This document shows, piece by piece, positions 1-64,000 of a stretch of DNA of 64,000 bases. Location: positions 372,001 to 436,000 of the forward strand of contig CANMPL010000002.1 in assembly GCA_947499715.1 (NCBI GenBank). The letters run 5' to 3'. The stretch is from an uncultured Paracoccaceae bacterium. GTDB lineage: Bacteria > Pseudomonadota > Alphaproteobacteria > Rhodobacterales > Rhodobacteraceae. Made by a program: the position numbers and the translations under genes. How positions within the stretch are numbered: the first letter of the stretch is position 1; each line of letters opens with the position of its first letter. Under the pieces are notes generated by a model, which saw only the letters and a program-made list of their open reading frames with translations, made no database searches and was not told the DNA's origin.

Positions 1-45
1 CACTCTTTCGAAGAGTTCCGGATTTTCTTGCTCTCGCAAGGCCAT
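1..45 (-). CDS. N-terminus of an unidentified protein, cut by window edge
   Basis: On the minus strand an ATG at 45 follows a purine-rich AGGGGGG ribosome binding site by about five bases and opens a frame that runs off the window, beginning MALREQENPELFERV. Only 15 residues are visible, so no family can be named. Its start lies only about a dozen bases after the T-run of a strong terminator, so expression probably depends on read-through or on a promoter inside the upstream small gene. The start MALR resembles that of the upstream 68-residue protein, but this is too short to mean homology. Confidence 0.55.
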   Translation of the reverse strand, partial: MALREQENPELFERV

Positions 46-56
46 TTGAGCCCCCT

Positions 57-81
57 AAAAAAAGTGCCCCAAAAGGGGCAC
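57..81 (-). terminator. Rho-independent terminator after the 68-aa gene
   Basis: A perfect 7-bp stem GTGCCCC/GGGGCAC with a four-base loop is followed on the minus strand by seven T residues. It sits 17 bp after the stop of the small gene and directly before the start region of the next gene. Confidence 0.85.
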
Positions 82-97
82 AGATAGTTTGTTCTTG

Positions 98-304
98 TTA
101 TGCTTTTAGCCGAACACGTTGGGAAGTTGTTCTGACACTGTCCTTAGTAATTTTGTCGTTATTCATCGCATTCCCAAAGGCAAAGCTAATGCGCTGTTCA
201 TGAAGTTCTTCTTCGGTTACGCGCTTGGCTCTACTTTGAGTGATCAGTTCTTTGAGATCTGATCTAACTTCGGTTCTTTTGGCTGTTTGCTTGCGAAGCG
301 CCAT
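98..304 (-). CDS. Small basic hypothetical protein, 68 aa
   Basis: A 68-residue, highly charged protein with no membrane segment or signal peptide. The start at 304 is preferred over the upstream in-frame ATG at 349 because GGAG stands seven bases before it. The first half is rich in Arg/Lys/Glu (MALRKQTAKRTEVRSDL), followed by an Arg/Glu helix-like stretch and a C-terminal part with RISFAFGNAM and KDSVRTTSQRVRL. It resembles small accessory-region proteins but I cannot assign a family. It ends in a strong terminator. Local base composition is AT-richer than the rest of the window, which fits a mobile or recently acquired segment. Confidence 0.6.
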   Translation of the reverse strand: MALRKQTAKRTEVRSDLKELITQSRAKRVTEEELHEQRISFAFGNAMNNDKITKDSVRTTSQRVRLKA

Positions 305-373
305 ATTTTGTCTCCATTTGTCTCCCATTCGTTGCAGCATAGTCGCCACTAGATGTGGTGCAACTTATCTAAA

Positions 374-450
374 GGCGTAGCGAGATGTTGGTTGCGAGTG
401 AGTCGTTCATAACACACTATATGGGCAAGAAGGTTACGAAACGCTACGCC
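374..450. repeat. Spaced inverted repeat GGCGTAGCG/CGCTACGCC
   Basis: GGCGTAGCG at 374-382 is exactly complementary to CGCTACGCC at 442-450, with 59 bases between. It lies in the gene-poor region upstream of the small basic gene. The role is unknown; it could be a recombination or protein-binding site. Confidence 0.5.
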
Positions 451-567
451 AAAGGCAAAAATCTAAGACACGGCAGCGTGATGAGTCCGAAAATCTGACC
501 CAAAAGGATGGTTTGAATTCAACAGGCCAGAGTGCCCATAGCCAGGAAAGTCCGATGCCAATAGGAT

Positions 568-609
568 CCCCCCATCCACACCCTTACCCCCAACTTACCC
601 CCAAAACCC
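568..609 (-). other. G-quadruplex-type motif on minus strand
   Basis: Five C-runs on the plus strand (568-573, 581-583, 587-591, 598-602, 607-609) are separated by loops of 7, 3, 6 and 4 bases. The minus strand therefore satisfies the usual G3+N1-7 quadruplex pattern. This is a sequence match only. Confidence 0.6.
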
Positions 610-1017
610 TCCACAAGAACATTCCGCTAACCCCGCATTTCTCTCTTGCCCGACTCACCCCGCCCACGCCAACCTCAACCTATCGCAGACGACTTCAACG
701 TAACGGAGCGGGACGCAAAGACCCTCTGAGGTGTTAACGCGGCGGGACGGGCAACCGGATCAGCAAAGCGGGGCGCAGCGGGGAGAGAAGCCAGATCAGA
801 CTTCTTCTTGTTAAGCGGGAAGGTCAGGGCGGTCTCAACAGGGGCGATGCGGGTCATGGGGGGATCTTCGGAAAACCAGATGATCGCGACCAAGGACCAC
901 GGGTAACCATGGGACGCGGAAGCAGCAGACGGGGGCAACCCTGAATGCATTGATCGGCGGACCCTTCGGGGGAAACCATCAGGAAGGTGTCAGGGGGGTC
1001 GCAAGGCCCATGCATAG

Positions 1018-1137
1018 ACCGCGTCTAAGCACCTGATGCCTTTTCTGATTCCAGCACCCCCAAAACGAAAAACGGGACCGATCCGCATTGCGCATCAGTC
1101 CCGCCGTCAAGGGTGTTACCGCGTCTATAAGCACCTG
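1018..1137. repeat. Imperfect direct repeat, 100 bp apart
   Basis: ACCGCGTCTAAGCACCTG at 1018-1035 recurs at 1118-1137 with a TA insertion after GTCTA. The copies lie outside any recognised gene. They could be an old target-site duplication or a duplicated regulatory site. Confidence 0.55.
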
Positions 1138-1333
1138 TGCCCCCGCGATACAGGGCAAGGGTTAAGCAATCAACAATATATTGCCGCAAACCTTGCAATA
1201 ACCACCACCCGTGGCGGTTAAACACCACGTCGGGTGGGTGATCTGGCCACCGCCCCCAGCAAGAAAATGCACTTTCGCTGAAACTCTTTCCCGCGCCGCG
1301 CCGTGACTTCGACACCCAAACCGGAGAATGACC

Positions 1334-1396
1334 ATGACAAGCCGCCAGATCCTTTGCACCCTGATCCGCCGCAGGCTGGACGACGATCAAAAATAA
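1334..1396 (+). CDS. Possible 20-aa small protein
   Basis: An ATG at 1334 preceded by GGAG with seven-base spacing opens a short frame MTSRQILCTLIRRRLDDDQK. It is basic in the middle and acidic at the end. It is followed after 57 bases by a second tiny ORF with an even better ribosome binding site. No homologue is known to me. The evidence is the start signal and the pairing with its neighbour only. Confidence 0.35.
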   Translation: MTSRQILCTLIRRRLDDDQK

Positions 1397-1453
1397 ACGC
1401 CGGATTTCGGCGGCTGCGGCGTTGAACCTTCATCGAACTGGATGGAGGCCACG

Positions 1454-1534
1454 ATGACCTATCTACCCCACGCCTTTCTGGGCTTTACCTTTGTGATGAC
1501 CTGCGCGCTGTTTTTGTCCTCTGCCGTCATCTGA
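1454..1534 (+). CDS. Possible 26-aa hydrophobic small protein
   Basis: A perfect GGAGG lies seven bases before an ATG at 1454; the frame encodes MTYLPHAFLGFTFVMTCALF followed by LSSAVI and a stop. Nearly the whole peptide is hydrophobic, as expected for a single-span membrane micro-protein. It shares direction with the 20-aa ORF upstream, so the two may form a small transcript. The family is unknown; it would be missed by standard gene callers because of its length. Confidence 0.45.
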   Translation: MTYLPHAFLGFTFVMTCALFLSSAVI

Positions 1535-1567
1535 ACGGGGTTAATGCCGGTTAGGACTTTGATGCAC

Positions 1568-1611
1568 ATGGTATGTGTATGGTTTGTGCATGGGTTCTGT
1601 ATGGTATGTGC
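1568..1611 (+). repeat. Iterated 11-bp repeat, copy 1 (four units)
   Basis: Four consecutive 11-mers: ATGGTATGTGT, ATGGTTTGTGC, ATGGGTTCTGT and ATGGTATGTGC. They end directly at the stop codon of the hydrolase gene. The same unit occurs at 11864-11891 (minus) and 61692-61724 (plus). The 11-bp phase places each unit on nearly the same face of the helix, as for iterons or multimeric protein-binding arrays. Confidence 0.8.
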
Positions 1612-2352
1612 CTAGGTCAAAAACGACCGTACGGTGGCCTCGAACGCGCGCGGTTTTTCGGCGTGCAGCCAGTGACCCGCGCCGGGGATCTTGGCGAATT
1701 TTGCGTTTGGAAACAGGGACTTGATCCGGGCGCGATGTGCCGGTTGGACATAGTCGCTATCGCCGCCTGACAAAAACAGGGTGGGGCCGTCGAACTGGCC
1801 GGTCACCTGAGGGAAACCAATGATCTTATCCATTTCAGCGGCCAGTACATCCAGGTTCAGACGCCAGCGTTTCTCTTTCAAATCAAGGCTTTGCAGCAAG
1901 AAGGTATCCACGCCTGATTCGAGGCCCGTCAGCTGTGCACCCGCCTCTGACCGGGACGCGACGTTTGCCAAATCGACACGTTTCATCGCCTTAATCGGCC
2001 CCATCTGCGTGTGGGAATAGGTCACGGGCGCGATGTCAGCGACCACTAAGCGATTGATCTTATGCGGGTATTTCAGCGCCAGCACCATTGCCGCCTTGCC
2101 GCCCATCGAATGCCCGATCACATCCATCGGCTTTTCGATCACCGCGGCCAGATCATCGGCCATATCGGGGTAACTTTGCGTGTCAAACCAAGGGCTTAGC
2201 CCGTGATTGCGCATATCCACCGCCACCACCCGCCGCGAAGTGCTTAAACGTTTAGACAAAACGCCCCAGTTGCGGGCAGAGCCGAAAAGCCCGTGTGCGA
2301 TCAAAAGATCAGGAATATCAGTGGCTTGCCCGTTTTCGACCGTGTTCAACAT
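1612..2352 (-). CDS. Alpha/beta-fold hydrolase (YbfF/ABHD11-like esterase)
   Basis: This 246-aa protein has the alpha/beta hydrolase order: an oxyanion segment AHGLFGSARNWG near residue 18, the strand/turn VDMRNHGLS, the nucleophile elbow GHSMGG with the catalytic Ser, and the catalytic His in GAGHWLHAEKP near the C-terminus. Length and motifs match the YbfF-type cytosolic esterases. The ATG at 2352 is chosen because AAGGGG precedes it; the longer frame to 2397 adds a non-conserved leader. It is divergent from the small membrane-protein gene at 2420. The substrate is unknown. Its stop abuts an 11-bp iterated repeat. Confidence 0.85.
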   Translation of the reverse strand: MLNTVENGQATDIPDLLIAHGLFGSARNWGVLSKRLSTSRRVVAVDMRNHGLSPWFDTQSYPDMADDLAAVIEKPMDVIGHSMGGKAAMVLALKYPHKINRLVVADIAPVTYSHTQMGPIKAMKRVDLANVASRSEAGAQLTGLESGVDTFLLQSLDLKEKRWRLNLDVLAAEMDKIIGFPQVTGQFDGPTLFLSGGDSDYVQPAHRARIKSLFPNAKFAKIPGAGHWLHAEKPRAFEATVRSFLT

Positions 2353-2419
2353 GCACCATCCCCTTTTTGGGTCTTGGATACCCCTTGAGCGCTGCAAAAT
2401 CCACCGCTACCAGTGGTTT

Positions 2420-2791
2420 ATGTCGGGGGACCAAGTCACAGAATACGCAGAAAAAATCCGCTCTCTTTTGACCGAGAGGCTGCGGATCAAGGGCCGTACT
2501 CTCGAGGCGCAGATCCACAAATCCGGCCGCCGCCTGCCGCGGAAAATCAAGCGTGACGCAAGCTTTATTGCCAAGGCAGAGGGGCTTTCGCAGAACCCGA
2601 AACTGGTGCGGATGGTCGACGCCGCCGCCGTCGAGAAAGCGGGGCGCCGGGTGGTGGAACATCTGCTGGAAATCGATCCCAAAGAGGCGTTGAAAGATCG
2701 GATCTTGTGGGCCTTGGGCAAGGCGGCCGCTGTCGTGATCCTGATATTCATCGGGGCGGTTTGGTACGCCAACAGCAAGGGCATGATCTGA
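2420..2791 (+). CDS. Hypothetical protein with C-terminal membrane anchor, 123 aa
   Basis: The protein is polar and helical for about 95 residues (many Lys/Arg/Glu) and ends in one hydrophobic segment, AAAVVILIFIGAVWYA, with a short tail. The likely topology is a tail-anchored or single-span cytoplasmic protein. The start MSGDQVTEY at 2420 lacks a clear Shine-Dalgarno sequence; frames further upstream overlap the divergent hydrolase and look non-coding. It is followed after 59 bp by the DUF1479 gene on the same strand. I do not recognise the family. Confidence 0.6.
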   Translation: MSGDQVTEYAEKIRSLLTERLRIKGRTLEAQIHKSGRRLPRKIKRDASFIAKAEGLSQNPKLVRMVDAAAVEKAGRRVVEHLLEIDPKEALKDRILWALGKAAAVVILIFIGAVWYANSKGMI

Positions 2792-2850
2792 CGCTCGACA
2801 GATGCCGGAACCCACCTTACGCTGCCTCAAGGACCTTGCGGGAGGCGGTT

Positions 2851-4080
2851 ATGGCACTGGAAACATCAGACTACATTCGGGCGGCAAAGACCCATCTGCG
2901 GGGGCTTACGGATGTGAAAGCAGCCTTTGCTGATGTGCGCGATGGGATGCAGGCAGAAGTCGGCAAAATCGTTGATCTACAGGCCAAGGGCCAAAGCGTC
3001 ATTCCCGAGATTGATTACCGCGCAGTTGCGGACGGCAAAGTCTCGGACGCGGCGCGCGCAGAGATCCGGCATCGCGGCTGCGTCATTGTGCGCGGCGTGT
3101 TCGACACATCCCAAGTTGCGGATTGGAATGGCGAAATTGGCGAATATCTGACCGAAAACGACTATCTGGCAAAGTCCAAGGAAAAGGCCGGGATCGACAA
3201 ATACTTCTCTGATCTGGCTGCTGGCGCGCCGCAGATTTACGGGGTCTACTGGTCCAAACCACAGGTCATGGCGCGGCAAGATCCGGCCATGGCGGCAACC
3301 AAGCGGTTTTTGAATCGCTTGTGGGATGTGGCGGGGCCGATGGGGGCCGAATTTGATCCTGACAACGACTATGCCTATGCGGATCGCACCCGGCGTAGAT
3401 CGCCCGGCGATACGACACTTGGCTTGTCTCCGCATATGGATTCGGGATCATACGAACGCTGGCTGGACCCCGCGTATCAAAAGATTTACGGCGACATCTT
3501 TGCAGGCAACTGGCGCGATTATGATCCGTGGAAAGCGACCTTTCGGACCCAAACGCGCGAGTTTGCCTCGCCCGCGGTCTGTTCGATGTTCCGCACCTTT
3601 CAGGGCTGGACCGGGCTGACAACGCAGGGGCCTGATGATGGCACGCTGTCGCTTTTGCCGCTGTCACAATCCATTGCTTATTTCCTGCTGCGGGCATTGC
3701 AGGACGATGTGGCAGAAGACGACCTATGTGGCGCAATGCCGGGGCGCGCGCTGGGCGCGGATGCAAAATGGCACGCGGATATTTTGGAGGGGTTGATCAG
3801 CATTCCCGTGGTCGAGCCGGGCGATACCGTCTGGTGGCATCCCGACGTGATCCACTCGGTCGCCAACGAACACAAGGGCGCGGATTTTGCCAATGTTATC
3901 TATATCGGCGCCTCACCGGTCTGTGCGAAGAACACGGCCTATGTCGGCAAGCAACGCGAAGCGTTTCTGGCAGGCCGGTCAGCCCCCGATTTTGCCCCCG
4001 AAGACTATGAGGTTGATTTCAAAGGCCGCGCGACACTGGATGATTTAACCGATTTGGGCCGCGCGCAGATGGGGTTCTAA
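2851..4080 (+). CDS. DUF1479 (YbiU-like) Fe(II)/2-oxoglutarate dioxygenase-like protein
   Basis: This 409-aa protein matches the DUF1479 family in length and motifs. A proximal metal-binding HxD lies in GLSPHMDSGSYERW, a distal His in TVWWHPDVIHSV, and a basic patch DRTRRRSPGD precedes the HxD. These are the expected Fe(II)/2-oxoglutarate ligands on a cupin-like fold. The family is mostly uncharacterised; the substrate is unknown. GGAGG five bases before ATG 2851 fixes the start, and the long upstream extension of the frame is rejected. It may be co-transcribed with the 123-aa gene. Confidence 0.9.
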   Translation: MALETSDYIRAAKTHLRGLTDVKAAFADVRDGMQAEVGKIVDLQAKGQSVIPEIDYRAVADGKVSDAARAEIRHRGCVIVRGVFDTSQVADWNGEIGEYLTENDYLAKSKEKAGIDKYFSDLAAGAPQIYGVYWSKPQVMARQDPAMAATKRFLNRLWDVAGPMGAEFDPDNDYAYADRTRRRSPGDTTLGLSPHMDSGSYERWLDPAYQKIYGDIFAGNWRDYDPWKATFRTQTREFASPAVCSMFRTFQGWTGLTTQGPDDGTLSLLPLSQSIAYFLLRALQDDVAEDDLCGAMPGRALGADAKWHADILEGLISIPVVEPGDTVWWHPDVIHSVANEHKGADFANVIYIGASPVCAKNTAYVGKQREAFLAGRSAPDFAPEDYEVDFKGRATLDDLTDLGRAQMGF

Positions 4081-4189
4081 GCGGGGCTGAATGGCCGGTT
4101 TGAGCCCAGATTGCGCAATGCTGCACAAAAAACCGATGTCGGAAACCTATTAACGGTCACCCGCAGCCAACATGACCTAGGGGGAAATC

Positions 4190-4405
4190 GGTGTTGTTTT
4201 TGAGATAGTTAAGGATTGCCAGTTGATTTCGCAGCAACCATTGCTCAAGTCTCCGCGCTATACCGAAAAACGAAGCGCCAAGCTCGATCAAGCTAAACTC
4301 CACGCGCAGCGGCACTCCTGAATGACTGACGTGCTGGCCAAGGCCGATCCGCTTCGCGTCTAGCTTACAACGATAGGCAATAAGCTTGATCGGTGCGTCA
4401 GAACC
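4190..4405 (-). pseudogene. Remnant of an HxlR-family transcription regulator
   Basis: A minus-strand frame here reads SHSGVPLRVEFSLIELGASF and then RRLEQWL. This matches the wing and C-terminal helix of HxlR winged-helix regulators (typical VPPRVEYSLTELG). The upstream recognition-helix half is weak (LIAYRCKLDAKRIGL) and the N-terminal domain is absent, so this is a decayed fragment. It lies back to back with the 83-aa gene at 4499 and a palindrome between them, the usual arrangement of an HxlR regulator and its target. Confidence 0.65.
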
Positions 4406-4456
4406 CATATGGTTTGGCGCACCGCACGACCGCACGCGACCATTCGGTGATATTCT

Positions 4457-4480
4457 TGGTCTCACATGATTGAGACAACC
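4457..4480. promoter_or_regulatory. Palindrome GTCTCA-N6-TGAGAC
   Basis: GTCTCA (4459-4464) and TGAGAC (4471-4476) form a perfect inverted repeat with a six-base centre. It is 23 bp before the start of the 83-aa gene and between it and the HxlR remnant. It is a plausible operator of the lost regulator. Confidence 0.5.
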
Positions 4481-4498
4481 ATTTTGAAAGGTGACATC

Positions 4499-4750
4499 AT
4501 GCCCCTGAACGATTTTGATTTGAAGTTGAAAGGCGTCGACGGTGAAAGCACCAAGGCCGTCCCGGTCGAAGACCTCAGCATGAATTATGAAGAGGTTAAA
4601 TTCAGCTACGCGCGCCCTGAAAATCGAGCCAAGTTGCAGAAATTGGGCTTTAGCGCCCGTGGTATAGACGAACTGAAGGGCGCTCTCGCACTTAGCAATC
4701 ACAAGGACCGCGAGGTTGCTGCAGCCATCATCGGCAGCCTTCTGGACTAA
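4499..4750 (+). CDS. Hypothetical protein, 83 aa
   Basis: A small acidic soluble protein, no signal peptide or membrane span: MPLNDFDLKLKGVDGES, then SYARPENRAKLQKLGFSARGI, ending in a helical AAAIIGSLL. The ATG at 4499 is preferred over 4466 because GGTGA lies upstream at proper spacing, while the earlier ATG lies within the palindrome. I do not recognise the family. The setting beside an HxlR fragment and a palindrome suggests it was once under that regulator. Confidence 0.6.
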   Translation: MPLNDFDLKLKGVDGESTKAVPVEDLSMNYEEVKFSYARPENRAKLQKLGFSARGIDELKGALALSNHKDREVAAAIIGSLLD

Positions 4751-4800
4751 CGCGCTGGACCGTCCGCGCTAAGTTGCGCTGCAAACGCAACATAGGGAAA

Positions 4801-4906
4801 GCGGTCATTTGAGTGAAAGTTGTGAGGGTCGGGGATGTCCCGCACAGCAGCCTTTGAAGTGCCTCAGTCAAGAGATCAAGCCCGACCGAGAGCGTCAGAT
4901 GACCGC
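4801..4906. repeat. Long imperfect inverted repeat in a 430-bp gap
   Basis: GCGGTCATTTGA (4801-4812) pairs with TCAGATGACCGC (4895-4906) with one mismatch. Inside, GGTCGGG (4827-4833) pairs with CCCGACC (4881-4887). The nested arms suggest a folded RNA or a non-autonomous element. The rest of 4751-5152 has only frames without start signals, and I see no gene in it. Confidence 0.55.
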
Positions 4907-5152
4907 AAGGAGCCCGATGTGACGCTTGAATCTGTCCCGGATCGGAACGAGCGAAGCGCCGATCCATCGCCGGCCCGCCCCACGGGCAGGCGATTTGGTA
5001 AGGCTTGGTGCTCTTTTCGTGAGGTGCGACCAAGGCCCGACAATAAAATGCCAAATGACATCGCGTCGGTCGCCAACCCGCGGGCCGCCGACGGATCGGT
5101 GAAACGCAACGGAGGATTTGTCCGCTGAGCCGAAATCTTTGACCCAAGCGAA

Positions 5153-5173
5153 GGGACGGGCAGAACCCGTCCC
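5153..5173 (-). terminator. Hairpin downstream of glyA
   Basis: GGGACGGG and CCCGTCCC form an 8-bp stem with a five-base loop, starting 8 bp after the glyA stop. There is no T-run, so termination may need Rho. Confidence 0.6.
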
Positions 5174-5181
5174 CAAGCAAT

Positions 5182-6477
5182 TTATAGCTCTGGATAGATC
5201 GGGAAGCGGTCGCACATTGCTTCGACCTCTGCGCGGACCTTTGCCTCGACCTCTGCGTTGCCGTCTTCGCCGTTGGCCGCAAGGCCGTCGACGACTTCAA
5301 CGATCCAATCCGCAATCTGGCGGAATTCACCTTCGCCAAAGCCACGCGTTGTGCCAGCAGGGCTGCCGAGGCGGATGCCGGATGTGACCATCGGCTTTTC
5401 GGGATCAAACGGAATACCGTTCTTGTTGCAGGTGATATGGGCGCGGCCAAGCGCGACCTCTGTCGCGTTGCCTTTGACGCCTTTGGGGCGCAGATCCACC
5501 AGCATCAGGTGGCTGTCGGTGCCACCGGTGACGATATCCAGACCGCCTTTCATCAGCTGATCGGCCAGCGCTTGCGCGTTCTTGACGACCTGTTCCTGAT
5601 AGGTCTTGAACTCGGGCCGCAGGGCTTCGCCAAAGGCGACGGCCTTGCCTGCGATCACATGCATCAAGGGCCCGCCCTGAATGCCGGGGAAGATAGCAGA
5701 GTTGCACTTCTTTGCGATGGCTTCGTCATTGGTGACGATCATGCCGCCGCGTGGGCCGCGCAGGGTCTTGTGCGTTGTGGTGGTCGCGACATGGGCATGC
5801 GGGAAGGGTGAAGGATACAGGCCAGCAGCGACGAGCCCCGCGAAATGTGCCATATCAACAAGCAGATAGGCACCGACGCTGTCGGCGATTTCGCGCATGC
5901 GCGCAAAGTCGATGATCCGCGGAATGGCAGAGCCACCGGCGATGATCATCTTTGGCTGATGCTCCGCCGCCAGTTCTGCCAGTTGTTCATAATCCAACAA
6001 GCTGTCCTGCTGACGCACGCCGTATTGGATGGCGTTGAACCACTTGCCAGACTGGTTGGGTTTGGCGCCGTGGGTCAGGTGGCCACCGGCGTCCAGCGAC
6101 ATGCCAAGGATCGTATCGCCGGGCTGCAAGAGCGCCTGAAACACCCCTTGGTTCGCCTGAGAGCCGGAGTTCGGCTGCACATTGGCGTATTCACAATTAA
6201 AAAGCTGCTTGGCGCGCTCAATCGCAAGGTTTTCGGCAACATCAACGTGCTGACAGCCACCATAATAGCGGCGACCGGGATAACCTTCGGCGTACTTGTT
6301 TGTCATCACGCCGCCTTGGGCTTCCATGACGGCGGCGCTGACGATGTTCTCTGATGCGATCAGCTCAATTTCCTTGCGCTGGCGGGTCAGTTCGTCCTGC
6401 ATGGCCGCGTGCAAAGCGGGGTCGCGGGTGGCGAGCTTTTCGGTGAAGAAACCGTCGTCGCGGATGGTGGCGTTCAT
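5182..6477 (-). CDS. glyA: Serine hydroxymethyltransferase
   Basis: This PLP enzyme interconverts serine and glycine with tetrahydrofolate and supplies one-carbon units. The 431-aa length is normal. Diagnostic parts are seen in order: [10 protein letters not shown] near residue 38, the glycine-rich [23 protein letters not shown], and the cofactor-binding Lys 237 in [14 protein letters not shown]. The start at 6477 has AAGGG upstream. It is monocistronic as far as can be seen, and divergent from nadK 173 bp away. Confidence 0.98.
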
Positions 6478-6650
6478 GGCAAAACCCTTTTTGGTAAGCA
6501 GCGTTGCGCCCTCTTAATCCAAGCAAGGCGGCGTCAAAAGGGTCAAAACGACCATCAAGATCATGAGCGCGGCAAATCCTGTTGCCGATGGTTGTCTTGC
6601 GTTTCGGTTAGGAACGGTCAACAAATGGCGTGATATCAAGGAATAAGCCG

Positions 6651-7415
6651 ATGCCGAGCCCTAAAATCGCCTTTACGGCCAGTGACGCGCCTTCGGCCCA
6701 GGCAGCACGCGAGGTATTGAGCGCGCGCTACGGCGATGTGCCATTGGCCAAGGCGCAGGTGATCGTAGCACTGGGGGGCGATGGCTTCATGTTGCAGACG
6801 CTGCATGCAACACAGGGATTTGCCGCACCGGTCTACGGGATGAACCGAGGCACGATCGGCTTTTTGATGAACGAATACCAAGAAGAAGATCTGCCTGCGC
6901 GGTTGGATGCGGCGGAGGAAGAGATCATCAACCCGCTGCGGATGACCGCGCTTGACGCGCAAGGCGATATGCATGACGGGCTGGCGATTAATGAGGTGTC
7001 CTTGCTGCGTGCGGGTCCGCAAGCCGCAAAGCTGCGGATCACAGTGGACGGACGGATGCGGATGCAGGAGCTGGTCTGCGACGGCGCGCTGGTGGCGACG
7101 CCTGCGGGGTCCACGGCCTACAATTACTCTGCGCACGGACCGATTGTGCCCATCGGCTCTGACGTGCTGGCGCTGACGGCGATGTCCGCATTCCGCCCGC
7201 GCCGTTGGCGTGGGGCCTTGCTGCCAAAAAAGGCCGTGGTGCGTTTTGATGTGCTCGACGCCGAAAAGCGCCCTGTCATGGCCGAGGCGGACAGCAAATC
7301 AGTGCGCAATGTGGTAAGCGTCGAAATCCGGTCAGAGCCGTCGATCCAACATCGCATTCTGTTTGACCCCGGTCACGGGCTGGAAGAACGGCTGATCCGC
7401 GAGCAGTTTGCTTGA
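6651..7415 (+). CDS. nadK: NAD kinase
   Basis: NAD kinase phosphorylates NAD to NADP. The 254-aa protein has the GGDG motif in [11 protein letters not shown] near residue 40 with the catalytic Asp, [12 protein letters not shown], and the conserved [16 protein letters not shown] region that binds NAD. The GTG-initiated extension to 6630 is rejected because AAGGA precedes ATG 6651 at eight bases. The next 1 kb is decayed mobile DNA, so it is the last intact gene before the tRNA region. Confidence 0.97.
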
Positions 7416-7600
7416 GGGCGGCAAGTCATCGACGACAATCGGAACACGGCGTCAGCCGGTCCGAGAACCACCAGCGACGACACCATTTCTGGCCGCCAAC
7501 TTCCAGGCAACGTCGTCTATGGTGGTTTTGGGGTAATCCCCCCAAAACTCAGAGGTGCTCGAAAGCAGAATATTCTCGAATGATGAAAGTGGAGGTTCTG

Positions 7601-8091
7601 ATGAAGAAATCAAGATATCGCAACGCGCAGAACATGGCGATCCTGAAGCACATAAAATGGTGTGCCTGTTTCTGATCTTTACCGTGAACATGACATGAGC
7701 AGCGCGGGTTTCTGCAAATGGTGCCCCAAGCATGGCTGGCCGATGACCTGCATGACAGAGCCCAACGAAGAGAACAATCGGCCGAAGAAGTTGTATGCTG
7801 GAAAGAGCATGTAAAGAAACTGCTGATTGAAGTCCTCGGAAAAAGTGGTGAGGCCGTCTCAAAGGTGCGGATGGCAGATTAGGTGTTGCGCTATCGATCT
7901 GACAGCATCGCGTTAGCTTATCGGGCGTTCGCATCAGCGAGAGGTGCTATCGGTATCAGCCGAAGCTCGGCGATGAGGATCAACTGATTGCGGGCTGGCC
8001 GGTTGCGCTGACAACTGCCAAGAAGACTTGGGGCCTTGGCCGGTGGCTCCGCAATATCAAAGGTTACGGCTGGAACCAAAAGCCCGTATAA
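7601..8091 (+). pseudogene. Decayed IS3-family (IS407-type) insertion sequence
   Basis: After GGAGG, ATG 7601 starts MKKSRYRNAQNMAILKHIK; a +1 or -1 shift near 7662 then restores GVPVSDLYREHDMSSAGFCK. This is the helix-turn-helix region of IS3-family OrfA. Further on the frame stops at a TAA and resumes as KKLLIEVLGK up to a TAG at 7880-7882. A separate frame from about 7910 to 8091 gives ISERCYRYQPKLGDEDQLIA and RNIKGYGWN, typical of the start of OrfB. The integrase core is missing. A TTTTGGGG/CCCCAAAA inverted repeat at 7526-7547 may be near an original end. The remnant lies at the 3' side of tRNA-Ala. Confidence 0.85.
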
Positions 8092-8459
8092 AGGAACAAA
8101 GCGCAGGGTAAAATCTGAGGTAGATGACATTCAGGTGTGGTCTATCGCGACGAGCATATTCTCTGGGTGATATGGGCCGCAAATCGTTCATCGACCTCGA
8201 CTGCCACAACGCGTGCTCTTTGCAGTGCTTCAGCGCAGTCTTTTGTCTTCAGCGAGAGTACGTCCTCGATCTTGACGCAAATGTTTAAGATGTCATTCGG
8301 AACAGCTGCACGGTGGCAATAGACCGCGCCACGACTGGCCAATCGGGTATGTTCAGGCACTGCGACTATCCTTGTCGCTGTAGCACCCTCCCGCGACACA
8401 CCACCATCGAACGTCTGAAAACAAGGAGTTTCTCATAAAATTCAGAGTTTAAGGGAAAT
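8092..8459. other. Gap between IS remnant and tRNA, one doubtful small frame
   Basis: A minus-strand frame 8142-8399 (85 codons, GTG start, no clear ribosome binding site) is the only candidate. It includes a helix-like ALQRARVVAVEVDERFAAHI but no recognisable family. I treat the stretch as decayed accessory DNA. Confidence 0.4.
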
Positions 8460-8535
<76 letters not shown>

Positions 8536-8606
8536 TTACCGTGCCGCTATCTATGCGGCTGCCGGGGCGGGATCAAGAGAAAAGATCACGCCCCAAGCGG
8601 GATTAT

Positions 8607-8936
8607 TTAAGAGTCGTCGTCACTGGCGACATCGGCCAGTTCGTCAAGGCTGACGGTGTCATCATCGTCGTCGTCGTCATCCAGCACATCATCGCCCAGA
8701 TCGACATCTTCATCATCGTCGGCGTCATCAAGCACCAGATCGTCGTCTTCCACGGTCTCTTTTTGCTTTTTGGTCTGTGCGTCTTCGGCATCAGCAACCA
8801 TGGTGCGGGTCTTGGACGTATCCACGACCACGACTTCGCCCGTGTAGGGGCTGACGATTGGGTCTTTGCCTAGGTCGTAAAAGCGCTTGCCTGTCGTTGG
8901 GCAAAGGCGTTTTGTGCCCCATTCTTCGTTCGGCAT
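8607..8936 (-). CDS. TIGR02300 (FYDLN acid) family protein
   Basis: This 109-aa protein has the family hallmark GTKRLCPTTGKRFYDLGKDPIVSPYTGE at residues 7-34, resembling a zinc-ribbon-like cap, followed by an extremely acidic tail (runs of Asp) covering the last half. The family is conserved in alphaproteobacteria and its function is not established. The start has AAGGGG upstream. It stands directly next to the tRNA-Ala gene, both on the minus strand. Confidence 0.93.
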   Translation of the reverse strand: MPNEEWGTKRLCPTTGKRFYDLGKDPIVSPYTGEVVVVDTSKTRTMVADAEDAQTKKQKETVEDDDLVLDDADDDEDVDLGDDVLDDDDDDDDTVSLDELADVASDDDS

Positions 8937-9048
8937 GGGATTTCCCCTTCAAAAATTCTGTGCGCCCCTTGCGGGCTATCCGGGCCAACTGCCATAACCC
9001 ATGGGCGGTGTCAAAGTCTTTGGCAGGCAGGTGGCGTAAAGGACGGAT

Positions 9049-9738
9049 ATGGGCCGTGAACTGACCCTTGGCAACCCCCCGATTGCGGTTGTTTTGCGTC
9101 GCTCTGCGCGGGCGCGCCAGTTGTCGCTGCGCGTGTCGCGGCTTGATGGAAAAGTCAGCCTGACATTGCCACCCCGTGCCTCTGAGCGCGAGGCGATGGC
9201 CTTTCTTGCATCGCGCGAAGAGTGGTTGCGCGGGCATCTATCGAAAGTTGCGGGCCCCGTGCGTGTTCAGGTCGGGGAAAGCATTCCGTTCCGGGGGCAA
9301 GACCTGGTGGTTGTGCGGGGCGACGTCCGCAGGCCCCGGCTCGCGGATCATCAATTGATCCTGCCCACATCTGATCGGCCTGTTGGGCCCATCGTGCAGG
9401 CCTTCTTGAAACATCATGCACGGGATCTGCTGTCGGACCGGTCTGATACATATGCAGCGGTGGTTGGCCGCCGTTACGCGCGGCTGACGCTGCGGGATAC
9501 CCGCTCGCGCTGGGGGTCATGTTCGTCCAAGGGCGGGCTAATGTATTCGTGGCGGCTTGTGATGGCGCCGCCAGAGGTGCTGGATTACGTGGCTGCCCAC
9601 GAGGTCGCGCATTTGGTTGAGATGAACCATTCGGCCGCGTTTTGGGATGTTGTGGGATCTTTGATGCCGGACTACGCGCCGCGGCGAAAATGGCTGCGCG
9701 ACCACGGGTCGGACCTGCATCGCATTCAGTTCACTTGA
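9049..9738 (+). CDS. YgjP-like metallopeptidase (DUF45, M48-type)
   Basis: This 229-aa protein has the zinc site HEVAHLVEMNHS near residue 184 followed by FWDVVGSLMPDY, as in YgjP/WLM proteins, and the conserved DTRSRWGSCSSKGGLMYSWRL preceding it. It is probably a cytosolic zinc peptidase of unknown substrate. AAGGA lies before ATG 9049. It is divergent from the TIGR02300 gene and 31 bp upstream of the GntR gene on the same strand, so the two may be co-transcribed. Confidence 0.92.
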   Translation: MGRELTLGNPPIAVVLRRSARARQLSLRVSRLDGKVSLTLPPRASEREAMAFLASREEWLRGHLSKVAGPVRVQVGESIPFRGQDLVVVRGDVRRPRLADHQLILPTSDRPVGPIVQAFLKHHARDLLSDRSDTYAAVVGRRYARLTLRDTRSRWGSCSSKGGLMYSWRLVMAPPEVLDYVAAHEVAHLVEMNHSAAFWDVVGSLMPDYAPRRKWLRDHGSDLHRIQFT

Positions 9739-9749
9739 CCGCCATAGGA

Positions 9750-9763
9750 TTTGTGATCACAAA
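9750..9763. promoter_or_regulatory. Operator candidate TTTGTGATCACAAA before gntR
   Basis: A perfect 14-bp palindrome ends six bases before the gntR start codon. The same core TGTGATCACA occurs twice before sucC and twice before sdhC. GT-N4-AC spacing fits GntR/FCD operators. It occupies the place of the ribosome binding site, so binding would block expression of gntR (autoregulation, inferred). Confidence 0.75.
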
Positions 9764-9769
9764 GCGGGC

Positions 9770-10417
9770 ATGATCCAACCGCGTGTCTCTGAAAATGTTG
9801 GCGTGGCCCATGACCGGGTCTATCGGGCCCTGCGGGCCCGGATCATTCATGGTGAAATTGCACCGGGTGCGGCATTGACGCTGCGCGGGATCGGCAAGGA
9901 ATTCAGTGTGTCGATGACCCCCGCGCGCGAGGCGGTGCGTCGGCTGGCGGCAGAAGGCGCGCTTTTCCTGTCGTCCTCGGGCCGGGTGTCGACGCCAGAA
10001 TTGTCCAACGAACGTATCGAAGAGCTGGCGACATTGCGGGCCTTGCTGGAACCAGAGCTGGCCAGCCGCGCCTTGCCTCGTGCCCACTTTGCGCTGATTG
10101 AGCGGTTGGAGACGATCAACAACGGCGTCAGTCAAATGATCGCGCGGCATGACGCGACGGGCTACATCAGGATGAACCTTGAGTTTCATCGCACGTTGTA
10201 TTTACGCGCCCAAGCCCCCGCGATGCTGGCCATGACAGAGACGGTCTGGCTGCAACTCGGTCCGACGATGCGGGCCCTTTATGGCCGCCTTAACCGTACC
10301 GAACCGCCTGCGACGCACCGCCTGATTATCTCTGCTTTGCGCGCGGGGGATGAGCCGGGTTTGCGCCTCGCGGTGCGCACCGATGCCACAAAAGGCTTGC
10401 GCTTGTTGAAGGCGTAG
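9770..10417 (+). CDS. GntR/FCD-family transcription regulator
   Basis: This 215-aa regulator has an N-terminal GntR winged helix (residues 10-75: RVYRALRARIIHGEIAPG, SMTPAREAVRRLAAEG) and a C-terminal FCD ligand-binding helical bundle. FCD metal/ligand residues are suggested by LRALLEPELA, NLEFHRTLY and THRLIISALRAGD. FCD members usually bind small organic acids. A perfect palindrome overlaps the expected Shine-Dalgarno position. The gene is convergent with lpd, the last gene of the suc cluster, with 30 bp between. Matching palindromes before sucC and sdhC make it the prime candidate for a TCA-cycle regulator. That role is inference. Confidence 0.93.
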   Translation: MIQPRVSENVGVAHDRVYRALRARIIHGEIAPGAALTLRGIGKEFSVSMTPAREAVRRLAAEGALFLSSSGRVSTPELSNERIEELATLRALLEPELASRALPRAHFALIERLETINNGVSQMIARHDATGYIRMNLEFHRTLYLRAQAPAMLAMTETVWLQLGPTMRALYGRLNRTEPPATHRLIISALRAGDEPGLRLAVRTDATKGLRLLKA

Positions 10418-10436
10418 GGTGGGCAATTTGCCCACC
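10418..10436. terminator. Hairpin between convergent gntR and lpd
   Basis: GGTGGGCA and TGCCCACC pair around ATT. It lies between two converging stop codons and could serve both, though neither side has a strong T-run. Confidence 0.6.
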
Positions 10437-10447
10437 ATCCCAACAGC

Positions 10448-11836
10448 TTACATGTGAATAGCGCCATCACCGCAGGCCAGTGCCGCCTCGCGCACGGCTT
10501 CCGAATAGGTTGGGTGTGCATGACAGGTGCGGGCGAGGTCTTCGGCGGCGGCACCAAATTCCATGGCGACGCAAATCTCGTGAATCAGATCGCCCGCCAT
10601 CGGGCCGATGATATGGGCTCCAAGGATGCGGTCCGTTGCCTTGTCGGCAAGGATTTTGACAAAGCCGTCGCCACTGAAATTCGCCTTTGCACGGGCGTTG
10701 CCCATGAAGCTGAACTTACCAACCTTATAAGCACGCCCTTGTTCTTTCAGGGTTTCTTCGGTCTCGCCGACGCTCGCCACCTCGGGGTGTGTATAGATCA
10801 CACCGGGGATCACGCCGTAGTTCACATGGGGGTGCTGGCCTGCGATGCCTTCGGCAACGGCCATGCCTTCATCTTCGGCCTTATGCGCAAGCATCGGCCC
10901 CGTGATCGCGTCGCCGATGGCGTATATGCCTTTGATATTGGTGGCATAATTTGCATCCGTCTTGATCTGCCCACGATCAGACATCGCAACACCCAGACCT
11001 TCAAGGCCAAGCCCGTCGGTGTAGGGTTTGCGGCCCGTGGCGACCAGGACGGTGTCAGCGGTTAGCGTCGCTTCGCTGTCGTCTTTGCGCAGCTTGTAGG
11101 TCACCGTGGCCTTGTTGTTTTTGACCGTGGTGCCCTGAACCGCGGCGCCCATGATGAACTTAAGTCCTTGCTTTTTCAGCATTCTTTGGAAGGTCTTGGC
11201 GACCTCTCCGTCTTGGCCGGGGGTGATGGCATCCATGAATTCAACCACCGTCACCTCTGACCCCAAACGGGCGTAGACCGAACCGAGCTCCAGCCCGATC
11301 ACGCCTGCGCCGATCACGACTAAGCTTTTGGGAATCTTACCTAATTCCAGCGCACCGGTTGAGGTGACGACGGTTTTCTCATCGACCTCGACACCCGGCA
11401 GGGACGAGGATTCAGACCCTGTTGCGATGACGATATGTTTGGCGTCATGGACGTCATCGCCGACCTTGACCTTGCCCGCCGCAGGGATCGAGCCCCAGCC
11501 TTTAAGCCAGTCTATCTTGTTCTTTTTAAACAAAAATTCGATGCCGCCGGTGTTCTGACTGATGGTCTTGTCCTTGTAGGCCAGCATCTGCTTCCAATCG
11601 ACAGAGGGCGCTTTGCCCTTCAGGCCCATTTCGGCAAAGTTGTGCTGAGATTCATGAAGCATTTCAGTGGCATGCAGCAAAGCCTTGGACGGGATACAGC
11701 CCACATTCAGGCAGGTGCCGCCCAGCGTTTCGCGCCCTTCGACACAGGCCACCTTCAGGCCCAATTGCGCACAACGAATGGCCGAGACATAGCCGCCGGG
11801 GCCGGAACCGATGATGATGACGTCGTAGCTGGCCAT
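10448..11836 (-). CDS. lpd: Dihydrolipoyl dehydrogenase (E3)
   Basis: The E3 component reoxidises dihydrolipoamide with NAD+ for 2-oxoglutarate dehydrogenase and probably other complexes. The 462-aa protein has the FAD motif GSGPGG near residue 10, the redox disulfide Cys42-Cys47 in [16 protein letters not shown], an NAD motif [13 protein letters not shown], and the active-site HAHPTYSE near the C-terminus. GGAGAGG fixes the start at 11836; the frame extension upstream is made of the 11-bp iterated repeat and is not coding. It ends the suc cluster. Confidence 0.97.
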
Positions 11837-11863
11837 GGGCCTCTCCTTCGTGGAATCGGGTAT

Positions 11864-11891
11864 GCACAAACCATGCACAACCCATACACAT
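11864..11891 (-). repeat. Iterated 11-bp repeat, copy 2 (two units plus partial)
   Basis: Read on the minus strand: a partial ATGTGT, then ATGGGTTGTGC (11885-11875) and ATGGTTTGTGC (11874-11864), then AT. It lies 28 bp upstream of the lpd start codon, in the gap after the MAPEG gene, so it may belong to the lpd leader or promoter. Confidence 0.8.
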
Positions 11892-11953
11892 TGTGGCAAC
11901 AAACCATGCTGCCGATTGTCCTAATGCGCGTTAACCGTACGGTGGTCGCGCGG

Positions 11954-12364
11954 TCACATAAATGCCGACAGTAGCATCAGCATGGTGGCGGTAAACCCGA
12001 CAAACCAGATCAGCGAACGCCAGGGCGTCAGGCCGAAATAATAAGCGGGGACGTAAAGGATGCGCGCGCCCAGATAGGTCCAGGCGCAGATCGCGGAAAA
12101 ACCGGTGTTCTTGTCAGCAAGGCTGATCACGGCGACGGTGGCAGTGAACAGGATCAGAGCCTCAAAATGGTTGTTCATCGCGCGGATCAAACGGCCGGTC
12201 TTGGTTGAAACCTGATCGAGGATTGGCTTGCCAAGGCGATCAGGATCACGCGGGCTCAGCGTCTTGCCCGGACCCAGCTCAAGGTTCGCGGGGATTGCCA
12301 TGAGGCAAAACTGCGCCGCTTGCAGGAGAATGGCGAGGGCGAGGGCGGTGAGTTCGGGGGTCAT
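11954..12364 (-). CDS. MAPEG-family membrane protein
   Basis: This 136-aa protein has four hydrophobic helices and the MAPEG-type central segment GRLIRAMNNHFEALILFTATV with the conserved Arg-x-x-Asn-x-x-Glu, followed by RILYVPAYYFG. MAPEG proteins include glutathione-dependent membrane enzymes; most bacterial ones are uncharacterised. Its ATG overlaps the stop of the upstream two-span protein by four bases, so the two are translationally coupled. It lies between sucB and lpd on the same strand. Confidence 0.88.
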   Translation of the reverse strand: MTPELTALALAILLQAAQFCLMAIPANLELGPGKTLSPRDPDRLGKPILDQVSTKTGRLIRAMNNHFEALILFTATVAVISLADKNTGFSAICAWTYLGARILYVPAYYFGLTPWRSLIWFVGFTATMLMLLSAFM

Positions 12365-12705
12365 TTTCTTACCTGTCGAAATGTGTTGGCCATTTGATGG
12401 TAAACGATCGGAAAAAAGTTACTAAAGACAGGAATTCGGGTTGGGATGACGATGGCCATTATCCCGACCAGAAACATCGAGGCGGCGGAAATCAAGAAAC
12501 CAACGGAATTCACCTCAAAAACACCACGGTGTGCGCGAAACTCACGCAAACCTTCGAACTGTGTCAGAAACTCATGCATAGTCGAGACAGCCAAAGCACA
12601 TGCTGGAAAAACAACGAGAACGAACCAGAGGAGCGCGAATGAACCTTTCGCAAGTTCAATCAGATTGTCTTTGATAGCGCTTTTTATCGTCATGCTGCTA
12701 CGCAT
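12361..12705 (-). CDS. Hypothetical membrane protein with two spans
   Basis: From 12705 the 114-aa protein begins MRSSMTIKSAIKDNLIEL and shows one span at about residues 20-37 (GSFALLWFVLVVFPACALAV) and a second near 70-88 (VGFLISAASMFLVGIMAIVI), with a short basic tail. The start is uncertain (12705 or 12693), as neither has a strong ribosome binding site. The frame could be read further upstream, but that part is a cluster of palindromes. It is coupled to the MAPEG gene. I do not recognise the family. Confidence 0.6.
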   Translation of the reverse strand: MRSSMTIKSAIKDNLIELAKGSFALLWFVLVVFPACALAVSTMHEFLTQFEGLREFRAHRGVFEVNSVGFLISAASMFLVGIMAIVIPTRIPVFSNFFPIVYHQMANTFRQVRK

Positions 12706-12716
12706 CGGGAATTGCC

Positions 12717-12821
12717 GCCCGGCACCGCCGGGCAGCGCCCGGTCCGGGGCTTCGCCCGTTGGCGGCTGAAACGATCCTCGATCGTTTCCGAAAAGCCTCC
12801 AACCCTCCCCCATGGGGAGGG
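12717..12821. repeat. Cluster of palindromes downstream of sucB
   Basis: Separate perfect inverted repeats: GCCCGGC-ACC-GCCGGGC (12717-12733), GAAACGATC-CTC-GATCGTTTC (12768-12788) and CCCTCCCC-CAT-GGGGAGGG (12803-12821), with a GGGC-TTC-GCCC between. The block resembles the dispersed palindromic units common between genes in this family. It may end or stabilise the sucAB transcript. Confidence 0.7.
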
Positions 12822-12955
12822 CGCTATTGCAACCTCGCAAATGGGAGATCCGCGTGTTTGGATGACAGGTGCCGACATGCAGACAGATTGGCGCGCCCGC
12901 CCCGAGGTCCGGGCGCTGCCCTCTGTCGCAAGTGTCATGCCAGAACGGCGCATGA

Positions 12956-14452
12956 TCAGAGGTCCATCAACAACCGGCGTGGATCCTCAAGCGCCTCTTT
13001 CACGCGCACCAAGAACGTGACAGCGCCTTTGCCATCAACGATCCGGTGGTCGTAGGACAGGGCCAGATACATCATTGGGCGGATCACGACCTCACCATTG
13101 ATCACCATGGGGCGGTCCTGGATCTTGTGCATCCCAAGGATGCCGGATTGCGGCGGGTTCAGGATGGGCGAGGACATGAGCGAGCCGTAGACACCCCCGT
13201 TGGAGATGGTGAAGGTGCCGCCCTGCATCTCGGCCATGGACAGCTTGCCGTCGCGGGCTTTGGCACCCTTTTCGGCAATCGCCTTTTCAATGGCGGCGAA
13301 AGACATCTGGTCGGCGTCGTTGATCACGGGGACCACAAGGCCGGTGGGCGTGCCTGCGGCGATCCCCATGTTGACGTAGTTTTTGTAGACGATGTCGGTG
13401 CCGTCAATCTCTGCATTCACCTCTGGCACTTCGTGCAGGGCATGCACGCAGGCCTTGGTGAAAAACGACATAAAGCCCAGTTTCACGCCGTGCTTTTTCA
13501 GGAACAAGTCCTTGTATTCATTGCGCAAAGCCATGACCTCGGTCATGTCGACCTCATTATAGGTGGTCAGCATGGCGGCGGTGTTCTGGCTGTCTTTGAG
13601 GCGCTTGGCGATGGTCTGACGCAGGCGGGTCATCTTGACCCGTTCCTCGCGCGAGGCCTGATCTGCCGCAACCGGTGCGCGGGGCGCGGCGGCAGGGGCC
13701 GCGGCGGGCGCAGGTGCGGCGAGGGCGCTCAACACATCCTCTTTCATCACGCGGCCGTCTTTGCCGGTGCCGGTGACGTTTGTCAGGTTGTTTTCGGCCA
13801 TCAGTTTCTTGGCAGAGGGCGCGTCTTCAACATCCTTGCCTGATGTCGCGGTCGCCGCTGGTGCGGCAGATGCGGGGGCAGCGGCAGGGGCTGCACCGGC
13901 ACCCGCGGTCATGGTGGCAAGCTTTGCGCCCGCCTCAACCGTGACGCCATCGCCTGCGAGGATTTCCTGCAAGACGCCGGCGGCGGGCGCGGGCACCTCG
14001 ACCGAGACCTTGTCGGTTTCAAGTTCGCACAGGATCTCGTCTGCGGCGACGGTGTCGCCTGCGGATTTGAGCCATGTGGACACGGTCGCCTCTGTCACGG
14101 ATTCGCCCAAGGTGGGGACCATGATGTCAATCACGTCACCGCCCGTCGATGCGGCGGGTGCGGCGGCAGGTGCGGGTGCGGCTTCGGCTGCCGGGGCAGG
14201 GGCCGCGGCGCTGGCACCGTCAGAGACCTGCGCCAACAGCGCGTCAACGCCGACGGTGTCGCCTTCGGCGGCCACGATTTCAGACAGGGTGCCCGCGACG
14301 GGGCTGGGCACTTCGACGGTGACTTTATCCGTCTCAAGCTCGCACAGCATTTCGTCAACGGCGACGGTATCGCCGGGCTTTTTGAACCATGTAGCGACTG
14401 TCGCTTCGGTCACAGATTCACCAAGGGTGGGGACGCGGACTTCGGTGCTCAT
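12956..14452 (-). CDS. sucB: 2-Oxoglutarate dehydrogenase E2, dihydrolipoyl succinyltransferase
   Basis: E2 transfers succinyl from the lipoyl arm to CoA. This 498-aa form carries two tandem lipoyl domains: residues 3-77 with lipoyl-Lys 43 and 108-182 with Lys 148, both in CELETDKV contexts, joined by Ala/Pro-rich linkers. An E3/E1-binding domain follows (about 228-262, [13 protein letters not shown]), then the acyltransferase domain ending in [13 protein letters not shown] with the catalytic His. E. coli SucB has one lipoyl domain. The start overlaps the sucA stop by four bases. Confidence 0.97.
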
Positions 14453-17409
14453 GACTTGTTTCCTTTGATGTTCAGAGCGTCGGCGACAAGCGCCTCTTGC
14501 TGGGCTTTATGTTGGCTGGACAGACCCGTGGCCGGGCTGGCGGCAGCGGCGCGGCCCGCATAGACGGGACGGGTGTTCTTGGCTTTGATCCGGGTGAGGA
14601 CCCATTCGATATTGGGTTCCATGAAGGACCACGCGCCCTGGTTCTTGGGCTCTTCCTGACACCAGACCATTTCGGCGTTCTTAAAGCGCTGCAATTCGTT
14701 CACCGCCGACTGCGCGGGGAAGGGATAGAATTGTTCGAACCGCATGATGTAGGTGTCGTCGATGCCTTCGGCGTCGCGGCGTTCGAGCAGGTCAAAGTAG
14801 ACCTTGCCGGAACACATCACGACGCGTTTGATCTTGTCATCCGGTTTCAGCTTGGTGTCGGAATTGCCCTGTTGGGCATCATCCCACAGAACCCTGTGGA
14901 ACGAAGATCCGGTCTGGAACTCTTCTGCCCGGCTGACGGCCAGCTTGTGGCGCAGCAGCGATTTTGGCGTCATGATGATCAGCGGCTTGCGGAAGTCACG
15001 GTGGACCTGACGGCGCAGGATGTGAAAGTAGTTGGCGGGCGTGGTGCAATTGGCCACGATCCAGTTGTCGCCGCCGCACATGGTCAAGAACCGTTCCAGC
15101 CGCGCGCTGGAGTGTTCGGGCCCCTGACCTTCATAGCCGTGAGGCAGCAGGCAGACGAGGCCGGACATGCGCAGCCATTTGCTTTCACCCGAAGAGATGA
15201 ACTGATCGAACATGATCTGGGCACCATTGGCAAAATCGCCAAACTGCGCCTCCCACATCACCAGCGCGTTGGGTTCTGCCAGTGAAAAGCCGTATTCAAA
15301 ACCCAGAACCGCGTATTCCGACAGCATGGAGTCGATGACTTCGTAGTTGGATTGACCATCGCGGATGTTGTTGAGCGGGTAGTAACGCGTTTCATCCTCT
15401 TGGCTGATCAGCGCGGAATGGCGGTGGCTGAATGTGCCACGGGTGCAATCCTGACCGGATAGGCGCACAGGGTAGCCTTCGGTCAAGAGCGACCCAAAGG
15501 CCAGCGCTTCGCCGGTGGCCCAGTCAAACCCGGTGCCGCTTTCAAACATCGCCTTTTTGGCGTCCAGCAGACGTTCCACGGTGCGGTGGATCTTGAACCC
15601 CTCGGGCGCGGTGGTCAGCGCCTTGCCAATCTCGGCCATCGTCTCTGGCTTGATGGCGGTCTGGCCGCGCTGGTAATCGGCATCGTTCTTATCAAGATGC
15701 GACCAGCGCCCGTCCAGCCAATCGGCCTTGTTGGGTTTATAGTTCTTGCCGGTCTCAAACTCTTCGTTCAGGTGCGCCTGAAACGCGGCTTTCATATCCT
15801 CGATCTCGCCTTCGGGGATCAGCCCATCGCGGACCAGACGTTCGGTATAGAGCGTCAGCGTGGTTTTGTGCGTCTTGATCTTTTTGTACATCACCGGGTT
15901 GGTGAACATCGGCTCATCGCCTTCGTTATGTCCGAACCGGCGGTAGCAGATGATATCCAGCACCACGTCCTTGTGGAACTTCTGGCGGAACTCTGTCGCC
16001 ACGCGGGCGGCGTGGACCACAGCCTCTGGATCGTCGCCGTTGACGTGAAAAATCGGCGCCTCGACCATCAGGGCGATATCGGTGGGGTAGGGGCTGGAGC
16101 GGCTGAAGTGTGGTGCCGTGGTAAAGCCGATTTGGTTGTTCACCACGATGTGCATCGTGCCGCCTGTTTTGTGGCCTTTCAGGCCGGACAGGCCAAAGCC
16201 TTCGGCGACGACGCCTTGTCCGGCAAATGCCGCGTCACCATGCAGCAGAATGCCCATGACCTTGGTGCGGTCTTCGTCCTTCTTTTGGTCCTGTTTGGCG
16301 CGGACCTTGCCCAAGACAACGGGGTTCACCGCCTCGAGGTGGCTGGGGTTCGCGGTGAGTGACAGGTGCACGGTGTTGTCATCAAAACTCCGGTCGGAGG
16401 AGGCCCCAAGGTGGTACTTTACGTCGCCAGAGCCGTCCACATCTTCGGGCTTGAAGCTGCCGCCCTGAAATTCATTGAAAATCGCGCGGTAGGGCTTTTC
16501 CATCACATTGGCGAGCACCGACAGGCGGCCCCGGTGGGGCATGCCGATGACGATGTCTTCAAGCCCCAGTTGACCACCGCGCTTGATGATCTGTTCCATC
16601 GCGGGGATCAGGCTTTCGCCGCCATCGAGGCCAAAACGCTTGGTGCCCATGTATTTGACGTGCAAGAACTTTTCGAACCCTTCGGCCTGCACAAGGCTGT
16701 TCAGGATCGCCTTGCGCCCGTTCTGGGTAAAGACGATTTCCTTGGCAGCACCTTCAATCCGTTCTTTAAGCCAACCGGCTTCTTCGGGGTTCGAGATATG
16801 CATGTATTGCAGCGCAAAGGTGCCGCAGTAGGTGCGGCGCACGATGGCGATAATCTCGTTCATGGTGGCCACTTCAAGGCCCAGCACATTGTCGATGAAA
16901 ATCGGGCGGTCCATGTCTGCAGCGGTAAAGCCATAAGACGCAGGATCCAGTTCCGGGTGCGGTTTCTGATCCCGCATCCCCAGCGGGTCGAGATCGGCGA
17001 TCAGGTGGCCCCGGATCCGGTAAGCGCGGATGATCATCAGGGCGCGGATGCTGTCCAGCACGGCGTTGCGGACCTGGGTTTCGTCCAGCGTGACGCCCTT
17101 TTCAGCGGCTTTTTCCTTGATCTTTTTGCCAGCGGCGGCGGGTTCGGCAGGCCATTGGCCATCAAGCGCGGCGGTCAGATCATCGTTTGGCACAGGCGGC
17201 CAGTCGTTGCGCGCCCAAGAGGGGCCAGCGGCCTCTGCCTTGGCGTCTGCGGGCGCATCACCCAGTGACCGGAAAAACGCTTGCCAGCTTTCGTCCACTG
17301 CGCCGGGGTTGTCGGCGTAGCGGGCATAAAGCTGCTCCACATATTCCGCGTTGTGCCCCTGCATGAATGAGGAGGCGTGAAAGACGTCGTTGGGGGAATG
17401 GTCGTTCAT
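14449..17409 (-). CDS. sucA: 2-Oxoglutarate dehydrogenase E1
   Basis: E1 decarboxylates 2-oxoglutarate with thiamine diphosphate. The 986-aa length fits. An N-terminal arm for E2 binding contains [20 protein letters not shown] near residue 15. Then follow [30 protein letters not shown] (ThDP/Mg motif), VNNQIGFTT, and the C-terminal pyrimidine-binding part [15 protein letters not shown] and [23 protein letters not shown]. The start overlaps the upstream methyltransferase stop by four bases, and the stop overlaps sucB. Both overlaps imply translational coupling. Confidence 0.98.
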
Positions 17410-18389
17410 TGGGGGACCTCTTGAGAAACGGTATTGTCTGACAACCCTTGGGGTTTGGTCGCGATGACCCGAACCGAGTCATATTTCTGTGATGCGGGGG
17501 CGCGAAACGTGCGCAAAAGGTAGGTGAACTGGGCAACAATAGAATTGTTGGCGTTTTGGCCAAGTGCTGCGGCGATACGGTCTTGCTGAGCGAGCCATAC
17601 TTCGCCGAACTGTCGGTTGTATCCACGATACTCGACACGTGTTTTCGCCAAGCCAACGTTTGCGAAAAGATTGCAAAGGCTTTGTTCGGAAAAGAAATTC
17701 AAGTGGCGCGGAACATCGAGCCAAAGCCAAGCAGCCCCAAAAAACGTGCGACCTTTGCACGTGTTGTTCGGGACTTCGACGATCAACTTGCCACCGTCTT
17801 TTACCATATCAGAGGCGTTCTTGAGCGCCACTTCCGGGTCGAGACAATGTTCAAGAACATGCATCATGAGGACAACGTCAAAAGTCCGACCGGCCAGACT
17901 GGCTGGAATCTCTTCCGCTGTTCCATTGAGGACTTCGAGGCCCTTACGTGCGCATTCCGATGCCGCGGCTGGATCGGGTTCAATCCCGTTTACGTTGTGG
18001 CCCATTTGCTTGAGCGTGACTAAGGTGCCGCCATCGCCGCATCCGATTTCCAACACTGATTTTGGCTCATCGCCCAGTATCGCTGTCCACCATCCCTTGT
18101 CGGGTTCCATGCCGGAATCACTACGCCATGCGAGATGGCGAATCACTTTGTGAAGAAGGCCGGGATTTGCTTCTTTGGCACTGCTGCCGTGGGTATAATA
18201 TTCGACATCGTAGAAGCCCAAGATGGTCTTTGGTTCCGGCCGGGGCAGTAGTTGCCCAAAACCGTCAGTCTTTCGCCAATACAGGGCAAAATCGATCCGA
18301 GTATCCGGCTTTCGCCAATCGCAATCGAATTGTGCCCAACGTTGCGTTGAGGCATCTCCGATTTCAATTGTGCGAAAGCCGTTCTGCAT
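17406..18389 (-). CDS. Class I SAM-dependent methyltransferase inside the suc operon
   Basis: The 327-aa protein has motif I VLEIGCGDGGTLVTL near residue 113, an acidic GIEPDPAA for SAM ribose binding, and post-motif VVLMMHVLEHCLDPEVAL, then VPRHLNFFSEQSL typical of methyltransferases in surface-glycan loci. An N-terminal region before motif I is unrelated to known domains. The ATG at 18389 begins five bases after the sucD stop, and its stop overlaps sucA, so it is locked in the operon. Base composition is AT-richer than the suc genes. The substrate is unknown; a sugar is a guess. Confidence 0.85.
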   Translation of the reverse strand: MQNGFRTIEIGDASTQRWAQFDCDWRKPDTRIDFALYWRKTDGFGQLLPRPEPKTILGFYDVEYYTHGSSAKEANPGLLHKVIRHLAWRSDSGMEPDKGWWTAILGDEPKSVLEIGCGDGGTLVTLKQMGHNVNGIEPDPAAASECARKGLEVLNGTAEEIPASLAGRTFDVVLMMHVLEHCLDPEVALKNASDMVKDGGKLIVEVPNNTCKGRTFFGAAWLWLDVPRHLNFFSEQSLCNLFANVGLAKTRVEYRGYNRQFGEVWLAQQDRIAAALGQNANNSIVAQFTYLLRTFRAPASQKYDSVRVIATKPQGLSDNTVSQEVPQ

Positions 18390-18393
18390 CGGT

Positions 18394-19275
18394 CTACCCA
18401 ATCGCTTCCAGCACAGCTTCGCCCAGTGTCGCTGGGCTATCGGCAACGATGATACCGGCGGATTTCATCGCTTCGATCTTGCTTTCCGCGTCGCCCTTGC
18501 CACCGGCAACAATCGCACCGGCGTGACCCATGCGACGGCCGGGAGGGGCGGTGCGGCCGGCGATGAACCCGGCGGTCGGCTTCCAGCGGCCCTTTTTCTT
18601 TTGGGCGGTCAGGAATTCAGCGGCTTCTTCTTCGGCGCTACCGCCGATTTCGCCGATCATGATCATTGAGTGTGTTTCATCATCGTCGAGGAACATGTCG
18701 AGCACATCGATATGCTCTGTCCCTTTGATCGGGTCGCCGCCGATGCCCACAGCGGTGGACTGACCAAGGCCAGAGTCAGAGGTCTGCTTGACGGCCTCAT
18801 AAGTCAGGGTGCCCGAGCGGGACACAACACCAACCGACCCGCGCTTGTGGATGTGGCCGGGCATGATGCCGATTTTGCAGGCGTCAGGCGTGATGATGCC
18901 GGGGCAGTTGGGGCCAATGAGACGCGAGGCAGAGCCTTCGAGTGCGCGTTTGACCCGCATCATGTCCAGAACAGGGATGCCTTCGGTGATGCAGATGATC
19001 AACTCCATCTCGGCGTCGATGGCCTCAAGGATCGAGTCCGCGGCAAAGGGCGGCGGCACGTAGATGACGGATGCGTTTGCTTCGGTCTTGGCCTTTGCTT
19101 CATGCACGGAGTTGAAGATCGGCAGGTCCAGGTGCACCTGACCGCCTTTGCCGGGCGTCACGCCACCAACCATCTGGGTGCCATAAGCGATGGCCTGTTC
19201 AGAGTGGAAGGTGCCCTGAGAGCCGGTGAGGCCCTGGCAGATGACCTTGGTATGTTTGTCGACGAGAATGGCCAT
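18394..19275 (-). CDS. sucD: Succinyl-CoA synthetase alpha subunit
   Basis: The alpha subunit carries the phosphorylated His and the CoA-binding Rossmann fold. The 293-aa protein has [16 protein letters not shown] (CoA site) near residue 14, [10 protein letters not shown], the region [21 protein letters not shown] and the active-site His in [20 protein letters not shown] precedes ATG 19275; the frame extension upstream is rejected. It is separated from sucC by four other genes, unlike the common adjacent order. Confidence 0.98.
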
Positions 19276-19325
19276 GATTTTGGTCCTTATTGATAAGTAT
19301 GGTGCGTGCCGCGCACGCCTGTGTT

Positions 19326-20318
19326 TTAGTTGAGCGCGCCCTTGGCAATCCCGGTCGGGTTGCCTTCGTGAACGTGCTGGATGGGTGAAGTGCCAAAAAG
19401 CGTGGGGCGGTGTGCGAACCAACGACGACGGAGCGCCTCATTCGAATTAGCGACCGGCGCCATCAGCGCATCGCGCTGGGCAATTGTTAATTGTAGTGTC
19501 GGGCCGTTGTTCAGCGCCGCCTCTGCAACGATACGACCAAGCTTACGAATGGCGCGGCTGACGGTGCTTTGGCGGGGCAGAACACGGCCGACAGCAGCAT
19601 TGAGCGCGCGCACGGCGGCAGCGCAGCGGCGCGAGTAGCCGAGGTTATTGGCCGCTGGGCGCTCAAGCGCTGACAGGTCGATCTTGGCGATGTTGCAGAA
19701 ATCCGCGATCAGGTCACCCTCGTGCAGGGCCGACGGTTCAAGCAGCCGCACATAGAAGTTCTTTGCGCCAACGAGGTGCGCCCAATGATCTGCAAGCTTG
19801 GCGTAGTTGCGGGGGGTCGTTTTGGCGAGGTGATCCTCGAACCGGTCGTCAAAGCCATCGCGAAGCTTTTGCGAATACATACTTACAGTCCAAGCCGCTT
19901 GATCACGCAGGTAGATGACATAGCGTACATCAGAGAATCGGGCACGCAACCAGTCGTGCACAGCAGCTTGCCCGTCAAAACGCATAACAACCGAAGAAAG
20001 GAATTCGTTTGAGATCAGCCAGGCATCTGCATCAGACTGCGCGATCTCTTTTGCAATCCATTTGTCCAATGCAGCGGCCCGATCTGTCACCTCGGCTTGC
20101 GTACGCATACCCGCTGCCACCGACTGAACCGGATCGTCAAAATTGCGGCCGGTCGCAGCAAAAACAACCGACAAGTATTCACGCTGGCAAACATCGACCG
20201 AGTCAAAGCGGCGATAGCAAAACCCTTGCCGGGAAAGCGCGTCTGCATTGAGTTGCAAAAAGTCCTGCAGCGTGCTGCTGCCTGCCTTGGGTAGACCGAT
20301 ATGAACAACGGCTTTCAT
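19326..20318 (-). CDS. Sulfotransferase-family protein
   Basis: The 330-aa protein begins [20 protein letters not shown], the 5'-phosphosulfate-binding loop of PAPS sulfotransferases (PKxGSST, residues 10-16), and has a later [17 protein letters not shown] segment corresponding to the 3'-phosphate-binding Arg/Ser motif. There is no membrane span, so it is cytosolic. Such proteins sulfate carbohydrates or nodulation-type glycans; the acceptor here is unknown. It lies between mini-lipoprotein A and sucD in the suc transcription unit, 50 bp before sucD. A perfect palindrome lies in its leader. Confidence 0.82.
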
Positions 20319-20346
20319 GCGCGCACTTCCATTTGGGCGCGCGAAA

Positions 20347-20373
20347 CGCGTACGGCGATGATCGCCGTACGCG
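20347..20373. repeat. 27-bp perfect palindrome in the sulfotransferase leader
   Basis: Thirteen bases on each side of a central G are fully complementary, with arm CGCGTACGGCGAT. It lies 12 bp after the stop of mini-lipoprotein A and 29 bp before the sulfotransferase ATG. It could act as an RNA processing or attenuation hairpin, or as an operator. The T-run after it is too short for a canonical terminator. Confidence 0.75.
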
Positions 20374-20385
20374 ATTTTGTTGCTG

Positions 20386-20574
20386 TTACTGGAACGTATA
20401 AGGCGACGCGGCCTGCGGGCCGCAGCGCATTGGCAGGCCGTTCAGGGTTTGCATATTGGCGTTGCCGCAGCTGGACGAAAGCGTGTCCATGCGGGCGACC
20501 GAAGCGCCCGGCGTGCTTTCGAGGCAGCCTGACAACAGCAGGGCGGTTGTGGCGAGTGCAGCGAATTTCATCAT
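20386..20574 (-). CDS. Mini-lipoprotein A, 62 aa
   Basis: A lipoprotein signal peptide MMKFAALATTALLLSGC with lipobox LSGC is followed by a short mature part of about 45 residues. This ends in a conserved tail: NANMQTLNGLPMRCGPQ then PYTFQ. Two more copies of the same design lie just upstream (20794 and 21130). All have a Cys in the middle and one in RCGPQ, so a disulfide is possible. AAGGA precedes ATG 20574. It is predicted to be attached to a periplasmic membrane face. The function is unknown. Confidence 0.8.
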   Translation of the reverse strand: MMKFAALATTALLLSGCLESTPGASVARMDTLSSSCGNANMQTLNGLPMRCGPQAASPYTFQ

Positions 20575-20793
20575 CTGTTTGGTCCTTTGACTGTTCAATG
20601 GCAGGGCGTCCTGCCCCCCAGAACAGGCCAGCAGACGCGGTTGCGATGTCGTGAACATCACAAGTCCCATTGGCGAGATGATGGAAGCGATAAGGCAATT
20701 GCATGGCAAAGCCTTGCCGAGACGTTAAGGCACGTCTGGGCGAGTCTTTGCCGTTTTGGGCCGCAGCGGGTGTGGCCGATGTTGTTTTGGGCC

Positions 20794-21003
20794 TTACTGG
20801 AAGCTGTAAGGCTTTTCTGCCTGAGGGCCGCAGCGCATCGGCAGACCGTCTGTGGTCCGCATGTGAACGCTGGCACAAGCGCTGCCCGAGCCCGAGCTGG
20901 AGGTCGAGATGACCTCTGTCTGGGCGACGCTGACGCCGCTTGTCTCGCCCATACAGGCCGACAGCATTGAGGCCAGAAACAATGGCAATGCAATTTTCTT
21001 CAT
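20794..21003 (-). CDS. Mini-lipoprotein B, 69 aa
   Basis: MKKIALPLFLASMLSAC is a lipoprotein signal with lipobox LSAC. The mature part has a Ser/Gly-rich spacer and ends in VHMRTTDGLPMRCGPQ then PYSFQ, paralogous to A and C. AAGGATG lies upstream of ATG 21003. The gap of 219 bp to copy A and 126 bp to copy C contains no gene. The function is unknown. Confidence 0.8.
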   Translation of the reverse strand: MKKIALPLFLASMLSACMGETSGVSVAQTEVISTSSSGSGSACASVHMRTTDGLPMRCGPQAEKPYSFQ

Positions 21004-21129
21004 AACATTCATCCTTTGGCACGATTGCAAAGTGGCCCAGCAGGACCGTCTCAATCGGTGTCGCATCAAGATGAAGCTCTGATTTGTTTAAAATGTGATC
21101 TTTTGTGGGCGAACGGCCAGTGCTGGCGC

Positions 21130-21318
21130 CTATTGATAGGTGTATGGCTTTGCGACTTGCGGACCGCAACGCATGGGCAGGCCGTTTGCCGTGCGCAGAT
21201 TGGCGTTGTCGCAGGTCGCAGAATGGGTATCCAGCAATGCTGCCGATTGGCCGGTGCTGCCGCTCATGCAGGCAGAGAGTCCAAGGGTCACGATGATCGC
21301 AAAACTGATTTTCAACAT
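21130..21318 (-). CDS. Mini-lipoprotein C, 62 aa
   Basis: MLKISFAIIVTLGLSAC is a lipoprotein signal with lipobox LSAC. The mature part runs MSGSTGQSAAL, then CDNANLRTANGLPMRCGPQ and PYTYQ. It is the first of three tandem paralogues after sucC. AAGGA lies ten bases before the ATG. Copies A and C are the same length; B has a longer serine spacer. The function is unknown. Confidence 0.8.
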   Translation of the reverse strand: MLKISFAIIVTLGLSACMSGSTGQSAALLDTHSATCDNANLRTANGLPMRCGPQVAKPYTYQ

Positions 21319-21582
21319 TACGCAGTATCCTTTTCTTCCAAGTCTTCATGGATGCGGCGGCATTTGGGTGCCCCATCCGGTCGTCAATGGAAGTGTTATG
21401 CAAGGATGCAAAGCGCGAGTGCCTGGGAGAAGTAGCGCGAGTTTCCCCGGGTTGAATACCCGACGTAAGGTCACAATCCGCGATTGATCTGGGCCGCAAG
21501 CCCGACGCCACAGCACCGCCATACGACCGACGGCGCGGTCGCATAGCAGGGTGGGGACGAGGAAGCGGCCCGGTCATCAGAC
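21319..21582. other. 264-bp gap between sucC and the lipoproteins
   Basis: Short frames here have no start signal. The gap may carry an extra promoter for the lipoproteins; no clear operator, terminator or T-run hairpin was found. Confidence 0.4.
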
Positions 21583-22776
21583 TTACCCTTTGACCGCCTT
21601 CACGATCTTCTGCGCACCGTCTTTCAGGTCGTCGGCGGCGATCACATCAACGTCGGAGTTGTTGATGATATCTTTGCCCGCTTCGACGTTGGTCCCTTCG
21701 AGACGCACAACCAGCGGAACCTTCAGCCCCACCTCTTTCACGGCGGCAACCACGCCTTCGGCGATGACGTCGCAGCGCATGATGCCGCCAAAGATGTTCA
21801 CCAGGATGCCTTTGACGTTGGGGTCAGAGGTGATGATCTTGAAGGCTTCGGTCACTTTTTCCTTGGTCGCACCGCCGCCTACGTCAAGAAAGTTGGCAGG
21901 CTCTGCGCCATAAAGCTTGATGATGTCCATCGTGGCCATCGCAAGACCGGCGCCGTTGACCATGCAGCCAATCTCGCCATCCAGTGCGATATAGTTGAGG
22001 TCATACTTGGAGGCGGCGAGTTCCTTTGGATCTTCTTCCGTCTCATCGCGCAGGGCGGCGACATCCTGATGGCGGTAGACCGCGTTGCCATCAAACGCGA
22101 CCTTGGCGTCAAGCACCTTGAGGTCACCGCCGTCGGTGACGATCAGCGGGTTGATCTCCAGCATCTCCATGTCTTTTTCGGTAAAGGCTTTGTAAAGCTG
22201 GCCCATCAGTTTGACGCATTGCTTGACCTGATTGCCTTCCAGACCCAGGGCAAATGCCACGCGGCGGCCATGGTAGGGCTGATAGCCGGTCGCGGGATCC
22301 ACGGTGAAGTTCAGGATCTTTTCGGGGGTCGAGGCGGCGACCTCTTCAATGTCCATCCCGCCTTCGGTGGAGCAGACAAAGCCGATGCGGCTGGTTTGAC
22401 GATCAACCAAAAGCGCCAGATACATCTCAGTCTCAATGCCAGAGCCGTCTTCGATATAGATGCGGTTGACCTGCTTGCCGGCGGGGCCAGTCTGGTGGGT
22501 CACAAGGGTGCGGCCCAGCATCTTTTTGGCTTCTTGCGCGGCTTCTTCCACAGATTTGGTCAGGCGCACACCGCCTGCCTCACCGGCGTCAGCTTCCTTG
22601 AATTTGCCCTTGCCGCGTCCACCGGCGTGGATCTGCGCCTTAACCACCCACAGCGGGCCATCAAGTTCGCCAGCGGCGGTTTTGGCTTCTTCGGCGCGCA
22701 AGACCGGGCGTCCGTCGCTGACCGGTGCGCCGAAAGACTTCAATAGGGCCTTGGCCTGATACTCGTGGATGTTCAT
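21583..22776 (-). CDS. sucC: Succinyl-CoA synthetase beta subunit
   Basis: The beta subunit binds the nucleotide (ATP-grasp) and succinate. The 397-aa protein begins [19 protein letters not shown], has the ATP-grasp [28 protein letters not shown], the EINPLIVT segment and [21 protein letters not shown], and ends with the succinate/phosphate loop [20 protein letters not shown]. The start at 22776 is family-consistent; the 35-codon extension is rejected. Two TGTGATCACA boxes lie 97-127 bp upstream, and it heads the suc cluster. Confidence 0.98.
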
Positions 22777-22869
22777 GATGCTTCCCCGTTGGGCTGAATT
22801 TGAATCAGTCAAAGCATAGTCAGGGTTAATAAAAAACCGCTCTGTGTGCGAAACTTCCGAAAACCCGAC

Positions 22870-22906
22870 ATTTGTGATCACACCTTAAAAAAGTGTGATC
22901 ACAAAT
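22870..22906. promoter_or_regulatory. Double operator upstream of sucC (two TGTGATCACA boxes, 21 bp apart)
   Basis: ATTTGTGATCACAC (22870-22883) and its exact reverse complement GTGTGATCACAAAT (22893-22906) flank nine bases. Cores start at 22873 and 22894, i.e. 21 bp or two helical turns apart. The same spacing is found before sdhC. The right arm touches the stop codon of the glycosyltransferase gene. As RNA it could also fold into a 14-bp hairpin, but there is no T-run after it. Confidence 0.8.
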
Positions 22907-23925
22907 TAGCGAATTTGAACCGATTGGGGCATGGAAATGGGCGCATTTGGCAGTGTGGCATCTAGCCCATCACGCGAAAAGTCGAGGTGCAGATCCGGCC
23001 AAAGCGCACGCGCAGCGGCATCTGGGCGCAGCGATTGCTGGGTCAATTGTCGAAACCGCGACAACAGATCAACCGCGGCAGGGGGCACGCGCCGCAAGCC
23101 GAAAAACAGCGCCTCGGGCGTCACCTCTCCGGCTTGGAGCGCCGAGATCTGCGCATAGCGCGCGGGGCCCAGACGATTTGCCAATGCAGCAGGCGCGGCA
23201 TGCAGGGTTTTGCGGCGCAGCTTGTGGGCGGCGTGCTGGGCGGTCATGCCGTCGAAGTGGTGCAATTGCACATTTTGCGCGACGTCAAACGGCGTGCGCT
23301 GATCGGACTGCTGCACGGTGTCGCGGTCTCTTGCGACGGTGTGGTGGTTGCCGATGGCCACGTCTGCCCCCCGCCGCGAGAGCGACTTTTGCCCCAAATA
23401 GCCCGCAACGCCACGATGCAGGAACCGGGCAAATTGGGCCGGATACATTTGTGACAGTGTGTCGGCGTAGAGTTTCGGGATCGGTCCGCGCATCGCCCCG
23501 GCAAAGATGGAACTGTCTTGATCCGTATAGACAAAGCATCGTTCGACAGTGGACAATCGCAAGCTTGGGGTCGTCGCGGGAACTTGGCTGAGTGCGCGGC
23601 GCAAGGCCGCACCATCGGACAGAAATTCATCCGCATCGCAGTGCAACATCCAGTCTGACGCACAGCGCTGAAAGCGATGATTTGCGTTAAAGATCTGCCG
23701 GTCGACGTGGCTGGACGGACGGGTTCCCGCATCGGCCCAAAACGACGCATCGCAAATAACGCATTCCACGTTTGGCAGCCCCTTCATAAGGCTGATGACT
23801 GCACCGGGGTCGTGATCAAAATAAAGGCTGATATGGGCTGCGCCCATCGCAAGATGGTGGGCGACAAAGCCCAAGACGACGGCCGGTGGTTCGTCCAGTG
23901 TCGCCGTGACTTCCCAGGTGGTCAT
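22906..23925 (-). CDS. Glycosyltransferase family 2-like protein (Glyco_tranf_2_4 type)
   Basis: The 339-aa protein starts with a nucleotide-sugar fold segment (AHHLAMGAAHISLYFDHDPG) and carries the metal-binding DxD-type motif DWMLHCDADEFL near residue 94, as in the PF13704 group. A conserved QLHHF segment lies in the second half. It probably transfers a sugar to a surface glycan. The stop codon overlaps the sucC operator, so transcription from it would run into the suc promoter region. It is convergent with nothing; mdh lies upstream past the VPLPA-CTERM gene. Confidence 0.83.
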   Translation of the reverse strand: MTTWEVTATLDEPPAVVLGFVAHHLAMGAAHISLYFDHDPGAVISLMKGLPNVECVICDASFWADAGTRPSSHVDRQIFNANHRFQRCASDWMLHCDADEFLSDGAALRRALSQVPATTPSLRLSTVERCFVYTDQDSSIFAGAMRGPIPKLYADTLSQMYPAQFARFLHRGVAGYLGQKSLSRRGADVAIGNHHTVARDRDTVQQSDQRTPFDVAQNVQLHHFDGMTAQHAAHKLRRKTLHAAPAALANRLGPARYAQISALQAGEVTPEALFFGLRRVPPAAVDLLSRFRQLTQQSLRPDAAARALWPDLHLDFSRDGLDATLPNAPISMPQSVQIR

Positions 23926-24139
23926 GGGCCCCTTTCTTCACCGGTTTGCATCAAGCGAAGATGGCAACAATTTGGGGGCGCTTCAATGCCTGATGCACGC
24001 GAGGACACGTGAAAGCGATTCGGCAGCGGATTCGTGCCCGTGCAAGCGAAGCGGACGTTGCTGGCGTCTTTTGGGCTGGATTTCGCTGAATCAAGGCGAA
24101 AATAGGGCAACAAGTTGTCGCATTACCGCCAAATTTGTG

Positions 24140-24154
24140 TTAATTTGCAGTTAA
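24140..24154. promoter_or_regulatory. CtrA-type box TTAA-N7-TTAA upstream of the VPLPA-CTERM gene
   Basis: TTAA TTTGCAG TTAA matches the CtrA half-site pattern exactly. It lies 49-63 bp before the ATG, in the likely promoter. A second exact match in this window precedes luxR. Confidence 0.55.
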
Positions 24155-24202
24155 TAGAGATTGTTGGCCCATAATTTGGGGCCGCTTAACGAGGAGATTG
24201 CT

Positions 24203-24901
24203 ATGAAGTCTATTCTAACGGCGGCTGCCTTGAGTGCCGCTTTTTTTGCGTCAGGAGCCAATGCTGCGGTATTGGATTTCTTGGGGGCAGCGACGAACAA
24301 TGAGCGTGGATTTGCGGATGGTTCAGTTGTGACACTGGATGGTCTGAATGTGACGCTTTCTGCGGGCTTGCAGGTGAACTATGGCGCTGTTCCAAGTGTT
24401 TCAGACGACGCGTATGCTTACTATGACCATGGCAATGCGGGTCTTGGTGTTTGCAAGACCGTCACTGACTTCACAAGCGGCGGAACAAGTAACCGCTGTG
24501 CGTCTGGTAGCGGTGACGATAATGTGACGGTAACTGAGTATGTTACGCTGGCTTTTGATACGTTGCAGAACCTGGGCTCTTTCGCGTTCCGCAATGGCAG
24601 CCATAACCCGATCACATCAGCAACCGAGACCTTGCTGGTTGGCATCAACGGTGGTGCGTTGACGCAGTACACGTTCGCCACACTTGCTGCTGCGTTCCCG
24701 ACCTTCTCTAAGGTGTCGTCAATTTCGTTGGCGTATGATGATGGTCAGGCAACTGCGAACCAGTTCTACCTGTCTTCAGTGACCGCAACCGAAGACCCCG
24801 ACATCGTCGGTGAAGTGCCATTGCCTGCAGGTCTGCCACTTCTGCTGGCCGGTATGGGCGCCTTTGGTTTCGCTGCACGGCGCAAGCAAAAAGCGGCCTA
24901 A
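24203..24901 (+). CDS. Secreted protein with VPLPA-CTERM sorting signal
   Basis: The 232-aa precursor has a Sec signal peptide (MKSILTAAALSAAFFASGANA). The mature part of about 180 residues is rich in Thr/Ser/Asn with two Cys (GVCKTVTDF and NRCASGS), and the tail VPLPAGLPLLLAGMGAFGFA plus ARRKQ is the VPLPA-CTERM type recognised by the exosortase/archaeosortase system. It is probably released or anchored at the surface in exopolysaccharide-producing cells. GAGGAG fixes the start. A strong terminator follows. A CtrA-type box lies in the promoter. The central domain is not recognised. Confidence 0.88.
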   Translation: MKSILTAAALSAAFFASGANAAVLDFLGAATNNERGFADGSVVTLDGLNVTLSAGLQVNYGAVPSVSDDAYAYYDHGNAGLGVCKTVTDFTSGGTSNRCASGSGDDNVTVTEYVTLAFDTLQNLGSFAFRNGSHNPITSATETLLVGINGGALTQYTFATLAAAFPTFSKVSSISLAYDDGQATANQFYLSSVTATEDPDIVGEVPLPAGLPLLLAGMGAFGFAARRKQKAA

Positions 24902-24921
24902 CCGCTCACAACCGCATTCAG

Positions 24922-24950
24922 AAAGGCCCTCGCAATTGCGGGGGCCTTTT
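24922..24950 (+). terminator. Rho-independent terminator of the VPLPA-CTERM gene
   Basis: AAAGGCCC pairs with GGGCCTTT around a centre that itself contains CGCAATTGCG, followed by a T-rich tail. It starts 20 bp after the stop. Confidence 0.9.
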
Positions 24951-24982
24951 GTGTTTGACCGGTTACGATGGCGCAAAAGAAA

Positions 24983-25008
24983 GCCGCCCCGGACGGTTCC
25001 GGGGCGGC
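24983..25008 (-). terminator. Rho-independent terminator of mdh
   Basis: An 11-bp stem (GCCGCCCCGGA with its complement) and a four-base loop are followed on the minus strand by TTTCTTTT. It lies 29 bp after the mdh stop. Confidence 0.9.
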
Positions 25009-25037
25009 GCATTCAAAGTGGCAGGCGACGGTAGGCC

Positions 25038-26851
<1,814 letters not shown>

Positions 26852-26855
<4 letters not shown>

Positions 26856-27166
26856 GCGTCCGGGTCGGTGTTGATCAGTGCCGCCGGGATGACATCGGCG
26901 TCAGAGCCTGAGGCAACAAGGCAGGTGACGCCATCCGGCCGGGTCACCAGAATGGTCCAGCTGCCGCTTTCGGCGTTCACGAAAACCTCTAGCACCATTT
27001 GATTGGCGGCAAGACCCATCATTGTGCGGCTTTCGCCAAACTGTGCCGCAAGGTGAGAGGTCACAGCGGCGTGGGGTCCACAATTGCGGCCCTGCGCCTC
27101 TGCTTGGGTCGCGGCCAGCAGGAAAGCAGAGCCCGTCATCATCGTCAGCATCATTTCGCGTGTCAT
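26852..27166 (-). CDS. Secreted hypothetical protein, 104 aa
   Basis: A signal peptide (MTREMMLTMMTGSAFLLAATQAEA approximately, cut after AEA) precedes a mature part of about 80 residues with two Cys (GRNCGPHAAV and GVTCLVAS). The core LAANQMVLEVFVNAESGSWT looks like a small beta-rich periplasmic domain seen in Rhodobacteraceae hypothetical proteins. AAAGGACAC precedes ATG 27166, chosen over 27217. I do not know the function. Confidence 0.72.
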
Positions 27167-27332
27167 AACGTGTCCTTTCGGGACGGTGTGAGATGGCGGA
27201 AAGGATGCTGTGGTCATGGTTAAACAAGGTTAACGGGGCGTCCGGTGGGTCGCGCTGCGCTGCGGCATTTTTTGGGTTGAAATATCCGGTCGGATCGGGT
27301 GTGTTGTGCGCAACAATATTGCGAGGCCTAAA

Positions 27333-28172
27333 ATGACCCATCGTCCACACCGCTCTGCCCTTTATATTCCGGCGTCCAATGCGCGCGCGTTGGAAAAGGC
27401 GCGCGGCCTGCCGGTGGATGTGATCCTTTTTGATCTTGAAGACGCGGTGTCTCCAGATGCCAAAGTCGCGGCCCGGCAAACGCTTGCCGCGGCACTTGCC
27501 ACCTCTTACGGCCCGCGGTTGCGGGTCGTGCGGATCAATGCGCTTGAGACGGACTGGGGCAAAGACGACGCGCACGCGGTGGCAAAGATGGATTGTGACG
27601 CCGTGCTTTTGCCCAAGGTCAATGGCCCAGAGGACCTGGATGCCCTGGCCGCCCTTGTCCCCGGTCTGCCGATCTGGGCGATGATGGAAACGCCGCTGGG
27701 CGTGCTGAACGCACAGGCGATTGCGGCCCATCCGGCACTTGCGGGGTTTGTGATGGGCACCAATGATCTGGCCAAAGATCTGGGCGCACGCGGCCGGGCC
27801 GCGATGGTGACGGCACTTCAGCATTGCCTGCTGGCTGCGCGCGCGGCGGGCATCGTGGCGCTGGATGGTGTCTACAACGCCTTCAAGGACGAAGAGGGCT
27901 TGCGCCACGAATCTGTCGAAGGCCGCGATATGGGCTTTGACGGCAAAACCCTGATCCATCCCGCGCAAATCGGCGTCTGCAATGCGATCTTTGGGCCCTC
28001 AGCGGATGAAATCGCGCTGGCAGAACGGCAGATCGCCGCGTTTGATGCAGCCATGGCCGAGGGCCAAGGTGTCGCAGTCGTGGACGGAAAAATCGTAGAG
28101 AACTTGCATATCGTGACAGCCCGCGCAACTTTGGCCAAAGCAACAGCCATAGCCGCATTGGAAACGTCATGA
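27333..28172 (+). CDS. HpcH/HpaI (CitE-like) lyase, probably (3S)-malyl-CoA thioesterase-type Mcl2
   Basis: The 279-aa protein has the CitE/malyl-CoA lyase motifs: RSALYIPASNARALEKA near residue 6, VILFDLEDAVSPDAK with acidic metal ligands, RINALETDW and the MMETPLGVLNA segment. A C-terminal IHPAQIGVCNAIF completes the family pattern. Among close families are CitE, malyl-CoA lyase (Mcl1) and malyl-CoA thioesterase (Mcl2). The shorter length and the mesaconyl-CoA hydratase gene downstream favour Mcl2 of the ethylmalonyl-CoA pathway. GCGAGG precedes ATG 27333. Its stop overlaps the NnrU-like gene. Confidence 0.75.
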   Translation: MTHRPHRSALYIPASNARALEKARGLPVDVILFDLEDAVSPDAKVAARQTLAAALATSYGPRLRVVRINALETDWGKDDAHAVAKMDCDAVLLPKVNGPEDLDALAALVPGLPIWAMMETPLGVLNAQAIAAHPALAGFVMGTNDLAKDLGARGRAAMVTALQHCLLAARAAGIVALDGVYNAFKDEEGLRHESVEGRDMGFDGKTLIHPAQIGVCNAIFGPSADEIALAERQIAAFDAAMAEGQGVAVVDGKIVENLHIVTARATLAKATAIAALETS

Positions 28173-28717
28173 TCCTTCTTATTCTTGGTCTTATTCTTTG
28201 GGCAGGTGCCCATTTCTGGAAACGGGTCTCTCCTGCAAGCCGGGCAAAGTTTGGTGACAAGGGCAAGGCAATCGTCGCATTGACGCTGGCTGTGTCGATC
28301 ATCTTTATGATTTGGGGCTACCGCGCTTGGGACGGCACAGTCTACTGGGGTCGCTCGCCTGCGATGACAGGGATCAACAACATCCTGATGGTGTTTTCGT
28401 TTTACCTGTTTGCGGCCTCTGGTGCGAAGACCAAGATCACCAAGTCAATCCGCCATCCGCAACTCACGGCTGTCGTGCTTTGGTCTGCGGCGCATATTCT
28501 GGTGAATGGCGACACGCCATCCTTTGTGCTGTTCGGCGGATTGCTGGTCTGGGCGCTGGCCGAAATGGTGGTGATCAACCGCGCCACCGGACCGCGCGGC
28601 CCTTACCACGAGGTGCCGGTCAAAAAGGAATTCACCGCAGCTGTCGCCACCGTGATCATGGTGATCGTCGTCGGCGGCATCCACGCGATCCTTGGTTACA
28701 ATCCGTTTGGTGCATAA
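28169..28717 (+). CDS. NnrU-family membrane protein
   Basis: The 182-aa protein has five or six hydrophobic segments and the NnrU signatures AGAHFWKRVSP near residue 12 and SIRHPQLTAVVLWSAAHILVNGD near residue 92, where the His residues may bind haem or metal. NnrU-type proteins are linked to denitrification in some species but are widespread elsewhere. Translationally coupled to the lyase gene (ATGA overlap). Confidence 0.85.
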   Translation: MILLILGLILWAGAHFWKRVSPASRAKFGDKGKAIVALTLAVSIIFMIWGYRAWDGTVYWGRSPAMTGINNILMVFSFYLFAASGAKTKITKSIRHPQLTAVVLWSAAHILVNGDTPSFVLFGGLLVWALAEMVVINRATGPRGPYHEVPVKKEFTAAVATVIMVIVVGGIHAILGYNPFGA

Positions 28718-28720
28718 GAC

Positions 28721-28924
28721 ATGAAAATCTATCGTTTCCTGACTGAGGATGACACCTCTGACTTTTGCCACAAGGTATCAGAGGCGCTGTCAAAGGGGTG
28801 GGAGCTATATGGCGATCCGCAATATGCCTATGACCACGCGAATGGCGTGATGCGGGCGGGGCAGGCGGTGACCAAGGACAGCGACACGCCCTATACCCGC
28901 GACATGAAGCTGGGCGCGCAATAA
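28721..28924 (+). CDS. DUF1737 small protein
   Basis: The 67-aa protein MKIYRFLTEDDTSDFCHKVS followed by EALSKGWELYGDPQYAYD and AGQAV matches the DUF1737 family, a small soluble fold of unknown function often next to metabolic enzymes. It lies three bases after the NnrU gene and its stop codon overlaps the mch ATG by one base, so the four genes form one operon. Confidence 0.88.
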   Translation: MKIYRFLTEDDTSDFCHKVSEALSKGWELYGDPQYAYDHANGVMRAGQAVTKDSDTPYTRDMKLGAQ

Positions 28925-29949
28925 TGAGCAAGACAAATGCGGGCCGCTTCTTTGAGGACTACACTATTGGCGAGGTCATAAACCACGCCGTCCCCCGCAC
29001 CGTGGCCGAAGGTGAACGCGCACTTTATCACGCGCTTTATCCCGCACGCGGGGCGCTTTATTCCTCTGACGTCTTTGCACAGGATTGCGGGCTGGAAAGC
29101 TCTCCACTTGATGATCTGATTGCGTTTCATGTGGTGTTTGGCAAAACCGTGCCTGACATTTCGCTGAATGCGCTGGCCAATCTGGGCTATGCCGAAGGGC
29201 GTTGGCTGGCGCCCGTGTGGCCCGGCGATACGATCAGTTCTGCGTCCGAAGTGATCGGGCTCAAGCAAAACTCCAACGGCAAAAGCGGCGTTGTCTGGGT
29301 CCGCACCACCGGGCGCAACCAGATGGGCGCGCCGGTGCTGGAATATGTCCGCTGGGTGATGGTGCGCAGGCGTGCCGAGGGCGACGCGCCGCAAACCGTG
29401 ATCCCTGATCTTGCACCTGCCGTTGCCGCGACTGATCTGGTGATCCCCGAGGGCCTCAATTTCAGTGACTACGGTTTTGCGCTGGCGGGCGAACCGCACC
29501 GCTGGGGCGACTATGCGGTGGGCGAAGTGATCGACCACGTCGATGGTGTCACCGTGGAAGAGGCCGAACATATGATCGCCACGCGCCTGTGGCAGAACAC
29601 CGCCAAAGTTCACTTTGATGCAACAAACCGTCCCGATGGCAAGCGGCTGATCTATGGTGGTCACGTGATCTCGCTTGCGCGGACATTGTCGTTCAACGGG
29701 CTGGCCAATGCGCAGATGATCGTGGCCTTGAATGGCGGTGCCCATGCCAACCCTTGCTTTGCCGGGGACACCGTGCGGGCCTGGTCAGAGGTGCTGGAGC
29801 TGGCAGAGACCGATGCCCCTGGCGTGGGTGCGATCCGGTTGCGGTTGGTGGCGACAAAGGGTGCAGCTGGCGTGTTGAAAGGGGCGGACGGTAAATATGA
29901 CCCCGACGTCCTGCTTGATCTGGATTACTGGGCCTTGATGCCAATCTGA
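28924..29949 (+). CDS. mch: Mesaconyl-CoA hydratase (ethylmalonyl-CoA pathway)
   Basis: Mesaconyl-CoA hydratase adds water to mesaconyl-C1-CoA to form beta-methylmalyl-CoA. The 341-aa size fits a tandem MaoC-type hot-dog protein. The N-terminal half starts GRFFEDYTIGEVINHAVPRTV and includes DLIAFHVVFGKTVPDISLNA with a MaoC-like Asp/His dyad. The second half has GDYAVGEVIDHVDGVTVEEAEHM and YGGHVISLARTLSFNGLANA. A lyase of the same pathway is three genes upstream. Ecm and Ccr are also in this window. Confidence 0.92.
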   Translation: MSKTNAGRFFEDYTIGEVINHAVPRTVAEGERALYHALYPARGALYSSDVFAQDCGLESSPLDDLIAFHVVFGKTVPDISLNALANLGYAEGRWLAPVWPGDTISSASEVIGLKQNSNGKSGVVWVRTTGRNQMGAPVLEYVRWVMVRRRAEGDAPQTVIPDLAPAVAATDLVIPEGLNFSDYGFALAGEPHRWGDYAVGEVIDHVDGVTVEEAEHMIATRLWQNTAKVHFDATNRPDGKRLIYGGHVISLARTLSFNGLANAQMIVALNGGAHANPCFAGDTVRAWSEVLELAETDAPGVGAIRLRLVATKGAAGVLKGADGKYDPDVLLDLDYWALMPI

Positions 29950-29959
29950 GGGACGCAAG

Positions 29960-30694
29960 ATGTTCAAACCAATCCTCACCGCCGTCCTTTTGACCAGCAG
30001 CGCCGCACAGGCACAATCGCTGAGCGATGACCAGACGGCCTATGTTTCGGCCAATCTGCTGGGGATCTTTTATCACGAATTGGGTCATGCGCTGATCGAC
30101 CAAATGGGTCTGCCGATCTTTGGGCAGGAAGAAGACGCCGCCGACGTCTTGTCGGCCTTTCTGATTGATGCGCTTTATGAGGAAGAGACCGCCATCGCCC
30201 TGGCCTATGACACCGCATTCGGGTTTCAGGCCGAAGCGGATCAGAGCGGCGATGATGTGGCATGGTGGGATGTGCATGGCCCTGACTTGCAGCGCTATTA
30301 CAATGCGGTGTGCATCTTTTACGGGGCCAACCCGGACGCACGTGAAGATGTGGCCGAAGAACTTGGCTTGCCAGAAGAACGGGCCGCCTACTGCCCGGAG
30401 GAGTATGAGCAGGCCGCGGAGAGCTGGGGCACCGTTCTCGACGATCTGACCTCCGCGGGCGCGGGTGACACGCTTGCCTTGACCGTTGTGGATCCCGACG
30501 CAGATGGCGCGGACATCATTGCCGCCGTGATCGGGGCAGAGCTGGATGCGCTGAACGCCGAGATGTCATTGCCCAAGGTGATCCCGGTCGCCGTCGCGGT
30601 CTGTGGCGAGGCGAACGCCTTTTACGATCCATCGGACGAAATGATCACAATCTGCACAGAGTTCGTGGCGCATTTGGCCGCACAGGTCGACTAA
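29960..30694 (+). CDS. DUF4344 secreted metallopeptidase-like protein
   Basis: The 244-aa protein has a signal peptide (cut near AAQAQS) and the zinc-site motif FYHELGHALIDQMGLPIFGQEEDAADV (HExxH with downstream Glu). It is therefore a probable periplasmic zinc protease or an inactive relative, in the DUF4344 family. Other features are ADQSGDDVAWWDVHGPD and C-terminal Cys residues. It begins 11 bases after mch and may be in the same operon. The substrate is unknown. Confidence 0.88.
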   Translation: MFKPILTAVLLTSSAAQAQSLSDDQTAYVSANLLGIFYHELGHALIDQMGLPIFGQEEDAADVLSAFLIDALYEEETAIALAYDTAFGFQAEADQSGDDVAWWDVHGPDLQRYYNAVCIFYGANPDAREDVAEELGLPEERAAYCPEEYEQAAESWGTVLDDLTSAGAGDTLALTVVDPDADGADIIAAVIGAELDALNAEMSLPKVIPVAVAVCGEANAFYDPSDEMITICTEFVAHLAAQVD

Positions 30695-30750
30695 CCCCAA
30701 GCGACGAAATTGTGATCCCAAAGGCTGTCGGTTTGCGGCAAGGTATCGGC

Positions 30751-31419
30751 ATGCGACGGACATTCCTGATCTTGGCCCTGATCCTGGCCCCCTTGCGGTC
30801 CGCCGCCTGTGAACTGGCACTTGTGCTGGCGGTTGATATCTCGGGCTCTGTTGAGCGGAGCGAGTATGATCTGCAAATGCAGGGTCTTGCCGCCGCGCTG
30901 CAGGACGGTGCCGTGAGCGAGGCTTTGGTCAATGCACAGGCCCATGTCATGTTGCTGCAATGGACGGGCGCGGGGCGACAGATCGTCTCGATCCCCTGGA
31001 CACCGATCACCACCTTTGACCGCGCCGACGCCTTTGCCGCCGCCGTGGCCCAAACGCCGCGACGCTGGCGTAACTTTTCAACAGCCGTGGGCGAAGCGAT
31101 GGCCGTTTCCCTTGCTGGTTTTGATGCGGCAGAGGTCGCCCATTGCCGCCGCCGCGTTATTGATATCAGCGGCGATGGGTCCTCTAACGAAGGCATTGAC
31201 CCGCTTGATATGCGCGCCGTTGCGCTGGCGCGCGAGGTGACGATCAACGCGCTGGCCATCGAAAATGAAGAACCCGGGCTGGTCGATTATTTTCGTGCAA
31301 ATATCATCGCTGGCCCCGGTGCTTTTGCGTTGCGTGCGGCCGACTTTGAAGAATACCAGATGCGGATCCGTCAAAAGCTGGTGCGCGAGATCACAAAGCA
31401 GATTGCGGCGCTTGAATAG
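30751..31419 (+). CDS. DUF1194 von Willebrand factor A-type secreted protein
   Basis: The 222-aa protein has a signal peptide (MRRTFLILALILAPLRSAAC) and a vWA domain with a MIDAS motif DISGSVERSEYDLQ (DxSxS) near residue 31 and RVIDISGDGSSNEG later. It is a DUF1194 family protein, probably periplasmic and metal-binding through MIDAS. The Cys at the signal end could be a lipidation site, but the lipobox is imperfect. AAGGT precedes ATG 30751, preferred over the GTG at 30712. It ends 7 bp before the sdh double operator. Confidence 0.87.
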   Translation: MRRTFLILALILAPLRSAACELALVLAVDISGSVERSEYDLQMQGLAAALQDGAVSEALVNAQAHVMLLQWTGAGRQIVSIPWTPITTFDRADAFAAAVAQTPRRWRNFSTAVGEAMAVSLAGFDAAEVAHCRRRVIDISGDGSSNEGIDPLDMRAVALAREVTINALAIENEEPGLVDYFRANIIAGPGAFALRAADFEEYQMRIRQKLVREITKQIAALE

Positions 31420-31426
31420 TCTGATT

Positions 31427-31457
31427 TGTGATCACACGATTTGCGACTGTGATCACG
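31427..31457. promoter_or_regulatory. Double operator upstream of sdhC (TGTGATCACA and TGTGATCACG, 21 bp apart)
   Basis: Cores begin at 31427 and 31448, exactly 21 bp apart as at sucC; the second has one mismatch at its last base. The pair lies about 140-170 bp before the sdhC start, in the only sizeable gap before the sdh operon. Confidence 0.78.
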
Positions 31458-31597
31458 AAGCAAAGTTTTTGCGCTAACGCGGCAATTTCGCGCGGAAATT
31501 TGCCCTGCCTTAACGTGACTCTCGGAAACAGATGCGCAATAACGGGGCAAAGGTACCGGGCCAGCCAGCCCGGTATGACGCCAAGAAGGGAACTGAA

Positions 31598-31981
31598 ATG
31601 GCCGATGTGAACCGGGGTAATCGCCCTCTTTCGCCGCATGTGACGATCTATCGTCCGCAACTGACATCCGTAACATCCATCTTTACGCGCATCACCGGCA
31701 ACGCCCTGATTGTGGCCGCGCTGATGATCGTCTGGTGGTTTGTGGCCGCCGCCACCGGGCCAGAGGCGTTTGCAACCGCAAACGGATTTGTCACCTCTTG
31801 GTTTGGCGATCTGGTCATGTTCCTGTCGGTCTGGGCGGTCTGGTATCACATGCTGTTTGGGATCCGGCACCTGATCTGGGATTCGGGCCATATGCTGGAT
31901 GTCCCCCGGTCAGAGACGTTTGCGCAGGCCGCGATCATCGCCTCTGTGCTGCTCACTATCTTTACTGCAATCGTCGTCTAA
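31598..31981 (+). CDS. sdhC: Succinate dehydrogenase cytochrome b556 subunit
   Basis: A membrane anchor of complex II. The 127-aa protein begins MADVNRGNRPLSPHVTIYRPQ, the usual SdhC start where RPLSPH and IYRPQ border the quinone site, and has three hydrophobic spans. The haem-ligand His is in WYHMLFGIRHLIWDSGH. The GAAGGGAACTG before ATG 31598 sets the start; the 22-codon extension is rejected. First gene of sdhCDAB, with a double TGTGATCACA operator upstream. Confidence 0.96.
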   Translation: MADVNRGNRPLSPHVTIYRPQLTSVTSIFTRITGNALIVAALMIVWWFVAAATGPEAFATANGFVTSWFGDLVMFLSVWAVWYHMLFGIRHLIWDSGHMLDVPRSETFAQAAIIASVLLTIFTAIVV

Positions 31982-31990
31982 GGGGGCATC

Positions 31991-32362
31991 ATGGCTTATT
32001 TGACCGACCGCAAACGCGCCGCTGGCATGGGCTCTGCCAAATCAGGGACCGACCATCACTGGAAAATGATGGTGACCTCTGTCGCGTTGGTCCCACTTGT
32101 GATTGCCTTTATCTTCACCTTCGGGGCCGTGCTTGGCCAACCTTATGAAGCGGTTGTCGCCTATTATCAGCGCCCCATGCCTGCGATCATTGCCGGGCTG
32201 ACGATCTTTGTCAGCTTCTACCACTTTCGCGGTGGCGTGCAGACCATGATCGAAGATTACGTGAAGGGCTTTGCCCGCAAGGCCGCGATCATTGGCATGA
32301 TCTGCCTGTCCTATTTTGCAGCCGCCGCCGGTGTTTTCGCCGTCGTGCGCCTTGCCCTTTAA
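31991..32362 (+). CDS. sdhD: Succinate dehydrogenase membrane anchor subunit
   Basis: The 123-aa protein begins MAYLTDRKRAAGMGSAKSGT followed by DHHWKMMVTSVALVPL and has three spans. The second haem-ligand His is in SFYHFRGGVQTMIEDYV near residue 78. It starts ten bases after sdhC. With SdhC it binds haem b and ubiquinone in the inner membrane. Confidence 0.95.
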   Translation: MAYLTDRKRAAGMGSAKSGTDHHWKMMVTSVALVPLVIAFIFTFGAVLGQPYEAVVAYYQRPMPAIIAGLTIFVSFYHFRGGVQTMIEDYVKGFARKAAIIGMICLSYFAAAAGVFAVVRLAL

Positions 32363-32384
32363 TTCCTGAGCCGGAGCAACCCAA

Positions 32385-34190
32385 ATGGCAGCTTACGAAT
32401 ACGAAACCCATGTCTATGACGCCATTGTTGTGGGGGCTGGCGGTGCTGGTCTGCGTGCAACGCTGGGTCTGGCCGAACAGGGGTTGAAAACCGCCTGTAT
32501 CACCAAGGTGTTCCCGACCCGGTCCCATACCGTGGCCGCACAGGGCGGCATCGCGGCCTCCCTTGGCAACATGGGCCCCGATAGCTGGCAGTGGCATATG
32601 TATGACACCGTCAAAGGCTCTGACTGGTTGGGCGATACGGACGCGATGGAATACCTCGCGCGCGAAGCCCCCAAGGCGGTTTATGAACTGGAACACTACG
32701 GCGTGCCGTTTTCGCGCACCGAAGAAGGCAACATCTATCAGCGACCCTTTGGCGGCCACACGACCGAATTTGGCGAAGGCCCGCCCGTGCAGCGCACCTG
32801 TGCCGCCGCTGACCGCACCGGCCACGCAATTTTGCATACGCTTTATGGTCAAAGCCTGAAGCAAAAGGCCGAATTCTACATCGAATACTTCGCCACCGAT
32901 CTGATCATGTCCGAGGATGGGCAGTGTCAGGGTGTGGTGGCATGGAAGCTGGATGACGGCACCATGCATGTCTTCAACGCCAAGACCACGGTGCTGGCGA
33001 CCGGCGGCTATGGCCGCGCCTATTTCAGCGCCACTTCGGCCCACACCTGCACTGGTGACGGTGGCGGTATGGTGGCCCGCCAAGGCTTGCCGCTGCAGGA
33101 CATGGAGTTCGTGCAATTCCACCCCACCGGTATCTATGGTGCGGGTTGCCTTATTACCGAAGGCGCGCGTGGCGAGGGCGGCTATCTGACCAACTCCGAA
33201 GGCGAGCGTTTCATGGAACGCTATGCGCCGACCTATAAGGATCTGGCGTCGCGTGACGTGGTGTCCCGCTGCATGACGATGGAAATCCGCGAAGGCCGCG
33301 GCGTGGGCGCGCAGGGCGATCACATTCACCTGCACCTCAACCACTTGCCGCCAGAAACGCTTGATCTGCGTCTGCCAGGCATCTCCGAAAGCGCGCGCAT
33401 CTTTGCGGGCGTGGACCTTACCAAAGAACCGATCCCGGTGCTGCCGACCGTGCACTATAACATGGGCGGTATTCCGACGAATTACTGGGGCGAGGTGCTG
33501 AACCCAACCAAAGACAACCCCGATGCGGTTGTGCCCGGCCTGATGGCCGTGGGTGAGGCGGGCTGTGCCTCCGTGCACGGCGCGAACCGTCTTGGCTCTA
33601 ACAGCCTGATCGACCTGGTGGTCTTTGGCCGCGCGGCTGCGATCAAGGCGGGTGAGGTCGTGGACCCCAACGCGGCGAACCCTGTGCTGAACCAGGCGTC
33701 AGTCGATCAGGCCTTTGATCGCTTTGACACAGTGCGCCACGCCGACGGCGCACTGCCAACGGCAGAGCTGCGGTTGGAGATGCAAAAGGCGATGCAGGAA
33801 GATGCCGCCGTGTTCCGCACCGATAAGACGCTGGCCGAGGGCGTCAAAAAGATGGAAGCCATCGCTGGTAAGATGGGTGATTTGAAAGTCACCGACCGGT
33901 CGCTGGTCTGGAACTCTGACTTGATGGAAAGCCTTGAGCTCACCAACCTGATGCCCAACGCGCTGGCCACGATTGTCGGCGCAGAGGCGCGCAAGGAAAG
34001 CCGTGGTGCCCACGCGCACGAGGATTACCCAGACCGCGACGACAAAAAGTGGCGGGTCCATAGCCTCGCCAATGTTGACGGTGCCAAAACCAAACTCAGC
34101 TATCGCCCCGTGCACCTTGATCCGCTGACGACCCAGAAAGAGGGTGGGATCGACCTCAAGAAGATTGCGCCAAAGGCGCGGGTCTATTGA
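32385..34190 (+). CDS. sdhA: Succinate dehydrogenase flavoprotein subunit
   Basis: The catalytic subunit oxidises succinate to fumarate. The 601-aa protein has the FAD motif [13 protein letters not shown] near residue 16, the flavinylated His in [14 protein letters not shown], the active-site region [21 protein letters not shown], and substrate Arg/His residues in [13 protein letters not shown] and [14 protein letters not shown] lies upstream of the ATG. Its stop overlaps the next gene by one base. Confidence 0.98.
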
Positions 34191-34657
34191 TGTTTGGAAA
34201 GCCTTTCAGCGTGCTGGCAATGTGTGGTGTCGTGTTGGCCGGTTGTACCGTTACACCCGAAAACGCCTTTCCTGACGCCCAAAGCATCGGTGAATGCCAA
34301 GTGCAACATCAGGCCGCACAACAACAAACACGTCAGGCGATGCGCAATTCACGGGGTTCGTCTTCGGGCGGCCTCGCCGGGGCGATTGCGCTTGGTCTCG
34401 CAGGGGGTGCATCAGAAAGTGTCGACAATACAAAGTTCTTGGTCTGCCTTGAACGGGTCGGCGCGACACCGGATCAGATGAGGTCAGCGGTCAATGGTCA
34501 ATTGCCGCTTGAAGCCACCCCCGTCACTGAAATCTCTGGCGGACTTGCGCCTGCGCCAAGATCGCTTCCCGCCCGCGCAGTGCAACCCAGTTCAGCCGCC
34601 TGTCCAGCCAACGCCTCGGTGCTTTACGGCGGCTCACAATATTGCACGAGGCGGTGA
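34190..34657 (+). CDS. Lipoprotein between sdhA and sdhB, 155 aa
   Basis: A lipoprotein signal [19 protein letters not shown] with lipobox LAGC precedes a Gln-rich helix (QVQHQAAQQQTRQAM), a Gly-rich stretch GSSSGGLAGAIALGLAGG that may be membrane-associated, and a tail with CPANASVLYGGSQYC. The ATG overlaps the sdhA stop by one base and its own stop overlaps the following gene, so it is translationally tied to sdh. The function is unknown. Roseobacter sdh operons often carry extra genes at this place. Confidence 0.82.
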   Translation: MFGKPFSVLAMCGVVLAGCTVTPENAFPDAQSIGECQVQHQAAQQQTRQAMRNSRGSSSGGLAGAIALGLAGGASESVDNTKFLVCLERVGATPDQMRSAVNGQLPLEATPVTEISGGLAPAPRSLPARAVQPSSAACPANASVLYGGSQYCTRR

Positions 34658-34941
34658 TGCGAATAGCGCTTGCCATTCCCTTTCTGTCGCTGGCCGCCTG
34701 CGACCTGCCGCCGCCCGATCCTGAGCGTGTTGCACAGCAATGCGAGGAGCGCGCCCAGGCGGCACAGGGCCCAACGGGCGGCGTGACCATCGGTGTCAAT
34801 TCAAGGACGGGCGGCTTTCTTGATGGCGAAATCGGTGTGTCCTCAGATTTCCTGCGCGGGGCAGACCCGCTTGCAGTCTACCAATCCTGCGTGTTGCGGC
34901 AGACCGGGCAACCGCCCATCCGCCCGCCCGCGCTACGCTAA
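34657..34941 (+). CDS. Second small lipoprotein of the sdh operon, 94 aa
   Basis: MRIALAIPFLSLAAC is a lipoprotein signal with lipobox SLAAC. The mature part begins DLPPPDPERVAQQCEERAQA, has a Gly-rich GGVTIGVNSRTGGFLDGEIG and ends with QSCVLRQTGQPPIRPP. It has three Cys besides the lipobox or a subset forming one disulfide. It shares a QxC...Arg/Gly-rich plan with its neighbour but only weak similarity. It sits 21 bp before sdhB. The function is unknown. Confidence 0.8.
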   Translation: MRIALAIPFLSLAACDLPPPDPERVAQQCEERAQAAQGPTGGVTIGVNSRTGGFLDGEIGVSSDFLRGADPLAVYQSCVLRQTGQPPIRPPALR

Positions 34942-34962
34942 TTTACGGAAAGGTTCGTTCCA

Positions 34963-35742
34963 ATGGTTCAACTGACACTTCCCAAGAACTCTCGCATGGT
35001 GACAGGCAAGACCTGGCCCAAGCCCGAGGGTGCGACCAATGTCAAAAAGGTCCAGATTTATCGCTGGAACCCTGATGACGGCAAAAACCCGTCGCTGGAT
35101 ACCTATTTTGTCGATCTCGACACCTGCGGGCCAATGATCCTGGACGCGCTGATCAAGATCAAGAATGAGATTGATCCGACCCTGACCTTCCGCCGTTCTT
35201 GCCGCGAGGGGATCTGCGGATCCTGTGCGATGAACATCGACGGGATCAACACGCTGGCCTGTATCTATGGACTTGATGAGGTGCAGGGCGATGTGAAGAT
35301 TTATCCGCTGCCGCATATGCCGGTTGTGAAGGATTTGATCCCGGATCTGACCCATTTTTACGCGCAGCACGCCAGCATCATGCCGTGGCTTGAGACCAAG
35401 ACAAATGCGCCTGCGAAAGAGTGGAAGCAATCCATTGCGGACCGTGAAAAACTGGACGGTCGTTACGAATGTATCATGTGCGCGTGTTGTTCGACCTCTT
35501 GCCCGTCCTATTGGTGGAACGGCGATCGGTATCTGGGGCCAGCGGCGCTTTTGGCAGCACATCGCTGGATTGTGGACAGCCGTGACGAGGCGACGGGCGA
35601 GCGGTTGGATGATCTGGAAGATCCGTTCAAGCTGTATCGTTGTCACACCATCATGAACTGCGCCAAGACTTGCCCCAAGGGTCTGAACCCGGCGGCGGCC
35701 ATCGCTGACATCAAGAAAAAACTGGTCGAGCGCGTGGTGTGA
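34963..35742 (+). CDS. sdhB: Succinate dehydrogenase iron-sulfur subunit
   Basis: The 259-aa protein binds three Fe-S clusters: 2Fe-2S in [15 protein letters not shown] plus a following Cys, and 4Fe-4S/3Fe-4S sites in [16 protein letters not shown] and [24 protein letters not shown] precedes the ATG. Completes sdhCDAB; two hairpins follow within 60 bp. Confidence 0.98.
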
Positions 35743-35751
35743 CCTGATTGA

Positions 35752-35840
35752 GGCGGGCCAAGGCCCGCCGCACGATGTTTTGCGCCGCCCAAGGGGCGGC
35801 GCGTTTGCCTCCGGCGGGCATATTTTTCTTCAAAAGAAAG
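35752..35840 (+). terminator. Hairpins ending the sdh operon plus a dispersed intergenic unit
   Basis: GGCGGGCC/GGCCCGCC (35752-35769) and GCGCCGCC/GGCGGCGC (35782-35802) are strong stems, 9 bp and 39 bp after the sdhB stop. The following GCCTCCGGCGGGCATATTTT with TTCAAAAGAAAG resembles a short unit that recurs between genes in Rhodobacteraceae. Confidence 0.7.
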
Positions 35841-35863
35841 ACTTTGTCGGTCAGGGTATGGGC

Positions 35864-36721
35864 ATGAAAAATGCCACTGCCCCTCATGATGCCGCAGCGC
35901 GCCGCGCTGTTGTGCCGGTGATTTGTTATCCAACTGACACCTTGCCACAGCCTGATATGGCGATGCTGGACGCGCTGCGCCATGAAGTGACGCATGTGGC
36001 CGAAGCGGTCGCCGCGCCGCGTGAGGCCGCAGCAATTGAGGTGCCCGCGGGGCATATCCTGCGGATCCATTCCGTGCAGGGGCCGCAGGTTGGCGATTTG
36101 AACCTGTTCAACGCGCATGATCTGTCAGAGCGGTTTTATTCCGGCAAGACCCGCGCGCTGCATGGCACGCATGTCACAACCGGGGACCGGCTGTGGTCAA
36201 GCTTTCCCACTTTGCGCCCGATGGCGACGGTGACCCATGATACGCTTGCGTGGTACGGCATCGATGAATTTGGCGGATCGGTCCATGATGTCATCGGCAC
36301 CCGTTGCGATCCCTATACCGGGCATCTTTTGGCCGGCACGCAATACCATCACTGTTGTCATTCCAATTTGACCCGAGCGCTTGCCGCGCATCAGGGGCTG
36401 TCACTGGCAGAGGCCGAGCCCTTCGTGCACGACGTGCTCAACGTCTTTATGTGCACCGGGTTCACCCGTGACACCGGACAATACTTCATGAAGGCCAGCC
36501 CGGTGCGGCCCGGCGATTATTTCGAAATTCTGGCCGAGATTGATCTGCTGGCGGTCTTGTCGGCCTGTCCGGGCGGGGATTGTTCGGCCGAACATTCCAG
36601 CGATCACGCCGCCTGCTATCCGCTGCGGATGGAGGTTTTGCGCCCCGCGCAGCTGACAACCTGGACCCCGCCGCCGGTCAATGGCTACGACCGCAGTCAC
36701 GGCGGGGCGGGCGGGGGCTAA
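35864..36721 (+). CDS. DUF1989 (urea carboxylase-associated) family protein
   Basis: The 285-aa protein has DUF1989 hallmarks: IEVPAGHILRIHSVQGPQVGDLNLFN, ERFYSGKTRALHGTHVTTGDRLWSS and LAGTQYHHCCHSNLTRAL, with multiple His/Cys that may bind metal, and a C-terminal CPGGDCSAEHSSDHAACYPLR. DUF1989 proteins accompany urea carboxylase or aminomethyltransferase genes elsewhere, but no such partner is here. The start is either 35858 or 35864, with AGGGT upstream. It is convergent with deoD, 11 bp apart. Confidence 0.88.
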   Translation: MKNATAPHDAAARRAVVPVICYPTDTLPQPDMAMLDALRHEVTHVAEAVAAPREAAAIEVPAGHILRIHSVQGPQVGDLNLFNAHDLSERFYSGKTRALHGTHVTTGDRLWSSFPTLRPMATVTHDTLAWYGIDEFGGSVHDVIGTRCDPYTGHLLAGTQYHHCCHSNLTRALAAHQGLSLAEAEPFVHDVLNVFMCTGFTRDTGQYFMKASPVRPGDYFEILAEIDLLAVLSACPGGDCSAEHSSDHAACYPLRMEVLRPAQLTTWTPPPVNGYDRSHGGAGGG

Positions 36722-36732
36722 CCCGACCGGTT

Positions 36733-37437
36733 TCAGCCAAAGGCGGCTTGCAAGGCGATCTCGACCATGTCGCCAAAGGACCGTTCACGGTCTTCGGCGG
36801 GCAGGGCCTCGTGCGTGATCAGATGATCGCTGACCGTCAGCACCGCCAAGGCACGGCGGCCGTAGCGGGCGGCGAGCGTGTAAAGCTCTGCCGCCTCCAT
36901 CTCAACGCCCAGAATACCGTGCCGCACCATCTGTTCATTGAGATCGGGGCGTTCGTCATAAAAGACATCCGATGAATAGATCCCGCCGACGTGGGTGGTT
37001 GTTCCCTTGGCCCGGGCCGCGGTGTGGGCCGCAGCCAGCAGACCATAGTCCGCACAGGGCGCATATTGCAGTTCCTTGAAGATCCCACGCGAAGGGGTGG
37101 ACACGGTTGAGGCGGTCATGGCCAGGATCACATCGCGAATGCCCACGTGGTCTTGCATCCCGCCGCAAGATCCGATGCGGATCAGCGTTTGCACATCGTA
37201 ATCCTTGATCAACTCATTGGCGTAGATCGAGAGGCTTGGCATCCCCATACCGCTGCCTTGAATTGTTACAGGATGGCCCTGCCAGGTGCCGGTAAAGCCC
37301 AACATGCCACGCACTTCGTTCACCAAGCGGGCGTCATCCAGAAACGTCTCTGCCGCCCATTTCGCGCGGTAGGGATCCCCCGGCATCAGAACGGTTGGGG
37401 CGATGTCGCCATCTTTTGCGCCAATATGAATCGTCAT
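36733..37437 (-). CDS. deoD: Purine nucleoside phosphorylase, DeoD type
   Basis: The enzyme cleaves purine (deoxy)nucleosides with phosphate. The 234-aa protein has the DeoD order: [20 protein letters not shown], the phosphate-binding [28 protein letters not shown] and [10 protein letters not shown]. The nucleoside-binding [11 protein letters not shown] and [11 protein letters not shown] follow. Typical hexameric cytosolic enzyme. Divergent from the DUF4329 gene. A nucleoside-type ABC transporter is also in this window. Confidence 0.96.
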
Positions 37438-37497
37438 CTTTGAAGTCCTTTGTTGTTGCCGCTAGGCTAGGCCCACATCCCGGGCGAAGGAACCCCC

Positions 37498-38013
37498 ATG
37501 CCGTTGCGTATTTTGATCTTTGCTGCCCTGTTGGCATCCCCGGTGTCTGCCCAGGATGCCGCAGAGGCCGTCATCGCGAGAGAGGTCTTGGCCAGCCTTC
37601 AGGATATCTCTTTCCGCAAGCGGCGCGAATATTGCGGCTATATCGGCTATAATGACGCCGCCGAATTGGTGGCAACCCCGGCCACGGGCGGCACGCAGGC
37701 GGCCTGCAGTGCGGCGTTTCCCAATGATATCGCGGTGGTTGCGTCGTACCACACCCACGGTGCCTTTGATCGCGGCTATTTCAATGAGATTCCGAGCGAC
37801 GTTGATATGGAAAGCGACGCGCATTTTCTCCTGAACGGATATGTGTCCACGCCCGGTGGGCGGCTTTGGTATATTGACGGGCGCGCGTTGGTCGCCCGTC
37901 AGATTTGTGGCATCGGCTGTCTGCCGGTTGCACCGGGTTTTACCAAAGGCTCAAGCGGTGAGATTGCGCAGGAATATACCTTTGATGAATTGGTGCAAAA
38001 GCTGAGCGATTAG
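37498..38013 (+). CDS. Secreted DUF4329 domain protein
   Basis: The 171-aa protein has a signal peptide (cut after VSAQ) and a single domain with REYCGYIGYND, CSAAFPNDIAVVASYHTHGAFD and YFNEIPSDVDMESD. This is the DUF4329 pattern with a JAB-like HTHG. DUF4329 is often the C-terminal domain of polymorphic toxins; here it stands alone with only a leader, so it could be a periplasmic enzyme. Cys pairs suggest a disulfide. Its stop overlaps the end of the convergent H-NS gene. Confidence 0.8.
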   Translation: MPLRILIFAALLASPVSAQDAAEAVIAREVLASLQDISFRKRREYCGYIGYNDAAELVATPATGGTQAACSAAFPNDIAVVASYHTHGAFDRGYFNEIPSDVDMESDAHFLLNGYVSTPGGRLWYIDGRALVARQICGIGCLPVAPGFTKGSSGEIAQEYTFDELVQKLSD

Positions 38014-38348
38014 ATCGCCAGTGTTTGCGGATCAACACCATTTGCAACGGCTGATTTAAACCATGCAGGCTGGCGGCCCTTGCCGGTCCATGTCTGGGAT
38101 TTGTCTGCGGGGTTTGCGTATTTGGGGGCCGCTTTGGTTTTTGCCTTGCCCGGCTTGCGTCCGCGCTTCTTTGGCGCATCGGCGGCCAATTCCGCCAAGG
38201 AAAAGCCATGCGCAGCAGCAGCTTTTTCTGCAGCGGCCAACGCCTCTTTCTTGTCGCGTTCGGCCATCCCTGCCAAAACATCGTCAATGCTGGATTTGAG
38301 TTTTTCCAGGTCCTTGCGTGACATGGCTTTTAATTCTGATTTCTTCAT
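38010..38348 (-). CDS. H-NS-family nucleoid protein (HvrA/Spb-like)
   Basis: The 112-aa protein has an N-terminal coiled coil (KAMSRKDLEKLKSSIDDVLAGMAERDKKEA), an Ala-rich segment, a linker KKRGRKPGKAKTKAAPKYANP and the C-terminal DNA-binding motif TWTGKGRQPAWF of the H-NS histone family, which binds AT-rich DNA. Known relatives in Rhodobacter (HvrA/Spb) influence photosynthesis genes. The target here is unknown. The start has GGAGGAC upstream. Confidence 0.92.
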   Translation of the reverse strand: MKKSELKAMSRKDLEKLKSSIDDVLAGMAERDKKEALAAAEKAAAAHGFSLAELAADAPKKRGRKPGKAKTKAAPKYANPADKSQTWTGKGRQPAWFKSAVANGVDPQTLAI

Positions 38349-38432
38349 CGTGTCCTCCTGAGTGGTAAAGCGATCTACGACACTAATCAGGATTAACGCA
38401 ATTAGCCTTTTTGGCCTAGTCGATGCCGGGCG

Positions 38433-40400
38433 TCATTCCGCTGCGACCGCTTTGGGATCCACAAGGGTCACGATGTCATTCATGATTTTATTAAGTTCGA
38501 AATCCTTCGGTGTATAAACCTTTGCAATGCCCATCTCATAAAGTCGTTTTTCGTCGTCTTCGGGGATGATGCCGCCCGCAATAACGGGAATATGCCCGCA
38601 GCCCGCAGCGCGTAACTTTTCCAAAAACGCTTCGATTAGCGGGATATGGGATCCCGAAAGAATAGAAAGACCAATTACATGCGCGTTGTCGGATTGCGCA
38701 GCGGCGACCAATTCGTCCGGTGTCAGGCGAATCCCTTCGTAGGAAATGTCCATTCCGCAGTCACGCGCGCGTGCCGCAATCTGTTCGGCGCCATTGGAAT
38801 GGCCGTCCAATCCCGGCTTGCCCACCAGAAATTTCAATCGCCGCCCCAGCGTTTGGCTGACCGCATCGACCCGCGCCCGGATATCGTCCAGCCCTTCGGT
38901 CCGGTTGGACGGGTTGGCAGAGACGCCCGTTGGCGCGCGGTATTGTCCAAAAGCCGCACGGATGACATCCGCCCATTCCCCTGTCGTCACACCCGCTTTG
39001 GCACAGGCAATTGAGGGCGGCATGATATTACTGCCGTCCACCGCGGCGGCACGCAATGCGGCCAATGCTGTCGTAACAGCCCCGCCGTCACGGTCGCGCT
39101 TCCACGCGGTCAACCGGCGGATCTGATCGGCCTCTGCCTCAGCATCTGCGACCATGATCGCATCATCACCCGCCGTCAGCGGGGATGGCTCTGCCGCCTG
39201 CCATTTGTTGACACCCACGACTGTCGTCGCGCCGGTTTCGATCCCGCCAATCCGTGCGGCATTCGCCTCGACCAGGCGGCCTTTCATATAGGCAATCGCA
39301 TTGACCGCGCCGCCCATCCCATCAATCTGGCGCAATTCGTCACGCGCGCCTTCCATTAGTGCATTTACCTTGCGATCAATTGCGGGGTTTTCGTCAAACA
39401 AATCGTCGAATTCCAAAAGGTCCGTTTCATAGGCCAAGATTTGTTGCATCCGCAGCGACCATTGCTGATCCCAGGGCCGCGGCAGGCCAAGCGCTTCATT
39501 CCACGCTGGCAATTGCACAGCACGCGCGCGGGCGTTCTTGGATAGCGTGACCGCCAGCATTTCAATCAGGATTCGGTAGACGTTATTTTCCGGCTGCTGT
39601 TCTGTCAGCCCCAGCGAATTGACCTGCACGCCATAGCGGAATCGCCGGTATTTCGCGTCCTCCACACCATAGCGGTCGCGGCAAATCTCATCCCACAGCG
39701 CCACAAAGGCGCGCATCTTACAAAGCTCGGTCACAAACCGAATACCCGCATTCACGAAAAAGGAAATGCGGCCCACCATTTGCGGGAAATCTTCTGGCGC
39801 GACTTTCCCTTTCAGATCATCCAACACCGCGCAGGCCGTCGCCAGGGCAAAGGCCAATTCCTGTTCCGGCGTCGCACCCGCTTCTTGCAAATGATAGGAA
39901 CAGACATTCATCGGGTTCCATTTCGGCAAATGCTGACGCGTATAGGCGGCCACATCGGTAATCATCCGCAAGCTAGGTTCGGGCGGGCAAATATAAGTGC
40001 CGCGCGACAGATATTCCTTGATGATATCGTTTTGCACGGTGCCTTGCAGGGCGCTGACATCCGCGCCTTGTTCCTCTGCCACGGCGATATAAAGCGACAA
40101 AAGCCAAGGGGCCGTCGCATTGATCGTCATAGAGGTATTCATCTTTTCCAGCGGAATATCGTCAAACAGGCTGCGCATATCGCCCAGATGACATACTGGC
40201 ACACCAACCTTACCGACTTCACCGCCGCTCAGCTCGTGGTCGCTGTCATAACCGGTCTGCGTCGGTAGATCGAAGGCCACTGACAAACCGGTCTGCCCTT
40301 TGGCAAGGTTGCCACGATACAATGCATTGGACGCTTTAGCGGTCGAATGCCCGGCATAGGTCCGGAAGAGCCACGGGCGGTCTTTGGTCACATCTGTCAT
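38433..40400 (-). CDS. ecm: Ethylmalonyl-CoA mutase
   Basis: This B12-dependent enzyme converts ethylmalonyl-CoA to methylsuccinyl-CoA. The 655-aa protein has the mutase N-terminal TIM barrel (RPWLFRTYAGHSTAKASNAL, QTGLSVAFDLPTQTGYDSD, MNTSMTINATAPWLLSLY) and a C-terminal cobalamin domain with the DxHxxG lower-ligand motif LVGKPGLDGHSNGA near residue 522 and SGSHIPLIEAF. The single-chain form and Thr/Ala substrate-loop residues favour Ecm over methylmalonyl-CoA mutase; Ccr in the window supports this. Codon use appears slightly AT-richer than its neighbours. There is no B12 riboswitch that I can see. Confidence 0.9.
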   Translation of the reverse strand: MTDVTKDRPWLFRTYAGHSTAKASNALYRGNLAKGQTGLSVAFDLPTQTGYDSDHELSGGEVGKVGVPVCHLGDMRSLFDDIPLEKMNTSMTINATAPWLLSLYIAVAEEQGADVSALQGTVQNDIIKEYLSRGTYICPPEPSLRMITDVAAYTRQHLPKWNPMNVCSYHLQEAGATPEQELAFALATACAVLDDLKGKVAPEDFPQMVGRISFFVNAGIRFVTELCKMRAFVALWDEICRDRYGVEDAKYRRFRYGVQVNSLGLTEQQPENNVYRILIEMLAVTLSKNARARAVQLPAWNEALGLPRPWDQQWSLRMQQILAYETDLLEFDDLFDENPAIDRKVNALMEGARDELRQIDGMGGAVNAIAYMKGRLVEANAARIGGIETGATTVVGVNKWQAAEPSPLTAGDDAIMVADAEAEADQIRRLTAWKRDRDGGAVTTALAALRAAAVDGSNIMPPSIACAKAGVTTGEWADVIRAAFGQYRAPTGVSANPSNRTEGLDDIRARVDAVSQTLGRRLKFLVGKPGLDGHSNGAEQIAARARDCGMDISYEGIRLTPDELVAAAQSDNAHVIGLSILSGSHIPLIEAFLEKLRAAGCGHIPVIAGGIIPEDDEKRLYEMGIAKVYTPKDFELNKIMNDIVTLVDPKAVAAE

Positions 40401-40539
40401 CGCGGGGCCTCACTGTGCAATCGCAGCGTAATTTTATTACTCACGATGACCGTTATAAGAAATTTTGAACCACCGTCAATGCGCTGCGCTGCGGCATGAC
40501 GGGATTTACGCGGGCCGCGTTCCCTGTCAGGGTCGCGCC

Positions 40540-41913
40540 ATGACGCAACCCGTGACGCTTCCGCTTTGGGCCTTCGTGCTCATCCTGCTGTTCGCGGGTG
40601 TGACGTTCGCGTCGAACTTTCTGTTTCCATCCGTCCGCTGGTTCTTTCGCAAACGGGCAGAGCGTGTGGTGGCCCGCCTCAACGAACGCCTGCAAAAACC
40701 GATTGAGCCATTCAAGCTCGCGCGCCGTTACGACATGATCCAACGCCTGACCTATGACCCAGAGGTCACGCAGGCCATCGTTGAATATGCCCGCGACAAC
40801 AACGTCCCCGAAAACGTGGGCTTTGAAAGGGCGCAGCGTTATGCCCGCGAGATCGTGCCGTCCTTTTCCGCGACGGCTTATTTCACCTTTGGCACGCGGC
40901 TGGCCCGCTGGATTTCCAAGTCGATGTATCGGATCCGCCTTGGCGCCTTTCCCCGCGCCAAGTTAGAGGCACTCGACCCCGATGCCACCGTGATCTTTGT
41001 GATGAACCACCGGTCCAACATGGACTACGTGCTGGTCACATACCTCGTCAGCCGGGCAGGGGCGCTGTCTTATGCGGTGGGTGAATGGGCGCGGGTCTGG
41101 CCACTGTCGGCGATGATCAAGATGATGGGTGCCTACTTTATTCGCCGTCGGTCGCGCGGCAATCTTTATCGCAAAGTGCTGGCCCGCTATGTCCAGATGG
41201 CCACCGCCGGTGGTGTGACGCAGGCCATGTTCCCCGAAGGTGGGCTGTCCCTGACCGGGCGCAGCAACAAGGCCAAGCTGGGCCTGCTCAACTATATCGT
41301 CACTGCGGACCTGACCGACCGCGATGTCATCTTTGTCCCGGTGGGGCTGAACTATGACCGCATCCTCGAAGACAAGTTTCTGATCGCCGCTGACAAGCGC
41401 GGCGTGCGGCGCTTTCGCCCGCCGCTTATGACGGTGGTGCGGGGCGTGTCCTGGCACCTTTGGCAACGCGTCACCCGGCGGTTTGACAGCTTTGGCGTGG
41501 CGTCCGTCGGCTTTGGCGAACCGCTGGAACTGTCCAAATTCCGCGCCACCGCCCAAGGCGACCTGACAGAGGCGGTCGCGTCAGAACTGATGGACCGGAT
41601 CAACGCCGTGATCCCGGTGCTGTCGGGCCCATTGGTCGCTGATGCATTGATGCAAGGGGCTACCAGCCGCGGCGCAGTCACGACCCAAGTGCAGGCCGCG
41701 CTGTCCCAGTTAAAAGACCGCCACATGGTCTTGCCGCGACGTGCGGCAGGCGATCTTGTCGATGACGCGCTGAAACGATTTGCTGACCGTCGCCTGATCA
41801 CGCAAGAGGGCGACGCCGTGACAATCACGCAAACCGGCCAAGACGTGCTCGCCTTCTATGCCGCCAGCATTGCGCACCACCTCGGAAGCAAGGTCGAAAA
41901 TTCCACCACGTAA
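40540..41913 (+). CDS. Glycerol-3-phosphate/lysophosphatidate-type acyltransferase
   Basis: The 457-aa protein has an N-terminal membrane span (LPLWAFVLILLFAGVTF), then acyltransferase block I in VMNHRSNMDYVLV (NHxxxMD, the catalytic His-Asp), block II GAYFIRRRSRGNLYRK and block III MFPEGGLSLTG. This layout is of the PlsB-like group and probably makes phospholipid precursors at the membrane. The C-terminal part has a winged-helix-like extension of unknown role. ATG 40540 is chosen over the frame extension. The gene lies between ecm and ccr, in the opposite direction to ecm. Confidence 0.85.
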   Translation: MTQPVTLPLWAFVLILLFAGVTFASNFLFPSVRWFFRKRAERVVARLNERLQKPIEPFKLARRYDMIQRLTYDPEVTQAIVEYARDNNVPENVGFERAQRYAREIVPSFSATAYFTFGTRLARWISKSMYRIRLGAFPRAKLEALDPDATVIFVMNHRSNMDYVLVTYLVSRAGALSYAVGEWARVWPLSAMIKMMGAYFIRRRSRGNLYRKVLARYVQMATAGGVTQAMFPEGGLSLTGRSNKAKLGLLNYIVTADLTDRDVIFVPVGLNYDRILEDKFLIAADKRGVRRFRPPLMTVVRGVSWHLWQRVTRRFDSFGVASVGFGEPLELSKFRATAQGDLTEAVASELMDRINAVIPVLSGPLVADALMQGATSRGAVTTQVQAALSQLKDRHMVLPRRAAGDLVDDALKRFADRRLITQEGDAVTITQTGQDVLAFYAASIAHHLGSKVENSTT

Positions 41914-41942
41914 TTAAATTACAAAAACATCCCCCATATGGG

Positions 41943-41963
41943 TTGCAAAGTTACGCTGCAAAT
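41943..41963. promoter_or_regulatory. TTGCAAA/CTGCAAA repeat before ccr
   Basis: Two TGCAAA cores are 13 bp apart within the ccr leader, about 65-85 bp before the start. ScfR-type regulators (PccR, RamB) of the ethylmalonyl-CoA and propionyl-CoA pathways bind TTTGCAAA-like repeats. The match is partial and could be chance. Confidence 0.4.
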
Positions 41964-42027
41964 GCGAACAAACCAGCAAGCGTCGATTCTGCGACGCGGC
42001 AACGGGATATGCGTGATGGAGACTGAT

Positions 42028-43308
42028 ATGGCCCTGGATCAGAACACGGCGACAACCGCGCCGGAAAAGCCGCTTTATGAAGTGGGCGAAATGCCACCTT
42101 TGGGCCATGTGCCTGATCAGATGTATGCCTGGACCATCCGGCGCGAGCGTCATGGCGAACCCGACCAGGCGTTTGAGATTGAAGTCGTCGATTGCCCCAA
42201 GCCCGACAGCCACGAAGTGCTTGTCTTGGTGATGGCCGCAGGCGTGAACTATAACGGCGTCTGGGCCGGTCTTGGTATTCCGATCAGCCCCTTCGACGTG
42301 CACAAGGCCGATTACCACATCGCCGGATCCGACGCCTCTGGCATCGTTTGGGCTGTGGGTGACAAGGTCAAGCGCTGGAAAGTCGGCGATGAAGTCGTGA
42401 TCCATTGCAATCAGGATGACGGCGACGATGAACACTGCAACGGCGGTGATCCGATGTATTCCGACAGCCAGCGGATCTGGGGCTATGAAACCCCCGATGG
42501 GTCCTTTGCGCAGTTCACCTGCGTCCAGTCCCAGCAGTTGATGCCGCGCCCGCAGCATCTGACGTGGGAAGAAAGCGCCTGCTATACCCTCACACTCGCC
42601 ACCGCTTACCGGATGCTCTTTGGCCATGAACCCCATGACCTCAAGCCCGGCCAGAACGTGCTGGTCTGGGGTGCCTCTGGTGGCCTTGGGTCTTATGCGA
42701 TCCAACTGATCAACACCGCCGGGGCCAACGCCATCGGTGTCATCAGTGAAGAGGACAAGCGCGAGTTCGTGATGTCACTGGGTGCCAAGGGCGTCATCAA
42801 CCGCAAGGACTTTGACTGCTGGGGCCAGCTCCCCACCGTCAACACCGATGAATACAACACATGGCTGAAAGAGGCCCGCAAGTTCGGCAAGGCCATCTGG
42901 GAGATTACCGGCAAAGGCAACAACGTCGACATGGTCTTTGAACACCCCGGCGAGGCGACATTCCCGGTCTCCTCTCTGGTGTGCAAAAAGGGCGGCATGG
43001 TCGTGATCTGCGCGGGCACCACCGGGTTCAACTGCACTTTTGACGTCCGCTATATGTGGATGCACCAAAAGCGCCTTCAAGGGTCGCACTTTGCCCACCT
43101 CAAGCAGGCCTCGGCTGCGAACCAACTGATGATTGAACGCCGCCTTGATCCCTGCATGTCAGAGGTCTTTCCTTGGGCCGACATCCCCGCCGCGCATACC
43201 AAAATGCGCAAAAATGAACACAAGCCGGGCAATATGGCCGTGCTGGTTCAAGCGCCAAAAACGGGTCTGCGGACCTACGAAGACACGGTGATCGAAGCAC
43301 AACGCTAA
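42028..43308 (+). CDS. ccr: Crotonyl-CoA carboxylase/reductase
   Basis: The key enzyme of the ethylmalonyl-CoA pathway reductively carboxylates crotonyl-CoA. The 426-aa medium-chain reductase has VLVMAAGVNYNGVWAGLG near residue 65, the NADPH motif VLVWGASGGLGSYAIQLI, the ISEEDKREFVMSLGAKGVINR loop and CO2-pocket residues in the FEHPGEATFPVS region. GGAGACTGAT precedes ATG 42028; a longer frame from 41938 is rejected. It has its own strong terminator. Confidence 0.97.
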   Translation: MALDQNTATTAPEKPLYEVGEMPPLGHVPDQMYAWTIRRERHGEPDQAFEIEVVDCPKPDSHEVLVLVMAAGVNYNGVWAGLGIPISPFDVHKADYHIAGSDASGIVWAVGDKVKRWKVGDEVVIHCNQDDGDDEHCNGGDPMYSDSQRIWGYETPDGSFAQFTCVQSQQLMPRPQHLTWEESACYTLTLATAYRMLFGHEPHDLKPGQNVLVWGASGGLGSYAIQLINTAGANAIGVISEEDKREFVMSLGAKGVINRKDFDCWGQLPTVNTDEYNTWLKEARKFGKAIWEITGKGNNVDMVFEHPGEATFPVSSLVCKKGGMVVICAGTTGFNCTFDVRYMWMHQKRLQGSHFAHLKQASAANQLMIERRLDPCMSEVFPWADIPAAHTKMRKNEHKPGNMAVLVQAPKTGLRTYEDTVIEAQR

Positions 43309-43329
43309 GAAATAGTGATTCGTCGCGTT

Positions 43330-43357
43330 AATCGCCCCATGGTTGTGGGGCGATTTT
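43330..43357 (+). terminator. Rho-independent terminator of ccr
   Basis: ATCGCCCC and GGGGCGAT pair with an eight-base loop, then TTTGCGTTT. It lies 22 bp after the ccr stop. Confidence 0.88.
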
Positions 43358-43473
43358 GCGTTTCAAAACGAGCAACAATAATTCAAAGACTTAGGGAATT
43401 GCGCCCCCCCCATAAATGGGGATGGACAGTCCAGTGAATATTTTCTTCACGATCGCCATGCTACGATAGGTTG

Positions 43474-43489
43474 TTAACAATTCGTTAAC
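43474..43489. promoter_or_regulatory. CtrA box TTAA-N7-TTAAC before the luxR unit
   Basis: TTAA CAATTCG TTAAC matches the full CtrA consensus and lies within a GTTAAC-N5-GTTAAC palindrome. It is about 20 bp before the TTG start and ribosome binding site of the small upstream protein. CtrA-quorum sensing links are known in roseobacters, e.g. Dinoroseobacter. Confidence 0.65.
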
Positions 43490-43509
43490 GATTACTGCGG
43501 AGGGTAATC

Positions 43510-43725
43510 TTGGGACATACATGGATCATCGACGTTCTGGCTGACTTGGAATCCTTTGCTCAGCACAACAAACTGCCAATGCTGGCGGACGAGTTGAGCA
43601 AGACCGCAAGAGTGGCATCAGCAGAGATAGTTGCGTTGGGTGAAGGGGCACCGGTTGCGGTGCATGGTGATGCGGAACAAATTCAACCTCTTCTATCAAG
43701 GGCTGGAGCAAGCCGAACAGCTTGA
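43510..43725 (+). CDS. Small protein upstream of luxR, 71 aa, TTG start
   Basis: A strong GGAGG stands eight bases before a TTG; the frame encodes MGHTWIIDVLADLESFAQHN, then KLPMLADELSKTARVASAEI and an acidic/helical tail. The part WIIDVLADL-FA--N-LP-LA--L resembles small conserved Rhodobacteraceae proteins seen before LuxR genes. There is no membrane segment. It overlaps the luxR start by about 60 bases in another frame, so the two are probably translationally coupled. The function is unknown; a LuxR partner or antagonist is one option. Confidence 0.72.
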   Translation: MGHTWIIDVLADLESFAQHNKLPMLADELSKTARVASAEIVALGEGAPVAVHGDAEQIQPLLSRAGASRTA

Positions 43726-44449
43726 CCAAATTCAAGACCTTATTGTTGGGCTGCGCGACACGCTGGATGTCGACCATGCCGTCTACCATTGGGTCAGTAC
43801 CGACGGCGAACAATACGGATTTGGCACCTATCCGCCGGTTTGGGTGCAACATTATGTCGACCGGGACTACCTGCGGGTAGATCCGGTCATCATCGGGTGT
43901 TTCCAGCGGTTTCACCCGGTGGACTGGAAAAACCTCGATTGGTCGTCAAAGGCGGCCCGTACATTCCGCCGTGACGCGATCAGTCATGGCGTCGGCAATC
44001 AGGGATTTTCAATCCCGATCCGGGGACCAAACGGGCAATTCGCGCTCTTTACCGTGTCCCACAGTTGCGATGACGAAACCTGGACGGCCTTTACTGACGA
44101 CCACCAAAGAGAGCTTATTCTTGTGGCGCATTACCTGAACCAAAAGGCGCTTGAGATTGAAAAGGGGCGCGCACCCGAACCAGTGCGGCCGCTTTCCCCG
44201 CGCGAAGTCGACACCCTGACCTATCTTGCGATGGGCTATGGTCGCGGTCAGGTGGCAGAGATGCTTTCGATCTCTGAACATACCTTGCGCGCCTATATCG
44301 AAAGCGCGCGGTTCAAGCTTGGCGCGGCCAATACCACCCATGCGGTGGCGCGGGCCTTGGCTGAGGGTCTGATCGTCGTCGGCGGTGCCGCAAGAGAGGC
44401 CGATGGCCATTGGCCCGGCAAGGGCGATCAACAGGCCGTCCCTGCTTAA
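43664..44449 (+). CDS. LuxR-family quorum-sensing regulator
   Basis: The 261-aa protein has an autoinducer-binding domain with the conserved W60, Y64, D73 and P74 (PPVWVQHYVDRDYLRVDPV) that contact acyl-homoserine lactone, and a C-terminal LuxR/GerE helix-turn-helix LSPREVDTLTYLAMGYGRGQ followed by EMLSISEHTLRAYIESARFKL. It is probably activated by the lactone made by the LuxI gene 98 bp downstream. The start is 43664 or 43670, with neither having a clear ribosome binding site, which fits coupling to the upstream small ORF. Confidence 0.93.
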   Translation: MVMRNKFNLFYQGLEQAEQLDQIQDLIVGLRDTLDVDHAVYHWVSTDGEQYGFGTYPPVWVQHYVDRDYLRVDPVIIGCFQRFHPVDWKNLDWSSKAARTFRRDAISHGVGNQGFSIPIRGPNGQFALFTVSHSCDDETWTAFTDDHQRELILVAHYLNQKALEIEKGRAPEPVRPLSPREVDTLTYLAMGYGRGQVAEMLSISEHTLRAYIESARFKLGAANTTHAVARALAEGLIVVGGAAREADGHWPGKGDQQAVPA

Positions 44450-44547
44450 GGATTTGTTCATCACCACCGTCACGGCGCGTTAACCACGATTTATCCGGCA
44501 TTACCGAAAACTCTCCCCATGACATGCTCAGCAACGGGGACACAGAC

Positions 44548-45177
44548 ATGCTGCGATACATCTACGGTGATACACTTTCCAGCCACGCACGCCTGCAAGA
44601 CACCATGCACCGCGACCGCACTTTGCAGTTTCGCGACCGTCTGAAATGGGATGTTTCGGTCGATGAAAACGGCTGGGAACGTGACCAATACGACGACCTG
44701 AACCCGCTTTATGTGATCTGGGAAAATGAACGCGGCGAACATGGCGGGTCGATGCGGTTTCTGCCCACCTCTGGTCGCACGATGGTCAACGAACACTTTA
44801 GCCACCTGACCGATACCCAAATCTGCAGCCCGCTGATCTGGGAATGCACCCGCTTTTGTCTGGCCCCCGATGCCAGCCCGCGCGTCGCCGGTGCCTTGAT
44901 GTTGGCGGGTGGCGAATTAATGCGCGCCTTTTCCCTCACGCACCTCTTGGGCGTCTTTGATGCCCGCATGGTCCGCATCTACCGCATGATCGGTGCCTCG
45001 CCCGAGGTTCTGGGATCCACCGGGTCTGGCCGCGATGAAATCAGCGTTGGCCTTTGGGCCTACCGCGCAGAGGACCGGATGAAAGTCCTGCGCCGCGCCG
45101 GCCTGTCATCGAGCATATCAGAGGCATGGTTCAACCGCTCCTTTGGCTACACCATTCGGATGGCCAAGGCCGCCTAA
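44548..45177 (+). CDS. luxI: Acyl-homoserine-lactone synthase
   Basis: The 209-aa protein matches LuxI synthases: an N-terminal MHRDRTLQFRDRLKWDVSVDENGWERDQYDD with the invariant Arg, Trp and Asp pairs, then YVIWENERGEHGGSMRFLPTSGRTMVNEHF. It makes an AHL from SAM and acyl-ACP; the acyl chain cannot be predicted. ATG 44548 is chosen over 44524 by GGGG spacing and family length. The gap to luxR contains GTTAACCACGATTTATC, one base off a CtrA box. The gene name luxI is generic. Confidence 0.95.
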   Translation: MLRYIYGDTLSSHARLQDTMHRDRTLQFRDRLKWDVSVDENGWERDQYDDLNPLYVIWENERGEHGGSMRFLPTSGRTMVNEHFSHLTDTQICSPLIWECTRFCLAPDASPRVAGALMLAGGELMRAFSLTHLLGVFDARMVRIYRMIGASPEVLGSTGSGRDEISVGLWAYRAEDRMKVLRRAGLSSSISEAWFNRSFGYTIRMAKAA

Positions 45178-45217
45178 TCCGCTGGCACCTCTTGGGGGCG
45201 ACGGTTAATGTCGCCCC

Positions 45218-46744
45218 ATGAACGCTCCTGCCATTACATTTTCCGACGATCAGGCAGAGGCTTGGGACAGCATCGCCGTCGCGCTGCGCCAGGCGGGCGT
45301 CGAATTGGACGACGGTCTGCTGCAACCACCGCAATCGGATGCCTCTTCCGTGATGGCCGTGATTGGCAAGGCGGGGTCGGGCAAAACCATGCTGCTCGCC
45401 CGGCTTTACGAGGCCCTGCGCGAGGCGGGCGTTGATATCGTCTCGGGCGATTACGAGGGTAAGAAACGCACCGGCCGCCGCACTCTCGCCATCCTGGCCC
45501 CCACCAACAAAGCGGCCAGCGTGTTGCGCAATCGTGGGGTGCCCGCGACCACCATCCACCGCATTCTTTATACCCCCGTCTATGACCCCGAATACGAAAA
45601 GGTCGCCGAATGGCTGTCCGGTCAGGGCGAGCGGCCAGAGATTGAGGGCCTCACCGATGTGGCTCTCGAACGCGCATGGGGCTCTTACCAGATCAACGCC
45701 TCGATCCCCGCCGCCTTGGCCGCCGCAGGCTTGCGCGGATCCGATTTCATTACCGGTTGGAAGCGGCGCGAGGAACCATTAGACATTGGTTTTGTTGATG
45801 AATCTTCCATGCTCGACGCCAAACAATTCGCGGATCTTCAGGAAATCTTTCCAACGCTTCTGCTGTTCGGCGACCCCGCCCAGCTACCCCCCGTGCAATC
45901 CGAAGGCGGCATGGTCTTTGAAACGCTGCCCGCCCCCCGTGTCCTGACATTGAACCGGATCCACCGGCAAACCGCTGACAACCCGATCCTTGATCTGGCC
46001 CATGCGCTGGCCGATCCAGAGCTTGATTTCCACGCCTTTGAACGCATGATCGAAACCGCCGCCGCCAAGGATGAGCGCGTCGTCATGGCCCAACGGGTCG
46101 AGGCGGGGCTGATGTCCCGCTCTCCTGCGCTGGTCTGGCGCAATGCCACCCGGATCCGCCTGATCCATGCCTTTCGCGCCGCCTACAAAGCCCCCGAAGA
46201 TGAATTGCTGGAAGGCGAGCCGCTGATCTGCGACGGCATCGAACTCCCCCTCAAACACCGCAAACGCCGGTTGGATCTAGAGGCCAAGGGCCTGATCAAA
46301 GGCGCGCAGGTTGTCTACCTTGGGCCGGGCCGCAAGCCGGGTTTCTCGCGCCTCCACGTCATCGGCGCAGAGGATCCGCAGGTCAGCGCCGCCTCCATCG
46401 TGAAGATCGAAAAAGAGGGCGAGGAAGAACCCTTTATCCCCTTCGCCGCCAAGATGGGGGCCACCTTCCTGCATGGGGCTGCCGTCACGATCCACAAGGC
46501 GCAAGGCTCGCAATGGGACACCGTGCAGGTCTTTGCCCCCGACATCTATGCTGCCAGCCGCATGGGCCGGATGGAGGCGGGGCAGGCGCTTTGGAAACGG
46601 CTGGCTTATGTCGCCATCACCCGCGCCCAGACGCAACTGCGCTGGGTCGTGCGCAACCGCCTTGGCCTGCCGTCCGACACCCTGCGTGTCGATGATCTAG
46701 CCACACCTGCGGCCCCGCTGACCCTGACAGCGCCCGAAGAATAA
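45218..46744 (+). CDS. RecD-like superfamily I DNA helicase
   Basis: The 508-aa protein has Walker A VIGKAGSGKTMLLARL near residue 48, APTNKAASVLRNRG (motif Ia), DESSMLD (motif II), LFGDPAQLPPV (motif III), LNRIHRQTADNPI (motif IV) and a C-terminal AVTIHKAQGSQWDTV...RLAYVAITRA (motifs V, VI). This is a RecD2/Dda-like ATP-dependent 5'-3' helicase acting on DNA. Standalone; role in repair is an inference. It starts 40 bp after luxI. Confidence 0.93.
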   Translation: MNAPAITFSDDQAEAWDSIAVALRQAGVELDDGLLQPPQSDASSVMAVIGKAGSGKTMLLARLYEALREAGVDIVSGDYEGKKRTGRRTLAILAPTNKAASVLRNRGVPATTIHRILYTPVYDPEYEKVAEWLSGQGERPEIEGLTDVALERAWGSYQINASIPAALAAAGLRGSDFITGWKRREEPLDIGFVDESSMLDAKQFADLQEIFPTLLLFGDPAQLPPVQSEGGMVFETLPAPRVLTLNRIHRQTADNPILDLAHALADPELDFHAFERMIETAAAKDERVVMAQRVEAGLMSRSPALVWRNATRIRLIHAFRAAYKAPEDELLEGEPLICDGIELPLKHRKRRLDLEAKGLIKGAQVVYLGPGRKPGFSRLHVIGAEDPQVSAASIVKIEKEGEEEPFIPFAAKMGATFLHGAAVTIHKAQGSQWDTVQVFAPDIYAASRMGRMEAGQALWKRLAYVAITRAQTQLRWVVRNRLGLPSDTLRVDDLATPAAPLTLTAPEE

Positions 46745-46756
46745 AGGATAAATCTC

Positions 46757-47479
46757 ATGCAAAGCATCATCATCACCGGCGCAAGCTCCGGCATCGGTCG
46801 CGCCGTCGCCGATAGCTTTCTGGACGCAGGTTGGACCGTCGGGCTTATCGCCCGCCGCGCCGATAAACTGGCCGAGATTACCCATGCAAATGCCGTGCAC
46901 TTGCCCTGCGATGTCACCGACGAAGCCGCCGTGCAGGCCGCATTTGATGCCTTCGTTGCCCAAACCGGGCGGCTGGATGTGCTCTTTAATAACGCAGGTA
47001 TCTCTGGCCCGATGACGACGATCGATCAGGTCAGCCTTGCCGATTGGAAAGCGGTGCTGGACCTGAACCTCACGGGTATGTTTCTGGCCGCCCGCGCCGC
47101 CTTTGCGCAGATGAAATCGCAATCCCCGCAGGGCGGGCGGATCATCAACAACGGCTCTATCTCGGCGACCACGCCGCGTGACGGGTCGGTCTGCTATACC
47201 ACGACCAAGCACGGCGTGACCGGCATGACCAAGACGCTGTCGCTGGATGGCCGCGCCTTTGACATCGCCGTGGGCCAGATCGACATTGGCAACGCGGCCA
47301 CGCCGATGGTCGCCGAACTGAACGCGCGCAAGAAATCACAGGGCCTCGCACCTGACCCGACGATGGACGTCCGCGAAGTCGCGCAAGCGGTGCTGCATAT
47401 GGCAGGCTTGCCGGTGACAACCAATGTGCTCACCATGACGATCATGGCCAATAAGATGGACTTTGTTGGTCGGGGCTAG
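46757..47479 (+). CDS. Short-chain dehydrogenase/reductase
   Basis: The 240-aa protein has the SDR cofactor motif ITGASSGIGRAVADSFLDAG near residue 6, NNAGISGPMTTID, NNGSISATTPRDG with the catalytic Ser and YTTTKHGVTGMTK with catalytic Tyr and Lys. NAD(P)-dependent. It begins 12 bases after the helicase gene and is probably cotranscribed. The substrate is unknown. Confidence 0.93.
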   Translation: MQSIIITGASSGIGRAVADSFLDAGWTVGLIARRADKLAEITHANAVHLPCDVTDEAAVQAAFDAFVAQTGRLDVLFNNAGISGPMTTIDQVSLADWKAVLDLNLTGMFLAARAAFAQMKSQSPQGGRIINNGSISATTPRDGSVCYTTTKHGVTGMTKTLSLDGRAFDIAVGQIDIGNAATPMVAELNARKKSQGLAPDPTMDVREVAQAVLHMAGLPVTTNVLTMTIMANKMDFVGRG

Positions 47480-47489
47480 CCCGTAACCG

Positions 47490-48239
47490 CTAGCGCCGCA
47501 GCAGCCCAAAGATCGCAGAGGCACCCCAGCCCGCCGCAATCGCAATCGCCAATGACATCAGCCCGTAAAGCACCGCATTGTCATGGGCGAGGTTATAAAG
47601 CCAGCGCTCCATCCCGACCTTGTGCACCGGAATGACGGTGACATATTCGTCCACGATCACGCCGCTGCGGGTCAGGAAAATCCGCGCCTCATAATCACCT
47701 TCCGTCAGGTTCGCAGGCAGGTTCACCGCCGCGCGGAACAACGTGTCTTCTTCCAGATCAACACCGCCCTCAAGGACCTGATACAGCTCATTGCCCGCAC
47801 GAATGCGGATCAACGCCTGGGTAAAGGCGCGGCTGTCATCGACATCGGCCCCAACGGACCGGATCGCGCGGCGGATCGTGATCTCATTGCGCAGATCCTC
47901 GGTGTCGCGCAGCACCTCGTTCAGCGGGCCGTTCGTGGCGACCGCATAGAACGACGGGGCGGCGTCCACCTCGACCGCGTCGGTATTCACCCAGATCCCC
48001 AACCGTCGGTCCTTGCGCCGCACCGTGACCGGCAGGTCAGGGCCTGCCACGGTCACGATCACGCCCAGCGGGCCTGTGTCGGGTGCGGGTTTATCGCGCT
48101 TGATCGCGCCAAAAATCAGGATGTCAGATCCGTCGAAGTTTGCCGTGATCGCCACTTCGTCGCGGCTGAGACCCAGCACGATTTCCTCGGCCTGCGCGGG
48201 CAGGGCGGCGAGAACCAAGAATGCCAATAACCGCAACAT
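47490..48239 (-). CDS. TIGR02186-family membrane-anchored protein
   Basis: The 249-aa protein has a signal peptide (cut after AQAEEI), a beta-rich extracytoplasmic part (LGLSRDEVAITANFDGSDILIFGAI) and a C-terminal membrane span (LYGLMSLAIAIAAGWGASAIFGLLRR). It matches TIGR02186, a family found beside TauE/SafE permeases in alphaproteobacteria. It follows the TauE gene (one-base overlap) and may be an accessory to it. Convergent with the SDR gene, 10 bp away. Confidence 0.9.
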   Translation of the reverse strand: MLRLLAFLVLAALPAQAEEIVLGLSRDEVAITANFDGSDILIFGAIKRDKPAPDTGPLGVIVTVAGPDLPVTVRRKDRRLGIWVNTDAVEVDAAPSFYAVATNGPLNEVLRDTEDLRNEITIRRAIRSVGADVDDSRAFTQALIRIRAGNELYQVLEGGVDLEEDTLFRAAVNLPANLTEGDYEARIFLTRSGVIVDEYVTVIPVHKVGMERWLYNLAHDNAVLYGLMSLAIAIAAGWGASAIFGLLRR

Positions 48240-49156
48240 CAGTGCCCCCCCGCGCCAAGCGAGTATAGCTCTGATGGCATCACCAACAGATCAAACGCCA
48301 GCTTGCCGCAGACCGCCAGCACCAGCGCCGCCAACAAAATGCGCAACTGCTCGGCCTTCATATGCACGCCGATCCGGGTGCCAATCTGCGCGCCAATCAC
48401 GCCCCCCACCAGCAGCAGAACGGCCAGCACGATATCAACAGTAAAGTTCGTGGTCGCATGTAGCATCGTGGTAAATGCGGTGACGAAAATGATCTGAAAC
48501 AGCGATGTGCCCACAACCACCTTGGTCGGCATCCCCAGCAGATAAATCATCGCGGGCACCATGATGAACCCGCCGCCCACACCCATGATCGCAGCCAGCA
48601 CACCCACCAGCACACCCACCAGCAAGGGCGGGATGACGCTGATATACAGGCCCGAGACGCGGAATTTCATCTTGAAGGGCAGGTTATGCACCCAATTGTG
48701 CTTGCGCCGCGTTGGCACGGCACCACCGGCCTTCTTGGATTTGCGGATCGCGTTCAGGCTTTCGACAAACATCAACGCGCCGATAATCCCCAGAAAGATC
48801 ACGTAACACAGTTGCACCAGCAGCTCGACCTGACCCAGCGACCGCAGGTAGTTGAACAACAAAATACCAAGGCCCGATCCCACAAGCCCGCCAATCAGCA
48901 GCACCGTCCCCATCCTCAGGTCAACGGTCCTGCGCTTGAAATGCGCCAACACCCCCGAGAATGAAGAGGCCACGATCTGGTTGGCCTCTGTTGCCACGGC
49001 CACGGCGGGCGGGATGCCGATGAAAAACAAAAGCGGCGTCATCAAAAACCCGCCGCCGACGCCAAACATGCCCGACAAAATGCCCACCATGCCGCCCAAT
49101 CCCAAAAGGAGGAACGCGTTCACCGAAACTTCGGCGATAGGAAGATAAATTTGCAT
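48239..49156 (-). CDS. TauE/SafE-family sulfite exporter-type permease
   Basis: The 305-aa protein has eight or nine hydrophobic segments and the TauE/SafE repeats GILSGMFGVGGGFLMTPLLFF and GVLAAIMGVGGGFIMVPAMIY. It probably exports an anion such as sulfite; substrate unknown. A positively charged loop (KSKKAGGAVPTRRKHNW) interrupts the halves. It is paired with TIGR02186 downstream, and is distinct from the shorter paralogue at 26109. Confidence 0.92.
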   Translation of the reverse strand: MQIYLPIAEVSVNAFLLLGLGGMVGILSGMFGVGGGFLMTPLLFFIGIPPAVAVATEANQIVASSFSGVLAHFKRRTVDLRMGTVLLIGGLVGSGLGILLFNYLRSLGQVELLVQLCYVIFLGIIGALMFVESLNAIRKSKKAGGAVPTRRKHNWVHNLPFKMKFRVSGLYISVIPPLLVGVLVGVLAAIMGVGGGFIMVPAMIYLLGMPTKVVVGTSLFQIIFVTAFTTMLHATTNFTVDIVLAVLLLVGGVIGAQIGTRIGVHMKAEQLRILLAALVLAVCGKLAFDLLVMPSELYSLGAGGH

Positions 49157-49252
49157 GAGCTATCCGGGCAAAGCTAGTGGCCACTTCGCGCGTAACAAAC
49201 GCCTATTAACCAAAGGTGTCAAACCTCTGAGAAAAGAAAATGCTGCAAGTGC

Positions 49253-49287
49253 GAAAAAAAGCCGCGACGTGGATATACACATCGCGG
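49253..49287 (-). terminator. Rho-independent terminator of the BMP-type ABC operon
   Basis: An 11-bp stem with one mismatch (GCCGCGATGTG and its complement) and a six-base loop is followed on the minus strand by seven T residues. It is 43 bp after the last permease gene. Confidence 0.92.
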
Positions 49288-49329
49288 CATCTGGACTTAT
49301 TTGTGGCCCGATTGGACCGGGAATTGAGA

Positions 49330-50493
49330 CTATCGCTCTTTCACGTAAGGCTCGCCACCCGCGCGTGGCCCCACCGCCTTGCCGCCAAAGCCCGCCAAAA
49401 TGACCACCGTCAGGATATAGGGCAGGGATTGGATGAACTCTCCGGGCAGTTTGACGGTCTCCATCAGGCTGCCAAACAGACCGGCCTCTGACCCGCTGGC
49501 CATGCTGACCCACAGCATCAGCGCGATCACCGTCAGCACCGCTGACAACCCACCCAAGACCATCACATCGATCTTGTCGCGGCGCAGGGCGTATCCCGTC
49601 AACAGCGCCGAGATCCCCACAAGGATCACCACAACCCACAGCGCATCCAACTGGATGTTCTGGAACCGGTTATCAATCGCAAAGAACAGGCCGAACAACA
49701 GACAGGCCCCCATCGCGTGCCATGGCCGCCACTTGGCAAAGATCAGCGCGGCCAGCGCGATAAAGCCCCGGTTCGCCGTCATATCCTTGGTAAATCCGGC
49801 CTGCACAGCCGTCGACAGATAAGCCCCCGCGATGCCGCACAGAACCCCGCAAATCAGCACCGCAGCGAACCGCAGCTGCACCACATTGATGCCCGCCGTA
49901 TCCACCGCCGCCGGGTTTTCACCCACCGCGCGCAACCGCAGGCCAAAGCGCGTGCGATACAGCACCCACCACGACAGCGGCACCGCGATCAGCCCGATAT
50001 AAACAAGGATCGAATGGCCGCTGACCAGCTCGGAATAGAACTGCATACCCGGACTGGCCTGCAACTTGTCGCGGATCCGCGTCAGCGCACCGGGAAAGTC
50101 GATCCCGTCGAACCGCGCGGCCCCTGACAGCGACGGCGTGCGCCCCCCTTGGCGAAACCAGCCCTCTGCAATCACGACAGTCAAACCGGCGGCCAGAAAG
50201 TTGATCGCCACACCGGAAATCAACTGATTGCCCCGGAATGTGATCGACGCGATGCCGTGGATCAGCGACAGCGACAGCGACGCGCCAATCCCCGCCAGCA
50301 ACCCGATCCAGACCGACCCGGTGGCAAAGCTGACCGCCGCCGACAAAAACGCCGCCGCCAGCATCTTGCCCTCTAGCCCGATGTCGAAAATCCCGGCGCG
50401 TTCGCTGAATAGACCCGCCAGACAGGCCAGCAGCAACGGGATTGCCATGCGCAAAGTTGCATCGGCCAATTGTACGATTGTGTAAAAATCCAT
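49330..50493 (-). CDS. BMP-type ABC transporter permease 2
   Basis: The 387-aa protein has about ten spans and the NupQ/BPD_transp_2 pattern: AIPLLLACLAGLFSERAGIFDIGLEGKMLA near the start, GNQLISGVAINFLAAGLTV and VGENPAAVDTAGINV (the cytoplasmic coupling loop to the ATPase). A partner of the permease at 51129, ATPase 52223 and binding protein 53874. Substrate likely nucleosides or purines. It starts three bases after the LysE gene. Confidence 0.9.
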   Translation of the reverse strand: MDFYTIVQLADATLRMAIPLLLACLAGLFSERAGIFDIGLEGKMLAAAFLSAAVSFATGSVWIGLLAGIGASLSLSLIHGIASITFRGNQLISGVAINFLAAGLTVVIAEGWFRQGGRTPSLSGAARFDGIDFPGALTRIRDKLQASPGMQFYSELVSGHSILVYIGLIAVPLSWWVLYRTRFGLRLRAVGENPAAVDTAGINVVQLRFAAVLICGVLCGIAGAYLSTAVQAGFTKDMTANRGFIALAALIFAKWRPWHAMGACLLFGLFFAIDNRFQNIQLDALWVVVILVGISALLTGYALRRDKIDVMVLGGLSAVLTVIALMLWVSMASGSEAGLFGSLMETVKLPGEFIQSLPYILTVVILAGFGGKAVGPRAGGEPYVKER

Positions 50494-50496
50494 GGC

Positions 50497-51129
50497 TCAG
50501 ACCTCTGACGTGGCAAGTTTAAAGGCAAAGATGCCAAAGAAGACACCAAGCGCGCCTTCGATCCAGCGCCGTCCGCTGACGTATGCGCGCCGCACCACGG
50601 GCGTCGAAAGCATCACTGCCCATGCGCCGTGGCAAACGAACGAAAGGATCCAGGCGCCGATCACGAAGGTCGCAATGACGACCACACCTCCGCCAGTGGT
50701 GGCGCCAACGGCGGCGATTGCCAGCCAGAACGCGATCGCCTTGGGATTGGTGACCTGCAACAGATACCCAATCATGAACAGGCGCGATATGCCGACACGC
50801 GGCACCTCTGTCGCGACAACCTTGGGTGGGTTCAGCGCCTTCTTGAAAGCGCCATAGGCCAGATAGACAAGGTAGGCGGCACCGACGACCCGAAACGCTG
50901 TCATCGCCCAAGCGGCCTGTTGCAGCACCAGACCGACCCCAAGGATCGTGAGCACGTTGATCGTTGCACTGCCAAAGCTGATGCCCGCCGTCGTCACCAA
51001 TGCAGGTCCGCGCCCCTGTTCACTGGCAATGCCAAACAGCAGCGCGACCGCGGGCCCGGGCGAGGATGCCCCAACAAGCAGGATCGCATAGGCGGCCAAG
51101 AAACCGGGCAGATAGGTTGCATAATCCAT
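50497..51129 (-). CDS. LysE-family exporter inside the ABC operon
   Basis: The 210-aa protein has six spans and the LysE/RhtB signature GASSPGPAVALLFGIASEQGR near residue 20. It also has WRVVGAAYLVYLAYGAFK-like FRVVGAAYLVYLAYG and LQVTNPKAIAFWL. It exports amino acids or related compounds; substrate unknown. The ATG at 51129 overlaps the permease stop by one base, and it ends three bases before the second permease. It is thus fully built into the transporter operon. Confidence 0.9.
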   Translation of the reverse strand: MDYATYLPGFLAAYAILLVGASSPGPAVALLFGIASEQGRGPALVTTAGISFGSATINVLTILGVGLVLQQAAWAMTAFRVVGAAYLVYLAYGAFKKALNPPKVVATEVPRVGISRLFMIGYLLQVTNPKAIAFWLAIAAVGATTGGGVVVIATFVIGAWILSFVCHGAWAVMLSTPVVRRAYVSGRRWIEGALGVFFGIFAFKLATSEV

Positions 51130-52223
51130 CACGATGCCTTTCTGCGTGTTGACAGAAAGAACCGCTCCAACGGGGCACGCACCATGTTGTCCAAGGCACC
51201 CGTGAACATAATGACCAGCGCCTGGATCACGATCACCATCTGCACGGGGATCTTGGTATCCTGCGCCAGCACCGCACCACCCTGATAGAGCATCCCAAAC
51301 AGAATGGCCGCGATGATGATGCCAACGGGATGGTTGCGCCCCATCAGCGCCACGGCAATCCCAATGAACCCCGCACCCTCTGTGGCATTCAGCACAAGCC
51401 GCTCTGCTTCACCCAGCACGTTGTTGATCGCCATCATCCCGGCAAGCCCGCCCGAAATCAGCATCGCGATCATCGTCAGCTTCACCGGATCAATACCCGC
51501 GTATTTCGCCGCCGTTTCCGAATGCCCAAGCGCACGAATTTCATAGCCCAGCCGCGTGTGCCAGATCAGCAGATAGATCAGGTAACAGGCAATCAGCGCG
51601 ACAAAGAAGGTGATGTTGGCCGGGGCAGAGGCAAAAGCCTCCCACCCGAACATCTGCGCCATGTCATAGAAACTTGGCAGATGGGTGGATTCCGCAAATT
51701 TCGGCGACGACGGTTCCATCGACCCTTCGGGCTTCATCACTTCGCGCAACAGATAGATCAGTACGCCCGCCGCGATAAAGTTGAACATGATCGTCGTAAT
51801 CACGATATGGCTGCCGCGCCGCGCCTGCAGATAGGCCGGGATCGCGGCCCAGGCCGCCCCAAAAACCGCCGAGGCCAGCGTCGCCACGACCAGCGCAATC
51901 GTCCAATGGGGCAGCGGCAGGTACAGGCACACCGTCGCAACCCCAAGGCCCCCCAGCATCGCCTGACCTTCGCCACCAATGTTGAAAAGCCGCGCGTGGA
52001 ACGCCACCGCGACGGCCAGCCCGGTAAAGATAAAGTTGGTCGCGTAATACAGCGTATAGCCAATGCCCTGCGTTGACCCCAACGCCGCATTCACCATGAT
52101 TTTCAACGCGTTAAACGGATCTTCCCCGATGGCCGCAATCACCACCATCGACAGGGCCAGCGCCAGTATCAGGCTGATGAGGGGGACCAGAACAACCTCG
52201 GCCCATCTTGGCATCACATCCAT
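51129..52223 (-). CDS. BMP-type ABC transporter permease 1
   Basis: The 364-aa protein has eight to ten spans, with FTGLAVAVAFHARLFNIGGEGQAMLGGLGV and the coupling loop IRALGHSETAAKYAGIDPVKL. It pairs with the permease at 49330. The start overlaps the ATPase stop by one base. Confidence 0.91.
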   Translation of the reverse strand: MDVMPRWAEVVLVPLISLILALALSMVVIAAIGEDPFNALKIMVNAALGSTQGIGYTLYYATNFIFTGLAVAVAFHARLFNIGGEGQAMLGGLGVATVCLYLPLPHWTIALVVATLASAVFGAAWAAIPAYLQARRGSHIVITTIMFNFIAAGVLIYLLREVMKPEGSMEPSSPKFAESTHLPSFYDMAQMFGWEAFASAPANITFFVALIACYLIYLLIWHTRLGYEIRALGHSETAAKYAGIDPVKLTMIAMLISGGLAGMMAINNVLGEAERLVLNATEGAGFIGIAVALMGRNHPVGIIIAAILFGMLYQGGAVLAQDTKIPVQMVIVIQALVIMFTGALDNMVRAPLERFFLSTRRKAS

Positions 52224-53764
52224 TACGCCGCCCCCTTGGTCATACCGGCCATCAGCAGGCCCAGCTCTTTTTCGTCCGTTTGGTCGGGCATCCGCTCGCC
52301 CATGATCATGCCGTCAAACATCACCGCGATGCGGTCGCTCAGCGACAGGATCTCTTCAAGCTCGACCGACACCAGCAAGATCGCCTTGCCCTGATCGCGC
52401 AGCGCAACAATCTGCTGGTGAATGAACTCAATCGCGCCAATATCCACGCCGCGCGTGGGCTGGCCGATCATCAGCAAATCAGGGTTCCGCTCGATCTCTC
52501 GCGCCAGCACGATCTTTTGCTGGTTGCCGCCGGAAAAGTTCTTGGCCGCAAGCCTTGGATCCGGGGGGCGCACGTCAAAGCGGGCCATCTTTTCCTCGGT
52601 GTCCTGCTTGATCGCGGCGTTATCCATCAGCAATCCGCGCTGGTATTTCGCATCATGGTGATAGCCAAACGCGGTGTTTTCCCAAGCGGCGTAATCCATG
52701 ATCAGCCCCTCGCGCTGCCGATCCTCTGGCACATGGGCAATGCCCCGTGCCCTGCGGCTTTGCCCGTCGGAATGGGCGCCCGTCAGGTCAATCGCCTCAC
52801 CGTTCATGGTGATGCTGCCAGTGCCGTTCTCATAGCCACCCAGCACCTCCAGCAGCTCTGACTGACCATTGCCTGCCACGCCTGCAATGCCCAAAATCTC
52901 GCCCGCGCGGACCTGAAAGCTGATGCCTTTGACCCGGTGCACACCTTTGGCGTCCGTGACGTTCAGGTCCTTTACATCCAGAATGACCTCACCCGGCTCT
53001 GCGGGCTTTTTATCGACTTGTAACAAGACCTTACGGCCCACCATTAATTCCGCCAGCGCGGGCGGAGAGGTATCAACCGTCTTGACCGTCGCCGTCATCT
53101 CACCGCGCCGCATCACGCTGACGGTGTCGGTGATATCCATGATCTCGCGCAGCTTGTGGGTGATCAGGATGATGGTCTTACCTTCTTCCTTCAGCCGCCC
53201 CAGAATGCGGAACAGTTGATCAGCCTCCGCAGGGGTCAGCACGCCCGTGGGCTCGTCCAGGATCAAAATATCCGCGCGACGATACAGCGCCTTGAGGATC
53301 TCAACCCGCTGCTGCATCCCGACGCCGATATCCTCGATCATCGCGTCCGCGTCGACGTTCAATTCGTATTCATCCGCCAGCGACTTCAGCTCTGCCCGCG
53401 CCCGCTTGAGCGAGGGTTTCAGCAATCCGCTGTCCTCAGCCCCCAGCACGATATTTTCCAGAACTGTGAAATTCTCAACCAGCTTGAAATGCTGGAACAC
53501 CATCCCGATGCCCGCCGCAATCGCGGCCTGACTGTCGGGAATTGTGGTTTTCTGACCTGCGATAAAGATCTCACCGGCGTCAGCCTTATAAAATCCGTAC
53601 AAAATCGACATCAGCGTCGATTTCCCCGCGCCGTTTTCGCCGATAATCCCGTGGATCGTGCCCGGCATCACCCGGATCGAGATGTCCTTATTTGCCTGAA
53701 CCGGACCAAAGGCCTTGCTGATCCCTTTCAGCTCAATCGCAGGGGCAATCGAAGTGACGTTCAT
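52223..53764 (-). CDS. ABC transporter ATP-binding protein, two cassettes (nucleoside type)
   Basis: The 513-aa protein has two ABC domains. The first has Walker A IIGENGAGKSTLMSIL near residue 40, the Q-loop MVFQHFKLVEN, VGMQQRVEILKAL, Walker B DILILDEPTGVL. The second has a degenerate Walker A IAGVAGNGQSELLEVL, LSGGNQQ-like NFSGGNQQKIVLAREI and a later Walker B LLMIGQPTRGVD. This is the RbsA/NupA arrangement. A hairpin lies between it and the binding-protein gene upstream. Confidence 0.93.
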   Translation of the reverse strand: MNVTSIAPAIELKGISKAFGPVQANKDISIRVMPGTIHGIIGENGAGKSTLMSILYGFYKADAGEIFIAGQKTTIPDSQAAIAAGIGMVFQHFKLVENFTVLENIVLGAEDSGLLKPSLKRARAELKSLADEYELNVDADAMIEDIGVGMQQRVEILKALYRRADILILDEPTGVLTPAEADQLFRILGRLKEEGKTIILITHKLREIMDITDTVSVMRRGEMTATVKTVDTSPPALAELMVGRKVLLQVDKKPAEPGEVILDVKDLNVTDAKGVHRVKGISFQVRAGEILGIAGVAGNGQSELLEVLGGYENGTGSITMNGEAIDLTGAHSDGQSRRARGIAHVPEDRQREGLIMDYAAWENTAFGYHHDAKYQRGLLMDNAAIKQDTEEKMARFDVRPPDPRLAAKNFSGGNQQKIVLAREIERNPDLLMIGQPTRGVDIGAIEFIHQQIVALRDQGKAILLVSVELEEILSLSDRIAVMFDGMIMGERMPDQTDEKELGLLMAGMTKGAA

Positions 53765-53823
53765 CGCGCATCACCCCATAGAATGGCTGTCTTTTTCATG
53801 TCCCCGTCCCCCTTGATCGCAAA

Positions 53824-53849
53824 GGGCCGCGCCATCGCTGGCACGGCCC
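53824..53849 (-). terminator. Attenuator-type hairpin between bmp and the ATPase gene
   Basis: A ten-base stem with one mismatch and a six-base loop is followed on the minus strand by TTT only. It lies 25 bp after the binding-protein stop, a place where a partial terminator would make more binding protein than transporter. Confidence 0.65.
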
Positions 53850-53873
53850 TGTCTTGTGGCCTGTCAGGCTGAC

Positions 53874-54869
53874 TTAGAAGTCATATGCTGGGCAGGTCTC
53901 GTCGCTGTTGTAGTTGTGAACCATGATCTCACCGGATGCGATCTTGGCCTGTGCGTCCTCAAGGGCCGCTGCCATATCCGCGCTGATCAGCTCTGCGTTG
54001 TTTTCATCAACCGCATAGCCGACGCCGCCGTTGGACAGATCCATGACGTTGAAACCGGGCTCAAGACCTTCACCCGCGGTGAACGCGTCATAAACCGCGT
54101 TGTCCACGCGCTTGAGCATCGATGTCAGAACCTGACCGGGGTGCAGGTAGTTCTGGTTGCTGTCCACGCCGACCGACAGGATGCCTTCGTCGGCAGCCGT
54201 CTGCAGAACACCAACGCCTGTGCCGCCAGCGGCGGCATAGACCACGTCAGCGCCTTGGCTGATCTGCGCGATTGTCAGCTCGGAACCCTTAACCGGGTCG
54301 TTCCAAGCGGCAGGCGTGGTGCCTGTCATGTTGGCGATGACGGTGGCGTCAGGGTTGGCCGCTTTCACGCCCTGGGCATAGCCGCAGGCAAAGTTACGGA
54401 TCAGGGGGATGTCCATCCCGCCGATGAAACCAACGGTGCCGGTCTCGGAAGCCATGGCAGCGGCCATGCCGACCAGATAGGAACCCTGCTCTTCAGCAAA
54501 GACGATGGACCGGACGTTTGGCGCGTCCACAACCATGTCGATGATCTGGAACTTGGTGTCTGGATAGTCGCCAGCAACTTCACCCAGTGCTGTGGCGAAT
54601 GCGAAACCCGCCATCACGATGGGGTTGTTGCCTGCTTCGGCAAAGCGGCGCAGCGCCTGCTCGCGCTGAGCATCGGACTGAAGCTCAACTTCGGCGAAAG
54701 AACCGCCGGTTTCGTCGGCCCAACGCTGTGCGCCATTGAACGCGCTTTCGTTAAAGGATTTGTCGAACTTACCGCCAAGGTCAAAAATGATCGCAGGGTC
54801 GGCCACGGCAGCACCGGCTGTCAGCGCCAGTGCGGCAGACGCGCCGAGGAATTTTGTCATAAGGGTCAT
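53874..54869 (-). CDS. BMP-family ABC substrate-binding protein (PnrA/NupN type)
   Basis: The 331-aa periplasmic protein has a signal peptide (MTLMTKFLGASAALALTAGAA...VADPA) and BMP-family features: DLGGKFDKSFNESAFNGAQ near residue 30, IVMAGFAFATAL, IDMVVDAPNVRSIVFAEEQGSYLVG, GFIGGMDIPLIRNFACGYAQG and GVDSNQNYLHPG. This family binds purine nucleosides. GGGAGA precedes the ATG. It heads the four-gene transporter operon that also holds the LysE gene. Confidence 0.93.
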   Translation of the reverse strand: MTLMTKFLGASAALALTAGAAVADPAIIFDLGGKFDKSFNESAFNGAQRWADETGGSFAEVELQSDAQREQALRRFAEAGNNPIVMAGFAFATALGEVAGDYPDTKFQIIDMVVDAPNVRSIVFAEEQGSYLVGMAAAMASETGTVGFIGGMDIPLIRNFACGYAQGVKAANPDATVIANMTGTTPAAWNDPVKGSELTIAQISQGADVVYAAAGGTGVGVLQTAADEGILSVGVDSNQNYLHPGQVLTSMLKRVDNAVYDAFTAGEGLEPGFNVMDLSNGGVGYAVDENNAELISADMAAALEDAQAKIASGEIMVHNYNSDETCPAYDF

Positions 54870-55046
54870 TGGTATCTCCCAGGTCGTTTATGTTGGGGGG
54901 CAATTGGTGCATCCACACGCGCCACCCCCATGAAAAGGCGAGCCGATCTTTGTCGGTCGATCAAAAGATAAGGCAACGACACGGCACGGGGGTCAACCGA
55001 TTCTTGGTGATTTGGGCGGGTTTCCCTTGGTTCCCCTTGTTTTTAC

Positions 55047-55066
55047 TTTTGACCGACTGGTCAAAA
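55047..55066. promoter_or_regulatory. Palindrome TTTTGACC-GACT-GGTCAAAA upstream of bmp
   Basis: An 8-bp perfect dyad with a four-base centre, about 180 bp upstream of the bmp start and just after the rimI stop. A similar half (GGTCGATCAAAAG) occurs at about 54955-54967. It resembles GntR/FCD-type operators, but could belong to rimI ending. Confidence 0.5.
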
Positions 55067-55071
55067 AACAC

Positions 55072-55503
55072 TCAACCCGCCAATTCACATCGCAAAATGA
55101 GTGCATCAACGGCGGGTTGATTCGCGCGGGCGTAGTACCCGCGCCGCTGCCCGACCTGCGTAAAGCCTGCGTTTTGGTATAATTGCAGGGCAGGGTGGTT
55201 GTCGGCGGCGACCTCCAGAAACAGCGATGTCGCACCAGCCTCTTTGGCTGCGACCTGCGCGCGGTGCAGCGCCTTTGCCGCCCGTCCCTGTCGCCGGGCA
55301 TCAGGATGGGTCGCGATGGTCAAAAGCTCGGCCTCATCTGCCACGACGCGGATCAAGGCGAAAGACGCCGCATCCCCGGTCACCTGCGCGCCCTTGCTGG
55401 CCAAAAGGTCGGCAAATTCCGTGGCAGACCAGGGCCGGTCAACCTTGAACGCCGCCGCATGTGTTTGCGCCATGTCATCGGCGGATGGTGGCGGCAGGCT
55501 CAC
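55072..55503 (-). CDS. rimI: RimI-type ribosomal protein S18 alanine N-acetyltransferase
   Basis: The 143-aa GNAT protein has the acetyl-CoA binding motif THPDARRQGRAAKALHRAQV (R/Q-x-x-G-x-A) near residue 80 and a C-terminal LYQNAGFTQVGQRRGYYAR typical of RimI. It is encoded next to TsaB as in many bacteria. The start overlaps the tsaB stop. It acetylates the N-terminus of S18; other targets are possible. Confidence 0.88.
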   Translation of the reverse strand: MSLPPPSADDMAQTHAAAFKVDRPWSATEFADLLASKGAQVTGDAASFALIRVVADEAELLTIATHPDARRQGRAAKALHRAQVAAKEAGATSLFLEVAADNHPALQLYQNAGFTQVGQRRGYYARANQPAVDALILRCELAG

Positions 55504-56063
55504 CCCAAGATCACCGGGGCAGGGTCTTTGGGCGGGGCTGCGTCAGCAGGGCGCATATATAGCGGGGCAGGGCGCGGTTGCGCCTGACCCATCCGCGCTG
55601 CCGCGACCTTTGCCAGATCGGCAATCATCGCCTCTGGCGATTTCAGTGCGACACCAGTGGGTGCCTCTTCCGCCGCCAGGAATTGCGGTGCACCATCGGC
55701 CCGCTGCACATAGACCTGATCGCGCGGGGCGGGCAGGACCACGGTTGCACCGCCGCGCCCATAGGCCTGCGCATCAAAGCTGCTGACGCCAATCGCGGGG
55801 ATCCCCAGCCCCAGCGCCAGCCCCCGCGCAGCAGACACCGAAATGCGGATGCCAGTGAAGTTCCCCGGCCCGATGCCAACGCCAATCGCGTCCAGATCAC
55901 GCCAGTTCAGCCCGGCCTCTGCCAGCATCTGTTCCAGCATCGGCATCAGGTGTTCGGCCTGTCCCCGCGCCATATCATCAACGCGCGTGGCGACCCGGTC
56001 AGCCACCATCAAAGCCGCCGCGCAATAGGGGCCAGAGGTATCAAACGCCAGAATCGTCGTCAT
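55500..56063 (-). CDS. tsaB: tRNA threonylcarbamoyladenosine biosynthesis protein TsaB
   Basis: The 187-aa protein starts MTTILAFDTSGPYCAAAL and has the ASKHA-fold signatures GVGIGPGNFTGIRISVSAARGLAL and EAEHLMPML-like QAEHLMPMLEQML. TsaB supports TsaD in t6A modification of tRNAs. The ATG 56063 is used rather than the 28-codon extension, which overlaps the upstream gene more deeply. Coupled to rimI. Confidence 0.93.
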   Translation of the reverse strand: MTTILAFDTSGPYCAAALMVADRVATRVDDMARGQAEHLMPMLEQMLAEAGLNWRDLDAIGVGIGPGNFTGIRISVSAARGLALGLGIPAIGVSSFDAQAYGRGGATVVLPAPRDQVYVQRADGAPQFLAAEEAPTGVALKSPEAMIADLAKVAAARMGQAQPRPAPLYMRPADAAPPKDPAPVILG

Positions 56064-56344
56064 GTCAGCGAAAACGTCAGCGGCTTGGTGTTGTGGCGCG
56101 TCACCACACCCTTCGCCTCTAGATCCAACTGCACCGATTTCTGCCACCAGCCCGCAGTTGCCCCACCGGGAAACAGATCATCCGGCAGATGCGCCTTGGC
56201 GGCTTCTTTGATGTCCTTGGCGGTCATGCCGGTCGACGACATCACCCGTAGCATCGCGTCCTTCATGGCATTGTATTTGGCCGCATCCACCCGCGTCACC
56301 TGACCGGGTGTGTTGACGTTCTCAACTTCGACCTTGTCCGCCAT
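56060..56344 (-). CDS. DUF6958 family protein
   Basis: The 94-aa protein has VENVNTPGQVTRVDAAKYNAMKDA and HLPDDLFPGGATAGWWQKSV then QLDLEAKGVV, as in DUF6958, a small soluble family of unknown function with a helix-turn-helix-like pattern. It overlaps nifU-like upstream (one base) and tsaB downstream (four bases), so all four are coupled. Confidence 0.85.
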   Translation of the reverse strand: MADKVEVENVNTPGQVTRVDAAKYNAMKDAMLRVMSSTGMTAKDIKEAAKAHLPDDLFPGGATAGWWQKSVQLDLEAKGVVTRHNTKPLTFSLT

Positions 56345-56907
56345 TATGCCGCGACAGGGCGGACTTCGATCACTTCGGGGATGTAGTGCCGCAGCAGGTT
56401 CTCGATCCCCATCTTCAGCGTCAGCGTGGACGATGGGCAGCCCGCACAGGCACCCTGCATGTGCAGATAAACGATGCCGCGATCGAATCCGTGGAACGTG
56501 ATGTCGCCCCCGTCCTGCGCCACCGCAGGCCGCACGCGTGTGTCCAGCAGTTCCTTGATCTGGCCCACGATCTCACCGTCTTCGCCGGTGTGTTCTGCAT
56601 GGCCCGAAACCGGCTTATGATCTTCGCCCATGACAGAGGCGCCGGACTGATAATGCTCCATGATCGCGCCCAGAATGCCCGGCTTGATATGGTCCCAATC
56701 GGCGTCTTCGGCCTTGGTCACCGTGATGAAATCAATCCCAAAAAAGACGCCCGCAACACCGCCCGCACCAAACACGCGCTTTGCCAGTGGCGAAGCCTCT
56801 GCCGCGTCCTGCGTTGGGAAATCAGCTGTGCCAACCTCCAGCACGGCCTGACCGGGCAGGAATTTCAGCGTTGCCGGGTTTGGCGTGGATTCAGTCTGAA
56901 TGAACAT
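56344..56907 (-). CDS. Nfu-type iron-sulfur carrier (NifU family)
   Basis: The 187-aa protein has an N-terminal Nfu domain (MFIQTESTPNPATLKFLPGQ) and a C-terminal NifU_C domain with the Fe-S-binding CxxC in YLHMQGACAGCPSSTLTLKM near residue 153. It delivers 4Fe-4S clusters in the cytosol. AAAGGGG precedes the ATG. It heads the unit with DUF6958, tsaB and rimI. Confidence 0.94.
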   Translation of the reverse strand: MFIQTESTPNPATLKFLPGQAVLEVGTADFPTQDAAEASPLAKRVFGAGGVAGVFFGIDFITVTKAEDADWDHIKPGILGAIMEHYQSGASVMGEDHKPVSGHAEHTGEDGEIVGQIKELLDTRVRPAVAQDGGDITFHGFDRGIVYLHMQGACAGCPSSTLTLKMGIENLLRHYIPEVIEVRPVAA

Positions 56908-57055
56908 CTTTGGCCCCTTTCGGATAAGGCTTCTGATATGCGCCCGCGCCCCCGCGATGTCAAGGTTTTAGAAAGCTTCTAAACTGCGGTTTGCGGTTGT
57001 CATTCGCCGCCCCGACCGCCACCAATCGTCCCGTGTGGACGTGCGTGGATGACGA

Positions 57056-59653
57056 ATGACCAATATCGTAATGATTTCGATCGACGACCTGTTTTCGTTG
57101 AACGCATGGGAAGGATATCGCGATCAGGTGCAAACCCCGCATCTTGATGCCTTTGCCGACCAGTCCAACACCTTCACGCAGGCCTTTTCCGAGGTGGCGC
57201 TTTGTAACCCCAGCCGCTCTGCCACGCTTTCGGGGCAAAGCCCCTGGACCACCGGGATCATCGACAATTCCGCGGTGATCTTTGACGTGGTGCCGGCCGA
57301 GGATCTCTTGTTCGGCCAACTCAACACCGCCGGCTACGAAATCGCCATGGGTGGCAAGGTCTTTCACACCCGCAATGACCCCCGGATGGCCGCCTTTGTG
57401 GACGTTGCTCTGGATGACGATGGGTTCCGCAATGGCACCGTGCCGACCGGAAATGAGATCTCGGGCGTGGCCTATGGCCCGTCCGGCGATCTGGAACTGG
57501 CCGATACCGTCCTAACCGACGCGGTGATCGACTATCTGGCCGCAGACCACGCCGACCCCTTTGTGCTGGCCGCGGGTCTTTACCGTCCGCATGTCGACTG
57601 GATCGTGCCGCAGGAATTCTATGACCTCTACGACCCCGCGTTGATCGACGTGCCCTATTTCGCAACCTCTGATGAGGCCGCCGATTTCTACTATGCGCTG
57701 ACCGGTTCTGACTTTCATCTTGATGTGCTGGACGAAGACGCATGGGTCGCATTGATCCATGGCTATTTCGCCTCTGTGTCCTACGCGGATTTTCTGTTCG
57801 GGCAGATGATTTCCGCCATCGACAGCTCTGCCCATGCGGCTGACACCCATGTGGTGATGTGGTCTGATCACGGCTACCATCTTGGGGACAGGGGCCTTTG
57901 GGGCAAGTTCACGCTTTGGGAACAATCGGGCCGCGCCCCGCTGATGATCCGCACCGCAGGCCAGTCCGAGGGCAAGGTGATCGACACCACCATCAGCCTG
58001 GCCGACATATTCCCCACCGTAATGGAACTGGCAGGGGTCACGCCATCAACGGCCCCATCCGGCCAGTCCCTGATCCCGCTGATGTCAGGCGATCCGGGCG
58101 ACTTTGCAGGCAACGGGGCGATCACATGGATGTATGGCGGCGTGTCCTACCGCTCGGATGAGTTTCGCTACATCCGAGAGGAAGACGGGGTAGAGCGGCT
58201 TTTTCATATCGCCTCTGACCCAACGCAATTGACCAACCTCATCGATGATCCGGCCCATAGCGCGATTGCTGCCAGTCACCGGGTGGCGATCCTCGACGCA
58301 GCGCCGGGCTTTGCCATTCTGTTTGGCAGTGCCGGTGACGACAGCCTGAACGGCACCAACGGGCAAGACCTGATCATCCTCAGCACCGGCGATGATGTCG
58401 CGCGAGGCGGCGCAGGGGATGATGTCTATCTGCTGGGTGGGACCGCAACGATACGCGAGGCCGCCGACGGCGGCACCGACACCATGGTCGTGCAAGGTGA
58501 CACAACCCTTGCAAACAATGTCGAAAACCTGCGCCTGCGCATCGATGCGGCAGGCAGTGCGCTTACCGGTAACGGGCGGGATAATTTCATCTCGGGCGGC
58601 GTGCTGAACGATACGCTGATCGGCAAGGACGGGGACGACACCCTTGATGGGCGTTTCGGCGATGATGACCTGCGCGGCGGCAATGACAACGACCTGCTGC
58701 TGGCCTCATCGGGCAACGATCTGGCCTATGCCGGTGCGGGGGATGACACGACCTATGGCGGCACCGGGACTGACCTGCTGTTTGGCGGGCGCGGCGATGA
58801 CCTGATCTTTGGTGACGGTGGCACAGATCAAATCTTCGGCGGCGATGGCAATGACACGCTTTACGCCGGTGGCGGCAGCAATGAACGCGTCTATGGCGGT
58901 GCCGGGGACGATCTGATCGACCTTGGGTCCGGCGGCCCCTCCACGGCTCTGGCAGGTGCGGGCAATGATGTGGTGGTGACCGGCCCGGCTGGCAACGCGG
59001 TGGCCTATCTGGGTGACGGCGATGATCTGCTGACGACGGATGGCGCGCGGGTCGTGGTCTTTGGCGGGTCAGGCAACGACTGGGTCATCGGTCAGGACCG
59101 CAATGATCGCCTTAACGGCGGCGATGGCAACGACACGCTTGATGGCGGCGGCGGCAACGACCGGCTCGCTGGGGATGCGGGCGATGACCTGCTTTATGGT
59201 GGTCAAAACCTGACCGGCAGGGTCACCCTTTCCGGCGGCACCGGATCCGATACCATCTTTGGCGGAGAGGCCCTGCTGACCCGGATCATGGGCGATGACG
59301 GCGATGACTTTCTGTTTTCCGGCGCGGGGACCTCTGTCTTGTCGGGGGGCGCGGGGTCGGATGTGCTGACCGCTGGCGATGGTGGCGTGACCATGTTCGG
59401 CGGCGCCGATGCAGATACCTTTGTGCTCAACACCGACTTCGCGCAAGAGGCGCGGATCAAGGGCTTTCAACTGGGGTTGGATACCATCGCCATCGACCCC
59501 GGCTTTGCATTAGAGGGGGAAACCGCAGCCGATACATTTATCCGCCGCGCCCATGATCTGGCCGACCGTGTCGTGCTGATCCTGCCCGCCGGGCGGGTGG
59601 TGATCCATGATGTGACCGTGGCCGATCTGGCCGCTGATATCACCTTTTTGTAG
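57056..59653 (+). CDS. Sulfatase fused to RTX calcium-binding repeats
   Basis: The 865-aa protein has an N-terminal sulfatase of the iduronate-sulfatase-like type: metal-ligand Asp10/Asp11 in MISIDDLFS, the formylglycine site CNPSRSATLSG (Cys50, CxPSR) and DHGYHLGDRG at 271-280. After about residue 425 come many RTX nonapeptides (GGxGxDxL), ending with DTFVLNTDFAQEARIKGF. There is no N-terminal signal peptide, so export by a type I system is expected. Cys50 needs a formylglycine-generating enzyme in the cytosol. The substrate is a sulfated glycan or ester, unknown. No transporter genes are adjacent. Confidence 0.92.
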   Translation: MTNIVMISIDDLFSLNAWEGYRDQVQTPHLDAFADQSNTFTQAFSEVALCNPSRSATLSGQSPWTTGIIDNSAVIFDVVPAEDLLFGQLNTAGYEIAMGGKVFHTRNDPRMAAFVDVALDDDGFRNGTVPTGNEISGVAYGPSGDLELADTVLTDAVIDYLAADHADPFVLAAGLYRPHVDWIVPQEFYDLYDPALIDVPYFATSDEAADFYYALTGSDFHLDVLDEDAWVALIHGYFASVSYADFLFGQMISAIDSSAHAADTHVVMWSDHGYHLGDRGLWGKFTLWEQSGRAPLMIRTAGQSEGKVIDTTISLADIFPTVMELAGVTPSTAPSGQSLIPLMSGDPGDFAGNGAITWMYGGVSYRSDEFRYIREEDGVERLFHIASDPTQLTNLIDDPAHSAIAASHRVAILDAAPGFAILFGSAGDDSLNGTNGQDLIILSTGDDVARGGAGDDVYLLGGTATIREAADGGTDTMVVQGDTTLANNVENLRLRIDAAGSALTGNGRDNFISGGVLNDTLIGKDGDDTLDGRFGDDDLRGGNDNDLLLASSGNDLAYAGAGDDTTYGGTGTDLLFGGRGDDLIFGDGGTDQIFGGDGNDTLYAGGGSNERVYGGAGDDLIDLGSGGPSTALAGAGNDVVVTGPAGNAVAYLGDGDDLLTTDGARVVVFGGSGNDWVIGQDRNDRLNGGDGNDTLDGGGGNDRLAGDAGDDLLYGGQNLTGRVTLSGGTGSDTIFGGEALLTRIMGDDGDDFLFSGAGTSVLSGGAGSDVLTAGDGGVTMFGGADADTFVLNTDFAQEARIKGFQLGLDTIAIDPGFALEGETAADTFIRRAHDLADRVVLILPAGRVVIHDVTVADLAADITFL

Positions 59654-59656
59654 CGC

Positions 59657-60115
59657 CTAAGTAATCGCCTCAAGCCGCTCTTTTGACATCTCGCCGGGCA
59701 CGATGGTGATGGGGATTGGCAATTCCCCGGCCTGCCGCGTCAGGGCTGTGACCAACGGGCCGGGTCCCTTGCCCTCGCTGCCCGCGCCCAGCACAAGCAC
59801 GCCGATGTCGGGATCATCGCTGACCTGCGCCATGATCTCTGCCACCGCCTCGCCTTCGCGAATGACCAGCTCTGGCTGCACGTTCTGACGGTCGCGCATC
59901 CATTTGGCAAAGACCTCGTAATGCACTTCGATCCGCTCGCGCGCCTCTGCCCGCATGATTTCGCCGACGCCGATCCAATGGTTGAATTCTTCGGGTGCGA
60001 TGACCGACAAAACCGTGACCCCGCCGCCCGTATGCGCCGCCCGCATCGCCGCAAAGCGCATTGCGTTCAAACACTCTCGGCTATCGTCCAGAATGACCAG
60101 AAATTTGCGCATCAC
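59657..60115 (-). CDS. Universal stress protein (UspA family)
   Basis: The 152-aa protein starts MMRKFLVILDDSRECLNAMRFA, has AAHTGGGVTVLSVIAPE and ends with the phosphate-binding region VLGAGSEGKGPGPLVTALTR. The G-x2-G-x9-G pattern suggests ATP binding. Cytosolic. Convergent with the sulfatase gene (3 bp between the stops). Confidence 0.92.
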   Translation of the reverse strand: MMRKFLVILDDSRECLNAMRFAAMRAAHTGGGVTVLSVIAPEEFNHWIGVGEIMRAEARERIEVHYEVFAKWMRDRQNVQPELVIREGEAVAEIMAQVSDDPDIGVLVLGAGSEGKGPGPLVTALTRQAGELPIPITIVPGEMSKERLEAIT

Positions 60116-60250
60116 GAGACCCCTTGATGATTGCGACCTTCACCTTGTCACCAAGCCCGCCTACTGGCAACGGCGATTTCTCGGTCCGTTCGTTTCTGTG
60201 CCGCTGGCCGGCTTTGAGCCCTTCAGAACATTGCTGATCTGTCCCGGACC

Positions 60251-60272
60251 GGCGCGGCGCAACTGCGCCGCC
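60251..60272 (-). terminator. Hairpin after the aminotransferase gene
   Basis: GCGGCGCA and TGCGCCGC pair around two bases, 17 bp after the aminotransferase stop. There is no T-run. The rest of the 173-bp gap 60116-60288 shows nothing. Confidence 0.5.
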
Positions 60273-60288
60273 ACCCCGCCTGACAGCC

Positions 60289-61152
60289 CTATCCCTGACT
60301 GGCCGCCCAGTCCCAATAAATCTCGCGCGCGCGCCGCGTCACCGGTCCGATCTGATACTGGCGGTCATCAAAGGCGCTGACCGGGGTGATCTTGGACATA
60401 TTGCCCGACAGAAAAACCTCATCCGCCTCGCGGACGTCTTTGAAGGACAATACGCCCTCGATCACCTCGACTCCGTCGGCGCGCAGGTTGCTGATGTGCC
60501 GCGCCCGCGTGATACCGGCCAGAAAGGTGCCATTGGGAATGGGCGTGATCACCACACCATCACGCACGATAAACACGTTTGACGTGGCACTTTCGGCGAC
60601 ATTGCCGATTGCATCGGCCACCAGCGCATTGCCAAACCCCTTGGCCCGCGCCTCGCGCAGCATCCTTGCGTTGTTGGGGTAAAGACAGCCCGCCTTGGCA
60701 TTGACCACAGCACTTTCCATCACCGGGCGACAGAACTGCGTGGTGGTCAGGGTCGTCGTCGCCTCCGGCGCGGCAAAGGGGATCTCTTCCAGACAAATGG
60801 CAAAGCCGGTCTTTTCAGGCGCGGGCACAATCGCTGTCGCATCGCCATCAATCCCCCAATACATCGGGCGAATATAGACCGGTGTGCCGGGGGCATAGGT
60901 CTTTAGCCCCTCGTGCACGATCGCCACCATGTCATCGGTGCTGACGGTTGGCGTCAGGCCAAGCGCCTCTGCCGACCGGTTCGCCCTTGCGCAATGCAGA
61001 TCCAGATCCGGGGTCAGCCCGTTGACCATCCGCGCACCGTCAAAAACGCCGCTGCCCAACCACGCGCCATGATCCGCAGCCGAAATCACCGGCACATCGC
61101 CGTCCTGCCAAGTGCCGTTGAAATAGGTGCGGATGTTGGTGCCGGTCGCCAT
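60289..61152 (-). CDS. Branched-chain amino acid aminotransferase-like PLP enzyme (class IV)
   Basis: The 287-aa fold-type IV enzyme starts MATGTNIRTYFNGTWQDGD, has SGVFDGARMVNG, VYIRPMYWG and VVNAKAGCLYPNNARMLREA, where the PLP Lys is expected, and AESATSNVFIVRDG. Leucine/isoleucine/valine aminotransferase is the best fit, although D-amino-acid aminotransferases share the fold. AAGGAGG precedes ATG 61152; the upstream 41-codon extension contains a G10 run and is rejected. A second copy of the family is usual, so the name ilvE is withheld. Confidence 0.85.
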   Translation of the reverse strand: MATGTNIRTYFNGTWQDGDVPVISAADHGAWLGSGVFDGARMVNGLTPDLDLHCARANRSAEALGLTPTVSTDDMVAIVHEGLKTYAPGTPVYIRPMYWGIDGDATAIVPAPEKTGFAICLEEIPFAAPEATTTLTTTQFCRPVMESAVVNAKAGCLYPNNARMLREARAKGFGNALVADAIGNVAESATSNVFIVRDGVVITPIPNGTFLAGITRARHISNLRADGVEVIEGVLSFKDVREADEVFLSGNMSKITPVSAFDDRQYQIGPVTRRAREIYWDWAASQG

Positions 61153-61203
61153 ATGCGCCTCCTTCTTTTGGGACACGCTAGGGCGACCCCGCCAAAACGT
61201 AAA

Positions 61204-61242
61204 GCACCCGGCCCGCGGGGGGGGGGAGCGGGGGCCGGGTGC
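61204..61242 (-). other. G-rich hairpin with a ten-G run in the aminotransferase leader
   Basis: An 11-bp stem (GCACCCGGCCC with its complement) encloses a 17-base loop containing ten consecutive G (61217-61226). On the minus strand TTTACGTTTT follows. It can be a terminator of an upstream transcript or a slippery tract. Confidence 0.6.
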
Positions 61243-61393
61243 GCAATAAGACCACCAGCGGGGTAACGCTGACAAAAGGTCCGGCGGATCGGGATGACAT
61301 CCGCCCCCCGACCATCACGGGATTCGGTTTCAGATTTATGACACCCTGCATCGGTGATTTGACGCGCCTGCGCCGCGGCAATATCCCGTGCCC

Positions 61394-61537
61394 ATGACGC
61401 TGCCGATGATCAAAGTGGCTGCCGCACCTTCTGCCCTGCAAGAGGGTTTGAAACAGGCCCTCCCCCCGAGAATGATGAGCGTCATTTCCGGGGTCAGCCG
61501 GGGCGTTGCCCGCCTGAACGCGCAAAGGCCAAAATAA
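61394..61537 (+). CDS. Doubtful 47-aa small ORF
   Basis: In the 580-bp gap 61153-61732 this frame encodes MTLPMIKVAAAPSALQEGLK followed by QALPPRMMSVISGVSR and a basic tail. Codon use looks coding, but no ribosome binding site precedes the ATG. There is no known family. The remainder of the gap holds the G-rich hairpin, a TTAA-N6-TTAA pair at 61574-61588 and the third 11-bp repeat array. Confidence 0.3.
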   Translation: MTLPMIKVAAAPSALQEGLKQALPPRMMSVISGVSRGVARLNAQRPK

Positions 61538-61691
61538 GTCAGCGCTGCGCATCACCCGCAAAGGTTACCGCGGCGTTAACGCTTTTTAACTGTTCTGAAA
61601 CGAATTGGCGCGCCAGTGCAGGTTCGGCGGTGATATCCGGTCAAATGTGCACCGCTGCACGATCTGCGGAAATCGTGCGCCCACTATGTGT

Positions 61692-61724
61692 ATGGGTTGT
61701 GCATGGTTTCTGCATGGGTTGTGC
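61692..61724 (+). repeat. Iterated 11-bp repeat, copy 3 (three units plus partial)
   Basis: A partial ATGTGT precedes ATGGGTTGTGC, ATGGTTTCTGC and ATGGGTTGTGC. The array ends eight bases before the trpS stop codon, on the opposite strand. Same consensus and 11-bp phase as the copies at 1568 and 11864. Confidence 0.8.
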
Positions 61725-61732
61725 ATATGGCC

Positions 61733-62752
61733 TTAGCTGCGCAGAAAGCCCACGATGTCATAGGTGTCGCGCAGGATCGGATCCGCGATGGCGCGGGCCT
61801 TTTCGGCGCCTTTGCCAAGGATCCGGTCAATCTCTGCGGGATCATTCATCAGCCGCTGCATTTCGTCGGAAATCGGGGCGAGCTTATCGACCGCCAGTTC
61901 GGCCAGCGCGGGCTTGAACTTGCCCCAACCGGCACCGGCGTATTCGGTGATGACGGCTTCCGGGGAAGTATCTGACAAGGCTGCATAAATATCGACCAGA
62001 TTGCGGGCCTCGGCGCGGTCTTTCAGGCCATCCAGCGTCTCTGGCAGCGGCTCCGGGTCGGTCTTGGCCTTCTTGAATTTCTTGGCGATCTTGTCGGCGT
62101 CATCAAGCATGTTGATCCGCTCCATATCGCTTTCGCCGGACTTCGACATCTTCTTGGTCCCGTCGCGCAGGTTCATCACACGCGTGGCCGGGCCGTCGAT
62201 AACCGGTTGAGTTATCGGGAAAAAATCGCATTTGAAGTCGTGGTTGAACTTGGTCGCAATGTCCCGCGTCAATTCCACATGCTGCTTTTGATCCTCGCCC
62301 ACTGGCACATGGGTCGCGTGATACAACAGGATATCGGCGGCCATCAGCGACGGATAGGCATAAAGCCCGAGAGATGCTTTTTCCGCACCTGACCCCGCCT
62401 TGTCCTTGAACTGCGTCATCCGGTTCATCCAGCCAACACGGGCTACGCAATTGAAAATCCAGCCTAATTCCGCATGAGCCGCAACCTGGCTTTGGTTGAA
62501 CAACACCGATTTTTCGGGGTCCAGACCAGCGGCAAGATAGCCTGCCGCGACCTCTCGTGTGGCCTGCGCAAGCTCTGCCGGGTTCTGCCAGACGGTGATC
62601 GCGTGCAGATCGACGACGCAATAAACTGTTTCAAAATCAGTACCTTGCATCCCGACGAAGCGTTTGATCGCGCCAAGGTAATTGCCCAGCGTCAACCCGC
62701 CAGAGGGTTTGATTCCGGAAAAGACACGGGGCGTAAAGGTTTTGGCAGTCAT
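61733..62752 (-). CDS. trpS: Tryptophan-tRNA ligase
   Basis: The 339-aa class I synthetase has the HIGH-equivalent motif [17 protein letters not shown] near residue 12, [16 protein letters not shown] and the KMSKS loop [11 protein letters not shown]. It charges tRNA-Trp with tryptophan. It is divergent from the rhomboid-like gene. The 11-bp iterated repeat lies directly after its stop. Confidence 0.97.
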
Positions 62753-62819
62753 CTGATTATCCGCACTGGTCGTTAGAGACGTCGTCGCTTACCCATGCCA
62801 GAGCAAACCGTCAACTTCA

Positions 62820-63512
62820 ATGAGCCGTCACATGCAAAACCCAAGCCCCGTAAACCCGATCCCGCCGGTGGTGATTGGCCTGTGCCTGATCGCTGTGCTG
62901 GTTGAACTGGTGCTCAGTGCCGGGCAATTCGGCGTGGTTGCAGACCGCACCGCAATTGGCTGGCGGATCAATGCGTTACAGGATTATTCGGTCTCGCCCA
63001 GAGTATTGGAATGGATGCTGACGCGGGGCGATTACGCGCCGGAATTGCTGATGCGGTTTGTGACCTATCCCTTTGTCAGCGGCAGCTTTACCCAAGCGCT
63101 TTTTGGCGCGGCTGTTTTGCTGGCCTTGGGCAAGTTTGTCGGCGATGCGCTGGGCAATGTCGCGGTGCTGATCCTGTTTGTGGTCACGACCATTGGTGGG
63201 GCCTTGGTCTTTTGCCTGATCGCCAGTGGCGCAACGCCGCTTTTTGGTTTGTTTCCGCCGGTTTACGGGCTGATCGGGGGTTACACATACGTGATCTGGC
63301 TGCACCTTGGCCGCACCGGGCAAAGCCAATTGGCGGCCTTTCGGTTGATCGGTTTCCTGCTGGCGCTGCAATTGGTTTTTGGCCTGCTGTTTGGCGCAGG
63401 CAACACCTGGATTGCAGAGCTTGCGAGCTTTGTGATCGGGTTTGCAGTGGCGACGGTTCTGGTGCCGGGGGGCTTTGCGGCGCTACTGCACCGCCTGCGT
63501 CAAAGACCTTAG
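62820..63512 (+). CDS. Rhomboid-like membrane protein lacking catalytic residues
   Basis: The 230-aa protein has six or seven hydrophobic spans in rhomboid order, with a conserved-looking RFVTYPFVSGSFTQALFG (rhomboid L1 loop with RxxTYxF) and GLFPPVYGLIGGYTYVIW in place of the catalytic GxSGxxYGLxG. The nucleophile Ser is replaced by Pro. The helix where the catalytic His is expected (ELASFVIGFA) has no His. It is therefore a probable pseudoprotease that binds membrane proteins. The start at 62820 has no strong ribosome binding site; 62832 is an option. Confidence 0.8.
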   Translation: MSRHMQNPSPVNPIPPVVIGLCLIAVLVELVLSAGQFGVVADRTAIGWRINALQDYSVSPRVLEWMLTRGDYAPELLMRFVTYPFVSGSFTQALFGAAVLLALGKFVGDALGNVAVLILFVVTTIGGALVFCLIASGATPLFGLFPPVYGLIGGYTYVIWLHLGRTGQSQLAAFRLIGFLLALQLVFGLLFGAGNTWIAELASFVIGFAVATVLVPGGFAALLHRLRQRP

Positions 63513-64000
63513 TAACCGGTGCCGCGCAGCACGACTTTGACGGTCTTGGCAAGGATGCGCAGATCGCCCTTGAAGCTGACGTTGCGGGCATAAATCCCGT
63601 CGATATTGGCGCGTTCGGTGAACGACACATCGTTGCGGCGTGACACCTGCCACAGACCGGTGATGCCGGGGCGCAGGGTGTAGTAACCTTCGCCAAGATA
63701 TAGAACTTTTTGGCAGACCATCATCGGGCGGGGGCCAATCAGGCTCATCTCGCCTTTCAGGACGTTCCAGATCTGCGGCAGCTCATCCAGCGAGGTTTTG
63801 CGCAGCAGACGGCCGATGCGGGTGATGCGCGGATCATCGCGCAGCTTTTGGTTGGCTTCCCATTCGGTGCGGTCCTCTGGCGTGGCCTCCAGATGGGCGT
63901 CGAGGGCTGTATCGGCGTTGCGCACCATCGTGCGCAGCTTCCACATGGTGAACAATTTGCCACCTTGGCCAAGGCGTTCCTGCCGATAGAACGGCTTGCC
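63509..64000 (-). CDS. Bacterial sugar transferase, C-terminal part (cut by window edge)
   Basis: The frame is open to the window end, beginning GKPFYRQERLGQGGKLFTMW, then LRTMVRNAD, KTSLDELPQIWNVLKGEMSL with IGPRPMM and RPGITGLWQVSRRND, ending in DLRILAKTVKVVLRGTGY. This is the catalytic domain of undecaprenyl-phosphate sugar-1-phosphate transferases (ExoY/WcaJ type), which start exopolysaccharide repeat synthesis at the membrane. The N-terminal span lies outside the window. The internal TTG at 63955 is not the true start. Its stop overlaps the rhomboid-like stop. Confidence 0.93.
   Translation of the reverse strand, partial: GKPFYRQERLGQGGKLFTMWKLRTMVRNADTALDAHLEATPEDRTEWEANQKLRDDPRITRIGRLLRKTSLDELPQIWNVLKGEMSLIGPRPMMVCQKVLYLGEGYYTLRPGITGLWQVSRRNDVSFTERANIDGIYARNVSFKGDLRILAKTVKVVLRGTGY

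Follow-up and report, generated by a model that had tools for sequence, protein, structure and literature searches.

An akgR orthologue beside lpd in an uncultured Paracoccaceae bacterium: a known TCA-cycle regulon with a probable autoregulatory operator

The stretch of DNA analysed here (the window, 64,000 nucleotides from an uncultured Paracoccaceae bacterium) carries a gene for a GntR-type regulator with an FCD domain. It stands between a gene that presumably encodes a YgjP/M48-like metal-dependent hydrolase and one that, by its translation, is presumably lpd (dihydrolipoamide dehydrogenase). The features of the locus are as follows.

9049 to 9738, + strand: open reading frame of the upstream neighbour, presumably a YgjP/M48-like metal-dependent hydrolase
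9735 to 9740, + strand: probable -35 element TTGACC of akgR, in which the upstream gene has its TGA stop codon; putative function
9750 to 9763, unstranded: AkgR box TTTGTGATCACAAA at the probable -10 region, probably an operator for autoregulation
9758 to 9763, + strand: probable -10 element CACAAA of akgR, the right half of the box, 17 nt after TTGACn
9770 to 10417, + strand: akgR orthologue, 215 aa, GntR wHTH and FCD by Pfam, 75% identical to its R. sphaeroides counterpart
10448 to 11902, - strand: open reading frame, presumably lpd

The distance of 30 bp between the regulator gene and lpd given in the original prediction was confirmed; the two genes are convergent and face each other tail to tail, at the lpd stop codon. 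The lpd gene lies on the same strand as the suc genes, and its counterpart in R. sphaeroides is found in the same order. To describe the neighbourhood more widely we used 80 named loci (from Yoonia, Loktanella, Ruegeria, Leisingera and others), chosen as the 80 best among at least 585; this set and the genome survey described below are not independent. The ygjP-like gene adjoins akgR in 69 of these 80 loci, as it also does in R. sphaeroides, and lpd is found within 1 kb of akgR in 20 of the 80; some loci of the set are truncated by the ends of their contigs.

The product of the regulator gene bears an N-terminal GntR wHTH domain (E 8e-14) and a C-terminal FCD domain (E 1e-16), both exceeding the Pfam gathering scores, which bears out the predicted assignment and places the protein in the FCD family of the GntR superfamily. 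Its nearest solved structure by sequence is McbR (PDB 4p9f), a distant relative matched with the single sequence over residues 20-201, the wHTH and FCD region (E 4e-18); McbR is a protein of E. coli with other targets. The AlphaFold model of the akgR product has low confidence (pLDDT 68). Zinc in LldR, a metal-binding FCD protein, is bound by three histidines (PMC4746285). In the akgR product, residues H140 and H183 are invariant in both alignments made, and an invariant D205 stands at the likely third position, where the correspondence to the histidines of LldR is our own reading; N136 occupies the place of an aspartate in 7u5q.

Among the surveyed genomes, the one designated G051 proved to be that of R. 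sphaeroides, whose PuhA sequence matches it at 100%. The akgR product is 75% identical over 209 aa to its orthologue in this genome, and the runner-up homologues reach 30% in R. sphaeroides and 30% in the genome of the window, a one-to-one relationship. The R. sphaeroides orthologue lies about 0.75 kb after sdhB and, as in the window, beside a ygjP-like gene. It is the sole GntR-domain match between 2.224 and 2.797 Mb on its contig, with 30 such matches genome-wide. In PMC4344238, the genes of this region are numbered RSP_0967-6 (sucCD), RSP_0965-62 (2-oxoglutarate dehydrogenase), RSP_0974-6 (sdh) and RSP_0981 (a GntR gene); because the orthologue is the only GntR gene there, this numbering requires it to be RSP_0981. 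That source also describes RSP_0981 as predicted to control sucCD, sdh and the 2-oxoglutarate dehydrogenase genes. The R. sphaeroides GntR gene at position 2,223,051 falls within a published ChIP peak range (2,222,600-2,223,600), which Table 3 of that source assigns to RSP_0488-80 and RSP_0489.

By sequence and position, the gene in the window is akgR, the orthologue of RSP_0981, the AkgR of Rhodobacter sphaeroides. RSP_0981 of strain 2.4.1 is reportedly the protein that Imam, Noguera and Donohue named AkgR in mBio in 2015. A citing paper describes AkgR of R. sphaeroides as an activator whose sites include the palindrome GTGATCAC (PMC6365646). Since AkgR fits the window gene in sequence, in the common ygjP-like neighbour, in its predicted targets and in its motif, the original statement that no named regulator would fit was wrong. 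The regulon is real and well conserved, but it is a known one whose regulator already has a name.

The palindrome TTTGTGATCACAAA occupies 9750-9763, at the start region of akgR as had been predicted; the start codon at 9770 follows after 6 bp. Perfect 14-bp palindromes are no rarity as such: the window holds 2, against 4.9 expected from base composition. Matches to the TTTGTGATCACAAA 14-mer with at most 3 mismatches number 7 in the window, a count reached by 1 of 100 shuffled sequences (mean 2.24). The 10-bp core TGTGATCACA occurs in 4 copies in the window, where 0.036 are expected (Poisson P 7e-8), and in 7 copies in the 4.02-Mb genome, where 2.3 are expected. One of the seven genomic copies lies before akgR, two before sucC and one before sdhC, where a second box is one base off the exact core; the other three lie inside open reading frames elsewhere. 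The enrichment and conservation of the core led us to reject a chance palindrome. The recurrence of the core before sucC and sdhC supports the predicted sharing of operators by the regulator gene, suc and sdh, whose sites are listed here.

21583 to 22776, - strand: presumably sucC (start MNIHEYQ); first gene after the tandem
22871 to 22884, unstranded: sucC-proximal AkgR box TTTGTGATCACACC, 21 bp from the distal box
22892 to 22905, unstranded: sucC-distal AkgR box AGTGTGATCACAAA
31425 to 31438, unstranded: first AkgR box of the tandem before sdhC, TTTGTGATCACACG
31446 to 31459, unstranded: second AkgR box of that tandem, ACTGTGATCACGAA, at 21 bp from the first
31515 to 31519, + strand: -35-like element GTGAC at sdh, 58 bp beyond the second octamer; putative function
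31598 to 31981, + strand: sdhC (Sdh_cyt by Pfam), putative start at an inner ATG (MADVNRGN)
32385 to 34190, + strand: sdhA
34963 to 35742, + strand: sdhB

The true start of sdhC is probably the inner ATG at 31598 and not the opening of the reading frame at 31532, because the latter falls within the putative promoter. Both suc and sdh are preceded by exact pairs of GTGATCAC, as would be expected of operators of an AkgR orthologue. No wider regulon emerged from the exact TGTGATCACA sites of this genome, the three remaining ones all lying within long open reading frames that we take to be folC-like and selD-like, one of them at the very end of its frame. Two of these sites (L010 and L011, G000:C11:8633 and 9160) are separated by 527 bp, one inside the selD-like frame and one at its 3' end, and are probably due to chance. 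Among imperfect pairs at 21-bp spacing elsewhere in this genome, two that were read, having 1 and 2 mismatches, each fall inside an open reading frame.

The occurrence of the gene and its presumed operator was surveyed in 120 genomes of Rhodobacteraceae, one per genus. Orthologues were called at 63% identity or more, or at 48% in G033, and the copies in G027 and G091 run off the ends of their contigs; a pair was defined as two exact GTGATCAC sequences with N3-N33 between them and was searched for genome-wide, its location at suc or sdh being read in 37 genomes. By these definitions the orthologue is present in 104 of the 120 genomes and the pair in 106, and a control with the pattern written backward gave 0 in all 120. 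The pair is found in 103 of the 104 genomes with the orthologue versus 3 of the 16 without it (Fisher P 9e-14, ignoring kinship); a single genome has the orthologue only (G040), three have the pair only (G019, G096 and G114), and 13 have neither. The predicted co-occurrence of gene and box was thus seen, the pair being almost confined to carriers. That the box might be kept where the regulator is absent, which had been named as evidence against the prediction, holds for 3 of the 16 non-carriers and fails for the other 13. The assemblies of G114, G096 and G019 have completeness of 100, 77 and 91% and consist of 320, 50 and 210 contigs, respectively, and the pair in G114 and G096 is located at sdh.

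Before sdhC, two boxes were found in 11 of 14 carriers examined, among them a degenerate pair 21 bp apart in G040 and an imperfect one, 19 bp apart, in G045, and no box was found in the remaining three (G030, G033 and G090). Two of 14 non-carriers (G096 and G114) have two boxes there; no sdhC was located in G021, the fifteenth non-carrier. Kinship was considered with an SdhA tree of 30 rows, comprising the window and 29 of 30 picked genomes, 15 of the picked being without the gene; G019 gave no match. Absence of akgR takes 7 changes on this tree, and supported branches carry at least 4 of these; the absence shows some clustering, a count as low being reached in 18 of 500 shuffles. A kinship-aware test had 4 supported independent pairs, too few for significance (median p 0.25), of which on average 3.1 changed in the same direction, 0.0 in the opposite direction and 0.9 showed no difference. 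In one genome, G109, a broken remnant of akgR, split over two frames, adjoins a ygjP-like gene that is intact (L325, G109:C56:32000-34500), and the genome has no exact operator pair left.

A second protein, here called paralogue B, is about 36-44% identical to AkgR and present in many of the surveyed genomes. It could be supposed that this protein, or a CRP-like factor, is the one that binds GTGATCAC and that the box at akgR is a by-product; the prevalence of paralogue B would allow this, as would G019 and G114, which have the pair and a 36-38% homologue and no orthologue, and a Pseudomonas protein 32% identical to AkgR has been proposed to use GTGATCAC (PMC6365646). We consider such another binder very unlikely. 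The genome of the window is without paralogue B, its next best homologue being 30% identical, and G004, G054 and G101 have only a 34-41% homologue and no pair. Moreover, within 200 bp upstream of paralogue B, TTGATCAA was found in 14 of 18 loci read (L307-L324; intragenic control 0 of 18) and GTGATCAC in 0 of these 18. TTGATCAA is a different box with the GATC core in common, and because of these counts AkgR and paralogue B seem, by sequence, to have separate boxes.

The spacing of the paired boxes is strict. The genome-wide search gave at least 75 exact pairs in 37 genomes, 64 of those 75 spaced at 21 bp, which is two helical turns, 4 at 20 bp and 7 at other distances. Of the 72 that were read, 67 precede sucC (37) or sdhC (30), with a spacing of 21 bp in 63 cases and of 20 bp in the other 4; all 37 genomes have at least one pair at suc or sdh, and 30 have both. 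The other five pairs lie elsewhere, four with other spacings and one, at 21 bp, ahead of a fumarase-like gene. In this last case (L274, G042:C16:228050-228600) the GTGATCAC pair is followed by TTGAC and precedes a gene that, judged by eye on its N-terminal sequence only, resembles a class II fumarase gene. The AkgR regulon may thus extend in some genera to the next step of the TCA cycle.

Downstream of the pairs, GTGAC or TTGAC begins at a distance of 57-60 in 24 of 30 sdh sites. At suc, a T is found at 47 in 30 of 37 sites and at 48 in 29 of 37, and a -35-like pattern, which may count more than once per site (up to twice), has 18 matches at 46-48 versus at most 1 at any other position. The distance from pair to -35-like element is therefore about 47 bp at suc and about 58 bp at sdh, and the 11-bp difference amounts to one helical turn. 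The sdh promoter of the window fits this geometry (58), and its suc promoter is without a clear fit, having TTTAT at 40 and not at 46-48. Paired boxes placed well upstream of the -35 element, one turn apart between suc and sdh, are in the position expected of an upstream activator, and the promoter geometry is consistent with activation of the TCA-cycle genes by AkgR.

The arrangement at akgR itself is different. Upstream sequence was available for 102 of the 104 orthologues, with start codons chosen nearest the aligned start and ATG preferred, a choice that may sharpen the distances of box and TTGAC given here. The 12-mer TTGTGATCACAA, with at most 2 mismatches and within 120 bp of the start, is found in 69 of the 102 (intragenic control 0 of 102, or 1 of 102 at 3 mismatches), most commonly beginning at -19 (37 orthologues) or -18 (15); in the named loci with upstream sequence the box is present in 61 of 79. 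TTGAC lies 34-36 bp upstream of the start in 75 of the 102 orthologues, which is 75 of the 88 having TTGAC 25-50 bp upstream; the 14 without it in that range comprise 2 box-bearing and 12 box-less genes. Where TTGAC is present, TTGTGATCACAA begins 16 bp after its start in 55 of 66 box-bearing genes. This spacing makes the right half of the box the likely -10 element, even though CACAAA in the window matches TATAAT poorly, and places the start of the mRNA likely at the ATG. A sequence resembling a Shine-Dalgarno (SD) element was found upstream of akgR in 1 of 102 orthologues. The prediction that the box covers a ribosome binding site was consequently abandoned in favour of overlap with the probable -10 element, and the akgR mRNA is probably leaderless, with transcription starting at or next to the ATG.

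Overlap with the -10 element is the position expected of autorepression, and TTTGTGATCACAAA looks like a brake on the promoter of akgR that is common to many relatives. The palindrome might instead be no operator and owe its retention to chance or to a role as promoter sequence. Chance would suffice to produce a lone 14-bp palindrome, and 33 of the 102 orthologues, that of R. sphaeroides included, are without the box at 2 mismatches or fewer, so that autoregulation is not universal. The conservation of the box in 69 of 102 orthologues against none in the intragenic control opposes this reading, as does the retention of TTGAC at 34-36 bp in 19 of 22 box-less genes (56 of 66 box-bearing ones), which means that the akgR promoter does not need the palindrome. 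We regard a non-operator as distinctly unlikely and the box as a probable autoregulatory site.

Taken with the activator role and GTGATCAC motif reported for R. sphaeroides in the papers cited above, the orthology, sites, spacing, conservation and co-occurrence found here make it very likely that AkgR activates suc and sdh from paired upstream boxes and represses its own leaderless promoter through the single box at the -10 element. AkgR would bind as a dimer to palindromes centred on GTGATCAC, one dimer per palindrome. Two dimers would sit side by side, 21 bp or two turns apart, before sucC (followed by sucD, sucA, sucB and lpd), and two likewise before sdhC. From well upstream of the -35 element, probably by upstream contact, they would activate the section of the TCA cycle from 2-oxoglutarate to fumarate. 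A single dimer on the akgR box would block RNA polymerase at the -10 element and so produce negative autoregulation.

Many FCD regulators are repressors, and by that usual logic AkgR would repress suc, sdh and itself until released by an organic acid. The box at akgR is indeed in a repressing position, but the suc and sdh pairs lie about 46-60 bp upstream of the -35-like elements and not on them, and AkgR of R. sphaeroides is termed an activator (PMC6365646); repression throughout is in our judgement unlikely. A broader proposal is that AkgR acts as a dual regulator, with the position of the operator deciding between activation and repression: paired, turn-phased boxes would activate suc and sdh, and a single -10 box would shut akgR off, in a homeostatic loop that many members of the family have and that R. 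sphaeroides, in which AkgR was discovered, has probably lost. We hold the chances of this proposal to be slightly better than even.

The known system closest to the one in the window is that of R. sphaeroides 2.4.1, where exact GTGATCAC pairs with 21-bp spacing likewise precede sucC and sdhC. It differs in that its akgR follows sdhB and lacks a box at the start of the gene, whereas akgR of the window stands beside lpd and has one. CceR is a LacI-type regulator, unlike the GntR-type AkgR. Like AkgR it acts on genes of central carbon metabolism, in Paracoccus denitrificans as well as in R. sphaeroides, and its targets in the latter include sdh and 2-oxoglutarate dehydrogenase (PMC11323563), so that AkgR need not act alone. 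In Pseudomonas simiae, the proposed GTGATCAC binder PS417_07240 is reported to be 32% identical to AkgR, but its proposed target is a deoxyribonate oxidation cluster and not the TCA cycle (PMC6365646).

A literature search for GTGATCAC together with GntR or succinate dehydrogenase returned no title describing such a motif among the matches listed, and one for GntR with Roseobacter, succinate dehydrogenase, regulon and TCA cycle returned no match. What is added here is the operator geometry, the co-occurrence of gene and pair, the probable leaderless and autorepressed akgR promoter, and a fumarase-like candidate target in one genus, parts of which may already be contained in the 2015 AkgR paper. 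The gene and its regulon now carry a name, which makes their rediscovery needless. The analysis also points to a strict operator geometry and to an autoregulatory loop, both directly testable; R. sphaeroides, lacking the box at akgR, cannot show this loop. The conservation of gene and sites indicates that control of suc and sdh by AkgR extends over about 100 genera of Rhodobacteraceae, marine roseobacters included.
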